From positions 1 through 45,858 of the forward strand of contig WANW01000033.1 of NCBI GenBank assembly GCA_015521615.1: a stretch of DNA of 45,858 nt, in the 5' to 3' direction. Shown one piece after another: positions 1 through 45,858 of this stretch. The position numbers and the translations under genes were made by a program. The notes below the pieces were generated by a model that made no database searches, was not told where the DNA came from, and saw nothing but the letters and a program-made list of their open reading frames with translations. Numbering within the stretch: the stretch's first letter is position 1; each line of letters opens with the position of its first letter. This DNA comes from Candidatus Hydrothermarchaeota archaeon (lineage in GTDB: Archaea; Hydrothermarchaeota; Hydrothermarchaeia; Hydrothermarchaeales; BMS3B).

Positions 1-1
1 A

Positions 2-107
2 GCTGCGATGGTGAGAGCCCTCATCTCTGCACCCCCCGCAGGGAGCTGAAAATGGCGTAGATGAAGATGTACACCGAGGCGACCATCAGCACCGCTGAGA
101 CCAGCCT
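2..107 (-). repeat. Left arm of a 106-bp imperfect inverted repeat
   Basis: The reverse complement of this stretch matches bases 199-304 along its full length with five mismatches. It therefore carries, in reverse, the end of ccoN and the first codons of ccoO. All five mismatches are transitions, and three fall at third codon positions. The match stops abruptly at base 107, and base 1 already mismatches its partner at 305. Genuine ccoN coding begins right after the junction. This suggests a fold-back join between two strain variants at a contig end, or a real diverged inverted duplication. Confidence 0.9.
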
Positions 108-285
108 GACGGTGGCAGGCCTGATTCAGGGCTCCTCCTGGCAGGCGGGGGCGCCCTTCGTTGAGGTGGTCGCCTCCCTGAGACCCTACCTTGTGGTAAG
201 GCTGGTCTCAGCAGTGCTAATGGTCGCCTCGGTGTACATCTTCATCTACGCCATCTTCAGCTCCCTGCGGGGGGTGCGGGGATGA
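106..285 (+). CDS. ccoN: cbb3-type cytochrome c oxidase subunit I (CcoN), C-terminal fragment
   Basis: Only the last ~59 residues of the catalytic haem-copper subunit are present. The reading frame has the conserved end of CcoN: LTVAGLIQG, then VEVVASLRPYLVVR, then a final hydrophobic helix. Upstream of base 107 the same frame runs into the inverted repeat (residues such as MKMYTEATIS), which is antisense sequence and not CcoN. The ATG at base 61 is therefore not a true start, and the real N-terminus is missing. The stop overlaps the ccoO start (ATGA), as expected in a ccoNO operon. CcoN reduces O2 to water at the membrane; no metal-ligand histidines are visible in this short tail. Confidence 0.8.
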   Translation: MTVAGLIQGSSWQAGAPFVEVVASLRPYLVVRLVSAVLMVASVYIFIYAIFSSLRGVRG

Positions 286-304
286 GGGCTCTCACCATCG
301 CAGC
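199..304 (+). repeat. Right arm of the 106-bp inverted repeat
   Basis: This is the arm in its natural coding context. It spans the last codons of ccoN, the ATGA overlap and the first codons of ccoO. The spacer between the arms is bases 108-198 and is ordinary ccoN coding sequence. Confidence 0.9.
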
Positions 305-1280
305 CGGGGTGGTGGCGCTCGTGGGCGTGGCGCTCTTAGTTACGGTGCTCCTCCCCATGGGCAACCCGAGCCTCTACGAGCCCTCTCCGGGGCTCACGCC
401 CCTGAATGAGCTCCAGGAGAAGGGCAGGCAGATTTACATACGCGAAGGCTGCTGGTACTGCCACACCCAGCAGGTGCGCAACCTGAGCATGGACGTGCGG
501 TACTATGGCAGGGTTTCGGAGCCCGGGGAGTACGCCTACCTCTCGCCGGTGCTCCTGGGCACGGAGCGCACTGGGCCAGACCTCGCTAGGGTTGGCGGGG
601 TTTACTCCGATGACTGGCATCTGGCGCACTTCATCAACCCCCGCTACACCGTTCCCAGGTCAATAATGCCCAGCTTCTCCTACCTCTCGCAGGAGGAGCT
701 TGAGGCTCTTATAGCGTACGTGCAGAGCCTCGGTGGAGCCGAGGCGGAGCGCAGGGCTGAGATGCAGCGCAGGATGAAGCGGGCGATGCTTGAGGCGCAG
801 CGCTTGGGCAATGAAGAGGAGATGATGCAGGCGATGGTGCCGGCGAGCTACAGGAGCCTTGAGAATCCCCTTGCGGGCAGCGCTGAAGCCGTGCTCCTGG
901 GGAGGAAGCTCTTCGCAGAGCACTGCTCCGGCTGCCACGGTAGCGGTGGAGCTGGGAATGGCCCCGCTGCTGCGTACCTTGCGCCAAAGCCTGCGAACTT
1001 CACCAGCGCCGAGTTCATGAGCACGGCAAGCGACGGCAGGCTGTACTACTCCATCCTTAGGGGAGTGCCCGGCACGGCGATGCACCCCTTCGGAGCCAAG
1101 CTCACCGAGCGGGAGGTGTGGAGCTTAATCGCCTACCTGCGCACTCTGCGGGAGGAAGGAGCATGGAGGGCTACCAGCTTGCGGTGGCGGCAACGGTGCT
1201 TCTCACCTTGGGCACCGCTCTTGCCCTTGCCTGGGCGATACGGGCGAAGCAGTTTGACGAGGAGCCCAAGTACAGGATGA
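282..1280 (+). CDS. ccoO: cbb3 oxidase subunit II (CcoO-like) fused to a second cytochrome c domain
   Basis: Membrane-anchored dihaem cytochrome c that would pass electrons to CcoN. One transmembrane helix covers about residues 4-24. The CcoO haem motif CWYCH is at residues 57-61, followed by TQQVR and the CcoO-typical SIMPSF methionine-ligand segment near residue 127. A second c-type domain has CSGCH at residues 215-219 and resembles CcoP-type cytochromes, so one chain seems to do the work of CcoO and CcoP. Bacterial CcoO is usually shorter and monohaem. The last ~40 residues (after LRTLREEG) are rich in R, S and P, and overlap ccoS in another frame. They look like out-of-frame translation, so either the stop is displaced by a 1-base error or the overlap is genuine. 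Confidence 0.85.
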   Translation: MRALTIAAGVVALVGVALLVTVLLPMGNPSLYEPSPGLTPLNELQEKGRQIYIREGCWYCHTQQVRNLSMDVRYYGRVSEPGEYAYLSPVLLGTERTGPDLARVGGVYSDDWHLAHFINPRYTVPRSIMPSFSYLSQEELEALIAYVQSLGGAEAERRAEMQRRMKRAMLEAQRLGNEEEMMQAMVPASYRSLENPLAGSAEAVLLGRKLFAEHCSGCHGSGGAGNGPAAAYLAPKPANFTSAEFMSTASDGRLYYSILRGVPGTAMHPFGAKLTEREVWSLIAYLRTLREEGAWRATSLRWRQRCFSPWAPLLPLPGRYGRSSLTRSPSTG

Positions 1281-1297
1281 TGGAGGATAAGGATTAA
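1163..1297 (+). CDS. ccoS: cbb3 oxidase maturation protein CcoS
   Basis: 44-residue single-span membrane protein. A hydrophobic helix (about residues 6-25) is followed by WAIRAKQFDEE and a short acidic tail. This matches the CcoS signature, a helix followed by W-A-[VI]-R-x-x-Q-F-[DE]. In bacteria CcoS is needed for cofactor insertion into cbb3 oxidase. The ATG has a GGAGG-type ribosome site just upstream (about 1151-1156). It overlaps the 3' end of the ccoO reading frame by 118 bases. Position right after ccoO supports the call. Confidence 0.8.
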   Translation: MEGYQLAVAATVLLTLGTALALAWAIRAKQFDEEPKYRMMEDKD

Positions 1298-1370
1298 GTA
1301 GCAGGGAAACAAGTAATATGTTAATAGTTATTACCTTTTGGGATAAAGAATTTTTTGAGGAGGTAGATAG

Positions 1371-3629
1371 GTGAAGGAACATACGCATGGGGAGAGGGAT
1401 GAGAACGGCAAGCATGAAGAACATGAAGAGGGACATGAGCATATGCAGCATGACACTGAGGAGGAGCATGGGGGTGAGCATGCAGAACATGGAGAACATG
1501 GCGAGGGGCATGAGCATGCAGAACATGGCGCTGAGAAGGAACACGGTGCGCATGGGGAGCATGCCGGACACGAGCATGGAGAGCAAGGCGAGCAGGCGGA
1601 GCACGCGCATGCGAAGCACACCCATGAGGGCCACATAGAGGAGTTCAGGAAGCGCTTCTTTGTCTGCCTCGCTCTGACGATACCCATACTCGCGCTTTCT
1701 GAGATGATTCAGCTCTGGCTGGGCTTTACGATAGAGATACCCTACCAGCGGCAGGTGCTTTTCCTGCTCTCCTCGGTAGTGTACTTCTATGGCGGTGCCC
1801 CATTCCTCAAGGGTAGCCTGGCTGAGATAAGGGCAAAGCAGCCGGGTATGATGACTCTCATCAGCTCTGCTATCTCTGTAGCTTTCTTCTACTCCTCTGC
1901 AACGGTATTTTTTATTGAGGGAAAGGACTTCTTCTGGGAGCTGGCAACGCTTATTGATGTGATGCTCCTGGGGCACTGGATTGAGGCGAAGAGCATTCTG
2001 GGCGCCTCGCGTGCGCTTGAGGAGCTGGTTAAGATAATGCCCACTGTGGCGCACCTAGTGAAAGGTGATAGCATAGAGGACGTGCCTGTTTCACAGCTTA
2101 AGGCTGGGGATGTGGTGCTTGTAAAGCCAGGGGAGAAGATCCCCGCCGACGGAGTTGTGGTTGAAGGGGAGAGCTACGTTAACGAGGCGATGCTCACCGG
2201 CGAGTCCAAGCCCGTGAGGAAGAAGCCCGGGGATGAGGTGATAGGCGGGGCGATTGTAGGGGAGGGCTCGCTGAAGGTTGAGATACAGCGCACCGGCGAG
2301 GAGACCTACCTGGCGCAGGTGATTAAGCTGGTGAAGCAGGCGCAGGAGAGCCGCTCAAGAACGCAGGATTTGGCCAACAGAGCGGCAGCAATGCTCTTCT
2401 ATGTAGCCATGGCGGTGGGAATTACCACTTACGCAGTATGGTACTCTAAGGGCATGCCGGAGTTTGCGCTGGAGCGCGCCGTAACGGTGCTGGTTATAGC
2501 ATGTCCTCATGCGCTGGGGCTGGCGATTCCCCTCGTTGTGGCTATCTCAACGTCAATCACCGCGAAGAGCGGGATACTGATAAGGGATCGCCGTGCCTTT
2601 GAGGCCGCGAAGGATTTGAATGCAGTGGTGTTCGATAAGACGGGAACGCTGACAGAGGGAAAGTTCGGAGTGAGTGATGTTGTGGCATTTATCCCCGAGG
2701 AGGAGCTACTCTCGCTTACGGCGAGCGTTGAGCGCAACTCGGAGCACATAATAGCGAAGGCGATAGTAGAGCATGCCGAAAGGGCTGGTGTTGAGGTGCC
2801 GCCTGTGGATGAGTTCAGAGCCATTCCTGGAAAGGGCGCCTGCGGGAGGGTGGCAGGGAAGGAGGTGTGCGTGGGCAGCCCCAAAATGCTGGAGGAGATG
2901 GGCATAAGCGTGGAGGACGAGCGCATAAAGGAGCTGCAGAAGCAGGGTAAGACTGTGGTCTTCACGCTGGTGGACGGAAAGCTCGCTGGCGCCTTTGCGC
3001 TGGCTGACAGGGTCAGGGAGGTCTCGAGGGAGGCGGTGAGGCTGCTGAAGGAGCGCGGAGTTAAGGTGTACATGCTCACTGGCGATGCGGAGGAGGTGGC
3101 AAAGTGGGTTTCCAGGGAGCTGGGAATTGACGATTACTTTGCCCAGGTGCTGCCACACCAGAAGGCTGAGAAGATTCAGGAGCTCAAGAAGAAGGGGCTG
3201 CACGTCGCCATGGTGGGCGATGGCATAAACGATGCCCCCGCCCTGGTTACTGCCGATGTGGGCGTAGCCATAGGCGCGGGCACCGACGTGGCAATAGAGA
3301 GCGCAGACATCATACTGGTAAAGAACGACCCGCGCGATGTGCCCAAGGTTATGGACCTCTCCTCGAAGACCTACTCCAAAATGGTGCAGAACCTGTGGTG
3401 GGCAGCTGGCTACAACATTTTCGCCATACCTCTCGCCGCGGGTGTGCTGTACAGCTACGGCCTTGTAGTGAGCCCTGCGATAGGGGCGCTGCTCATGTCG
3501 CTGAGCACAGTAATAGTGGCGATGAACAGTCAGACTCTGCGTAAGTATGAGCCGGGGGCAGAGGCTGCTGAGGAGAGAGCGCCTGAGATGGGGCAGGATG
3601 AGCACAAAAAGCACGTGCATGCGCATTGA
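1371..3629 (+). CDS. copB: Copper-translocating P1B-type ATPase, CPH (CopB) class
   Basis: 752-residue P-type pump. The N-terminal ~85 residues are extremely rich in His and Glu, and the C-terminus ends in HKKHVHAH; both are likely metal-binding. The core shows TGE at 276-278 (actuator), CPH at 378-380 in the sixth helix, the phosphorylated Asp of DKTGT at 422 and GDGINDAP from 616. CPH with a His-rich N-terminus is the P1B-3 class, typified by Archaeoglobus CopB and proposed to prefer Cu(II). The GTG start has GGAGGT about six bases upstream. It lies 73 bases after ccoS, where bacterial cco clusters carry the copper ATPase CcoI, so it may supply copper to the oxidase as well as detoxify. CcoI is normally of CPC type, so the match is by position only. 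Confidence 0.9.
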   Translation: MKEHTHGERDENGKHEEHEEGHEHMQHDTEEEHGGEHAEHGEHGEGHEHAEHGAEKEHGAHGEHAGHEHGEQGEQAEHAHAKHTHEGHIEEFRKRFFVCLALTIPILALSEMIQLWLGFTIEIPYQRQVLFLLSSVVYFYGGAPFLKGSLAEIRAKQPGMMTLISSAISVAFFYSSATVFFIEGKDFFWELATLIDVMLLGHWIEAKSILGASRALEELVKIMPTVAHLVKGDSIEDVPVSQLKAGDVVLVKPGEKIPADGVVVEGESYVNEAMLTGESKPVRKKPGDEVIGGAIVGEGSLKVEIQRTGEETYLAQVIKLVKQAQESRSRTQDLANRAAAMLFYVAMAVGITTYAVWYSKGMPEFALERAVTVLVIACPHALGLAIPLVVAISTSITAKSGILIRDRRAFEAAKDLNAVVFDKTGTLTEGKFGVSDVVAFIPEEELLSLTASVERNSEHIIAKAIVEHAERAGVEVPPVDEFRAIPGKGACGRVAGKEVCVGSPKMLEEMGISVEDERIKELQKQGKTVVFTLVDGKLAGAFALADRVREVSREAVRLLKERGVKVYMLTGDAEEVAKWVSRELGIDDYFAQVLPHQKAEKIQELKKKGLHVAMVGDGINDAPALVTADVGVAIGAGTDVAIESADIILVKNDPRDVPKVMDLSSKTYSKMVQNLWWAAGYNIFAIPLAAGVLYSYGLVVSPAIGALLMSLSTVIVAMNSQTLRKYEPGAEAAEERAPEMGQDEHKKHVHAH
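1475..1528 (+). repeat. 18-bp direct repeat inside the His-rich domain of copB
   Basis: TGAGCATGCAGAACATGG occurs at 1475-1492 and again at 1511-1528, exactly 12 codons apart. Flanking sequence repeats less exactly (GAGCATG, CATGG, GAACATG). The His-rich domain therefore seems to have grown by in-frame tandem duplication of short units encoding H/E/G. Confidence 0.85.
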
Positions 3630-3670
3630 TTTTTGCCTTCAGCAGAGCATGTATCAATAAACCGAAGTTA

Positions 3671-3678
3671 TTTATATA
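3671..3678 (+). promoter_or_regulatory. TATA box for the wHTH/nucleotidyltransferase operon
   Basis: TTTATATA is centred about 26 bases upstream of the ATG at 3701. In archaea this spacing puts the transcription start at or next to that ATG, so the mRNA is probably leaderless. It favours 3701 over the upstream in-frame ATG at 3692. Confidence 0.65.
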
Positions 3679-3700
3679 AGAGTTCGAAAATATGATACAT

Positions 3701-4633
3701 ATGCTTGGAAAATCAGAGCTCAAGCTGCTGCAGACACTTCAGAAGGGGGGAGAAGGAGCACCCATCTCAACCCTATCGCAGAGGTTGGGGGTCAGCTTAT
3801 CCAGGACCTCGGAACTGGTGGATTCGCTTCGTCGAAAGGGTTTCATAAAGGTTGAGAGGGTGAACAAAAAGAAGCATGTCAGCTTCGCCGATACCAAGCA
3901 CGCCCAGCTGATGAGGGATTTACTTGGAAGATTCAATTACATGGACTTCTCGGGCATTATTTCTGGTCATGCTCTCAGCGTTCTGTGGGTTCTGGACAGA
4001 GGGCGGAGTGTCAAGGAGATAACCAGCGTATCGGGGGTAAGCAGAGCGAGTGTACACAGAATCCTGAAAAGGCTCATGGAAAGAGGTATTGTCAGGAAAA
4101 AAGATTCCAGGTACTCTCTCATTCCCGATTTTATCCTTTTGAACGAGATAGCCAGGGAGATGGTGCACTACCTTCACAGGAAGAAAGCCAGAAAGCTCTC
4201 TCCGCGGGCTGTAGTAGTGTGGGAAGGGCTGAGGGAGTTCATCGTCAAGGCACCGGAAGCAATGGAGCACAAAAACTTCCACCTCACAGGACCCTCTAAG
4301 CTGGGCGACTACGGCGTACCTCTGCTTCTCACAGGCGAGAGCTACTACTTCTACTCTGAGAAAAAGGAGGGTGTGGACATCTACGACGTGGTGATACACA
4401 CCCTGCTAATAGACCCGAAGAGCACCAGGTACATAACCTACCTCCTCATTCTCTTAGCTAAAAATAGGGTGGATGAAAAGCTGCTGCTGAAGAGGGCCCA
4501 AGAATACGGTGCAGCTAAAGAGGCCGAGGCTCTGATTAACTTTTTGAAGAGCAGGGGAAGGCAGAGGGCGAAGCATTTCCCCACCTGGGAAGAGTTTTCT
4601 GAAAAGGCTATCAGCTATGGTGTTGCGGTATGA
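3701..4633 (+). CDS. Two-winged-helix regulator, possible type IV antitoxin-like partner
   Basis: 310 residues from the ATG at 3701. Residues ~1-60 form a MarR/ArsR-like winged helix, and a second winged helix lies around residues 85-140 (helix-turn-helix near VKEITSVSGVSRASVHRIL). The C-terminal half is a mixed alpha/beta domain rich in Tyr (ESYYFYSEKKEGVDIYDVVI). It overlaps the next gene by four bases (ATGA), so the two are co-translated. A wHTH protein followed by a nucleotidyltransferase recalls AbiEi/AbiEii, in which the first protein represses the operon and neutralises the second. I do not recognise a named family for the C-terminal half. It could also be an ordinary regulator. Confidence 0.65.
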   Translation: MLGKSELKLLQTLQKGGEGAPISTLSQRLGVSLSRTSELVDSLRRKGFIKVERVNKKKHVSFADTKHAQLMRDLLGRFNYMDFSGIISGHALSVLWVLDRGRSVKEITSVSGVSRASVHRILKRLMERGIVRKKDSRYSLIPDFILLNEIAREMVHYLHRKKARKLSPRAVVVWEGLREFIVKAPEAMEHKNFHLTGPSKLGDYGVPLLLTGESYYFYSEKKEGVDIYDVVIHTLLIDPKSTRYITYLLILLAKNRVDEKLLLKRAQEYGAAKEAEALINFLKSRGRQRAKHFPTWEEFSEKAISYGVAV

Positions 4634-5445
4634 GGCGCTCTTTCGACAGAGAATACATCCTGCGGGAGTTTGAGAGGATAGACGCAGGGCTGAATAGCGA
4701 ACTCTGGATATACATGATAGGTGGCGGAGCAATGGCGCTGACCGGCATAAAGGAGGCGACGAAGGACGTGGATATCATAGTGCCTGGACGTAAAGATGCT
4801 GGGCGTCTTCTTTCGATATTAAACAGCATAGGATATAGAAAGGTGCCTAAACCAGGCGAGGAGTACATAAAGATGGGCGCATCCTTCATCCTGGAGAATG
4901 ACGATGGCTTCAGATGGGATATCTTTGTAGCTCAGGTTATGAGGAAGTTTATATTTTCGGAGGGCATGAAGAGAAGAGCCACGCCATTCGGGAATTACAA
5001 GAACCTTAAGGTTGGTGTGGTCTCAAGCAGCGACATATTCCTTTTCAAATCTATAACTGAGAGGGAGGGTGACCTGGAGGACATGCTTGCTCTGGTGAGG
5101 GCAGGGATAGATTCAGAAGCCCTTCTCCAAGAGGTGGAGACGCAGAGAAAGCTGCTTGGCACTGAGGTATGGCTAACCATTCTCAATGCAAAGCTTGCGG
5201 AGCTGGAGGATAAGTACGACGTTATCCTGCCCGTAAAAGAAAGGATAGAGGAAATGGCAGGCAGGGTGTACTACAAGTTTGAGATGATATATCTCTTGAA
5301 GGAAAGAGATTTGAGCATGGAAGAACTTGAAGAAAAGGCAGAGATGAGTAGAGAGGATTTAGAGGAGGCAATAAATGACCTTCTTGAAAGGAAGATTATC
5401 AAAAGAGTAAAAGGAAAGTTTAAGCTTATTTCTGATAAACTCTGA
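4630..5445 (+). CDS. Nucleotidyltransferase-fold protein with C-terminal winged helix
   Basis: 271 residues. The N-terminal part shows the minimal nucleotidyltransferase pattern: GGGAMALTG at 31-39 followed by KEATKDVDIIV, whose DxD (D46, D48) would bind metal. This is like DUF6036/AbiEii-type proteins. The C-terminal ~50 residues look like a winged helix (LSMEELEEKAEMSREDLEEAI). The family transfers nucleotides to RNA or protein, and members of this type are often toxins. Four-base overlap with the upstream regulator supports a two-gene unit. Whether it is a toxin is inference. Confidence 0.65.
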   Translation: MRRSFDREYILREFERIDAGLNSELWIYMIGGGAMALTGIKEATKDVDIIVPGRKDAGRLLSILNSIGYRKVPKPGEEYIKMGASFILENDDGFRWDIFVAQVMRKFIFSEGMKRRATPFGNYKNLKVGVVSSSDIFLFKSITEREGDLEDMLALVRAGIDSEALLQEVETQRKLLGTEVWLTILNAKLAELEDKYDVILPVKERIEEMAGRVYYKFEMIYLLKERDLSMEELEEKAEMSREDLEEAINDLLERKIIKRVKGKFKLISDKL

Positions 5446-5496
5446 GTATTTGCCTCTCGGTCTGCGCAATAACACAGCACACGCCACCTTCGACAT

Positions 5497-5504
5497 CTTT
5501 ATAA
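5497..5504 (+). promoter_or_regulatory. TATA box for fen
   Basis: CTTTATAA is centred about 28 bases before the fen ATG at 5529. That spacing implies a leaderless or nearly leaderless mRNA. Confidence 0.6.
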
Positions 5505-5528
5505 GCCCCGGCATCCTACCTTTTAACA

Positions 5529-6560
5529 ATGGGAGTTCAGCTCGGCGACCTGGTACAGGCGAGGGAGGTAGGCTTTGAAGAGCTCGCTGGCAAGCGCATA
5601 GCCATAGATGCCTTTAACACCCTCTACCAGTTCCTCTCCATCATACGCCAGCCGACAGGCGAACCCCTGCGCGATTCTCAGGGCAGGGTGACGAGCCACC
5701 TCTCAGGCATACTATACCGGAATGCGAACCTTATCGAGTATGGTGTTCTTCCGGTGTATGTCTTCGACGGCGAGCCGCCAAAGCTTAAAAGCAGGGTGAT
5801 AAGGGAGAGGAATCAGCTCCGCGAGAGGGCGCGCGAGGAGTGGGAGCGCGCACTCAGGGAGGAGCGCTACGAGGAGGCGTGGAGCAAGGCTGTGCAGTCT
5901 GCTAAGCTCACCGATGAGATGCTCGCCGACGCTAAGCGACTGTTATCTCTGCTGGGTATACCCTACGTCGATGCGCCTGCTGAGGGCGAGGCGCAGGCTG
6001 CGCATATGGCAAGACGGGGAGATGTGTTCGCCGCTGGAAGTCAGGATTACGATTCCCTGCTCTTCGGTTCCCCGCGTCTGGTACGCAATCTCACGATTAC
6101 CGGCAGGCGTAAGCTTCCGAGAAAAAAGGCGTACGTGGAGGTGAGGCCAGAGATTATAACTCTGGATGAGGTGCTCCGCAGTCTGGGTGTGAGCAGGGAG
6201 CAGCTTATAGATATTGCCATACTTATAGGTACAGACTACAATCCCGGGGGTGTGGAGGGCATAGGTCCAAAGAAGGCGTATTCACTTATTAAAGAGTACG
6301 GCAGCGCCGAACGTGCCCTTGAGGCAAAGGGCATTGAGGTCGACTTCGATGTGGCTGAGATTAGGGAGCTGTTCCTGCACCACAGGGTGAGTGAGGAATA
6401 CCGGCTGGAGTGGCGTACCCCCGACAAAGAGGGCGTTATCTCCTTCCTGTGCGGCGAAAGGGACTTCTCACGCGAGCGCGTGGAGAAAGCGCTGGAAAAG
6501 ATGGAAAAGGCATTAAAGGTAACACGCGCACAGCGCAGCCTGGACGCGTGGTTCGGCTAA
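5529..6560 (+). CDS. fen: Flap endonuclease 1 (FEN-1)
   Basis: 343-residue structure-specific nuclease that removes 5' flaps during Okazaki fragment maturation and base excision repair. The N-terminal XPG domain starts MGVQLGDLV and contains IDAFNTLYQFL. The internal XPG domain has EAEAQAAHMA-like acidic residues (PAEGEAQAAH) and QDYDSLLFG. The helix-hairpin-helix region carries GTDYNPGGVEGIGPKKAY. It ends with a PCNA-binding PIP box, QRSLDAWFG, at residues 335-343. Length and motifs are those of a full archaeal FEN-1. Its stop overlaps the stop of the convergent gene by four bases. Confidence 0.97.
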   Translation: MGVQLGDLVQAREVGFEELAGKRIAIDAFNTLYQFLSIIRQPTGEPLRDSQGRVTSHLSGILYRNANLIEYGVLPVYVFDGEPPKLKSRVIRERNQLRERAREEWERALREERYEEAWSKAVQSAKLTDEMLADAKRLLSLLGIPYVDAPAEGEAQAAHMARRGDVFAAGSQDYDSLLFGSPRLVRNLTITGRRKLPRKKAYVEVRPEIITLDEVLRSLGVSREQLIDIAILIGTDYNPGGVEGIGPKKAYSLIKEYGSAERALEAKGIEVDFDVAEIRELFLHHRVSEEYRLEWRTPDKEGVISFLCGERDFSRERVEKALEKMEKALKVTRAQRSLDAWFG

Positions 6561-6928
6561 ATACCCCTCCTGCCTATCTCACCGCGCATGCTCCTGAAAT
6601 CTCTGAAGGGCAGCACTCTGCCTGCGCTCATACCAAGCTTTCTCCAGTGGACGATGTGGTTAATTTCAGATTTCAGCCATACAAGACGCTCCTTTTCGCT
6701 CTCTCTGGTGAGCTTTCCTTCTTCTTTCTCTGTATAGAAGTCCTGAAATGCCTGGAGGTACTCTTTCAGCTCCTTATCATCGGGATATTTTTCTGTGAGT
6801 TTCTCCAGTCTTTCCTTTATGGATTTTATTGCTTCGTCGTACCCTTCCTCTTCATCGATAAACATGCCAAAGGCCTCGTCGAGCTTCTCTGCAATCTCCT
6901 CTATGGTGTATGCACTTGCTTTTACCAT
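6557..6928 (-). CDS. Small helical protein of unknown function
   Basis: 123 residues, strongly charged and predicted mostly helical (for example GYDEAIKSIKERLEKLTEKYPDDKELKEYL). No membrane span, cysteine pair or motif I recognise. The ATG is preceded by GGTGGG, a good ribosome site. It is convergent with fen (four-base overlap of ends) and divergent from the Hsp20-like gene. Codon use and the ribosome site suggest a real gene; its role is unknown. Confidence 0.65.
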   Translation of the reverse strand: MVKASAYTIEEIAEKLDEAFGMFIDEEEGYDEAIKSIKERLEKLTEKYPDDKELKEYLQAFQDFYTEKEEGKLTRESEKERLVWLKSEINHIVHWRKLGMSAGRVLPFRDFRSMRGEIGRRGI

Positions 6929-7031
6929 TTTCCCACCTATCTAAATCTTGGCGTGATGGCTTATTAATATTTTCTCTTTCATTATAAAAAAATTAAAAGA
7001 CGGTAGAAAGATTGTTGAATACTGAAGGGTA
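6929..7031. promoter_or_regulatory. Divergent promoter region
   Basis: An AT-rich block separates two divergent genes. On the plus strand ATTATAAAAA (6981-6990) fits a TATA box about 45 bases before the ATG at 7032, leaving a short leader with an AGGGT ribosome site. On the minus strand the AT-rich TTATTAATATTTT (6961-6973) can serve the helical protein starting at 6928. Confidence 0.5.
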
Positions 7032-7544
7032 ATGAAGTGCAAGGGTTGTGGCGCGGAACTTGAGGATAACTGGGCATTTTGCCCTTACTGCGGAAGCAAA
7101 AATGCGCCCTCCCGCCTGCGACAGTTAGACGATGCCTTAAATGTTTTTGAGCAGAGTGTTAAAAACATCTTTAGCGATGTTGCTAATTTCCCCTTCGGTA
7201 AGGGATTTATTGTGGAAATTTCTCAGGAGAAGGGCGAGCCAAAGGTTTCTATAAAGGATTTCAATGATATTTCAGAGGTATTTAGGGATAAAAGGAAGAT
7301 TAGACCAAGAGACCCAGAGGTTGTTGAGCCAAAGGTTAGCATTGAACGCAATGGACGGTTGATAAAAGTTAGTCTCCCAGGTGTTGAGAGTAGCGATGAC
7401 ATAATTGTGAAAAAACTTGAAAATTCAATTGAGGTTCGAGCAAGAGCGGGCGATAAGAAATATTTTGCTGTAATACCTGTGAAATACAGGAAGATAGCTG
7501 ATAAGGTTTTCTCCAAGAATGTGCTTGAGATAAAGCTGAGGTAA
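7032..7544 (+). CDS. Zinc-ribbon protein with Hsp20/alpha-crystallin-like domain
   Basis: 170 residues. The first ~22 residues form a zinc ribbon, CKGCGAEL...FCPYCGSKN (two CxxC pairs). A linker (about 25-90) leads to a C-terminal ~75-residue beta domain beginning VEPKVSIERNGRLIKVSLPGV and ending VLEIKLR. This resembles the alpha-crystallin/CS fold, including a PG(V/I) strand and a final beta strand. A chaperone role is inferred from fold only. It has its own promoter and lies just upstream of tRNA-Trp. Confidence 0.7.
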   Translation: MKCKGCGAELEDNWAFCPYCGSKNAPSRLRQLDDALNVFEQSVKNIFSDVANFPFGKGFIVEISQEKGEPKVSIKDFNDISEVFRDKRKIRPRDPEVVEPKVSIERNGRLIKVSLPGVESSDDIIVKKLENSIEVRARAGDKKYFAVIPVKYRKIADKVFSKNVLEIKLR

Positions 7545-7591
7545 TATTCTTTTACCATGTTATGGCTTCTTGGCAAGATTGCTACACCTGT

Positions 7592-7685
7592 GGGGGCATG
7601 GTGTAGCGGCTATCATAGCGGGCTCCAGACGACACACCTAGGCGGGAGATACCCGCCGACCTGGGTTCGAGTCCCAGTGCCCCCA
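7592..7685 (+). tRNA. tRNA-Trp (CCA) with a 22-nt intron
   Basis: The acceptor stem GGGGGCA (7592-7598) pairs with TGCCCCC (7678-7684), with discriminator A. The T arm is CTGGG-TTCGAGT-CCCAG (7661-7677). The anticodon stem GCGGG (7618-7622) pairs with CCCGC (7652-7656), and the anticodon CCA is at 7625-7627. The intron is 7629-7650, at the canonical 37/38 site. It forms a textbook bulge-helix-bulge: central helix CTCC (7623-7626) with GGAG (7645-7648), and three-base bulges AGA (cut after 7628) and ATA (cut after 7650). CCA-3' is not encoded. The intron is much shorter than the box C/D intron of some archaeal tRNA-Trp genes. Confidence 0.95.
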
Positions 7686-7700
7686 CTTCCCTTATTTAAT

Positions 7701-7711
7701 CTTTTTCTTTT
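7701..7711 (+). terminator. Oligo-T terminator after tRNA-Trp
   Basis: CTTTTTCTTTT follows the tRNA 3' end by 15 bases. Archaeal RNA polymerase terminates at such U-runs without needing a hairpin. The rest of the gap to 7820 shows no gene. Confidence 0.45.
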
Positions 7712-7823
7712 GTAAATCTTCTCAAATGATATGGTAATTCACTCTGTCTGATGTTTACCGCTTCTTATAACCTCGCTCATTGGACTATTCCAGGTTGACT
7801 GTTTAAAAAAATCCACCACCAAA

Positions 7824-7832
7824 ATTTAAATA
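7824..7832 (+). promoter_or_regulatory. TATA box for the usp-CBS operon
   Basis: ATTTAAATA is centred at about 7828, which predicts transcription starting near 7853. The ~22-base leader before GTG 7875 contains the purine run AAAGGGGGAAG. Confidence 0.55.
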
Positions 7833-7874
7833 CCCCCTTACAAACATTATTACAAAGGGGGAAGAGAGATAAAA

Positions 7875-8333
7875 GTGCTGATGTGCACCGACGGTTCGAG
7901 GTTCGCAGAGGAAGCAATAGAGCAGGCAGGTTATCTGCTGAAGCACACTTCGCCGGAGGTCACCATCCTCCGGGTTATTCCCAAATTTGAAGAGGAGTAC
8001 GCGGAGTACAACGAGTACTTTGAGGTCTTCAAGGATGATATTCACAGGCTCAGAAAGCTGGGCACACCCAAGGCTGTGAAGAGGTCACTGGAAGAAGGTG
8101 TGAAGATTCTGAAGAAGTACGGGATAGAAGCAAAAACCAAGGTGCGTCGTGGAAGAGCTGCGGATGAGATTATAAGGGAGATTGAAGAGGGAGACTACAA
8201 CCTGGTGGTGCTCGCCTCCTATGGCAGGGGTATAAGCAAGTTCATGCTGGGTAGTGTTTCCCGGGAGGTTGTGCACCGTTCTGAGATACCTGTGCTTGTG
8301 ATGAAGAGCAAAGAGGGCAGGGCGATGTTTTAG
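7875..8333 (+). CDS. Universal stress protein (UspA family)
   Basis: 152 residues. It begins MLMCTDGSRFAEEAIEQA, matching the first strand and nucleotide loop of USP (usually V-P-x-D-G-S). The C-terminal ATP-binding motif is GRGISKFMLGSVSREVV (G-2x-G-9x-G-S pattern in slightly altered form), so it probably binds ATP. The start is a GTG; an ATG two codons later would remove part of strand 1. Nine bases separate it from the CBS-domain gene, so the two are probably co-transcribed and may pair nucleotide sensing functions. Confidence 0.85.
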   Translation: MLMCTDGSRFAEEAIEQAGYLLKHTSPEVTILRVIPKFEEEYAEYNEYFEVFKDDIHRLRKLGTPKAVKRSLEEGVKILKKYGIEAKTKVRRGRAADEIIREIEEGDYNLVVLASYGRGISKFMLGSVSREVVHRSEIPVLVMKSKEGRAMF

Positions 8334-8342
8334 GTGGTTGTA

Positions 8343-8735
8343 ATGAAGGAGCTTGCACAGTTAAAAGCCGAGGATATAATGCTTCCCGCGGAAAAGGTGA
8401 TAACCATCTCGCCTGAGGACAAGATAGCACTGGCAGACCTCATAATGACGCGCTCGAGCGTGGGCAGTTTGCCTGTTGTTGAAGGAGAGAGAATCCTTGG
8501 TATAGTGACTCAGCGTGACATAATGCTGGCAAAAACCTTTCAGGTCGGCTCTCTGCCGGTGCGCGATCTCATGACAAAGCGTTTAATAGTCGTTGGCAGA
8601 GATGCACCATTGAAGGAAATCCTGAGGCTTATGATAGAAAACAGGATAGAGCGCCTGCCTGTGGTCGAAGACGGAAAATTCCTGGGGCTTATTGTTCATG
8701 GGAGGATATTGAAGGAACTCTACCGCCGCCTTTAA
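8343..8735 (+). CDS. Two-CBS-domain protein
   Basis: 130 residues forming one CBS pair. The first CBS covers about residues 6-65 (KAEDIMLPAEKVITISPEDK, then LPVVEGERILGIVTQRDIM) and the second about 70-130 (VRDLMTKRLIVVGRDA, then LPVVEDGKFLGLIVHGRIL). CBS pairs bind adenosine nucleotides and regulate partners; no catalytic domain is attached. I chose ATG 8343 over GTG 8334 because TAGGTGG lies 5-6 bases upstream of it. Stop codons overlap with the convergent PRC-barrel gene. Confidence 0.85.
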   Translation: MKELAQLKAEDIMLPAEKVITISPEDKIALADLIMTRSSVGSLPVVEGERILGIVTQRDIMLAKTFQVGSLPVRDLMTKRLIVVGRDAPLKEILRLMIENRIERLPVVEDGKFLGLIVHGRILKELYRRL

Positions 8736-9007
8736 GGTGTTGCAGCCCTTGCAGAATAAACTATATTTTTCAAAATTACAATATCCCCCACCGATTTTAC
8801 CGCTCTGTAGGGCACATTTACACCTTTTGATTTATCAACTCCCACCCTCTTCCAGAAACTCTCCTCAACATTTCCTATGAGTATGCCGGTAACCCTGCCG
8901 GTCTCCGGATCAATAACTACGTCATCCACGCTGCCTACATGAGCTCCATCTTCGGTGAAAACCTCCTTACCTGTGATTTCGCTCAACCTTGAAACCAAGG
9001 GAACCAC
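8732..9007 (-). CDS. PRC-barrel domain protein
   Basis: 91 residues from a GTG at 9007. The whole chain is a PRC barrel: LSEITGKEVFTEDGAHVGSV, then VVIDPETGRVTGILIG and VPYRAVKSVGDIVIL. Small archaeal PRC-barrel proteins occur near cell-division and RNA-processing genes, but no specific role can be assigned here. A longer frame reaches 9091, but its first 28 residues lie across the promoter. A TATA box (minus strand, about 9031-9042) sits 29 bases before GTG 9007, so the shorter start is right and the mRNA is nearly leaderless. Confidence 0.8.
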   Translation of the reverse strand: MVPLVSRLSEITGKEVFTEDGAHVGSVDDVVIDPETGRVTGILIGNVEESFWKRVGVDKSKGVNVPYRAVKSVGDIVILKNIVYSARAATP

Positions 9008-9030
9008 CTCGTGAGTATTTTTTGGCGATG

Positions 9031-9061
9031 CATATATAAAGCTAATGATGTTTAATAAATA
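9031..9061. promoter_or_regulatory. Divergent TATA boxes for PRC-barrel gene and site-2 protease
   Basis: On the minus strand GCTTTATATATG (plus 9031-9042) is spaced for the GTG at 9007. On the plus strand TTTAATAAATA (9051-9061) is centred 25 bases before the ATG at 9081. Both genes are predicted to be leaderless or almost so. Confidence 0.6.
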
Positions 9062-9080
9062 AAAAGTTTGGGGCATAGTT

Positions 9081-10160
9081 ATGAGGGACAACTATCGTAT
9101 AGGAAGCATTTTTGGGATACCTCTGGAGCTGCATGTGTCCTTCCTGTTGCTTCTTCTATTTTTCTTTATGTATAGCGCCTTTACTCTAAACCCTGAGCCA
9201 TTCATATATATTGTAATGCTCTTCGCCACTGTTACACTGCACGAGTTAAGTCATTCACTTGTGGCCAGGCGTTATGGCATCAGGATTTCAAAAATTACCC
9301 TGCTTCCCTTTGGAGGCATTGCGTCAATGGATGAGATGCCCAAGGACCCGAAGAAGGAGTTTGCCATCGCCATAGCAGGGCCGGGTTTCAACTTTATAGT
9401 TGGCGGCCTGAGTTTGATGGTTATTGCAGCCTTTGGTGGCCTGGGGGAAATATCTCCCTTTTTCGAGCTAAAAATTAGAGGTTTAATGGATCTCCTGGTG
9501 GTGTTTTTTAAAGTTAATATCCTGCTCGGCATCTTCAATCTTTTTATCCCTGCCCTGCCAATGGATGGGGGGCGCGTGTTCCGTTCCCTCCTTGCCTTCA
9601 AACTTGGCTTTCCTGCAGCCACTGAGATTGCCACAGGTATAGCAAAGCTAATAGCTATTTTTATGGCTCTTACGGGTGTTCTCCTCCCGAATCTGTGGCT
9701 TATTTTTATTGCATTCTTTGTGTACATTGGTGCAACACAGGAAGGAGAGGTTTCGCGAATAAACCTCATGCTCTCGGGACTGAAAGTTAAGGATTTGATG
9801 AGCACGCAGGTTGTGGCTGTGGATAGTGACATAACTCTGGAGGAGTTTGCAGAGATTATGTTTGAAAAGAGGCATATGGGCTACCCTGTGGTCTCAGAGG
9901 GCAAGCTTGTGGGAATAATCACCTTCAGCGACCTGTCGCGAGTGCCTAGGGAAGAGTGGAGCATAAAGCGTGTTGGGGATGTTATGACAAAAAGGCTCCT
10001 TACAATAGGGCCGGAGGAGGAGGCCTTTGAGGCTTTTATGCGCATGGCACGTGCAGGTGTGGGAAGGCTGCTCGTGGTGGACGAAGGCAGGCTTGTGGGT
10101 ATTATATCAAAGACAGACCTGCTGCGCACCCTTGAAATAATGCGCCTTATGAGGTATTAG
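9081..10160 (+). CDS. Site-2 protease (M50) with C-terminal CBS pair
   Basis: 359-residue intramembrane metalloprotease. The N-terminus has several hydrophobic helices (about 18-50, 105-125, 135-160, 180-215). The zinc motif HELSH is at 54-58, and the third-ligand region reads ALPMDGGR (D162). The C-terminal ~120 residues are two CBS domains (KVKDLMSTQVVAVDSD and RVGDVMTKRLLTIGPE) that probably sense adenine nucleotides and gate the protease. This is the common archaeal M50B architecture. Substrate unknown. The next gene begins three bases after its stop. Confidence 0.93.
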   Translation: MRDNYRIGSIFGIPLELHVSFLLLLLFFFMYSAFTLNPEPFIYIVMLFATVTLHELSHSLVARRYGIRISKITLLPFGGIASMDEMPKDPKKEFAIAIAGPGFNFIVGGLSLMVIAAFGGLGEISPFFELKIRGLMDLLVVFFKVNILLGIFNLFIPALPMDGGRVFRSLLAFKLGFPAATEIATGIAKLIAIFMALTGVLLPNLWLIFIAFFVYIGATQEGEVSRINLMLSGLKVKDLMSTQVVAVDSDITLEEFAEIMFEKRHMGYPVVSEGKLVGIITFSDLSRVPREEWSIKRVGDVMTKRLLTIGPEEEAFEAFMRMARAGVGRLLVVDEGRLVGIISKTDLLRTLEIMRLMRY

Positions 10161-10162
10161 AG

Positions 10163-11617
10163 ATGAGGGTACTTACCTCGAAGGAGCTTAAGGTGCTGGA
10201 TATAAATAGTACCTGGTTTGGTGTGAGCGTGGAGGAGCTGATGGAGAATGCTGGCAGAGCTTTTGCAGAGGAGCTGAGCGAGAGGGTGGAGCTTGCTGGT
10301 AAGCGCGTGTTAGTGCTCTGCGGCTCCGGCAACAACGGTGGCGATGGCTTTGTTGCGGCGCGATACCTTGCTGAGAGAGGCACAAGGGTTGGCGTAATGC
10401 TCGCTCGCGAGCCCAGAAGTAGCGCTGCAAAGCAGAATCTTGCAAAGCTCAGGAAGCTTGGAATAATGGTGAAACGTCTCAGAGAGCAGCACCTTGATGC
10501 TGATATAATTGTGGACGCCCTTCTGGGCACTGGAATTAAAGGGGAGGTGCGAGAGCCGTACAGGAGCATTATCGAGGAGATAAACAGGAGCGGTGCATTT
10601 AAGGTTTCTGTGGATGTGCCCTCTGGATTGAATGAGGCTGGTGAGGGGTACTGCGTTGCCGCTGACCTTGTGGTCACCTTCCATGCGCCCAAGCCTGGCC
10701 TGGAGCGTTTTCCTACGGTTGTTGTTGACATTGGGATACCTGAGAAGGCTTCCCGCTATGTTGGTGCTGGAGATGTGGTGATTAACCTGCCAGAGAGGCG
10801 TAGGGAGGCGCATAAAGGTGATTATGGACGGGTGCTTATTATAGGCGGGAGTGTGGAATATCATGGTGCTCCCCTGCTAAGCGCCCTCGCTGCTCTCAAC
10901 TCAGGCGTGGATATGGTTTACCTCGCTGTGCCTGAGGTTAACTTTGAGGCTACGCGGGGCTTCTCGCCGGAGTTTATAGTCAGGAAATACGGGGGCGAGT
11001 GTTTCTCCACTGAAGCCATCCCCGAGGTTGAAACTCTCCTGGCGGGTGTTGACTCTGTGCTTATCGGCCCAGGCTTAGGGGTTAGAGAGGAAACCGCCCG
11101 CGGCGTGGTTGAGCTTTTGAAGCGCTGCTCAAAACCATGTGTTGTGGATGCAGATGCGCTCAAGGCGCTCAGGGAGAAGCTCCCTGTTAAAGGTTCTAAA
11201 CTTGTACTCACACCGCATGCGGGCGAGTTTTATGCTCTTACAGGCGAACGTCTTCCACAGGAGCTAGAAGAGAGGGTTGAGGTTGTAAAGGAGTGGAGCC
11301 GACGTCTGGGAGCGGTGATTCTCCTTAAGGGTAGTGTGGACATAATCTCCTCCAGCAAGGGGGAGGTGAAGCTCAATGAAACAGGCAACCCGGGCATGAC
11401 TGTCGGCGGTACCGGAGATGTGCTTGCGGGCTTAACCGCTGGCTTAATCGCTCAGGGGATGAGCGCCTTCCGGGCGGCGTGCAGCGCGGCGTTTATCAAC
11501 GGCTATGCTGGGGATATGCTCCTGGAAGAAAAGGGCTACACCTTCACAGCCCTTGAGCTTGCAGCTATGATTCCCTATGCGATTAAGGATATTTTTGAGA
11601 GGTTTGGAGGGGTGTAA
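10163..11617 (+). CDS. nnr: Bifunctional NAD(P)HX epimerase / ADP-dependent NAD(P)HX dehydratase
   Basis: 484-residue metabolite-repair enzyme that converts damaged, hydrated NAD(P)H back to NAD(P)H. The N-terminal epimerase half (~1-205) has MENAGRAFA and the nucleotide loop CGSGNNGGDGFVAARYL. The C-terminal dehydratase half (~215-480) has GDYGRVLIIGG, DADALKAL, LTPHAGEFYALTG, LLKGSVDII and the ribokinase-like signature NPGMTVGGTGDVLAG. Both halves look intact. It follows the site-2 protease with only two bases between stop and start, suggesting co-transcription. Confidence 0.95.
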   Translation: MRVLTSKELKVLDINSTWFGVSVEELMENAGRAFAEELSERVELAGKRVLVLCGSGNNGGDGFVAARYLAERGTRVGVMLAREPRSSAAKQNLAKLRKLGIMVKRLREQHLDADIIVDALLGTGIKGEVREPYRSIIEEINRSGAFKVSVDVPSGLNEAGEGYCVAADLVVTFHAPKPGLERFPTVVVDIGIPEKASRYVGAGDVVINLPERRREAHKGDYGRVLIIGGSVEYHGAPLLSALAALNSGVDMVYLAVPEVNFEATRGFSPEFIVRKYGGECFSTEAIPEVETLLAGVDSVLIGPGLGVREETARGVVELLKRCSKPCVVDADALKALREKLPVKGSKLVLTPHAGEFYALTGERLPQELEERVEVVKEWSRRLGAVILLKGSVDIISSSKGEVKLNETGNPGMTVGGTGDVLAGLTAGLIAQGMSAFRAACSAAFINGYAGDMLLEEKGYTFTALELAAMIPYAIKDIFERFGGV

Positions 11618-11624
11618 TGGTCCA

Positions 11625-11684
11625 TTTTATATATCATTTAAATGGTTATCTATGCTCCCTGATAAGGGTATTTATAAAGGAGGT
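11625..11684 (+). promoter_or_regulatory. Promoter and ribosome site of tbp
   Basis: TTTTATATA at 11625-11633 predicts transcription from about 11654. The ~37-base leader carries GGAGGT (11679-11684), six bases from the ATG at 11691. That decides the start against the upstream in-frame ATG at 11577. Unlike most genes here, tbp thus seems to have a leader. Confidence 0.6.
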
Positions 11685-11690
11685 ATCTGG

Positions 11691-12230
11691 ATGACGGACG
11701 TGGTTATAGAGAATGTGGTGGCTTCAACCTCTCTGGGGCAGAAGTTTGACCTGGGATTGATAACCGTAAACCTTGACCGTGTGGAGTATGAGCCGGAGCA
11801 GTTCCCGGGGCTGGTTTACCATCTCGACGAGCCCAAGGCTGCGGCGCTGATTTTTGGTTCTGGCAAGATTGTCTGCACAGGTGCAAAAAGTATAGAGGAG
11901 GCGCACCTCGCCATAAAGAAGATAATTGAGAAGATACGTGAGGCGGGGATAGAGATAAACTCCGAGCCAGAAGTTGTTATTCAGAATGTTGTTGCAACTG
12001 CTAACCTGAATGCTGAGCTGAATCTTGATGCAATTGCAATAGCTCTCGATAATACAGAATATGAGCCGGAGCAGTTCCCCGGCTTAGTGTACAGGATGCA
12101 GGATCCCAAGGTTGTGCTGCTTCTTTTCGGCTCCGGTAAGATTGTCTGCACAGGCGCCAAGAGTGTAGAAGATGCAAAGCGCGCCACTGAGAATGTTAAA
12201 GCTACACTGAAAGAACTGGGGCTACTGTAG
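11691..12230 (+). CDS. tbp: TATA-box-binding protein
   Basis: 179-residue basal transcription factor that bends TATA DNA and recruits TFB and RNA polymerase. It is a perfect two-fold direct repeat. EYEPEQFPGLVY occurs at about residues 42-53 and again at 133-144, and FGSGKIVCTGAKS occurs in both halves. All saddle-forming segments are present. Start chosen from the ribosome site GGAGGT; earlier residues in the same frame are promoter. Followed nine bases later by aIF2-beta. Confidence 0.98.
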   Translation: MTDVVIENVVASTSLGQKFDLGLITVNLDRVEYEPEQFPGLVYHLDEPKAAALIFGSGKIVCTGAKSIEEAHLAIKKIIEKIREAGIEINSEPEVVIQNVVATANLNAELNLDAIAIALDNTEYEPEQFPGLVYRMQDPKVVLLLFGSGKIVCTGAKSVEDAKRATENVKATLKELGLL

Positions 12231-12240
12231 GGGTTGCAGA

Positions 12241-12867
12241 ATGGAATACGACTATGAAAAGCTTCTCGAAAAAGCGTACGAGGAGCTTCCTGAGAAGGTT
12301 AAGGAGCACAAACGCTTTGAGATACCTCAGATAGCCTCTATAATCCAGGGCAAGATTACTGTGGTGCAGAACTTGGCTGAAGTGGCGAAGCTGATAAACC
12401 GCCCTCCTGAGATGCTGGTGAAGTACCTGCTCCGCGAACTTGGTACTGCGGGGAGTCTGGAAGGGCAGTATCTCATAATGAAGGGACAGTTCCGTCAGCC
12501 CCAGATACAGGAGAAGTTTGAGTCCTTCCTCGCACAGTATGTGCTCTGCCCGGAGTGTGGCCGTCCGGATACCAGAATAATTAAAGAGGACAGGATAACT
12601 TTGCTGAAGTGCGAGGCCTGTGGCTCGAGGCACCCCCTCGGAGCGATACGCGCCGCACCGGTGCCAAAGCGCAGTACAAAGCCCCAGGTTGGTGAGGAAA
12701 TTACAGTGCAGATTACCCAGACTGGAAAGCGCGGTGATGGCGTGGCGAAGCTCGGGGAGTATATTATATATGTAAGCGGTGCTAGAGAAGGACAGAGAGT
12801 AAAAGCGAGAATTACAGGCGTGCAGGGCACGCGGATTTTTGCGACTGTTGTAGAGGTACTGAGGTGA
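12241..12867 (+). CDS. eif2b: Translation initiation factor aIF2 beta subunit with TRAM domain
   Basis: 208 residues. The N-terminal helix (YEKLLEKAYEELPEKVKEH) binds aIF2 gamma. The central alpha/beta domain contains VVQNLAEVAKLINRPPEMLVKYLLRELGT-like core elements. A zinc ribbon has two CxxC pairs (LCPECGRPD and KCEACGSRH). The last ~60 residues form a TRAM domain (VGEEITVQITQTGKRGDGVAKL...), an RNA-binding beta barrel that only some archaea attach to this subunit. The protein helps deliver Met-tRNAi to the ribosome. Its TGA directly abuts the next gene's ATG. Confidence 0.95.
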   Translation: MEYDYEKLLEKAYEELPEKVKEHKRFEIPQIASIIQGKITVVQNLAEVAKLINRPPEMLVKYLLRELGTAGSLEGQYLIMKGQFRQPQIQEKFESFLAQYVLCPECGRPDTRIIKEDRITLLKCEACGSRHPLGAIRAAPVPKRSTKPQVGEEITVQITQTGKRGDGVAKLGEYIIYVSGAREGQRVKARITGVQGTRIFATVVEVLR

Positions 12868-13563
12868 ATGCTTAAAGCTATATTTTTTGATATAGACGAT
12901 ACCCTCTACGACAGTACAACCCTCGCCAGGATGGCGAGGCTCAACTCCATACGTGCAATGATAGACGCTGGTTTGGAGGAGCGCAATGAGGATAAGCTGT
13001 ACTCACTCCTCCAGAAAATAATTAAAAAGTTCGGCTCCAACTACCCCAAGCATTATGACGAGCTTTTAAAAGAGCTGGGCATACCCTGGAATCCAAAGAT
13101 AGTTGCGGCTGGTGTCGTGGCGTATGAGCACACAAAGTTTGGTTATCTGAAACCATTTCCAGGCGTTGTTCCAACACTCATAAAGCTAAAGCAGAGGTAC
13201 AGGCTTGGTGTTATATCCAATGGTCTCGCGGTGAAGCAGTGGGAGAAGCTGATAAACCTCTCCCTGCACCACTTCTTCGACGTAGTCGTGACAAGCGAAG
13301 AGGTTGGGTATGAGAAGCCCGCCACGGAGATTTTTGAGGCTGCGATGCAGAAGCTGGGCGTGGCGGGTGAGGAGTGCGTTATGGTCGGCGACCGTCTTGA
13401 TACCGATGTGCTTGGGGGCAAGCTTGCGGGGATGCGCACCGTCTGGTTAAGGAGAGGGAAGTACTCCAGGGCAGAACCAAAAAGTGAAGATGAGAAACCG
13501 GACGCGGTTATCTATGAGATAGTGGAGCTTCCCGAAGCGCTGGTGAAGCTCAGTCCACAATAA
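12868..13563 (+). CDS. HAD-superfamily hydrolase
   Basis: 231 residues. Motif I is FFDIDDTLYDS (D8 nucleophile, D10 acid/base), motif II is VISNG and motif III/IV is EKPATEIFEAA...MVGDRLDTDVLGG. The helical cap lies between motifs I and II, which is subfamily IA (haloacid-dehalogenase/phosphatase type). Most members dephosphorylate small metabolites; substrate cannot be read from sequence. ATG starts one base after the aIF2-beta stop. The 3' end overlaps the convergent tfx gene by 14 bases. Confidence 0.85.
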   Translation: MLKAIFFDIDDTLYDSTTLARMARLNSIRAMIDAGLEERNEDKLYSLLQKIIKKFGSNYPKHYDELLKELGIPWNPKIVAAGVVAYEHTKFGYLKPFPGVVPTLIKLKQRYRLGVISNGLAVKQWEKLINLSLHHFFDVVVTSEEVGYEKPATEIFEAAMQKLGVAGEECVMVGDRLDTDVLGGKLAGMRTVWLRRGKYSRAEPKSEDEKPDAVIYEIVELPEALVKLSPQ

Positions 13564-13978
13564 CACGTCCGTCTTTGAGTATGGTTATCCTTATCTCCTG
13601 CGTCACCACCCTGCCGTTGAGCTTGCCCTTCGCCTCTCTCTCAATCTTCTCTATCAGCGAAAGGGTATTCTCCCTTACTTTGATTCCACATTCTGTGGCA
13701 CAGGCGAATACTTTTCTTGGCACATCGAATATGTCCTCGCCTTTATTCACCTCAACCATGAGGGGTGCACCTATCTTGTTGAACAGCGCCAGTGTGCGTG
13801 CCGCCTTTGCTATATTTTTCCTCGCCCTGCTCTCTGTGATACTGACATTGGCACGGGTGGTGCCCAGAATTTCAGCAACCTGAGCCTGTGTATAGCCCTT
13901 GGCGCGCAACTCCAGTATCCTTGCTTGGGTGGGTGTTAGGAAAGTTTCCAGCACCTCCTCATCGGTAAACGCAGACAT
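13550..13978 (-). CDS. tfx: Tfx family DNA-binding protein
   Basis: 142 residues. The N-terminal helix-turn-helix reads LTPTQARILELRAKGYTQAQVAEIL followed by GTTRANVS. The C-terminal domain is the Tfx-specific alpha/beta part. Tfx was described in Methanothermobacter as binding downstream of the promoter of the molybdenum formylmethanofuran dehydrogenase operon. No such genes are in this window, so the target is unknown. It is transcribed divergently from hisF, sharing a palindromic TATA element. Confidence 0.88.
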   Translation of the reverse strand: MSAFTDEEVLETFLTPTQARILELRAKGYTQAQVAEILGTTRANVSITESRARKNIAKAARTLALFNKIGAPLMVEVNKGEDIFDVPRKVFACATECGIKVRENTLSLIEKIEREAKGKLNGRVVTQEIRITILKDGRVIVD

Positions 13979-14008
13979 TTAACTCCCAATACGCTTTGGT
14001 TACCCGGG

Positions 14009-14017
14009 CTTTTAAAG
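14009..14017. promoter_or_regulatory. Shared palindromic TATA element between tfx and hisF
   Basis: CTTTTAAAG reads the same on both strands. It is about 25 bases from a plausible tfx start site near 13988 and from a hisF start site near 14038, so it could direct transcription both ways. Tfx might autoregulate here; that is a guess. Confidence 0.4.
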
Positions 14018-14059
14018 ATTTCGATTCATGTTAGGCTCGCTGATTAAGAAGGTGGTAGC

Positions 14060-14860
14060 TTGCTGACAAAGCGGATAATTCCATGCCTTGACGTGAAGGA
14101 CGGGCGAGTGGTAAAGGGGGTGCACTTCAAGAACCTGCGCGACGCGGGCTCGCCGGTGGAGCTGGCGAAGCACTACGATGAGCAGGGCGCCGACGAACTG
14201 GTGTTCCTGGACATTAGCGCCAGCCATGAGGGCAGGAAGACGATGCTGGATGTGGTTAAGGCAACTGCCGACCAGGTCTTTATACCCCTTACTGTCGGCG
14301 GCGGAATAAGCGAGGTAGAGGATGTACGCAGGATTTTAAAGGCGGGCGCCGACAAGACAGCGATAAATACGGCGGCGGTTAAGAACCCTGAGCTGATCTC
14401 AAAAGCGGCGCGCAGATTCGGGAGTCAGTGTATAGTCTCAGCCATAGACGCGAAGAGGGTTTATGAGGATAGAGAGGACCGCTATGTCGTCGAGACACCG
14501 CAGGGAAAATGCTGGTTTGAGGTTTATATCTACGGCGGACGCAGGGGCACGGGTAAAGACGCCATCGCCTGGGCGAAGGAAGTCGAGGCTCTTGGCGCTG
14601 GTGAGATACTGCTCACCAGCATGGATGCAGACGGAACAAAGATGGGCTTTGACATCCCTCTAACCAGAGCCGTGGCTGAGGAGACGGGAATACCCGTCAT
14701 CGCCAGCGGCGGCGCGGGCGAGCTGGAGCACTTCTACGAGGCCTTCGCTTATGGCAAGGCTGATGCCGCCCTTGCGGCAAGCGTGTTCCACTACGGTAAA
14801 TACACAGTGGAGGATATTAAGACCTACCTGAAGGCTCGCGGGATAGAGGTGAGGCTTTGA
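14060..14860 (+). CDS. hisF: Imidazole glycerol phosphate synthase, cyclase subunit
   Basis: 266-residue TIM barrel. It takes ammonia from HisH and closes the imidazole ring in histidine synthesis, releasing AICAR. Catalytic aspartates lie in [14 protein letters not shown] (near residue 11) and in [12 protein letters not shown] (near 177). Phosphate-binding loops include VGGGIS and ASGGAG. The start is a TTG with AAGGTGGT four to five bases upstream; the family's usual ML(A/T)KRIIPCLD fits. The TGA overlaps the next gene's TTG (TTGA). Confidence 0.96.
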
Positions 14861-15750
14861 GGGGTCAGGAGGCAGAACTTTCTGCAAAGGAGTTGAGGTT
14901 TGCTCTGATATTCACCCTCGGGATTTTTGTGGTCGAGGTGGTCGGGGGCGTAGTTTCCAACAGCCTCGCCCTGCTCAGCGATGCCTCACATGTGTTCAGC
15001 GATGCCTTTGCTCTTGCCCTGAGCTACTTGGCGATAAAGATAGCCTCTCGTCCGCCAAGCCTGAGCCGGACCTTTGGTTACCACCGCGCTGAGGTGCTTG
15101 CAGCGCTGGTAAATGGTGTGCTCCTCCTGGGAATCTCCCTTGCCATTTTCCACGAGGCATATCAGCGCTTTCTCTCCCCGCCGGATATAAAGCTGAGAGA
15201 GATGCTTGGGGTGGCTGTTTTCGGCCTGGCGGCAAACCTCTTTGTAATGTTCCGCCTCCGCGAGCATGCACACGAGGACATAAACATACGCGGCGCCTTT
15301 CTGCACGTTGTTGGGGATACCCTGGGGAGCGTGGGCGTGATTGTTGGTGGAGTGGCTATCTACCTCACAGGTAATACCCTTGCCGATCCCGCGGTGAGCG
15401 CCTTTATTGCCGCAATAATTGCAGTGGGAGCGCTGAGGCTGGTTGTGGAGTCGCTGCACATTCTGCTCGAGGGCACGCCAAGGCATGTGGATGTGCTTGC
15501 TCTGAAGCGCTCTCTGGAGAGCATAGCTGGCGTTAAGGATGTGCACGACCTGCATGTGTGGGCAATATGCTCACACATCAATGCCGCGAGCGCTCACATA
15601 TCAGTGGAGGATCAGATGATAAGCCAGCTCGAGAAAATTCAGCGTGAGGTTAATGAAAAATTTAAGGAGTACCGGATAAACCACACCACCCTGCAGTTTG
15701 AGTGCGTTGGTGAAAGGTGTGAAACAGGCGAGGGGCACGGGAGCTTTTAA
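14857..15750 (+). CDS. Cation diffusion facilitator (zinc-type) transporter
   Basis: 297 residues with about six transmembrane helices and a C-terminal cytoplasmic domain. Helix 2 has [13 protein letters not shown] and helix 5 has [11 protein letters not shown], the H/D metal-site pairs of zinc-preferring CDF exporters. A cytosolic loop carries HAHED. The C-terminal ferredoxin-like domain contains [12 protein letters not shown]. It exports divalent metal by proton antiport. The TTG start overlaps the hisF stop by four bases, so it is co-transcribed with hisF although functionally unrelated. Confidence 0.93.
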
Positions 15751-15920
15751 TATCGTCTCTGTTTCATGTTTTAACGCAAAATTACACATTTTTTCGCGTC
15801 TTATGAATATGCAGGTAAATATCCTATCATATTTAAACGTTTTCAACGGTTAAGTATAAATATGTCTCTTTTTACTACAAATACCACAAATTTAGTAGTT
15901 ATAACTGAATTAAGGAGGCG
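15751..15920 (+). promoter_or_regulatory. Promoter and ribosome site of the membrane ferredoxin operon
   Basis: AT-rich gap without a gene. AGTATAAATA (15853-15862) fits a TATA box, giving a start near 15882. The perfect 10-base palindrome AGTTATAACT is at 15897-15906. AAGGAGG at 15912-15918 is a strong ribosome site, but no ATG, GTG or TTG in the following gene's frame lies within reach of it. T-rich runs around 15789-15796 may end the preceding transcript. Confidence 0.55.
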
Positions 15921-15926
15921 ATTGAG

Positions 15927-16451
15927 ATTTCACGGCAAAGGATTGTTGCTCTGATTCTATTTCTGCTCGCGCTGAGCGTGACCGTGGCAGCGGGCTACTA
16001 CAGGGGCAGCCTCAGAAAGGCGGAGTCGGTGCACTTTGGTCTGAACTTTCCGGCGCCTGAGGGCAAGGGCAAGAAGGTGGTGCTGTACTATAATGAGCAG
16101 GGCCTTCTTAAGAAGCTACTTCAGCCGGGAGTTGTGGAGATAGGCAGCCACAGGATAAAGAATGTGGGTAGCAGGAGCTACGTGGTGAGGCTCGAGCTGG
16201 TGAATATCCCGCAGGGCGTGGAGGTGATCTGGGAGACCAACCAGCTCGCCTGGGACGAAGCCACGAAGACGCTGCGCAGGCCACTGAAGCCCAGGCAGAG
16301 GTTCGGGATGAGCTGGGTCTTCCACATCCCAGAGGAGCTCAGAGAAAAGCCTGTGATATACGACGGCGGGCTCAGGGTTATTGACGCGGAGACGGGGGAG
16401 CAGCTCGCCTTTCTCCCTATAAAGATTGTGAACAGGGGTGAGGCAAGGTGA
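15927..16451 (+). CDS. Membrane-anchored beta-rich protein, first gene of a ferredoxin module
   Basis: About 174 residues if it begins at ATT 15927. The frame from there reads ISRQRIVALILFLLALSVTV, a classic N-terminal anchor or signal, which is lost if the first canonical codon (GTG 15978) is used. AAGGAGG lies eight bases before ATT 15927, and an in-frame TGA at 15906 bounds the frame. The outside part (~30-174) has no Cys or metal motif. Its repeating strands (SYVVRLELVNIPQGVEV, then RFGMSWVFHIPEEL) suggest an Ig-like beta sandwich. It overlaps the polyferredoxin gene by four bases (GTGA). I do not recognise a family; it could stand in for the Ig-like C-terminal domain of CcoG/FixG. Confidence 0.6.
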   Translation: MSRQRIVALILFLLALSVTVAAGYYRGSLRKAESVHFGLNFPAPEGKGKKVVLYYNEQGLLKKLLQPGVVEIGSHRIKNVGSRSYVVRLELVNIPQGVEVIWETNQLAWDEATKTLRRPLKPRQRFGMSWVFHIPEELREKPVIYDGGLRVIDAETGEQLAFLPIKIVNRGEAR

Positions 16452-17305
16452 ACAACCGCCACCTCATGTACAGGGTGCTGGCGTTGCTGCTGGGAATACT
16501 CCTGTTCTACGCCCCCTTTGCGCTCCTGGTGAAGGCGACGGCGCAGCTGCTGGAGAGCCAGGGGCTGATATATGTGGTGGGCGATGTGCACAGAGCTTGC
16601 TTAAGGATGCCCATCAACTGGGCCTTTCTCGACCCCGGAAAGCTTATTGCGAGGGTGCTCATGAATCCCCTCTATCTCACCGTCTTTATCCTGGCGGTGC
16701 TCTCCTTCTTCCTAGCACCGCTCTTCTGCGGCTGGCTCTGCCCGGCGGGCAACATACCTGAGCACCTGAACCGCTTTGTACCGCGCAGGCTGAAGCTCAA
16801 CCTCAGGGGGAAGCTCGACCCTGCTCCAATAAGGTACGGATTCCTTGTGGGCTTCATACTATCCCCAAAGCTGGGTGGGAGCATCGCCTGCTCCTTCTGC
16901 AACTACTCCCAGCTTCAGAGGGTGCTGAGCGCCGTCTTCGGCGACTTTCACGCCCTGGCTTACTGGAGCTCCACTGCGATTATAACCTTCGCACTGTGGT
17001 TCTTTGTCCTCGGGGTCTTCATCGACGGCGGCAGGGGCTGGTGCAACTTCGCCTGCCCTGCGGGAGCCCTGCAGAACCTCTTCCACAGGGTGGGTTCTAA
17101 GCTGCCCTTTACCCTCAAAATCAGGTTCTTCAGGGACAGGTGCAACGACTGTGGCAGGTGCGTGGACGCCTGCCCGACCTGGGCGATACGCGAGGCACGC
17201 AACAGTATTTCTGTGAACCGCTTTGTGTGCAATGCCTGCAAGGACTGCGTTGTCGCCTGTCCCAACGGCGCCCTCGCCTACTCTCGCGGTGGAGAGGCTG
17301 AGTGA
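16448..17305 (+). CDS. NapH/CcoG-like membrane polyferredoxin
   Basis: 285 residues with about four to five transmembrane helices. The NapH/NosR/CcoG-type motif FCGWLCPAG (C94, C98) and a second CNFACPAG (about residues 199-203) lie near membrane edges, with CSFC near 148. Two [4Fe-4S] ferredoxin motifs follow: CNDCGRCVDACP (C232, C235, C238, C242) and CNACKDCVVACP (C261, C264, C267, C271). The family moves electrons across or at the membrane to periplasmic oxidoreductases; CcoG reduces Cu(II) for cbb3 assembly. GTG start overlapping the upstream stop. The exact partner is unknown. Confidence 0.85.
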   Translation: MNNRHLMYRVLALLLGILLFYAPFALLVKATAQLLESQGLIYVVGDVHRACLRMPINWAFLDPGKLIARVLMNPLYLTVFILAVLSFFLAPLFCGWLCPAGNIPEHLNRFVPRRLKLNLRGKLDPAPIRYGFLVGFILSPKLGGSIACSFCNYSQLQRVLSAVFGDFHALAYWSSTAIITFALWFFVLGVFIDGGRGWCNFACPAGALQNLFHRVGSKLPFTLKIRFFRDRCNDCGRCVDACPTWAIREARNSISVNRFVCNACKDCVVACPNGALAYSRGGEAE

Positions 17306-17562
17306 TGCTGCGGGAGCTGCGCCAGCGGATTTGGGGCTACCTTGCCGGGATGGGCATCGCCTTCACGGGAGCCCTAGCCTCTGGCGCCGGGAGCGTGCCC
17401 CAGAGGCTCTGCTCCAGTGCCTGCTTTTCCTGCGGCGCCTGCACCCTGGCGGCGCTCCCACTGCTGGCCCTGTTCTTCAGGAAGGCTGAGGGCAGGATGA
17501 GGTATGCGATTCTTGCAATCTCGGCGCTGCTTGTGGTGGTGGCGTATACAACTCTTGTTTAG
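17305..17562 (+). CDS. Tiny four-cysteine membrane protein
   Basis: 85 residues from ATG 17305, which shares one base with the upstream TGA. A conserved-looking cluster CSSACFSCGAC (C36, C40, C43, C46; C-x3-C-x2-C-x2-C) directly precedes a hydrophobic helix (about 47-60), and a second helix covers about 67-84. The spacing resembles half of a ferredoxin motif read in reverse order (normally CxxCxxCxxxC), so it may hold an Fe-S cluster or copper at the membrane face. Co-translation with the polyferredoxin suggests they work together. No family recognised. Confidence 0.65.
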   Translation: MLRELRQRIWGYLAGMGIAFTGALASGAGSVPQRLCSSACFSCGACTLAALPLLALFFRKAEGRMRYAILAISALLVVVAYTTLV

Positions 17563-17586
17563 ACGTTAGGCTCGGATAAGGGGTGG

Positions 17587-18189
17587 ATGAAGCCGCGCAT
17601 CGCCATAGTTGACTACGGCATGGGGAATCTGCGGAGCGCCTATCGCGGTCTGGAGAAGGGTTCGGCAAAGCCTTTGATTACCGACAGGGTGGAGGAGATT
17701 GAGGCAAGCGATGCGATTGTACTGCCCGGCGTTGGTGCCTTCGAGGATGCCATGGCAAACCTCTACCCGCTGCGCGAGGTTATTATAAGGGAGGCGGAGA
17801 AGAAGCCCCTCCTGGGCATCTGCCTGGGTCTGCAGCTCCTCTTCACGAGCAGCGAGGAGGGTGAGGGCGAGGGTTTGAACCTGATAAGGGGGAGAGTAGT
17901 CAGGCTTCCTTCAGGGGTTAAAATACCACACATGGGCTGGAATTCTATTGAGGTGAAGCGCGACTCAAGGCTGCTAGATGGAATAAAGAGCGGCGACTAC
18001 TTCTACTTCGTCCACTCCTACTATGCCCTGCCGGAGGAGGATGTGGTCGTGGCAACAACCAGCTATGGCGTGGAGGTGCCCGCAATAGTGGAGAAGGGCA
18101 ACGTGTTTGCGACGCAGTTCCATCCGGAGAAGAGTGGCAGGCTGGGGCTGAGGCTGCTGAAGAACTTCGTGGATATTGCGCGGGAGTGA
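17587..18189 (+). CDS. hisH: Imidazole glycerol phosphate synthase, glutaminase subunit
   Basis: 200-residue class I glutamine amidotransferase. It releases ammonia from glutamine for HisF. The nucleophile Cys is in GICLGLQLLF (near residue 79), and the catalytic His/Glu are in QFHPEKSGRLG near 178. The N-terminus IVDYGMGNLRSAYRGL is typical. It lies 25 bases after the mini membrane protein and convergent with hisA. Confidence 0.96.
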   Translation: MKPRIAIVDYGMGNLRSAYRGLEKGSAKPLITDRVEEIEASDAIVLPGVGAFEDAMANLYPLREVIIREAEKKPLLGICLGLQLLFTSSEEGEGEGLNLIRGRVVRLPSGVKIPHMGWNSIEVKRDSRLLDGIKSGDYFYFVHSYYALPEEDVVVATTSYGVEVPAIVEKGNVFATQFHPEKSGRLGLRLLKNFVDIARE

Positions 18190-18204
18190 AGGGCTTGTGT
18201 GGCT

Positions 18205-18921
18205 TTACTCCAGCTTCAGCGCCTCTCTAAAGTCTATTTTCCCGGTGTAAAGCGCAGAACCTATCACCACGCCGCCTGCGCCCAGCTCTTTCACCTTTTT
18301 TATGTCCTCCAGCGTGGTGATGCCGCCTGAGACTATTATCTTCGCTTCGCTTGCCTCCACAACTTCCCTAACAGCACGCAGGTCAACGCCCTGCATTCTC
18401 CCCTCCACGTTGACGTTGGTGAACAGCAACTCCTCGGCGTAGCGCGCAAATTCCCTCGCTGCTTCTGAGGCGCGGAGCTGTGTCCTCTCCCTCCACCCGC
18501 GCACCACCACGTAGCCGTCCTTTGCGTCTATTGCTATGATTATCCTCTCCCTGCCGTACTCCTCAGAGAGCTTCTCAGGTATTTCCGGATTTTCCAGCGC
18601 CGCCGTGCCCAGAATCACCTTTGCCGCGCCCAGCTCCAGGAAGTGTCTCGCCTCCTCCACGCTCCTTATGCCCCCGCCCAGCTGCACGGGTATGCTGAGC
18701 TCTGAGATAATCTCCTCCACCAGCGGGCGGTTGACTCCGCTCCCCTCTATCGCCGCGTCTAAGTCGACCAGGTGCAGCCTTCTCGCACCGAGCGCCTGCC
18801 AGCGCCTCGCCACTGCGAGGGGATCAGCTAGCTCCACCAGCTTTTTCTCAGGGTCTCCGCCCACAAGCTGGACGCAGCGTCTGCCCTTCAGGTCCAGCGC
18901 CGGTATTACCAGGAAGCTCAT
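18205..18921 (-). CDS. hisA: Phosphoribosylformimino-AICAR-P isomerase
   Basis: 238-residue TIM barrel that opens the ProFAR sugar by an Amadori rearrangement, giving the HisF substrate. Catalytic Asp residues lie in IPALDLKGRRCVQL (D9) and in TNVNVEGRMQGVD; the second site has N and E where D-x-x-x-D-G-T is usual, so the second catalytic Asp appears shifted or replaced. Phosphate loops are LGGGIRS and VSGGITT. Ends 15 bases from hisH. Separated from hisG by about 40 bases and probably transcribed with it, downstream of hisG on the minus strand. Confidence 0.93.
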   Translation of the reverse strand: MSFLVIPALDLKGRRCVQLVGGDPEKKLVELADPLAVARRWQALGARRLHLVDLDAAIEGSGVNRPLVEEIISELSIPVQLGGGIRSVEEARHFLELGAAKVILGTAALENPEIPEKLSEEYGRERIIIAIDAKDGYVVVRGWRERTQLRASEAAREFARYAEELLFTNVNVEGRMQGVDLRAVREVVEASEAKIIVSGGITTLEDIKKVKELGAGGVVIGSALYTGKIDFREALKLE

Positions 18922-18962
18922 ATACCGCCCTCGGTAAGTGGTTTGGAGGGTGCGGCTTCCCC

Positions 18963-19820
18963 CTATTCTATAATCCTCTCAATAGGAAGCACAAGGATAT
19001 CCCTCGCGCCCAGCTTCTTTGCCCTGTTAATAATGGAGTAAACCTCCTTCTCATCCACCACTGAATTTACTGCGTACATGGGCTCTGCCGCGGCCACCTC
19101 GGCTATCGTCGGTCCAGCCATTCCGGGCATTATCCTCTTAATCTCTTCCAGTGCCGCCTTGGGCACATTCATCATTATCAGCTTTTTCCTCTTGGCAGCG
19201 AGCACACTGGAGAAGGCGGTGGTAACCTCCTCCACCTTCTCCCGCTTCTCCTTTACCGCCTCCCGGTTGCCTATGAGCTGAGCGGAGGTCTCGAGTATTG
19301 TCTCCACCTCGCGCAGCTTGTTCATCTTGAGTGTTGTGCCAGTGCTCACCAGGTCAACAATAAGCTCCGCCAAGCCTATGTGAGGGGCAATCTCGCAGGC
19401 TCCGGAGACTCGCACCACCTTAACACTTATCCCGCGCTCATCGAAAAATCGCCGCGTTATGTTCGGAAACTCCGTGGCGACTCTTGCACCTGGCTTTATG
19501 TCCTCCACACTTTCTATTCCAGAGTTCTCGGGCGCAGCTACAACGAGGCGAGCCCTACCGAAATCTAAATTAAGGAGAAGCTCCACATCGTAACTAGACT
19601 CCACAACCACGTCGTAGCCGGTTATGCCCAGGTCAGCCACACCATCGTAGACGAACTCGGGTATGTCTGCAGCGCGTACAAATAGCACCTGAATCTCGGG
19701 GTCGACGGTGCTTGCGAAGAGGCGGCGCTCATTGCTGAGCACCACCATGCCGGAGCTGCGCATGAGCTGCATCGCTGGCTCGTGAAGCCTGCCCTTATTG
19801 GGAACCGCTATCTTTATCAT
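18963..19820 (-). CDS. hisG: ATP phosphoribosyltransferase, long form
   Basis: 285 residues from ATG 19820. First committed enzyme of histidine synthesis. MIKIAVPNKGRLHEPAM is the family N-terminus. The phosphoribosyl pyrophosphate loop is LVDLVSTGTTLKMNKL. The C-terminal ~75 residues (KLIMMNVPKAALEEIKRIMPG...) form the ACT-like regulatory domain of the long, histidine-inhibited form, so HisZ is not needed. An open frame continues upstream to 20120, but those 100 residues are antisense to the deaminase gene and are not coding. Confidence 0.96.
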   Translation of the reverse strand: MIKIAVPNKGRLHEPAMQLMRSSGMVVLSNERRLFASTVDPEIQVLFVRAADIPEFVYDGVADLGITGYDVVVESSYDVELLLNLDFGRARLVVAAPENSGIESVEDIKPGARVATEFPNITRRFFDERGISVKVVRVSGACEIAPHIGLAELIVDLVSTGTTLKMNKLREVETILETSAQLIGNREAVKEKREKVEEVTTAFSSVLAAKRKKLIMMNVPKAALEEIKRIMPGMAGPTIAEVAAAEPMYAVNSVVDEKEVYSIINRAKKLGARDILVLPIERIIE

Positions 19821-19842
19821 TTCGCTTACCTCGGGTGATGAT

Positions 19843-21174
19843 ATGGATGTGCTCATAAAAGACGGAATCGTCGTTACTATGGATAAGGAGCGCCGGGTAT
19901 TAAAAAACTTTTCTCTGGCGATTGAGGACGGCGCTATTGTGGAGATTGCCCGTGAGATAAAGGGCGAAGCCGACTTTGTTATAGACGCGAAGAACAAAAT
20001 AGTGATGCCCGGGCTTATAAATACCCACACCCATGCGGCGATGACACTCTTCCGCGGCTCCGCGGATGATCTTCCGCTGATGCAGTGGCTCCAGGAGGAG
20101 ATCTGGCCCGTGGAAGCCAAGCTGGAGCCGAAGCATGTTTACGCCGGCTCTCTCCTTGCCTGCCTGGAGATGCTCAGCAGCGGGATAACCTGCTTCAACG
20201 ACATGTACTACCACCTAGAAGAGGTGGCGAGGAGTGTTTTCGAGTCGGGAATACGCGGCGTGCTCTCATATCCTCTTCTGGACATCGCGGGAGAGGGGCA
20301 GGGGAAAGAGCTGTTAAAGGAAGCAGAAAGGGGTCTGAAAGAGTACGGCGACAGAGACCAGCGCGTGAAGGTGTTCTTGGGTCCTCACGCCCCCTACACC
20401 TGCTCTGAAGAGCTTCTGCTTAGGGCCAAGGAGCTTGCCGAGGAGCATAGCACCGGGATACACATCCACGTGTCAGAGACAAAGGAGGAGGTTGAGAGCT
20501 TCGTCAGGGATAAGGGAAAGCGCCCCTTTGAGTACCTTGATGAGATAGGCTTTCTGGGTGAGAATGTGCTCGCCGCGCATGCAGTGCACGTTAGCAGGAA
20601 GGAGATAAGAATTATGAAGAAGCACGGGGTCAAGGTTGCCCACAACCCCGTGAGCAACATGAAGCTCGCCGCGGGTATAGCTCCAGTTGCGGATTACGTT
20701 AAAGCGGGGGTTACCGTCTCCCTGGGCACTGACGGTGCGGCGAGCAACAACACCCTGGACCTCTTCCAGGAGATGAAGACCTGCGCCCTGCTCCAGAAGG
20801 TTTCCAGGGGAGATGCAAGCGCAGTGCCGGCGCAGACTGTTCTGGAGTTTGCCACCATAGGAGCGGCGAAGGCTCTGGGCCTGGATAAGGAGATAGGCTC
20901 CCTGGAGGTGGGCAAGCGGGGTGATGTTATCCTGGTGGACCTGCACAGACCAAACCTGAGACCCCTGAGCAACCCGATATCTCATCTTGTTTATGCAGCG
21001 AGAGGCTGTGACGTGTGCACCGTAATAGTGGATGGCAAGGTTGTAATTCACGGGGGCAGCTTCCGCACGCTGGATGTAGCTGAAGTTTGCAGGTTCGCTG
21101 AAGAGGAGACGCTGGACCTCTTCCAGAAGGCGGGCAAGGCTGAGAAGCTATTCCTGAGCGAGGAAGTCCTTTAA
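19843..21174 (+). CDS. dadD: MTA/SAH/5'-deoxyadenosine deaminase-type amidohydrolase
   Basis: 443 residues from ATG 19843 (MDVLIKDG). Metal-dependent amidohydrolase barrel with GLINTHTHAAMTLFRG (first His pair), HIHVSETKEE, LAAHAVHVS and SLGTDGAASNNTLDL (catalytic Asp). This is the signature of the 5-methylthioadenosine / S-adenosylhomocysteine deaminase family; archaeal DadD also takes 5'-deoxyadenosine, a product of radical SAM enzymes. Three radical SAM proteins and SpeD in this window would make such substrates. The 15 codons before 19843 overlap hisG and are probably untranslated. The C-terminus overlaps the convergent DUF763 gene by 27 bases. Confidence 0.88.
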   Translation: MDVLIKDGIVVTMDKERRVLKNFSLAIEDGAIVEIAREIKGEADFVIDAKNKIVMPGLINTHTHAAMTLFRGSADDLPLMQWLQEEIWPVEAKLEPKHVYAGSLLACLEMLSSGITCFNDMYYHLEEVARSVFESGIRGVLSYPLLDIAGEGQGKELLKEAERGLKEYGDRDQRVKVFLGPHAPYTCSEELLLRAKELAEEHSTGIHIHVSETKEEVESFVRDKGKRPFEYLDEIGFLGENVLAAHAVHVSRKEIRIMKKHGVKVAHNPVSNMKLAAGIAPVADYVKAGVTVSLGTDGAASNNTLDLFQEMKTCALLQKVSRGDASAVPAQTVLEFATIGAAKALGLDKEIGSLEVGKRGDVILVDLHRPNLRPLSNPISHLVYAARGCDVCTVIVDGKVVIHGGSFRTLDVAEVCRFAEEETLDLFQKAGKAEKLFLSEEVL

Positions 21175-22245
21175 GCGCGCAATTGCGCGGTACTTCTCCT
21201 TTCTGCCCAGCTTCGCCTCCTCCAGCGCTTCTTTCAGCAGAAAGATGCTCCTGTCGTAGGTCTCCCTGTCTACCGGGTAGGGGATGCCGTCTTTGCCCCC
21301 GTGGGCGAAGGAGTACTTCGCGGGATCCTGCCAGGAGCATTCTGCGCCGAAGAGCAGCTCTGAGAGCAGGGCAAGGGCGCGCAGCGTCTTCGGTCCTAAG
21401 CCCTGCAGGGCGATGAGCTCTTCATAGCTGGCTGGCTGAATCTCATAGGCGCGCATTAGGGCTCGCCACCCTTGCTCTGAGATGTCCACCCTCCTGAGCT
21501 CGTGCCTCTCTGGCATCGCAAGCTCCTGTATGGAGTGGTCAAGGGTGAGCTGCCCCTTCAGGTACCTCCTCAGCTTTAGCGGGTTGTCCCTGACCAGGTC
21601 CACGCTGGTCCTGCGCACATCTTCGCTTTCCTCAGCCACGAGGTTTAGCACCTTCCCCTCTCTCCTCTCGCAGGCTATGCCCGAGTGAGGCTCGCGGGTG
21701 AAGCTTTCAACGCCCTCGCTGAGCCAGTGGTAGCGCCTGGCGTAGCGCTGGTGCATGCCCTGCTGCACCACGCACCACTCTCCCCGCCTCGTGAAGATGA
21801 AGGCGTGGTGGTACAGCGTGTAGCCGTCCTGCACGCACGCGTTGTCCACCTTTGCACTGAGCCTGCTCGCCCTTATGAGCTCTTCCTCCCGCGAAGAAGG
21901 CAGGTTGAGAATCTCAGCTAGCTCTGAAATCTCCTCAGGCGTCCGCCTCGAGGCTCTGCCCTTTCCTCCAGCTATGGCTATGCCGTGCTCCTCCGGTGAG
22001 AGCGCCAGCTTGAGCGCTCCTGTGGTGGTAGTGGTGGTGCCTGAAGAGTGCCAGTCAAACCCCAGGCCACAGGCCAGGGCCTGAAACCACACCGGCGAAG
22101 CGAGCCTGCGCAGCAGCTCTGCCTCGCCGTACTCATACACTATGTAGTCGGCCACAGCCCTGCTGAGCTTGACCATTCTCCTGAAAAGCCAGGGCGGTGC
22201 CCTTCCCGAGTGCAGCGGAAGCTCCGCCGTGCCTGTGCGCCTCAT
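21148..22245 (-). CDS. DUF763 family protein
   Basis: 365 residues. It starts MRRTGTAELPLHSGRAPPWLF and continues with a conserved His/Trp-rich part (DWHSSGTTTTTTGALKLAL) and a helix-hairpin-helix-like segment (EELIALQGLGPKTLRALALL) near residue 275. These match the DUF763 family, which is found in thermophilic archaea and bacteria and has unknown function. The hairpin-helix suggests nucleic-acid binding. No neighbour gives a hint of function. Its 3' end overlaps dadD by 27 bases, a long convergent overlap. Confidence 0.85.
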   Translation of the reverse strand: MRRTGTAELPLHSGRAPPWLFRRMVKLSRAVADYIVYEYGEAELLRRLASPVWFQALACGLGFDWHSSGTTTTTTGALKLALSPEEHGIAIAGGKGRASRRTPEEISELAEILNLPSSREEELIRASRLSAKVDNACVQDGYTLYHHAFIFTRRGEWCVVQQGMHQRYARRYHWLSEGVESFTREPHSGIACERREGKVLNLVAEESEDVRRTSVDLVRDNPLKLRRYLKGQLTLDHSIQELAMPERHELRRVDISEQGWRALMRAYEIQPASYEELIALQGLGPKTLRALALLSELLFGAECSWQDPAKYSFAHGGKDGIPYPVDRETYDRSIFLLKEALEEAKLGRKEKYRAIARLKDFLAQE

Positions 22246-22279
22246 AACTTATAGTAAAATCCTAACGATTGCCACTGTG

Positions 22280-22789
22280 CTACCACCTGTTGAGGTGCAC
22301 CCTCTCCTCCATGTACCCCTCCGCGTGCGGCTCCTTCTTCTCAGCCGGTTTGCCCAGTGTTATCATGCACTCCACATTGTAGTTAGCAGGGATTCCAAGC
22401 AGCGTCCTGACGTACTCCTCCGCGTCCCTCCCTTGATTCTCGCTCTCCCTTATCTGAACAAAGCAGGTGCCGTATCCCAGCTCTGCCGCCTGGAGCATTA
22501 TGTGGGCGGCGGCGATGCTCAGGTCCTCCACCCAGCGTCTCGCAAGGCTCATGTCTGCTACAAGCACAATCACCACCGGCGCATGCGCCGCGTGCGCCGC
22601 ATAGGGGGTTGCCCTGGAAAGCTTCTCCTTCAGCTCAGGCTTTGTAACCACCACGAAGTGCCATGGCTTAGCCCCCCAGGCTGAAGGTGCATACATGGCC
22701 GCAAGTAGAATCTCCCTCAAGTCTTCCTCCGGCACCTCCTCCTTCGCGTACTTTCGTATGGACCTCCTCCTGCGTATAGCTTCAAGCAT
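22280..22789 (-). CDS. Nitroreductase-family flavoprotein
   Basis: 169 residues from ATG 22789, which has GGAGG six bases upstream. The FMN-binding N-terminus is RRRRSIRKYAKEEVPEEDL, followed by APSAWGAKPWHFVVV. The C-terminus ends with the family's GKPAEKK-type segment. The protein reduces nitro groups, quinones or flavins using NAD(P)H; real substrate unknown. It is the short, single-domain type common in anaerobes. Confidence 0.88.
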   Translation of the reverse strand: MLEAIRRRRSIRKYAKEEVPEEDLREILLAAMYAPSAWGAKPWHFVVVTKPELKEKLSRATPYAAHAAHAPVVIVLVADMSLARRWVEDLSIAAAHIMLQAAELGYGTCFVQIRESENQGRDAEEYVRTLLGIPANYNVECMITLGKPAEKKEPHAEGYMEERVHLNRW

Positions 22790-22893
22790 TGCTATCCCTC
22801 CATACAATAACTGGTGCCGCTATAATAAAGTTTTAATTTGTTATTGTAAGTTCAACAGTCACGAACATAATAGAAAAAGAGGAGGAATGTGAA
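22790..22893. promoter_or_regulatory. Divergent promoter region of nitroreductase and rhodanese genes
   Basis: TATAATAAAG (22821-22830) reads as CTTTATTATA on the minus strand, about 36 bases before the nitroreductase ATG. TTTTAATTT (about 22831-22839) may serve the rhodanese gene, which has GAGGAGG at about 22879-22885 ahead of ATG 22894. Confidence 0.45.
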
Positions 22894-23265
22894 ATGTGCA
22901 AAAACGTGACACCACAGGAAGCATACAACATGATTCAGAGGGATAAGAGTATTGAAATCCTCGACGTTAGAACCCCTCAGGAGTACTATAATGACGGGCA
23001 TATAAAGGGGGCGAAGCTAATCCCCATAAATGAGCTTCAGTTCCGCCTGAGGGAGCTCAACCCAGCGAAGAAGTACCTGATATACTGCCGCACTGGCAAC
23101 AGGAGCGCGCAGGTGTGCAGATTTCTCTCCCAGCTCGGGTTCAAGCATACCTACAACCAGATGGGCGGCATAGTGCAGTGGGTCAGGTATGGGCTTCCGG
23201 TTGAAGGTGGCATGCCATACAGAAGACCACCAGGGTTCTTTACATTTAACCCCTTTGGGCTCTAA
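22894..23265 (+). CDS. Single-domain rhodanese (sulfurtransferase)
   Basis: 123 residues. Rhodanese fold with ILDVRTPQEYYNDGHIKGA and active loop CRTGNRS, whose Cys carries the persulfide. The C-terminus is extended by a Pro/Phe-rich tail (PYRRPPGFFTFNPFGL). No signal peptide, so cytoplasmic. It lies 33 bases before a TauE/SafE transporter gene, suggesting handling of reduced or oxidised sulfur compounds. Confidence 0.92.
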   Translation: MCKNVTPQEAYNMIQRDKSIEILDVRTPQEYYNDGHIKGAKLIPINELQFRLRELNPAKKYLIYCRTGNRSAQVCRFLSQLGFKHTYNQMGGIVQWVRYGLPVEGGMPYRRPPGFFTFNPFGL

Positions 23266-23298
23266 ATTTTTTAATAATCATTCAGGAGGAGGACTCCG

Positions 23299-24447
23299 GT
23301 GAAGAGCTCCGGAAGTGTTGCGGAAATTCTGGTGATGCTCCTGATAATATCCCTCACCGCAGGTAATGCCTTCGCTGCTATGCCGGAGAAGGTGGCGCAG
23401 GCGGTCGCTGAAGGTGGCGTGGATGTGAATCAGGAGCCCGGTTTCCTGGGAATTCCAGGTGCGCCCAGGGTTAACTTAGCCCTCGCCTTTCTGTGGGCAA
23501 TCTTTGTAGGGTGGATATTCTCCACTGTCGGGGCCTTTGGCGGTGTAATGGCAGGCGTGGGGCATCTGACTGTATTCGGACTTGGCGACTTTGCCTCAAG
23601 CTTTAAGAACACCAACCCTGCGCTTAACAAGCTCATAACAGACAGCATACGCGTTTCCAACCAGTGGCTTGTTGGCTTCTCGGCTCTTATCTCCACGCTC
23701 AACTATTACAAAATGAGGCGCATCGTTGTACCCCTGGGGCTGGCGCTTGGCAGCGGGGCTGTAATTGGCAGTCTCGTGACGCCCATCCTCACTGCAGGCA
23801 AGGTCTCCCTGAAGTCCTACATCGGCTACTTTGGCTTATTCACCCTTCTGGTGGGCTTTGTGCTCCTATACGAGAGCACCCCAAGGGCACAGACTTCTAA
23901 AAAGAAGGCAGCAGAGGCGGCGAAGGCGTTTGAGGCGAAAGTAAGGGAGCTCAAAGAAAAGGGCAGGCTGGAGGAGATTGAGAGGGAGGGGGTGCATATG
24001 AGGGAGACCAGCTTAGCGAGGGTAAGCTTTACCTTCTTCGGGCAGGAGTTCAGCTTTAACCCCCTTCTTCCATTCTTCGGTGGCCTTGTGATCGGCTCCC
24101 TGGCTTCTCTCCTTGGTGTGGGTGGCGGCTTCCTGTATGTACCATTCCTCACCAGTGTTGTTGGCTTACCCTACTTCATTGTAGCGGGAACCTCTGCACT
24201 TACTGTGCTAATAGGCATGATAGTGAGCATCTTCAGCTACATGGCTATAAAGGGCACTCCGGTGTACTGGGGGCTCATAGGCGTGGAGCTTCTCGGTGTG
24301 GCGATAGGCTCATACATAGGCCCGAAGACCTCCAAGTACTTCCCGGAGAGGTACCTGAAGGTGCTCTTCGCCATTCTTGCATTCTATGTGGGCATAAGGT
24401 ACCTTACCAAGGGATTCCTGGGCAGGAGCCTCCTTCCTCCCTACTGA
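23299..24447 (+). CDS. TauE/SafE family sulfur-anion permease
   Basis: 382 residues with about eight transmembrane helices. The two half repeats carry FSTVGAFGGVMAGVG (about residue 74) and ASLLGVGGGFLYVP (about residue 274), the family's glycine-rich loops. Between them lies a ~70-residue charged cytoplasmic linker (SKKKAAEAAKAFEAKVRELK) that is not typical of short TauE proteins. The family exports sulfite, sulfoacetate or similar anions. GTG start with AGGAGGA upstream. Placed between a rhodanese and a small membrane protein, it forms a likely sulfur module. Confidence 0.85.
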   Translation: MKSSGSVAEILVMLLIISLTAGNAFAAMPEKVAQAVAEGGVDVNQEPGFLGIPGAPRVNLALAFLWAIFVGWIFSTVGAFGGVMAGVGHLTVFGLGDFASSFKNTNPALNKLITDSIRVSNQWLVGFSALISTLNYYKMRRIVVPLGLALGSGAVIGSLVTPILTAGKVSLKSYIGYFGLFTLLVGFVLLYESTPRAQTSKKKAAEAAKAFEAKVRELKEKGRLEEIEREGVHMRETSLARVSFTFFGQEFSFNPLLPFFGGLVIGSLASLLGVGGGFLYVPFLTSVVGLPYFIVAGTSALTVLIGMIVSIFSYMAIKGTPVYWGLIGVELLGVAIGSYIGPKTSKYFPERYLKVLFAILAFYVGIRYLTKGFLGRSLLPPY

Positions 24448-24448
24448 G

Positions 24449-25057
24449 ATGGCATCTATGAGCTTTGAAACCATATTTTCCGTTATGGATTCCCTGCTCA
24501 TGCCCCTTTTTGAACTCTCAGCAAATCAGGCTAGGGCTTATCTCATAGGTGTACTATTCCTCGCTTTTTTAGCCAATCTTACCGGAGAAGTTTTCACAGG
24601 CATTTTCTTCCAGAGGAACAGGGAAGAGATCATCAGACTTAAGGTGGAGGCAGACAAACTGGGAGTACTCGCGATGCTGGCTCTCTCCGTGGACAACCGC
24701 CAGGCATACGAAGCGTGCAACCGCAGAGCCAACGAGAACTTCGGCAGGCTCTTCTATCTTTCTATAACCATATCCGCCGCTTACCACTGGGCAGGTTTTC
24801 TGGCCCTCGGCTGGTTGCAGTCCCGCTTCATGGGCAGGATAGAGTACCAGCTTCCATTCACCCTTCCAGGTTTTCCTGCAAGTATTGGCTATGCAGGGGC
24901 ATTTATCCTTGCATATGCGCTGGTACATATGCTTTTCAGGCTCGTAAAGCCACATCTCTGGAAGATTCCAGAGGTCTCCGCAGAGGAGGTTGAAAATTTC
25001 ATACTCGGCCCAGAGGAAATTAGGGAGATGTTAGAGCGGTTAAAAAAAGCTAAATAA
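24449..25057 (+). CDS. Three- to four-helix membrane protein of unknown function
   Basis: 202 residues starting one base after the TauE stop. Hydrophobic helices are at about residues 28-52, 100-122 and 143-165. A charged helical stretch (RNREEIIRLKVEADKL) follows the first helix, and the tail is acidic and helical (EEVENFILGPEEIREMLERLKKA). The helix, cytoplasmic coiled segment, helix pair layout recalls the EMC3/DUF106 branch of the Oxa1 superfamily, but I see no diagnostic residues. Tight coupling suggests it assists the TauE permease. It overlaps the convergent cofH gene by eight bases. Confidence 0.6.
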   Translation: MASMSFETIFSVMDSLLMPLFELSANQARAYLIGVLFLAFLANLTGEVFTGIFFQRNREEIIRLKVEADKLGVLAMLALSVDNRQAYEACNRRANENFGRLFYLSITISAAYHWAGFLALGWLQSRFMGRIEYQLPFTLPGFPASIGYAGAFILAYALVHMLFRLVKPHLWKIPEVSAEEVENFILGPEEIREMLERLKKAK

Positions 25058-26168
25058 GGTTGTAAAGCGTATCTCTACGTCTTGGCTCAAATCCAGCGTC
25101 GCGGATGAGCCTTCGAATCTCTGCCTCGCTCATCATCTCATTGCTTGCGCCCGCACTTCTTGATATGTTCTCCTCCATCAGCGTACCCCCAAAGTCGTTT
25201 GCACCAAAACACAGCATTAGTTGCGCAAGCTTCCTCCCGAGCTTAACCCAGGACACCTGGATATTCCTGAAGTTATCCAGATAGAGCCGGGATATCGCAT
25301 ACACTTTAAGGTCTTCCATGCCTGTAGCCCCTGGCTTGCTCGATCCAGAGGCATAGAGCGACGTGCGATAGTGGATAAATGAGAGAGGTACAAATTCAGT
25401 AAAACCCTGTGTTGAGTCCTGAATCTCGCGTATTATCCTGAGGTGTTCTACCTTATCACTGGCGCTCTCCACGTGTCCGTAGAGCATCGTAGCGGTGGTG
25501 GGTATGCCGAGGCGATGCGCCTGGGTTATAATTTCCACCCACTCGCGAGTTGTGAGCTTCGCCGGGCAAATCTTGGCTCGAACCTCATCCACCAGGATCT
25601 CTGCCGCTGTGCCGGGCATTGAGTCTAATCCAGCCTCTTTAAGTGTTCTGAGGGTCTCCTTTATGCCAATTCCACTCTTCTGCGCAGCATAGTAAACCTC
25701 CATGGGCGAGAAGGCGTGTACATGAATCTCTGCCACGCTTTTAACAGCTTTGAGTATAGCCACGTAGTCCTCAAGCCTCGCCTCGGGATGAAGTCCCCCC
25801 TGAATGCAAACCTCGCTCGCACCTCTCGCCACAGCCTCCTTCGCACGCTCAGCCACCTGTTCAGGGGTGAGAATATAGGCATCAGGCTCAGAGCTGCGCC
25901 TGCGAAAGGCGCAGAAGGTACAGCTACCCACGCATATGTTAGTAAAGTTGATATTGCGATTCACAACGTAGGTTACGTAGCTTCCGGCACGCCTCTCCCT
26001 CAGCCTGTGTGCCACCATGCCTGCGAGAAGCACAGCATCGCGGGGGGCATTAAACAGGTAAAGAGCCTCATCCTCAGTAATCCTTTCGCCCATCAGAGCT
26101 TTTTCCAGTATCCTCAGAACCTCTTCCTCCACATTGAAAATCGAGGTAAGCGTGCTATTCTCTAGCAT
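25050..26168 (-). CDS. cofH: FO synthase subunit 2 (CofH)
   Basis: 372 residues from ATG 26168, which has GGAGG six bases upstream. Radical SAM enzyme that couples tyrosine to 5-amino-6-ribitylaminouracil on the way to the F420 chromophore FO. The cluster motif CVGSCTFCAF (CxxxCxxC) follows NRNINFTNI. Other family blocks are EVCIQGGLHPE, SMPGTAAEIL, TTATMLYGHVE and the C-terminal FGANDFGGTLMEEN. The start lies inside the end of cofG (14-base overlap), so the pair is co-translated. Confidence 0.95.
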   Translation of the reverse strand: MLENSTLTSIFNVEEEVLRILEKALMGERITEDEALYLFNAPRDAVLLAGMVAHRLRERRAGSYVTYVVNRNINFTNICVGSCTFCAFRRRSSEPDAYILTPEQVAERAKEAVARGASEVCIQGGLHPEARLEDYVAILKAVKSVAEIHVHAFSPMEVYYAAQKSGIGIKETLRTLKEAGLDSMPGTAAEILVDEVRAKICPAKLTTREWVEIITQAHRLGIPTTATMLYGHVESASDKVEHLRIIREIQDSTQGFTEFVPLSFIHYRTSLYASGSSKPGATGMEDLKVYAISRLYLDNFRNIQVSWVKLGRKLAQLMLCFGANDFGGTLMEENISRSAGASNEMMSEAEIRRLIRDAGFEPRRRDTLYNLI

Positions 26169-27279
26169 ACCCATCCTCCGTGGCGTACTGGGAGATAACC
26201 TCGCCAACCCTTTCTGAATACCACCCTTTTGCGATGTACTTCGGGTATATGGGCAGGCGCTGACTTAGCGTGAGGCCAAGCTCTCTAACGAGAAGGCGCA
26301 TCTCCTCCACCCTGGGCCAGGCATCCTCCGGGTTTATGTAATCCCTTGTCAGAGGCGAAATTCCACCCAGATCGCTTGCTCCATGCAGGAGGAATATGGC
26401 GTAGGTGCTGGGGTTGAGGTTCGGTGGTACCTGAATCGCGAGCTCTGGGAAAAGCTCACTCGAGGCACGGACCACCTTCAGCATTCTGAATAACGAGGGC
26501 TCCCGCGAATACTGCATGGGTGTGTCCTTTTTTGGCCTGAAGTTCTGTATTATAATCTCCTGGATGTGCCCATATCTATCGCTAAGTTTCTTCAGGTACA
26601 TCAGCGAGAGAGCAATTTCATCGCTGGTCTCACCTATGCCGATAAGTAAACCTGTGGTAAAGGGGATGCGAAGCTTGCCTGCGCACTCAATCATTCGCAG
26701 CCTCTCGCGGGGACGCTTGCCGGGGCTATGCTCGTGGGGCATGCCACTTTCACAGAGCCTATCACTGGCATTTTCCAGCATTAAGCCCATGCTGGCATTT
26801 ACCTCCCGCAGCGCTCGCATCTCAGCCTCATCTATTACCCCGGGGTTAGAGTGAGGGAGCAACCCGAGCTTAAGTGAAACCTCACACAGGTGATACAGGT
26901 ACTCAATAATGCTGTCGTAGCCCATCTCTGAAAGCGCCTTCTCTATCTCCGGGTAAACCTCCGGTCTCTCCCCAAAAGTAAAAAGCGCCTCCCTGCAACC
27001 CTTTGCTGCTCCAGCCTTTAGAATTCTGAGCACCTCATCCTCTCGCATAATATATGGCTTATCAGAGCGAAAGCCGCAGTAGGCGCAGGCGTTACGGCAC
27101 GCATTTGTGAGCGGAATGAAAACATTCTTTGAATAGGTCACCACTTTCGGGATTCTGGCAGGCTTAAGAGAAGCAAAGCCCATGGCGTCTGCATCCAGTA
27201 TCCTCATCACGTCCTCTGCCTGCATAGCACCGCCATCCTGCCTAGCATGGGCAACCATACTTGTACTATTATCTTTCAT
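26155..27279 (-). CDS. cofG: FO synthase subunit 1 (CofG)
   Basis: 374 residues. Second radical SAM half of FO synthase; it completes the deazaflavin ring. Cluster motif CRNACAYCGF after FIPLTNA. Further blocks are ALFTFGERPEVYPE, LPHSNPGVI, SMGLMLENASDRL, GLLIGIGETSDE and ISPLTRDYINPE. A TATA box 28 bases upstream implies a leaderless mRNA starting at ATG 27279. Presence of cofG and cofH means the organism can make F420; the later steps are not in this window. Confidence 0.95.
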   Translation of the reverse strand: MKDNSTSMVAHARQDGGAMQAEDVMRILDADAMGFASLKPARIPKVVTYSKNVFIPLTNACRNACAYCGFRSDKPYIMREDEVLRILKAGAAKGCREALFTFGERPEVYPEIEKALSEMGYDSIIEYLYHLCEVSLKLGLLPHSNPGVIDEAEMRALREVNASMGLMLENASDRLCESGMPHEHSPGKRPRERLRMIECAGKLRIPFTTGLLIGIGETSDEIALSLMYLKKLSDRYGHIQEIIIQNFRPKKDTPMQYSREPSLFRMLKVVRASSELFPELAIQVPPNLNPSTYAIFLLHGASDLGGISPLTRDYINPEDAWPRVEEMRLLVRELGLTLSQRLPIYPKYIAKGWYSERVGEVISQYATEDGYARE

Positions 27280-27301
27280 TTTTGCTCTGGTTAACTTCTG
27301 G

Positions 27302-27359
27302 AGTTTAAATTAACCTTACATCCGAAAATGTTATAAATTTTCTTGCAAAAAATTTATAA
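27302..27359. promoter_or_regulatory. Divergent TATA boxes for cofGH and tfe
   Basis: AGTTTAAATT (27302-27311, read on the minus strand as AATTTAAACT) is centred about 28 bases from the cofG ATG at 27279. TTTATAAT (27353-27360) is centred 25 bases before the tfe ATG at 27381. Both spacings predict leaderless transcripts. Confidence 0.6.
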
Positions 27360-27380
27360 TCTCTCGAAGACATATTAATT

Positions 27381-27932
27381 ATGTTTTTTCCCCGGAGGCG
27401 CAGGAGAGTGGACAACGGAAAATCTGTGCTCAGTGACCCAGAGGCCAAAAAGTTCCTTGTAGAAATTCTGGATGAAGAAGGTCTGGATGTGGTCTACTCC
27501 CTCCTTGACAGGGAAGCTACCGATGAAGAGATAGCAGAGGAAACAGGAATAAAGATAAATACTGTGCGCAGGGTGCTCTACAAGCTCTACGACTACCGCC
27601 TTGCCTCATACGTGAGAACCAAAGACTCAGAGATAGGATGGTATATATACACATGGAAGCTTGACTTAAAGAGGATATATGACCTGATAAGACTTAGAAA
27701 GCAGCGTCTGCTGGAGGAGCTTACCAGAGAACTTGAATCCATGCAGGACAAAGTCTTCTTTGCGTGCAAGAAGGACGAGAAGTATGTGCCTTTCGAGGAG
27801 GCATCAGAGCTTCAGTTCAAGTGCCCTGTCTGCGAAGGCGTGCTGGAATACGTGGACTCACAGGAAAGAATACAGCAGCTTCAGGAGGAAATAGAGAGGC
27901 TCCAGAAGGAGCTGAGTAATGGACACTACTGA
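27381..27932 (+). CDS. tfe: Transcription factor E, alpha subunit
   Basis: 183-residue homologue of TFIIE-alpha that stabilises the open promoter complex. The winged helix covers about residues 20-100 (VVYSLLDREATDEEIAEETGIKINTVRRVLYKL region). A zinc ribbon follows, FFACKKDEKY...FKCPVCEGVLEY, and then a C-terminal coiled coil (RIQQLQEEIERLQKEL). The ribbon has C129, C148 and C151, but the expected second Cys is D132, so zinc binding would be altered or lost. Overlaps the HD gene by 14 bases. Leaderless promoter. Confidence 0.9.
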   Translation: MFFPRRRRRVDNGKSVLSDPEAKKFLVEILDEEGLDVVYSLLDREATDEEIAEETGIKINTVRRVLYKLYDYRLASYVRTKDSEIGWYIYTWKLDLKRIYDLIRLRKQRLLEELTRELESMQDKVFFACKKDEKYVPFEEASELQFKCPVCEGVLEYVDSQERIQQLQEEIERLQKELSNGHY

Positions 27933-28443
27933 AGCTCTGGCTCTTCTGCGCAGGTGCCGTGTACCCGAGAATGTAATTGAACATAGCCTAGCTGTTTTTG
28001 AGCTTGCAAGTGAGCTCGCTTCCCGTGTTAAGGTGCCTCTTGATAAGGAGCTCGTAAAGGCTGGCGCCCTTCTCCACGATATAGGCAGAGCGAGGACGCA
28101 TGGTATTAGACATGCGCTGGAGGGAGCAAAGCTTGCCAGAAGCCTGGGCCTGGACGAGAGGATTGTCAGGATAATTGAGCGTCATATTGGCGCTGGCCTG
28201 GCAAAGGATGAGGCCGCTTCACTCGGTCTTCCGCCTAGGGATTATATACCTCAGACCCCAGAGGAGAAGCTTGTGGCATATGCGGACAATCTCATTCTTG
28301 GCACAAAGAGACTGAGTTTTGAGGAAAGCCTTGAGAGGTTTAAAAGAATTCTGGGTGAGGAGCACCCCTCAATAGAGAGGATGATAAAGCTCCACAGGGA
28401 GGTTAGCTCCTGGCTTGACCATCAGGGTGAGGAAAAATCTTAA
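27919..28443 (+). CDS. HD-domain phosphohydrolase
   Basis: 174 residues. The metal-binding HD pattern is VIEHSLAVFELA (H), ALLHDIGRART (HD) and, later, RHALEGAKLA, ERHIGAGL and AYADNLILG (D). This is the small archaeal HDIG-type family, predicted to hydrolyse phosphate esters, perhaps nucleotides. The start overlaps tfe by 14 bases, so co-expression is likely though a functional link is not evident. Confidence 0.85.
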   Translation: MDTTEALALLRRCRVPENVIEHSLAVFELASELASRVKVPLDKELVKAGALLHDIGRARTHGIRHALEGAKLARSLGLDERIVRIIERHIGAGLAKDEAASLGLPPRDYIPQTPEEKLVAYADNLILGTKRLSFEESLERFKRILGEEHPSIERMIKLHREVSSWLDHQGEEKS

Positions 28444-29240
28444 CCTATGTAGCTCAGCCTCTCATCCTTCGCCGCCGGTGCCTTGTACATCTCGGCAAGC
28501 TGTCTTGCATATTCTTCCATCTTTGCAAATTCCTTCTCCATAGCTTCAATCTGTTCGTCCAGTTCCTTTGTTGGAATTTCTATGCCCAGAAGCCTTGCGA
28601 GTGCCTTTACAGCAGCTTTGCTCGCCTTCGGGTCGGGATACATCCCCTGTGTCTCGGCGAGAAGACAGATACTGCGGAAGCCATTTTTCGCAGCAAGAGG
28701 TATCAGGATGCCGGCTAAGCCAGTGGCACCGAGTGTTCCCTTTGGGGCTTCTAAGAGGGGGATTTCAGCCTTTTCAAGCATGGCCTTTGCTTCACTTTCA
28801 GCAACAACGCCATATGTGCGGGGCTCTTCAATTTTTGCACCCGTGCCGTAGCCGCCCAGCGTGTATACCTCCTTGACACCCATCTCCTCACAGAAGCCTA
28901 AAATCGCATGCGCCAGGTTGTAGTAGCTTTCTGGAGAAGTGCCCTGATATATGCCGGTAAGAATAAAAATCTCATTCTTCTCGTCGTAGTATATCTCATC
29001 CTTATGCAGGTCCACAAAATTGTCATCCTCATAAACCACTCCAGGGAGCGCTACGTTGGGATACAGGAAGTCCACAGAATACAGGTCAGCTATCTTCTCT
29101 GCTCCCAGAGCGTCTATTATCTGCCTCCCTGCCATGAGTCCAACCTGACCAACGCCGAGCAATCCCTGAATGAACTTCCCGTGCTTCGCCTTGGGCTTTT
29201 TTATAAATTCGATTGTGGCTTTACCCACTGTAAACCTCAT
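28440..29240 (-). CDS. PAC2-family protein (proteasome assembly chaperone-like)
   Basis: 266 residues from ATG 29240 (MRFTVGKATIEFI). It has the PAC2 fold pattern GLLGVGQVGLMAGRQIIDAL, then VYTLGGYGTG and TGLAGILIPLAAKNG, with a C-terminal charged helical tail (EQIEAMEKEFAKMEEYARQLAEM). In eukaryotes the relatives PAC1/PAC2 assemble 20S proteasome rings; the role in archaea is not settled. The frame runs open up to 29345, but a TATA box at 29265-29272 marks the shorter start. Confidence 0.88.
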   Translation of the reverse strand: MRFTVGKATIEFIKKPKAKHGKFIQGLLGVGQVGLMAGRQIIDALGAEKIADLYSVDFLYPNVALPGVVYEDDNFVDLHKDEIYYDEKNEIFILTGIYQGTSPESYYNLAHAILGFCEEMGVKEVYTLGGYGTGAKIEEPRTYGVVAESEAKAMLEKAEIPLLEAPKGTLGATGLAGILIPLAAKNGFRSICLLAETQGMYPDPKASKAAVKALARLLGIEIPTKELDEQIEAMEKEFAKMEEYARQLAEMYKAPAAKDERLSYIG

Positions 29241-29264
29241 AGAATATGAGTTACCCGTCAGTTG

Positions 29265-29272
29265 TATATAAA
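29265..29272 (-). promoter_or_regulatory. TATA box for the PAC2 gene
   Basis: TATATAAA (TTTATATA on the minus strand) is centred about 28 bases before ATG 29240, predicting a leaderless mRNA. It lies just inside the gap after ttuA. Confidence 0.6.
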
Positions 29273-29281
29273 GGTATCCTG

Positions 29282-30175
29282 CTATGCCACAAGCCTGCAA
29301 AAGGCGCACCTCTGTGAGGTGGTGGGGAATCCGCACACCTCGCACTCTATAGCTTCGCCTCTCTCCTCAGGCGGCGCGAACATACTCCTGCGCTTCAGGA
29401 ACTCCCTGTAGAAGTAGAGCTTTGTGCCCGGGGAGCGTTCCTCTATGCGGTTCAGCGCTTCCTTCATGGTTATACTGGTCGCACCTTCTGAGTGGGGGCA
29501 CTCCAGCTCATAGACATAGTCTATACCCCTTACAACTGCATAGGTTGCGGTCTCTCGCTCAGTTAGCAGGCAGAGGGGCTTCACCTTTGGCACGAGCTTG
29601 GGATGCCAGGCTTCTAATCGTGGAGCCTGCCTGGCGAGCAACTCTGTATTCCAGCGCAGCAGATTGGCGAGGAGCACACTCGCCTCATCGTCCAGGTTGT
29701 GCCCGGTGGCGAGCACAGTGTAACCCTCCTCAAGGGCAATGCGGTTCATCTCGTGGCGCTTTACTATACCACAGACACCACACACGCTGCGGGTGCTTCG
29801 TCTTGCAAGCTTTGGAATAGTGGCTCCATACTCTTCACGCAGATCAACTACACGCAGCCTCGCGTTGCGCTGCTCTGCAAAGGCTATTGCCTTGCGCTTT
29901 GAAATTTCAGAGTAGTTCTCACGCCCTATCCCCAGGTCTATGTAAAGTCCCTCTGCGCTGTAGCCAAGCTCGAGCAGCACATCCCAGAGTGCAAGGGAAT
30001 CCTTGCCTCCGGACACAGCCACAAGCACGCGGTCGCGCTTTGAAAGCAGGCGATAGTCCTTTATTGCGCGCTTTACCGTCTTGAGAAAGCGCTCCGTAAA
30101 GTGCTCCTCGCACAGAGCCAAGCGATAGCTTCTCAGATGAATAATCGCCCGCCTAGAGCACCTGCTGCAGCGCAT
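29282..30175 (-). CDS. ttuA: tRNA 2-thiolation ATPase (TtuA/NcsA type)
   Basis: 297 residues. An N-terminal zinc finger (CSRCSRRA...LCEEHF) precedes a PP-loop domain with VAVSGGKDSLAL near residue 53. Cluster and catalytic cysteines lie in SVCGVCGIVKRHEM and ECPHSEGAT; GHNLDDEAS is conserved. A second zinc finger ends the chain (CEVCGFPTTSQRCAFC). The enzyme adenylates a tRNA uridine (U54 for TtuA, U34 for NcsA) and inserts sulfur from an ubiquitin-like carrier. The gene for such a carrier is directly upstream, with its TGA abutting this ATG. Confidence 0.92.
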   Translation of the reverse strand: MRCSRCSRRAIIHLRSYRLALCEEHFTERFLKTVKRAIKDYRLLSKRDRVLVAVSGGKDSLALWDVLLELGYSAEGLYIDLGIGRENYSEISKRKAIAFAEQRNARLRVVDLREEYGATIPKLARRSTRSVCGVCGIVKRHEMNRIALEEGYTVLATGHNLDDEASVLLANLLRWNTELLARQAPRLEAWHPKLVPKVKPLCLLTERETATYAVVRGIDYVYELECPHSEGATSITMKEALNRIEERSPGTKLYFYREFLKRRSMFAPPEERGEAIECEVCGFPTTSQRCAFCRLVA

Positions 30176-30370
30176 TCAACCACCTGAAATAGCGGAGATT
30201 ATCTCCAGTACTTCTCCCTCGCGTAGCCGGTAGTCCTCAGTGACAAGTCTATCACCCACCTTTGCAATCACACCTTCAAGACTCAGGCCAAGCATTCGAA
30301 TCGCTTTTTTAACACTCGTACCAGCCTCTACGCTGAGTTCTCTGCCTCTGTATCTCACCGTCGCCGCCAT
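30176..30370 (-). CDS. Ubiquitin-like sulfur carrier (MoaD/ThiS/SAMP type)
   Basis: 64 residues from ATG 30370. Beta-grasp sequence ATVRYRGRELSVEAGTSVKKAI ending in ISAISGG. The exposed C-terminal Gly-Gly is where an E1-like enzyme would add a thiocarboxylate. Directly upstream of ttuA, so it most likely donates sulfur for tRNA thiolation, as TtuB or SAMP2 do. An earlier in-frame ATG (30385) adds MILFP, but a likely TATA-like element around 30396-30405 favours the shorter start. Confidence 0.88.
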   Translation of the reverse strand: MAATVRYRGRELSVEAGTSVKKAIRMLGLSLEGVIAKVGDRLVTEDYRLREGEVLEIISAISGG

Positions 30371-30385
30371 AGGGAAGAGTATCAT

Positions 30386-30574
30386 GAAGAACCGGTAAAA
30401 ATTTTTGGGTGATGCGAAGCGAAAAGTTTTTGTTATGCCTTTCTAATATTAGTTAATTAAGTTAGTTCACCCATGGTTACTCAGAATCAGCAGAAAAAAT
30501 TACGGCACAGCAGAGATAATCGCCGATATTGCTTTTCACACTATTAAAATAAAGGCAGGTGAGAGAGATGGGTG
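30386..30574 (+). promoter_or_regulatory. Intergenic region with speD promoter
   Basis: About 190 bases without a convincing gene. TATTAAAAT at 30543-30551 is centred about 27 bases before the speD start, fitting a near-leaderless promoter. Farther upstream, TTCTAATATTAGTTAATTAAG (starting 30441) contains the palindromes CTAATATTAG and TTAATTAA and could be a regulator site or the TATA-like start for a longer leader. Confidence 0.45.
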
Positions 30575-30922
30575 ATGAAGATGACAGTCATAGGGAAGCA
30601 TATTATAGCGGAACTCTACGGCGTGAAAAAGGAGCTGATTTCATATGAGGACAAGGTGAGGGAGATTACAGAGCGCGTCGTAGAGGAGGCAGGGCTTACA
30701 AAAATAGGCTCAGTGTATAAGCAGTTCAAGCCCTACGGAGTTACCGGTGTGGTCCTGATTTCAGAGTCACATGTTTCGCTGCACACCTGGCCCGAGTATG
30801 AGACTGTCAACCTCGACATCTTCACCTGCGGCGACCCGAACAAGACAGAGAAGGCCTTCAAGCTATTCCTGGAGCAGTTTAAGCCCAAGTCATACAAGCA
30901 CTACGTTCTTACAAGGGGATAG
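30575..30922 (+). CDS. speD: S-adenosylmethionine decarboxylase proenzyme
   Basis: 115 residues from ATG 30575. Pyruvoyl enzyme that makes decarboxylated SAM, the aminopropyl donor for polyamines. The self-cleavage site is ISESHVSLHTWPE, where the chain breaks between E64 and S65, and S65 becomes the pyruvoyl group. His (H70) and the Cys of FTCGDP are the usual processing and catalytic residues. ATG 30581 is an alternative start. Immediately precedes bpsA, which uses its product. Confidence 0.95.
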   Translation: MKMTVIGKHIIAELYGVKKELISYEDKVREITERVVEEAGLTKIGSVYKQFKPYGVTGVVLISESHVSLHTWPEYETVNLDIFTCGDPNKTEKAFKLFLEQFKPKSYKHYVLTRG

Positions 30923-30924
30923 CC

Positions 30925-31950
30925 TTGAGAAGTCGCACAGAGGTACAGCTGCTTCAGAGGCTCAGCCGCGGCTCTGCCTCGGTGTGGGAGCTTGTTGATG
31001 CTCAGGATTCCTCGCTTAGAGAATTTTATGCCGCCCTCCAGGAGCTGAAGGAACGCGGGTTGATAGAGGTAGCCGGTGGGAAAGTCTCCCTCACGCGCGC
31101 GGGTGTGGAGCGGGCTTCTCAACTTAAGGCAAAGTTTTTTGATTTTAGGTGCAGCGCATGTGATGCAAAGGGGTATGTTATTCCCCCAGAGTTTGATGAT
31201 GTCGCAAGAATTTTTTATAAAATTACAGAGCGCCGCCCTCTGCCGGTGGAGGACTACGACCAGGGATATATCTCACCGGAGGATGTGCTTAAGCGTGTTG
31301 CCTTTATGTACGAGCGGGGCGACCTGGTGGCGAGCGAGATTCTTGTTATTGGCGACGACGATCTGCTCAGTATAGCCGCTGCTTTAACCGGCTTACCTTC
31401 CCGTGTCATAGCTATAGACATAGATGAGCGTCTGGTGAATTTTATAAATCGCGTAGCCGAGGAGCATGGTCTGTGCCTTGAGGCAAGGAGTTACGATGTA
31501 CAGGAGCCCCTGGGTGATGAGCTCGCTCGCGGCTTCGACGTCTTCGTCAGTGACCCTGTTGAGACCCTTGAGGGAATAAAGTTATTCCTTTCGCGGGGTG
31601 CTGCCTCGCTGCGTGGCGAGGGAAGCGCTGCCTATTTCGGCTTAACCACACTGGAAGCCTCGAGAAAAAAATGGTATGAGATACAGCGCATGCTCTACAA
31701 GATGGGTTTTGTAATTACGGACATAAGGCGAAAATTTAGCGTTTATCCCTGCGAGGATACAAACTTTTTCCGTTACCAGGATAAACTCAGGATAGTGAAA
31801 AAGCTGGGCACGCGCTGCGATTATAACTGGTTCAGGTCCGCGTTTTACAGAATAGAAGCGATCAAGGAGCCCGAACCACTGATTACTGGTAAAATCAAGC
31901 TTGGTGATAAATTTTACCACGATGAAGAGTGCTGGGCGACGCCTGAATAG
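30925..31950 (+). CDS. bpsA: N4-bis(aminopropyl)spermidine synthase (branched polyamine synthase)
   Basis: 341 residues with a TTG start two bases after the speD stop. An N-terminal winged helix (about 1-65) and a small cysteine motif (RCSACDAKG) precede a Rossmann-type aminopropyltransferase domain. Its signature EILVIGDDDLLSIAAAL holds the GDDD catalytic acidic motif, followed by VIAIDIDERLVNF and FDVFVSDPVETLEG. It adds aminopropyl groups to spermidine to form branched polyamines, found in thermophilic archaea and bacteria and needed at high temperature. The speD-bpsA pairing supports this function. Confidence 0.93.
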   Translation: MRSRTEVQLLQRLSRGSASVWELVDAQDSSLREFYAALQELKERGLIEVAGGKVSLTRAGVERASQLKAKFFDFRCSACDAKGYVIPPEFDDVARIFYKITERRPLPVEDYDQGYISPEDVLKRVAFMYERGDLVASEILVIGDDDLLSIAAALTGLPSRVIAIDIDERLVNFINRVAEEHGLCLEARSYDVQEPLGDELARGFDVFVSDPVETLEGIKLFLSRGAASLRGEGSAAYFGLTTLEASRKKWYEIQRMLYKMGFVITDIRRKFSVYPCEDTNFFRYQDKLRIVKKLGTRCDYNWFRSAFYRIEAIKEPEPLITGKIKLGDKFYHDEECWATPE

Positions 31951-32051
31951 GCGCACGTGACATTGACCTGTTGTTTTACCCTTCTTCTATAAGAAGCCCA
32001 CCTTTGAAAGTTCATCGGCTGTTATGGGAGCGGAGGTATCCAGAATGCTAT
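31951..32051. other. Gap between convergent bpsA and DUF2283 genes
   Basis: About 100 bases. On the minus strand a short open stretch in a shifted frame continues past the DUF2283 stop (reading EINSILDTSAPITADELSK, then a stop near 31990). It looks protein-like and could be the true end of DUF2283 after a 1-2 base shift, or gene debris. No terminator or promoter is clear. Confidence 0.35.
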
Positions 32052-32288
32052 TTATCTCTCCTTCCTCTTGCTTGCATTAAGTACGGTTATGCCCACAACC
32101 TCTCCCTTTTCGTACCTCACTATTATGCCGTCCTCGGTTAGTTCTGCATCATCTGCCCGACTCGGCTTCTTAAAATTCACATAGAGTACATCCGCCTCCT
32201 CGTCATAAGTCACCCACATTCTCCTGTGGGGAATCTCCAGCAGCTTTGGCACAAAGCTCATAATCTTTTTTATCTCTATCGCTGCCAT
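32052..32288 (-). CDS. DUF2283 family small protein, likely antitoxin partner
   Basis: 78 residues. The DUF2283 core is MWVTYDEEADVLYVNFKKP, then ADDAELTEDGIIVRYEKGEVVGITVLNAS. Members of this family are often encoded beside DUF4258-like or RelE-like proteins and are suspected antitoxins. Here the first ~20 residues (MAAIEIKKIMSFVPKLLEIP) form an added N-terminal helix. Overlaps the preceding gene by 13 bases. See the neighbouring gap entry for a possible shifted C-terminal tail. Confidence 0.8.
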   Translation of the reverse strand: MAAIEIKKIMSFVPKLLEIPHRRMWVTYDEEADVLYVNFKKPSRADDAELTEDGIIVRYEKGEVVGITVLNASKRKER

Positions 32289-32590
32289 ATTTTCTTCCTC
32301 TTCTCAAGCTGCTTTTTTCTCCTCGTCAAAAAGGCTGTAATTATAAACCCGTCGCTACTGTTCACCTCCTTATAAACAACGACGATGTATTTTCCTTTTT
32401 CTATTTCCCTCACGGCCAAGTACTCTCCTGCATTACCCAGATATATTGCCTCGGGTTCCTCCACGGTTTCAAGCACATCAAAATAATACCCTGCCGTCTT
32501 TGAATCATTACGGATGCGCGTAGTAAGCCACAACACCCTTGCCAGCCCTGTCGATGCGCGCAAAGCCATAGCGCTCGAACTGCACAACAT
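32276..32590 (-). CDS. DUF4258-like small protein, likely toxin partner; start unresolved
   Basis: The recognisable part is about the last 70 residues: VLETVEEPEAIYLGNAGEYL, then KGKYIVVVYKEVNSSDGFII and a basic tail ending RRKKQLEKRKKIWQR. It resembles the DGF(I/V)ITA family found beside DUF2283. No ATG or clear ribosome site precedes it. The open frame begins inside the end of gltX (ATG 32590), with candidates GTG 32536, TTG 32533 and GTG 32476. Its first ~27 residues would be out-of-frame gltX. The N-terminus is therefore either lost (truncated gene) or coded within gltX. Confidence 0.6.
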   Translation of the reverse strand: MLCSSSAMALRASTGLARVLWLTTRIRNDSKTAGYYFDVLETVEEPEAIYLGNAGEYLAVREIEKGKYIVVVYKEVNSSDGFIITAFLTRRKKQLEKRKKIWQR

Positions 32591-34184
32591 CGTCGCGCTT
32601 AACCTTCTTCAGTGCGGCTTCGCCATAGCCTTCATCTCTTCCCTCTGGCTTAATCACCTCTACTGCCACGCGATCCTGTGCAGGCACCCAGTGGATGAGC
32701 TTGGCACGCCTGCGCTTTGCTTCGTCTAACTCAAGGCTATGGAAGCGTGCTCTTGCCTTTTCTCTGCCCTTCTCAAGTATCTCTATATTAAAACCTTCCA
32801 TCAGGCGGACAAAGCTGCCCTCACGCAGCTTCTCGTAGTCGCTTTTTGCAATAAAAACACTCCCTACCCCACGTTCTGGCTTTAACACAAGTGTTCTGCT
32901 TCCACGCTCGGGGTAATCGGGGTGGAGCCTTACATCACGTGAGAATTCGGGCATCCCGTGAATCTCCACCTCCACTGGCGAGGCCACAAAAAAGTAACGG
33001 TTTGCTATTGGTTCAAGTAGCTCCCGGTTGTAGGCGAAAAGGTTTTTCCAGCTGAAGCTTATGTCACTCTGCTTTATGCCTACCTCCAGCATAGCTCTGC
33101 GTATCGCCTCGCTTCTGAAGCCACGCCTCGCGAGGGCACGCAGCGTGCCAAGCGATGCATCGTCCCAGCCGGTGTACCTCCCCGCCTCTATCCCCTCTTT
33201 AATCTTTGATGTGCTCAGCGCCACGCCCTCTATTTTGAGCCTGCCATAGTGGATAAATTCTGGCATTTCCCAGCCGAAAAAGCGATAGATGAACTCCTGC
33301 TTTCTGGTATTGACTATGTGGTCCTTGCCACGCAGCACATGGGTAATTCCCAGAAGATGGTCGTCTACGGCGACAGAGAAGTTCATAAGTGGATAAACGC
33401 GGGCGTTAACCCGTGGATGGGGCGTCTCTGAGATGCGCATTATTGGAAAGTCGCGCATTGCAGGATCGCGAAGGTCCACGCCGGTCTTAAGCCTCAACAC
33501 CGCCTCGCCCTCTTTATATTCTGTGAACATCCTCTCAAAGTCGGCCATATTTTCCCTTATGCTCTTACCGCGGTGCTCACACTCCTGCCTGTCCAGCTTC
33601 AGCCTCTGAAATTCCTCTGCAGAACACTCGCATACATAAGCGTGCCCCTGCTCTATTAGCTTCCTGGCGTGTTCGTAGTAAATCTCTAAACGGGAGCTCT
33701 GAATAACCACATCATGCACCTCTACACCCAGCCAGCGCAGGTCTTCCTGTATCATCTCATAAGCAGGCGGGTAAACCCTCGCAGGGTCAGTATCTTCCAG
33801 ACGGAGGATAAGCTTCCCCCCGTAGCGCTTCACATATGCATCGTTCAACACAGCAGCGCGCGCGTGCCCGAGGTGGAGCGGACCACTCGGGTTGGGAGCA
33901 AAGCGCATCACAACTTCTCTGCCAACATTGGAAAGCTCTGGCAACGTCTCTTTCTTTTCCTCCCTCTTTACCTCGAAGGAATAGCCTGCAACAGCCTGAG
34001 CGATCTCCTCCCTGCTTAGCTCATTTACCTCGGCAACCACTTTATCAACAATGGGGAGAAGCTCCTTTACCCTGGTCCTGAGTTCAGGATTCTCAGCCAG
34101 CACCTTGCCGAGCACAGCCTTTGGATTGGCCTTTCCAAAATCGAGGGCATTCTTAAGCGCGTGCTTGCGTATGAGCTCCTCCAT
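32508..34184 (-). CDS. gltX: Glutamyl-tRNA synthetase, archaeal type
   Basis: 558 residues. An N-terminal helical extension (~1-90) typical of archaeal and eukaryotic GluRS is followed by the class I catalytic domain: RFAPNPSGPLHLGHARAA (HLGH) and, in place of KMSKS, ALSTSKIKEG. A zinc-like insertion has CECSAEEFQ...ECEHR. The C-terminal half is the beta-barrel anticodon domain of the archaeal/GlnRS type. It charges tRNA-Glu and, if GatDE is present, tRNA-Gln indirectly. It starts six bases after the RNase J stop. The small DUF4258-like gene begins within its 3' end. Confidence 0.97.
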   Translation of the reverse strand: MEELIRKHALKNALDFGKANPKAVLGKVLAENPELRTRVKELLPIVDKVVAEVNELSREEIAQAVAGYSFEVKREEKKETLPELSNVGREVVMRFAPNPSGPLHLGHARAAVLNDAYVKRYGGKLILRLEDTDPARVYPPAYEMIQEDLRWLGVEVHDVVIQSSRLEIYYEHARKLIEQGHAYVCECSAEEFQRLKLDRQECEHRGKSIRENMADFERMFTEYKEGEAVLRLKTGVDLRDPAMRDFPIMRISETPHPRVNARVYPLMNFSVAVDDHLLGITHVLRGKDHIVNTRKQEFIYRFFGWEMPEFIHYGRLKIEGVALSTSKIKEGIEAGRYTGWDDASLGTLRALARRGFRSEAIRRAMLEVGIKQSDISFSWKNLFAYNRELLEPIANRYFFVASPVEVEIHGMPEFSRDVRLHPDYPERGSRTLVLKPERGVGSVFIAKSDYEKLREGSFVRLMEGFNIEILEKGREKARARFHSLELDEAKRRRAKLIHWVPAQDRVAVEVIKPEGRDEGYGEAALKKVKRDDVVQFERYGFARIDRAGKGVVAYYAHP

Positions 34185-34190
34185 TCTATG

Positions 34191-35495
34191 CTATACCTCC
34201 ATCCTCTGACCGTTTCTGAGCAGAAACACCTCTCGGTTAATCGCATATCCAAGGGTCTCCGCAAGCTCTGCGTATATCGCGAGCATATCCAGTGTGCCGT
34301 GGGTGGGAATTATCTTTTCAGGCTGAAGCATTTTAAGCAGGTCATAGTGGTCTTCGCGGGAGGCATGCCCAGAGACATGCAGCCCCTTAAACAACCTCGC
34401 CCCCTGCATTTTAAGCTTTGTCTCAAGCGCATATCGCTGTGCTACATTTATGGGGTTTGGTATTACGTCAGCGGAAAAAACAACCTCATCTCCAGGCTCA
34501 ATGCGGAACTCAAACTTCTGATTGGCGATTTTTGTGAGCAGGGCATCGTGCTCACCCTGGTGTCCTGTGATTATGAGGATGTAGCGCTGTTTATCCTTTG
34601 CGGCGCGCTTTAATGCTTTCTTAATCGCATCCCTGCCTCCGTAGACATGGGCCTCCTTGGGCAGAGAGATAATCCCCTTCCGCTCGGCTATGCTCACATA
34701 CTTCTCCATGCTCCTTCCCAGCAGGAGCGGCTCCCTCCCGAGCTTCTCAGCTATGTCCAGGATACTCTTTATTCGGGCGATGTGTGAGGAGAAAGTGGTA
34801 ACTATCAGCCCGCGCTCAGGGTTGCTCTTAAGCAGCGTATCCTCGAGCAGTGTACGTGCCACCTGCTCAGAGGGTGTGCGTCCATCGTTGGCAACGCGGG
34901 TGGTCTCTATTATCAGTGCTTTGAGCCCTTCTTTGCCCAGCTCACGTATTCGCTGGTAGTCTGGCTTCTCCCCTATCACGGGCGTGTCGTCCAGCTTGAA
35001 ATCATTAAAGTAGGCCAAGCTGCCCTCGGGTGTGTGCACCACCAGAAAAACAGTATCCGGAATGCTGTGCGTAATTCGCACAAACTCTATGCTCAGCTTT
35101 GGCGCCACCTGTAGCACTTCTCCAGCCTCGAGCACATAAAGCGGGTTTTTACGCCTGCCCCTCAGTTCCTGTTTCACCACCTCTATGGTGTATGGGGTGC
35201 CTATAATTGGTGCCATGGGAAATTTTTCTGCGAGAATGGAGACCGCCCCAAGATGGTCCAAATGCGCGTGGGTGAGCACTATCGCCTTTACTTCACCAAA
35301 GTCATCCTGAATCGATGGAATTATCCCCCGCGAGGCGAGCTCCTCAGGGGGTAGCTTGGAGATATCGGTATCCTCATGAATGAGCACCCTGTCAAGGCGA
35401 ATGCCCATGTCTATCACAATCGCATCGTCACCATACCTGATGACGGTCATATTTCTGCCTACTTCCTCGTAGCCTCCTACTGCAATAATCTCCAT
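34191..35495 (-). CDS. rnj: Ribonuclease J
   Basis: 434 residues from ATG 35495, preceded by AAGGTGAT. Metallo-beta-lactamase/beta-CASP 5'-3' exoribonuclease. Motifs are VIDMGI, LTHAHLDHLGA (HxHxDH near residue 79), THSIPD, YFNDFKLDD, TFSSH, ITGHQGE and HVSGHASREDHYDLL, with the last His in IPTHGTLDML. A GTG at 35504 overlapping the upstream stop is an alternative start. In many archaea RNase J lies in this mevalonate gene cluster, and the order mvk-ipk-idi-rnj is kept here. Confidence 0.95.
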   Translation of the reverse strand: MEIIAVGGYEEVGRNMTVIRYGDDAIVIDMGIRLDRVLIHEDTDISKLPPEELASRGIIPSIQDDFGEVKAIVLTHAHLDHLGAVSILAEKFPMAPIIGTPYTIEVVKQELRGRRKNPLYVLEAGEVLQVAPKLSIEFVRITHSIPDTVFLVVHTPEGSLAYFNDFKLDDTPVIGEKPDYQRIRELGKEGLKALIIETTRVANDGRTPSEQVARTLLEDTLLKSNPERGLIVTTFSSHIARIKSILDIAEKLGREPLLLGRSMEKYVSIAERKGIISLPKEAHVYGGRDAIKKALKRAAKDKQRYILIITGHQGEHDALLTKIANQKFEFRIEPGDEVVFSADVIPNPINVAQRYALETKLKMQGARLFKGLHVSGHASREDHYDLLKMLQPEKIIPTHGTLDMLAIYAELAETLGYAINREVFLLRNGQRMEV

Positions 35496-35500
35496 AAAAA

Positions 35501-36547
35501 TCACCTTAAAAATCCTCTAGCTTCCAGCCACTCACGTGTTCTCCCCAATATAACCACTCTCGCTCTGGAAAGTTCCTTCACACTCTCTGAGCCGGTCAGA
35601 AAGGCTGCCACACGAAGCTCATGCTCCACCCTGCGGAGCGCATTTATTACAGCTTCACTGCTCTTAACAGCCTCTTTAAGCAGGGGCAGGGCGATGCCAC
35701 ATGCGCTTGCGCCCAGAGCAAGGGCTTTAGCCACGTCTATGCCGCTTCTCACCCCGCCAGTGGCAAATACCGGTATATCCACGGCTGATACGCACTCAAC
35801 CACACTTACTGCGGTAGGTATCCCCCAGTCCCGGAAGACAGAGCCAACACCCTCGCTATGCCTGTAGTGCTCCACAGCTGCGAAGCTCGTGCCGCCGAGA
35901 CCACCTACATCTATTGCAGTTGCGCCTGCTTCCTGGATAAGCTTCGCCTCCTCGGCTGCTATTCCCGCGCCTGTTTCTTTGACAATTACAGGCACGTCGA
36001 GGGCATCGGAAATCTCTCCAATCTTCTCGAGGGCACCTGTGAAGTTGGTGTCGCCCTCCTTCTGGGCAACTTCCTGCACCGCATTAAGATGTAGTGCCAG
36101 TGCATCGGCCTCAATCATCTCAACTGCTCTCTCCGCTTCGCGCACTGTGTAGTCCTTGCAGAACTGCACCACACCAAGATTTGCAATAAGAAAGACATCC
36201 GGTGCAGCCTTCCTGGCAATACTGAAAGTTTCAACGAGGCTGGCATCTTCCAGAGCGGCACGCTGACTCCCCACGCCCAGGGGTATATTAAGCTCCTGGG
36301 CAGCAATGGCGAGGTTCTCATTTATCCTCTTCGCCTCCTCATGCCCGCCGGTCATGGCGGCAATAAACACGGGCATGCCCACCTCTCTGCCCAGAAATTT
36401 TGTATGCAGCCTGACCTTATCCGCGTCCAGCTCTGGCAATGCGTTATGAATCAGCACAATATCTTCAAAACCACTTCCTGCTTTTGCCTCGACCTTCTCG
36501 CTGAGGCATATTTTGATGTGGTCCAGTTTTCTCCTGTCTGTGCTCAC
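35501..36547 (-). CDS. fni: Isopentenyl-diphosphate delta-isomerase, type 2
   Basis: 348 residues from GTG 36547, which overlaps the ipk stop (GTGA). FMN- and NAD(P)H-dependent TIM barrel that interconverts IPP and DMAPP. Family blocks are DRRKLDHIKICL, IAAMTGGHEEAKRINENLA, LGVGSQRAAL, ALHLNAVQEVAQKEGD, VIVKETGAGI, DVGGLGGTSFAAVE and FATGGVRSGIDVAKALALGA. A longer frame to 36577 would include ipk-overlapping residues and is not needed. Confidence 0.95.
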   Translation of the reverse strand: MSTDRRKLDHIKICLSEKVEAKAGSGFEDIVLIHNALPELDADKVRLHTKFLGREVGMPVFIAAMTGGHEEAKRINENLAIAAQELNIPLGVGSQRAALEDASLVETFSIARKAAPDVFLIANLGVVQFCKDYTVREAERAVEMIEADALALHLNAVQEVAQKEGDTNFTGALEKIGEISDALDVPVIVKETGAGIAAEEAKLIQEAGATAIDVGGLGGTSFAAVEHYRHSEGVGSVFRDWGIPTAVSVVECVSAVDIPVFATGGVRSGIDVAKALALGASACGIALPLLKEAVKSSEAVINALRRVEHELRVAAFLTGSESVKELSRARVVILGRTREWLEARGFLR

Positions 36548-37326
36548 GGGTAATTTCCCCCTTTGATAACTGTGCATTTCACCGGCTCGCCTAATAAAGC
36601 TTTCTTGAGCCTATCCTCGACAAGAGCGTTGATTATTATGGAGTCATAACCGAGACGTGCAGGAGCCACGAGTTCATTTATCTTGCGGCGCATTCCTCCT
36701 GTTGCATCATCGCCACTGGCCACAGCTTCAAGCACTTTTGCATAGTTCTCCGGGTTTATTTCAGGTATAAGCTCAGCCCCTGGTTCTTCCGGGTTTCTGT
36801 CAAATACCCCGTCGACATCTGCCGCAAGTACTATACGTTCGGGTTTGAACTCTTCTGCAAGCTTGGCCACGAGAGTATCACCCGAGAGGATGCACACACC
36901 GCGCATGCTGTCCAGGACCACATCACCATAGAGTACCGGTGTAAGGCCCAGCTCTAAAAAACCCTTCACAGTGCTAAGGTCAAGACGCTTAACCCCGGCG
37001 TTTGCACACTCTGCTATGGCAGATGTCTGTACACCTGTGGCGTTGACCCCTGCCTCTATCAGTGCCTCTACGACAAGCAGGTTGAATCTCGTCATCGCCG
37101 CCCTGGTAAGTGCAACTCCGTGCAGCTGTTCCTCGCTAACTATACCATTTGCGAGCCTGTACTCCATTGCGAGGGGATGCCCGAAACTCCCCCCACCATG
37201 CACAATCACGAGCCTCGCACCACTCTCCTTAATCTCCCGCGCCACACGCTTCATAACCTCTGAGCGAAAAGAAAACTTCCTTCGCTTGTTGGTGAGCAGG
37301 CTACCTCCAAGTTTGAGTATAATCAT
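36544..37326 (-). CDS. ipk: Isopentenyl phosphate kinase
   Basis: 260 residues, amino-acid-kinase fold. It phosphorylates isopentenyl phosphate to IPP in the archaeal version of the mevalonate pathway. MIILKLGGSLLTNKRRKF carries the nucleotide loop; VIVHGGGSFGHPLA carries the catalytic His that marks IPK. Also LSGDTLVAKLA, ADVDGVFDRNP and DDATGGMRRKINE. ATGA overlap with mvk upstream and GTGA overlap with fni downstream show a tightly coupled operon. Confidence 0.96.
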   Translation of the reverse strand: MIILKLGGSLLTNKRRKFSFRSEVMKRVAREIKESGARLVIVHGGGSFGHPLAMEYRLANGIVSEEQLHGVALTRAAMTRFNLLVVEALIEAGVNATGVQTSAIAECANAGVKRLDLSTVKGFLELGLTPVLYGDVVLDSMRGVCILSGDTLVAKLAEEFKPERIVLAADVDGVFDRNPEEPGAELIPEINPENYAKVLEAVASGDDATGGMRRKINELVAPARLGYDSIIINALVEDRLKKALLGEPVKCTVIKGGNYP

Positions 37327-38282
37327 CCTTCGCCACCCTCTACTCGCACACCTTCAAAAGTTACTTTTGCGGGAAGTGCCTGGCTTTCTCTGCCAAGCGC
37401 TTCCAGCACCGCCTTATATTTCTCCCTCGCAAAGGCGAGCATACATCCACCCCCACCCGCGCCGGTGAGCTTGGCACCCTCTGCGCCTGCATTACGTGCA
37501 ATGTAAACAAGGCGGGAGAGCTCAGGCGTGCTCACACCAAGAGCCTCAAGCAGGCCGTGGTTTATGTTCATTAGCTCGCCCATGTGGGTGAGTTCACCTT
37601 TCTCCAGGCACCGCCTTGCCTCTTTAGTAATTCTGCCTATGTTCTCTATAACGGGGTCAACCACCCCGGGCAGGCTTTCCTTAAGCCTGCGTACCTTGGC
37701 CACCAGAAGTTTGGTGGAGCGCTCTTTTTGCGTGTTTCCTATAATAAGGGGAAGCTCTTCTCTAACATCCAGCCTTTCAATACCCTTGCCCGGAAGCACA
37801 AAGAGCAGGCCCCCATGCGTAGCAGCGGCGGTGTCTGTTGGCGAGGCAGAACCCTGCACCTCCAGTTCCACGCGATGGGCAAGCGCCGCAAGGCTTGAGT
37901 TTCTAACCTCTTTGCCAAGCAGCGTAAGCACCGCTTTAAGCGTTGCAACACTCACTGCAGCGCTGGAGCCAAGCCCGGAGGCGGGCGGAAGTTCGGAGCT
38001 TATCCTCAGCTCCAGTCCGGTCTTTTCGCCTACCTCCTCGAAGGCTATGCTCACAGCGCGCTTCACATACCTGAAGGCACCTTCTGCATCCTGCAATTCT
38101 GCGAAGGTAAATTTTTTTCCTGTGCCAATAGTGTCAGAATAAACCTTTATCACCTTCTCGTCCAGCCTCCTGACCATTACTCTAACCCTTCTCTCAATTG
38201 CACCCACAAGCGCCGGCTCGCCATAGACAACGGCATGCTCGCCAAAGAGTATCACCTTTCCCGGCGCAGAAACGGTGAGCAT
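37323..38282 (-). CDS. mvk: Mevalonate kinase
   Basis: 319-residue GHMP kinase that makes 5-phosphomevalonate, the entry to archaeal isoprenoid lipids. Motifs: SAPGKVILFGEHAVVYG (substrate side), ELPPASGLGSSAAVSVATL (ATP loop), SPTDTAAATHGGLL (catalytic Asp) and KLTGAGGGGCMLAFA. First gene of the minus-strand operon mvk-ipk-fni-rnj-gltX. An AT-rich TTTTTTAAC element (plus 38302-38312) lies about 25 bases upstream, consistent with a leaderless start. Confidence 0.96.
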   Translation of the reverse strand: MLTVSAPGKVILFGEHAVVYGEPALVGAIERRVRVMVRRLDEKVIKVYSDTIGTGKKFTFAELQDAEGAFRYVKRAVSIAFEEVGEKTGLELRISSELPPASGLGSSAAVSVATLKAVLTLLGKEVRNSSLAALAHRVELEVQGSASPTDTAAATHGGLLFVLPGKGIERLDVREELPLIIGNTQKERSTKLLVAKVRRLKESLPGVVDPVIENIGRITKEARRCLEKGELTHMGELMNINHGLLEALGVSTPELSRLVYIARNAGAEGAKLTGAGGGGCMLAFAREKYKAVLEALGRESQALPAKVTFEGVRVEGGEG

Positions 38283-38361
38283 ATTCTTACAATTGCAGCG
38301 GAGTTAAAAAAGGTTGTTGCGATAATAATCTCCACCCTCGTTAAAGCTCCTGCTCAGGGAC

Positions 38362-38736
38362 ATGTACTACATGGGCAAGAGTGCTGTGCTGGGAAGCTTT
38401 GAGAAGCTGGAGAACTACGAAAAACACCTTCTGGAGGAGGCTTTTAAACGCGCTGAATTCGTCTTTGTGGGCATTGTGGCAGACGATGAGGACAAGCGCC
38501 TGAAGGCAAAGATAAGAAAGCTTTCGAAACTTCTGGCGGCGCGCTATCCCGGGCGCTACGAGGTGGTTGAGGTTCGGGGAGAATTCACACCTGCGGTGCA
38601 GGATGAAGAGGTGCATACCCTTGTGGTGCCATCACAGGAACTCGCCCGGAGTATCAATGAGACAAGGGAGAAACGCGGACTAGGGCGTCTTTCGGTAGTG
38701 GAGATACCACCACCCGAGCAGAAAACGTCTAACTGA
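38362..38736 (+). CDS. Degenerate phosphopantetheine adenylyltransferase-like protein
   Basis: 124 residues. It follows the archaeal CoaD (PPAT) pattern along its length: a first strand with G(S/T)F, AEFVFVGIVADDEDK, a helix ending in ARYPGRYEVVEV, TLVVPSQELARSINETREKRGLG and LSVVEIPPPE. However, the loop that should read G-T-F-D-x-L-H-x-G-H is GSFEKLENYEKH, so both catalytic His positions are lost. The protein also ends before the ISSTRIR-type motif. It probably cannot make dephospho-CoA. It is either a decaying gene or a repurposed nucleotide-binding protein. An ATG at 38371 is an alternative start. Confidence 0.7.
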   Translation: MYYMGKSAVLGSFEKLENYEKHLLEEAFKRAEFVFVGIVADDEDKRLKAKIRKLSKLLAARYPGRYEVVEVRGEFTPAVQDEEVHTLVVPSQELARSINETREKRGLGRLSVVEIPPPEQKTSN

Positions 38737-38741
38737 TTTTT

Positions 38742-40436
38742 TCAGAAAATACTTTTCAGAAACTTTAAAAAGAGGGCAAGTGCCCTCCTGATCTTCAGCC
38801 CCTGTGACCAGTCCAGCTCTCGACGGTCTATCATTAACCTTTCTCTTAGCTCGTAGAGAGAGGCTTTCACATGCTCTTCTCCCAGAGTGCCCTTTCTCCT
38901 GTACGTATCAACAAAGTGTATCATTTCCCTGGATATGGCTATTCTCTGCTCTATTTCCCTCAGAGTATCCTGTGGCATTAGCCCGGCGTTTGCTTTTATC
39001 CTGGCAAGCCTCAGTGCGGCGTCATAGGACAGGTTGACTATGTCATCTTTGCTCAGATAAGTGGTGCGATAGCTGAGGAAGTCTTTCCAGGTAAGGCCAT
39101 TATCAAGCAGTGAATAGTGGTCCATGAGGGTGTGGGCATATTTTATAAAACCATATGCCTCTGGATTCTCGTAGGCTATTGAACCCGGGTCGAGGAAGGG
39201 TGCATAAGGTGAGATGAAGGGCAGCAGCCTACCGTTCCTGTGCTCATTCACCAGCTTTTCAGCCAGCCTCAGTGTTGTGTCTATGCTTTCTTTGGTCTGC
39301 CCGCCCAGGCCAATCATAAAGTAGAGGTCGAACTGCCTGCAACCAGCGTTAAATGCATTGTGGAGCATCTTAATTAACGCGGCATTGGAGTAATTTCTGC
39401 CAATGAGTTCCCTGACCCTTTCATCTCCAGATTCTGGGGACATCTCTATGGTGAAGTCATCAACACTCCTGCCCAGCAGGTGGAGAAATTCCCGTGACGG
39501 CGGTGCAAAGAACTCGAATATCAGGGGAATGTCCACCTTCTCCTTTTTAAGAAGCTCGAGCACACGCATACCGTACTGCTCACCACCAATAGCTAAATCG
39601 CCCAGAATAAACGCAGGTGCCCTGAACTCCTGTATTTTTAGAATGTCCTTTACCACCATTTCCGGACTGCGAAAGGCAACGCTATGGCGGTTGCAGACTC
39701 TTGCATAGGCATATTTAGAGCCTCCACAAGCTATGCAGTCGCTCTCGCATCCCTTGCGTGTGAGCACTGCCATTATAGGCCTCTCAATGAACTCGTAGAA
39801 GGGCAGCACATCGAGGCTTCTTGTGCGCAGTATGCTCTTAAAAACATAGTCATAGTCCAGGGAGAATTCGTCCAAATTAGCAGGCACGTAGCGGATTGGG
39901 TTTGCCTTAATGCGGGAGCCATCGCGATAGCTCAAATTTGGTACATCACTCACCTTACCTTTGCCAGAGATGGCATCCATTAGCTGCACAAAGGGCTTCT
40001 CGGTTGAGTCTCCACGAAGAACGAAGTCGACCTCGGGTACATCATTAAGAATCTCTTCATGAAAGTAGCTCGATGAAAGGCCGCCCATTATCACAGGCAC
40101 ATCTCCGTGAACCTGCTTACACAGCCTTGCCAGGCTTATTGCGCCATGCACATGTGGCATCCAGTGGAGGTCGATACCAAAAGCTTCGGCGCGCATCTTT
40201 TTTATGTACGATTCAGGATCAAAGTGCGGGTCTCGAAGCATCCGCAGCGCCAGATTCACTATCCTCACGCGATATCCATGTCTCTCCAGCGTTGAAGCAA
40301 TTGAAACGAAGCCGATGGGATACATTTCAAACACTGGTGTAGAGGGCACAAGGTCGTTTATGGGTCCCCAGAGGATGGGTCTCTCACGAAAGTCGAAGAT
40401 GCTCGGTGGATGAAGTAGAATTAGGTCAGCCTTCAT
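38742..40436 (-). CDS. B12-binding-domain radical SAM protein
   Basis: 564 residues. The N-terminal ~190 residues form a cobalamin-binding-like Rossmann domain (YPIGFVSIASTLERHGYRVRIVN, then VPVIMGGLSSSYFHEEIL) that lacks the DxHxxG His ligand. The radical SAM domain has CESDCIACGGS (CxxxCxxC) near residue 230, then FAPPSREFLHLL, EMSPESGDERVREL and YFMIGLGGQTKES. The C-terminus is helical and positively charged. It resembles the archaeal family typified by Thermoplasma Ta0216, of unknown reaction. Tail-to-tail with the PPAT-like gene; own promoter. Confidence 0.85.
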   Translation of the reverse strand: MKADLILLHPPSIFDFRERPILWGPINDLVPSTPVFEMYPIGFVSIASTLERHGYRVRIVNLALRMLRDPHFDPESYIKKMRAEAFGIDLHWMPHVHGAISLARLCKQVHGDVPVIMGGLSSSYFHEEILNDVPEVDFVLRGDSTEKPFVQLMDAISGKGKVSDVPNLSYRDGSRIKANPIRYVPANLDEFSLDYDYVFKSILRTRSLDVLPFYEFIERPIMAVLTRKGCESDCIACGGSKYAYARVCNRHSVAFRSPEMVVKDILKIQEFRAPAFILGDLAIGGEQYGMRVLELLKKEKVDIPLIFEFFAPPSREFLHLLGRSVDDFTIEMSPESGDERVRELIGRNYSNAALIKMLHNAFNAGCRQFDLYFMIGLGGQTKESIDTTLRLAEKLVNEHRNGRLLPFISPYAPFLDPGSIAYENPEAYGFIKYAHTLMDHYSLLDNGLTWKDFLSYRTTYLSKDDIVNLSYDAALRLARIKANAGLMPQDTLREIEQRIAISREMIHFVDTYRRKGTLGEEHVKASLYELRERLMIDRRELDWSQGLKIRRALALFLKFLKSIF

Positions 40437-40460
40437 GGAATCAGCACCGTTAAGTTTTGG

Positions 40461-40467
40461 TTATATT
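40461..40467 (-). promoter_or_regulatory. TATA box for the radical SAM gene
   Basis: TTATATT (AATATAA on the minus strand) is centred about 28 bases before ATG 40436, predicting a leaderless transcript. Confidence 0.5.
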
Positions 40468-40498
40468 CTAAAGCTATCGTTGAGAAATTGGAACCAGC

Positions 40499-40824
40499 TT
40501 AACCCAGTGAGGCCAGCAACGCATATGCGGCCACCCCCACCGCTACGCTTGCCCCAGGTTTGCCCATCTGTGCTGCGCCAGGAGCACCGTCAGCAGGGCG
40601 GTTGAGCGTTTCAGCAGTTCACCTGTGGCGATTTGCTGCTGCGGGGGCAGAACAGAGACCACCAGAAAGGCGGCTATCAGCGCTGGCCCTGCCATGTTCA
40701 GCGCCTCCGAGAGTGCTCCAGTGGTAAACTTCCTGCGCCCTCTAAGCGCGAGGTGAAGGGGTAAGAGGCGCATGAGGTAGGTGCCGGCTGCAACCAGAAG
40801 CACAGCGCCGAGCACCTCACCCAC
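40499..40824 (-). pseudogene. azlD: azlD, frameshifted (branched-chain amino acid exporter small subunit)
   Basis: AzlD-type membrane protein. The intact frame from GTG 40824 gives 93 residues: VLLVAAGTYLMRLLPLHLAL, then GPALIAAFLVVSVLPPQ and ALLTVLLAQHRWAN, ending LGQA at a TAG. In the adjacent frame the expected end of AzlD follows at once (PGASVAVGVAAYALLASLG, stop at 40499). One base is thus missing or extra near 40556-40565. Either a sequencing error or a broken gene; the truncated upstream azlC fragment favours real decay. Confidence 0.65.
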
Positions 40825-40939
40825 TGCTCCTCCACCTCCTGACCAAGGACGTTAAAACTCCAGCAATACCGGCGCCGAGTAACTCCAAACCGCCTCGCAA
40901 CAAAGGTGGTGCTGAGATAGCTTCATCAAAGGCTCGTGC
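40817..40939 (-). pseudogene. Probable azlC 3' remnant
   Basis: About 40 codons open on the minus strand, reading FDEAISAPPLLRGGLELLGA and continuing GIAGVLTSLVRRWRSSG before a TGA. It is hydrophobic with an Arg-rich end, as expected for the last helix of AzlC. Its stop overlaps the azlD start by eight bases, like an azlC-azlD junction. A TAG stands directly upstream and no AzlC body precedes it, so the gene seems 5'-deleted. Identity as AzlC is inferred from position. Confidence 0.45.
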
Positions 40940-41000
40940 CTAATACCGCACAAGCGAAATTTTTGGCAGATAACACACTGCTACACGCTACCACCACAAC

Positions 41001-41009
41001 CTTTAAATA
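41001..41009 (+). promoter_or_regulatory. TATA box of the trp-ppcA-aroA' operon
   Basis: CTTTAAATA predicts transcription near 41030 and a leader of about 47 bases. GGTGAT (41068-41073) is the ribosome site for trpC ATG 41077. The AT-rich stretch 41020-41060 holds no clear operator. Confidence 0.55.
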
Positions 41010-41076
41010 CCGGCATGCAGTACTATAATAGCTCTTGATTGCTCATCAATGAATAAATATATGCACTGGTGATTAA

Positions 41077-41820
41077 ATGTTCGCTGAGATATTCGCCGAC
41101 TGCAGAAGGAGGTTCCGCGGGTTTAAAAAGGAGGTGAAGCCAGAGCGAAAGCCCAGAAGCTTCGAGGAGGCGATTCTCTCAGCAAGGAGAAGGGGCGTTA
41201 ACCCGGTCATAGCGGAGGTGAAGTTCGCATCCCCCCGCGGAGAGATACGCGAGCCTGGTGATGTTGAGAAAATCGCCCTGGCGATGCAGCGGGGTGGTGC
41301 CTGCGCCGTCTCTGTGCTGACGGAGGAGAAGTACTTCAAAGGTAGCCTTGACTATCTCAGACGCGTCTCGGAGGTGAGTTCTCTTCCAGTGCTGCGAAAG
41401 GACTTCATCTTCGCCGGGGAGCAGGTGGACGAGGCCTACTACTACGGCGCGGACAGCGTGCTTTTAATCTCCAGCTTCTTCTCGGAGGAGGACCTCGGCA
41501 CTCTAATAGCGAGGTGCAGGTACTTCGGAATGGAACCTCTCGTGGAGGTACACTCTCCGCAGGATGTTCATCTCGCCGAGCGCTGCGGCGCCCGCATATA
41601 CGTGATAAACAACCGCGACAAGGATACGCTGGAGATAGACCTCTCACGCAGTGAGAGGCTGGCAAAGCTTATAGACGGAATAAAGATCTCTGCCTCTGGA
41701 ATTTCAGGCGAAGAGGATCTCAGGCGAGTGCTCCGGCACTGCGACGCAGCGCTAGTGGGTACCAGCATAATGCGCAGCAGGAACGTTGAAGAGGCCACTA
41801 GGAGGCTGGTGCATGCGTGA
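41077..41820 (+). CDS. trpC: Indole-3-glycerol phosphate synthase
   Basis: 247-residue TIM barrel; ring closure step of tryptophan synthesis. Motifs: PVIAEVKFASPRGEI (catalytic Lys/Glu with the usual S-P-S replaced by A-S-P), VSVLTEEKYFKGSL, PVLRKDFIF, ADSVLLISSF, PLVEVHS, INNRDKDTLEIDL and ISASGISGEEDL. Its end overlaps the trpE start by eight bases (ATGCGTGA). Confidence 0.95.
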   Translation: MFAEIFADCRRRFRGFKKEVKPERKPRSFEEAILSARRRGVNPVIAEVKFASPRGEIREPGDVEKIALAMQRGGACAVSVLTEEKYFKGSLDYLRRVSEVSSLPVLRKDFIFAGEQVDEAYYYGADSVLLISSFFSEEDLGTLIARCRYFGMEPLVEVHSPQDVHLAERCGARIYVINNRDKDTLEIDLSRSERLAKLIDGIKISASGISGEEDLRRVLRHCDAALVGTSIMRSRNVEEATRRLVHA

Positions 41821-43277
41821 GCCCAGTCTGGAGAGAATTCATGAGCTTGTCGCAGGCAGGGAGCGCTGCCTCGTGCCCCTGGTGCGGGTGCTAAGTGTGG
41901 GGGAGCTCAGGCCGGTGGATGTTTACGCGGCGCTGCGCGGGAGGGGCAACGCCTTCCTGCTTGAGTCTGCGATTTTCGGGGAGAAGATAGCGCGCTACTC
42001 CTTCCTGGGCGCAGAACCGGAGATGGTGATATCGCTTAAAAACCACCTGCTGCGCTTCAACGGCAGAGAAGAGCATGTGCGCAACCCTCTGCGCGCCCTC
42101 CGCCGATTTGTTGACTACGAGGTGGTGCCCACCACGAAGAGGCTCCCCAAGTTCTTTGGCGGGCTGGTGGGCTTCTTTGCCTACGACGTGGTGCGCTACT
42201 TCGAGGAGATAGGCAGCTCGGCAAAAGATGACCTCCTGCATGAGGATGCCCTCTTCCTTCTCGCGAGGGACGTTGTGGTCTTCGACCACTGGCGTGAGGA
42301 GATACTGCTGATTTCGAGCATGATGCTGGAGGATGAGGCTGACCTTGAGGGAGAGTACGCCCGGGCAAAGCGTGCACTTGAGGCGCTGGAAGGCACCGTG
42401 AGAAGCGCGGCAAGGGTGAGCTTTACCCCGCGCAGGGCAGAGGAGCCTGAGGTGAGCAGCAACTTCTCCCCGCCACGCCTTTGAGGAAGCCGTGAAGAGG
42501 GCAAAGGAGTACATCTACGCGGGTGAGATCTTCCAGGTGGTGCTGAGCCAGCGCTTTGAGGTGCCCTTCAGCGGAGACCCATTTGAGGTTTACCTGGCGC
42601 TGAAGAAGATAAACCCCTCACCCTACATGTACTGCCTGGAGCTGGAGGACAAGGCCATCGTGGGCTCCTCGCCGGAGATTCTGGTGCGCGTCGAGGGGCG
42701 GAAGGTGGTCACCCGCCCAATCGCCGGTACGAGACCGAGGGGTAAGGATGTGGTTGAGGATGAGGCGCTCGCGAGGGAGATGCTGAACGATGAGAAGGAG
42801 CGCGCGGAGCATGTGATGCTCGTTGACCTGGGAAGGAACGACATCGGCAAGGTGGCGCGCTTCGGCAGCGTTACCGTGGATGAGTTCATGAGCATTGAAA
42901 AATACTCCCACGTGCAGCACATGGTGAGCAACGTCGTGGGAGAGCTACGCGAGGATAAGGATGCCTTCGACGCGCTTGAGGCATGCTTTCCAGCAGGCAC
43001 TGTGAGCGGCGCGCCAAAGGTCAGGGCGATGCAGATTATAGAGGAGCTTGAACCTACTCGCAGAGGGATCTACGCAGGCGCAGTGGGCTACTTCTCCTTC
43101 TCGGGAGACATGGACTTCGCTATAGCGATAAGGACGATAGTCTTCCAGAATGGGAAAGCCTACGTTCAGGCGGGTGCAGGAATAGTCGCCGACTCCGTAC
43201 CGGAGAGGGAGTACGAGGAGACTAGGAACAAGGGCAGGGGGATGCTCAGAGCAATAGCAATGGGGGGCGGTGAATGA
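41813..43277 (+). pseudogene. trpE: Anthranilate synthase component I, interrupted by a frameshift
   Basis: The first frame (41813-42484) carries the N-terminal domain from MREPSLERIHELVAG to [10 protein letters not shown] and then stops. The second frame resumes with [18 protein letters not shown] and contains the whole chorismate-binding domain ([87 protein letters not shown]). Adding one base at the C run 42468-42471 joins both parts as [13 protein letters not shown], the normal family sequence. Both halves are otherwise clean, so this is a recent mutation or a sequence error. With trpG it would make anthranilate. Confidence 0.85.
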
Positions 43278-43837
43278 GGGTGCTGATAATAGATAATGTG
43301 GACAGCTTCGTTTACAACCTGTACCAGTACGTTGGTGAGCTTGGCGCTGAGGTGCTGGTAAGGAGGAACCATGTTTCCCTAGAGGAGGTTGAGGCGCTCG
43401 AGCCGGAGAAGATAATAATCTCTCCTGGACCGGGAGTACCCGAGAAGGCGGGGGTAAGCGTTGAGCTCATAAGAAAGCTAGGTTCTGAGGTGCCCATCTT
43501 GGGTGTGTGCCTGGGACACCAGGCGATAGGTGTTGCCTTCGGAGCTAAGGTGGCGAGAGCAAAGACGCTGATGCACGGCAAGGTGAGTAGAATCACCCAC
43601 GATGGCAGGAGAATCTACCGCGGGGTAAGCAACCCCTTCATAGCGACGCGCTACCACTCCCTTGCTATAGTGGAGGAAAGCCTTCCGTCCGAGCTTCTCG
43701 TGACCGCGCGCAGCGATGACGGCGTGGTGATGGGGGTGAGGCACAGACGCTATCCCATTGAGGGGGTGCAGTTCCATCCGGAGAGCATTTTAACCAGCGA
43801 GGGCAAAAGGATTATCAGGAACTTCCTGGAGATTTAG
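43274..43837 (+). CDS. trpG: Anthranilate synthase component II (glutamine amidotransferase)
   Basis: 187 residues. Supplies ammonia to Trp[21 protein letters not shown] is typical. The oxyanion loop is [12 protein letters not shown], the nucleophile Cys is in [10 protein letters not shown] (near residue 78), and the His/Glu are in [12 protein letters not shown]. Overlaps trpE by four bases (ATGA). Confidence 0.96.
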
Positions 43838-43840
43838 CAC

Positions 43841-45301
43841 ATGGTTCCGAGATGCATGTCAACGCAGCATCCAGATAATGTCACCACACCCTTCTTTGCC
43901 CACAACTCTGTCTTAGCCGGCGAGGACGAGATTCAGGAGGCCTACTATGCCTTCTCGCACCTGGGCATAGAGGAGCAGATGTGGGACTGTGAGGGCAAGG
44001 AGGTTGACAACTTCGTTGTGGAGAAGCTGCTCACCCGCTACGAGCGCTTCTTTCGAAGCACGAGGCTCGGCCGAGAGGTGAGGCTCACCCTTCGCGTTCC
44101 CAACCCGGAGGTGGAGCGCACCGAGGCGAAGATTCTTCTCGAGACGCTTGAAAGCATCCCGCGCAACTTCGACATTGCCAGAGCCTTCTACGGCGAAGAC
44201 ATAGCCCCAATCTTCGAGGTTATCCTGCCCATGACCTCCTCCGCCAAAGCTCTGAACCGCATTTACTACTACTATAAAAACTTCGTCTCGGGTAAGGCGG
44301 AAAGGCGCTTTTTCGAAGGGGATATCAAGATTAAGGAGTGGATCGGTGATTTTAAGCCTGAGGAGATAAATGTAATCCCCCTTATAGAGGACAGGGAGAG
44401 CATGCTGCGCAGCCACGAGATTCTCGAAGCTTACCTCAGGGACAAGCACCTCGAGCAGCAGCGCGTGTTCCTGGCGCGCTCAGATCCGGCGATGAACTAT
44501 GGTTCGCTGAGTGCTGTGCTTTTAAATAAAATAGCGCTACAGCGGCTCTGGAGGCTGGCGGAGAAGCTCAGCGTGGAGCTCCTGCCCATAATCGGCGTGG
44601 GCTCAGCGCCCTTCAGAGGCAACTTCAAGCCCACGAACGTCTACAACTGCCTGTGGGAGTACCCCAGCGTGCAGACCTACACGGTGCAAAGCGCCTTCAA
44701 GTACGACTACCCCGAGGCTATCGTGAGGGAGGCAATAGAGGAGATAAAGTCGAAGCGCAGGAAGCAGCCGCGCTTTGTGAGCGAGGAGAAGTGCCTCGAC
44801 ATAATCAAAAGGGCAAGCGGAGAGTACGAGAGGCTTTTGCGTCTGCTGTCGCCGCTTATCAACCTCATCGCAAAGCACGTGCCAGCGAGGCGCAGAAGGA
44901 AGCTCCACATTGGTCTGTTCGGCTACGCCCGCGAGGTTGGCGAGGTTTCCCTGCCCAGGGCGATTCCCTTCTGCTGTGCCCTGTACTCCATAGGGCTGCC
45001 TCCGGAGCTCTTGGGGCTGAAGGCGCTGACAGAGCGCGACTTGTACTTCCTCCCTGATATTTACGTAAACTTTGAGGAGGACCTGCGCGACGCGCTGCGC
45101 TACTTCAACCCCGAGGTGGAGAAGATTCTCCCCCGCGAGGTCTGGAAGCGCCTCCCTCTGGAGCTGGTGGAGCAGGCGGAGCGGGATGAGGCGCATGCTG
45201 AGATTACGTCGAGGATAATCTCAGCGGTAAAGCACGGCGCACTTGAGAATCTTGAGGAGGACATCGTGGAGGCCGCCTGGGTTAGAAGGTTCCTGGGGTG
45301 A
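43841..45301 (+). CDS. ppcA: Phosphoenolpyruvate carboxylase, archaeal type
   Basis: 486 residues, about half the length of bacterial PEPC, as usual for the archaeal family. It begins [19 protein letters not shown] and contains [71 protein letters not shown] and [12 protein letters not shown]. It carboxylates PEP to oxaloacetate for biosynthesis. Three bases after trpG, so in the same transcript. PEP is also the precursor of chorismate in other organisms, but here the link to aromatic synthesis is indirect. Confidence 0.96.
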
Positions 45302-45305
45302 GGAC

Positions 45306-45858
45306 ATGAGTGAGATAGGAAAGCGAGTTAGACTTGAGAGGATATTCGACCGCAGGACTGGAAGGACGATTATAGTGCCTATGGACCATGGCGTTAGCCT
45401 CGGCCCAATCCCGGGCATAGTGGACATTAAAAGCATGGCAAACGCCATCGCAGAGGGTGGTGCAAATGCAGCAATTGTGCACAAGGGCGCGGCGATCTTT
45501 GGCCACAGGGGTTACGGCAGGGACCTGGGGTTAATTGTGCATCTGAGCGCAAGTACCTCGCTTTCGCCCGACCCCAACCACAAGGTTCTTGTGGCGAGTG
45601 TTGAGGAGGCGATAAAGCTTGGTGCAGACGCTGTAAGCATTCACGTCAATGTTGGCGCGGACGACGAGGCGGAGATGCTAACCCAGCTGGGCGAGGTCAG
45701 CGCGAGCTGCATGGAGTGGGGCATGCCGCTCTTGGCCATGATGTACCCGCGCGGGAGGAAAATCCAGAGTGAGCATGATGTGGAGGTGGTGAAGCACGCA
45801 GCACGAGTGGGAGCGGAGCTGGGTGCAGACATAGTTAAGACCAACTACACCGGTGATG
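45306..45858 (+). CDS. aroA': ADTH synthase / class I FBP aldolase-like enzyme (AroA'), cut by window end
   Basis: At least 184 residues from ATG 45306; the frame is open to the end of the window. It starts [20 protein letters not shown], then [73 protein letters not shown] and [11 protein letters not shown]. This fits the archaeal DhnA-type aldolases that make 2-amino-3,7-dideoxy-D-threo-hept-6-ulosonate, first step of the archaeal route to dehydroquinate. Position after trp genes favours that over glycolytic FBP aldolase. The catalytic Lys (KTNYTGD) is just visible at the edge. Confidence 0.88.

Follow-up and report, generated by a model that had tools for sequence, protein, structure and literature searches.

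Gene organization of the locus

The stretch of DNA analysed here (the window) comprises 45,858 nucleotides from a Candidatus Hydrothermarchaeota archaeon. Direct reading of its + strand confirmed three consecutive reading frames that overlap in the manner described in the earlier note. Gene 1 (15927..16451, + strand) encodes a membrane-anchored protein of 174 amino acids with a predicted Ig-like beta sandwich, homologues of which were found in 16 genomes. Gene 2 (16448..17305, + strand) encodes a polyferredoxin of 285 amino acids of the NapH/YccM type with four transmembrane (TM) helices, and gene 3 (17302..17562, + strand) a tiny membrane protein of 86 amino acids with a CX3CX2CX2C motif formed by C37, C41, C44 and C47. 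The GTG start codon of gene 2 at 16448 falls within the stop of gene 1, giving a four-base overlap, while gene 3 starts either at GTG 17302, again overlapping by four bases, or at ATG 17305, overlapping by one.

The frames and overlaps are real, but the start of gene 1 that had been given, 15853, is impossible because the frame contains a TGA at 15906. The ATT codon at 15927 lies eight bases after a Shine-Dalgarno sequence, AAGGAGG (15912..15918, + strand, by direct reading), and is the sole start that retains the membrane anchor. Both elements are conserved in the sibling genome G004, where the Shine-Dalgarno sequence is identical, and translation of gene 1 probably begins at this unusual start codon. 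A CDF cation-efflux transporter gene (14857..15750, + strand; PF01545, E 3e-47) lies 176 bp upstream of gene 1 and is kept in G004; it is reported as context only.

Fold of the gene 1 protein

The gene 1 protein has one N-terminal membrane helix followed by a beta-rich domain and gave no family match in Pfam, NCBIfam or PHROGs, and the profile of its family matched no PDB sequence up to an E value of 10. Several homologues carry Cys/His tails. The AlphaFold model, obtained with 15 sequences (pLDDT 88.9), contained a helix at residues 3–30 and then a beta sandwich. When this model was compared with solved structures using Foldseek it matched a variety of Ig-like folds with modest scores (lowest E value 8.8e-4). 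The FixG-related structure 2r39 was ranked 12th (E 4.8e-3, probability 1.00, rmsd 3.2), and its target-normalised TM-score of 0.53 was the highest among the best 50 matches. By prediction the protein therefore has an Ig-like fold, as had been proposed, and not an unrelated one; the match to 2r39 does not in itself show descent from FixG.

The earlier note had suggested that the three genes may form a split CcoG/FixG system. In such a system the Ig-like domain of a cupric reductase would have become a gene of its own, and the reductase would deliver Cu(I) to the cbb3 oxidase, whose genes lie 15 kb from the module. The similarity in fold to 2r39 favours such a relationship, but comparison of the FixG_C profile with that of the Ig-like family gave a probability of 0.57%, no better than the 0.49% obtained for an unrelated Ig-like control. 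The first protein thus resembles the C-terminal domain of FixG in its predicted fold, with no homology detected in sequence.

The polyferredoxin and its outer-face cysteines

The gene 2 protein contains four TM helices, two CX3CP motifs (C94/C98 and C199/C203) and two ferredoxin-type cluster motifs (C232–C242 and C261–C271), features that identify it as a member of the membrane polyferredoxin superfamily (NapH/CcoG/YccM/NosR type), in agreement with the earlier assignment. The polypeptide ends after the ferredoxin domain and contains no FixG_C domain. Its best NCBIfam match was NapH/MauN (TIGR02163) at 81.3 bits, against a cut-off of 213, and the CcoG model TIGR02745, for which a true CcoG scores 537 bits against a cut-off of 317, was not among the best 25 NCBIfam matches. 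The AlphaFold model of the polyferredoxin was of moderate quality (pLDDT 74), and with Foldseek the ferredoxin part alone matched solved structures, the membrane part having no solved relative. Among the matches listed, a plasmid search with the polyferredoxin returned only NapH/YccM-like proteins of ~26–32% identity. A further polyferredoxin, of the YccM/NosR type, is encoded on contig 51 of the same genome (L016:8833-9876, − strand).

A tree of 26 polyferredoxins placed the module members in one clade with support of 100/100, while the CcoG sequences formed their own group (100/100) and NapH and YccM also fell outside the module clade. The nearest sequences were YccM and a second polyferredoxin from the same genome, with weak support (87/90). 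Like the gene 2 protein, YccM has no Ig-like domain in its polypeptide, and to our knowledge it has no Ig-like partner. Archaeal and bacterial sequences were intermixed within the module clade, which suggests horizontal transfer. Profile comparison of CcoG with the module polyferredoxin indicated homology (96.9%, E 2e-10), a result that favours the split-CcoG proposal but holds for the whole superfamily; the separate grouping of the two in the tree argues against it.

The clade is further distinguished by its cysteines. Cys51 (codon at 16598..16600, + strand) is a cysteine in 14 of the 15 clade members in the tree, and the C148-x-x-C151 pair (codons at 16889..16900, + strand) is invariant, C148 and C151 being present in 15/15 members and occurring together in none of the NapH, CcoG and YccM sequences examined. 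These sequences lack the outer-face cysteines of the module clade, YccM in particular being without C51, C148 and C151. Hydropathy and the positive-inside rule predict that C51 and C151 face outward, that C148 lies at the edge of the membrane, and that the remaining cysteines, including those of all cluster motifs, are on the inside.

The match to NapH raises the possibility of a NapGH-like role, in which the polyferredoxin would take electrons from menaquinol and feed an extracytoplasmic oxidoreductase. NapH/MauN is the best curated match and shares the four TM helices and the TM-ferredoxin layout of the gene 2 protein; the score, however, is far under the cut-off, and neither napG nor a gene for a Nap enzyme or other molybdoenzyme was present in the module loci that were read. 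The genome carries NapA-NapG-NapH-like nitrate reductase genes on contig 89 (L017), apart from the module, and identification of the module as NapGH was rejected because of this separate set. Quinol oxidation of this kind is an improbable function for the module.

The tiny cysteine protein

No family was found for the gene 3 protein, whose CX3CX2CX2C motif sits at the start of a membrane helix. A strict filter located a tiny ORF with the cysteine motif next to gene 2 at 12 of the 15 loci; 238 kb of strand sequence from other parts of these loci contained none. In L025 the motif was present but the ORF failed the strict filter, and in L021 one cysteine of the motif was replaced by TGA; with this TGA variant counted the tiny protein occurs in 14 of the 15 assessable loci, and it was not found in L022. 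The motif across the loci is CX3-6CX2CX2-5C. Most of the genes adjoin that of the polyferredoxin, whereas in Hecatellales the tiny protein is encoded upstream of the Ig-like gene.

The L021 variant, from a member of the Anaerolineae, has its in-frame TGA at position 6956, corresponding to the second cysteine of the motif. A hairpin of -20.7 kcal/mol is located directly downstream of the TGA and SelA is present in the same genome, making this a candidate selenocysteine codon on one low-coverage contig. A selenocysteine at this position would fit a redox or metal-ligand role of the tiny protein.

Distribution of the module

In 16 genomes, from archaea and bacteria that are only distantly related, gene 2 comes immediately after gene 1. 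Given this adjacency, and the frequency of the tiny ORF beside gene 2 relative to its absence elsewhere, the module is a genuine, conserved unit and not a chance gene set. Searches of the window genome were made with individual families or proteins. The Ig-like protein is rare and occurs sporadically: its profile was matched in only 3 of the 394 archaeal genomes surrounding the window and in 2 of 393 genomes belonging to the same class as one bacterial carrier. When 84,980 species genomes were scanned with the polyferredoxin, archaeal relatives appeared in Hecatellales, Bathyarchaeota, Methanomethylicia and a distinct euryarchaeal lineage, and bacterial relatives in Anaerolineae, Dehalococcoidia, Actinomycetota, Coriobacteriia, a delta-proteobacterium (Myxococcota in the tree output) and Rhodospirillales. 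Two Phascolarctobacterium loci contained the polyferredoxin and the tiny protein only, without the Ig-like gene, and in Pelosinus (L035) the polyferredoxin frame is interrupted.

The literature search returned no account of this module. So far as these searches extend, it is an undescribed and distinct variant of the membrane polyferredoxins; the earlier description of it as an archaeal system was too narrow, as bacteria carry the module too.

Relation to cbb3 and other haem-copper oxidases

The copper connection first drawn for this locus rested on cbb3, CcoS and copper ATPase genes in the same window. At the start of the window, family matches confirmed the cbb3 subunits CcoO/CcoP along with a P-ATPase of the copper type; the C-terminus of CcoN and the CcoS candidate are plausible by eye only, the latter having no family match. 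CcoO-like and CcoP-like cytochrome c domains were found in one frame at 282-1280, as a FixO match followed by cytochrome c matches.

The occurrence of cbb3 is patchy within this archaeal genus. FixO, used as the cbb3 marker, is present in the window genome (G000) and was not found in the sibling G004, where the module occupies the corresponding position; conversely G003, G006 and G008 contain FixO and lack the module. Among 15 carriers tested, a COX1-family match was absent in nine, clear in five and doubtful in one, the nine including a single-contig Bathyarchaeota chromosome of 1.5 Mb. Several carrier genomes are drafts, two of them only 0.8 Mb, so that single absences of an oxidase are weak while the overall pattern is not. 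Short repeated PF00115 matches in G044 (C129), and some in G000 and G004, are doubtful, as they occur several times in one frame.

The module is therefore common in genomes with no detected haem-copper oxidase, and coupling to cbb3 or to haem-copper oxidases in general was rejected on this distribution, the module tracking neither. The window genome does encode cbb3, with no FixG_C domain found at E<=0.001, as a split CcoG would predict. The distribution nevertheless largely refutes that proposal, and with gene 2 grouping with YccM/NapH-type proteins a split CcoG serving cbb3 is very improbable.

Gene neighbourhood and metal handling

In six loci (L014, L021, L023, L027, L028 and L029) the module has a DUF4418 gene next to it, accompanied in L014, L027 and L028 by an FtsX/MacB-type permease. 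The Hecatellales genome G105 encodes a fusion of DUF4418 to an FtsX/MacB-type permease, with its ATPase, on a contig other than that of the module (L061). This DUF4418 and permease operon is recurrent, being found at L061:2467-4158 (− strand) and in L014, L027, L028, L059 and L060, and its permease contains a conserved Cys-Cys motif, for example ASCCSVSEMFMVAYDPETDFT. A family search found no DUF4418 in the window genome, so DUF4418 is not essential to the module, and the window locus contains neither an ABC nor a DUF4418 gene. Plasmid searches gave no match for DUF4418 and five weak matches for the permease. In the literature searched DUF4418 appeared in a single paper, where it is listed as a gene in a transcription table.

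Other neighbours point to metal handling, with conflicting indications of which metal. In two bacteria (L030 and L035) a TonB receptor of the siderophore/haem type precedes the polyferredoxin, indicating iron. Copper is indicated by two separate DUF4418 operons of an Anaerolineae genome (L059 and L060), which lie near multicopper-oxidase or cupredoxin genes, and by a regulator neighbouring the module in L023 with a weak NosL-like domain (E 0.0027). A link to copper enzymes through multicopper oxidases was rejected, as a Cu-oxidase_3 match was obtained in only 2 of 16 carriers. Two further observations concern the surroundings of the module. Near it, two distant genomes encode beta-propeller proteins that are related to each other (L014:9098-9916, − strand, and L023:1761-2945, − strand; E 2e-9) and have a Cys-His tail at the C-terminus, and at 22894-25057 the window encodes, one after another, a rhodanese-like protein, an exporter of the TauE/SafE type and a membrane protein without annotation.

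These neighbours bear on whether the module could be a general extracytoplasmic cupric reductase, resembling CcoG or YccM in copper handling and not tied to cbb3. YccM and CcoG are the systems nearest in kind, and a copper P-ATPase is encoded in the window. CcoG reduces Cu(II) and has relatives that occur without cbb3 (PMC7558416), so the absence of a cbb3 link is compatible with general copper reduction. Against this, most carriers show no haem-copper oxidase, Cu-oxidase_3 matches are infrequent among them, the multicopper neighbours come from a single genome and the TonB neighbours are siderophore/haem-like. A general cupric reductase is accordingly considered unlikely, at perhaps one chance in five or so of being correct in the analysts' judgement.

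The FtsX/MacB partner, the outer CxxC and the cysteine-rich tiny protein would also be consistent with a thiol/disulfide or cluster-maturation system, with the outer cysteines passing reducing equivalents to proteins or to a thiol exporter. The analogous FetABCDEF system includes thioredoxins (PMC10783030), but the module contains no gene for a thioredoxin fold, and a relay of this type appears rather improbable.

Proposed function and comparison with known systems

The reading preferred here, with a probability of about 0.5, is that the products of the three genes assemble into a single membrane complex, which transfers low-potential electrons outward. The gene set, its conservation, the cysteine pattern and the predicted fold of the gene 1 protein are results of the analysis, whereas complex formation and topology are deduced from the sequences, and the direction of electron flow would follow by analogy with relatives. 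A cytosolic donor would deliver electrons to the polyferredoxin at its cytosolic ferredoxin domain, which has two [4Fe-4S] motifs, and from the clusters they would pass to the two CX3CP sites. They would then exit at the outer-face cysteine site (C51, C148 and C151), which the CX3-6CX2CX2-5C motif of the tiny protein may complete or serve. The Ig-like protein, held outside by its one-helix anchor, would hold or present the acceptor. The most likely acceptor would be a metal ion in its oxidised form, Fe(III) or Cu(II), or else a metal-thiolate site on which a transporter acts, and in several species this transporter would be the DUF4418/FtsX-MacB ABC system; the choice of a metal is a guess with modest support from the neighbouring genes.

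Polyferredoxins of metal-uptake systems include FtrD of FtrABCD. FtrD has been assigned to no known redox family (PMC11966278). The iron systems FetABCDEF (PMC10783030) and SifABCDE (PMC5449479) bring together membrane redox proteins and ABC transporters of the FtsX type, and the module may be analogous to FetMP-FetABCDEF and SifABCDE in pairing a redox-active membrane protein with a transporter of this type. However, FetA is a DUF2318/YHS protein and SifE is FMN-binding, neither being a polyferredoxin, and no FTR1/P19 gene was seen beside the module in its loci. With CcoG/FixG/RdxA (TIGR02745; FixG_C, PF11614) the module shares a membrane polyferredoxin with CX3CP motifs, homologous at the profile level, and an Ig-like extracytoplasmic part. 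It differs in forming a separate clade, in encoding its Ig-like part by a gene of its own, whose product has no detectable homology to FixG_C in sequence, in the extra outer-face cysteines and tiny protein, and in having no tie to cbb3. The best reading is that the module is similar in design to CcoG or FetA-F but represents a separate lineage.

In wider terms there is a roughly even chance that this is an electron-export system common to archaea and bacteria, built on a polyferredoxin clade with an outer-face cysteine site and on dedicated Ig-like and tiny cysteine (once apparently selenocysteine) subunits, often linked to DUF4418/FtsX-MacB, and that it serves transport by reducing a metal or thiol outside the cytoplasm. 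No role has been assigned to the Ig-like domain of CcoG (PMC7558416). Since the Ig-like subunit is here a separate gene beside the polyferredoxin, its role could be tested by gene removal or co-purification. The module defines a recognisable clade of polyferredoxins with invariant outer-face cysteines, and through it two unannotated gene families and DUF4418 gain a testable common function.
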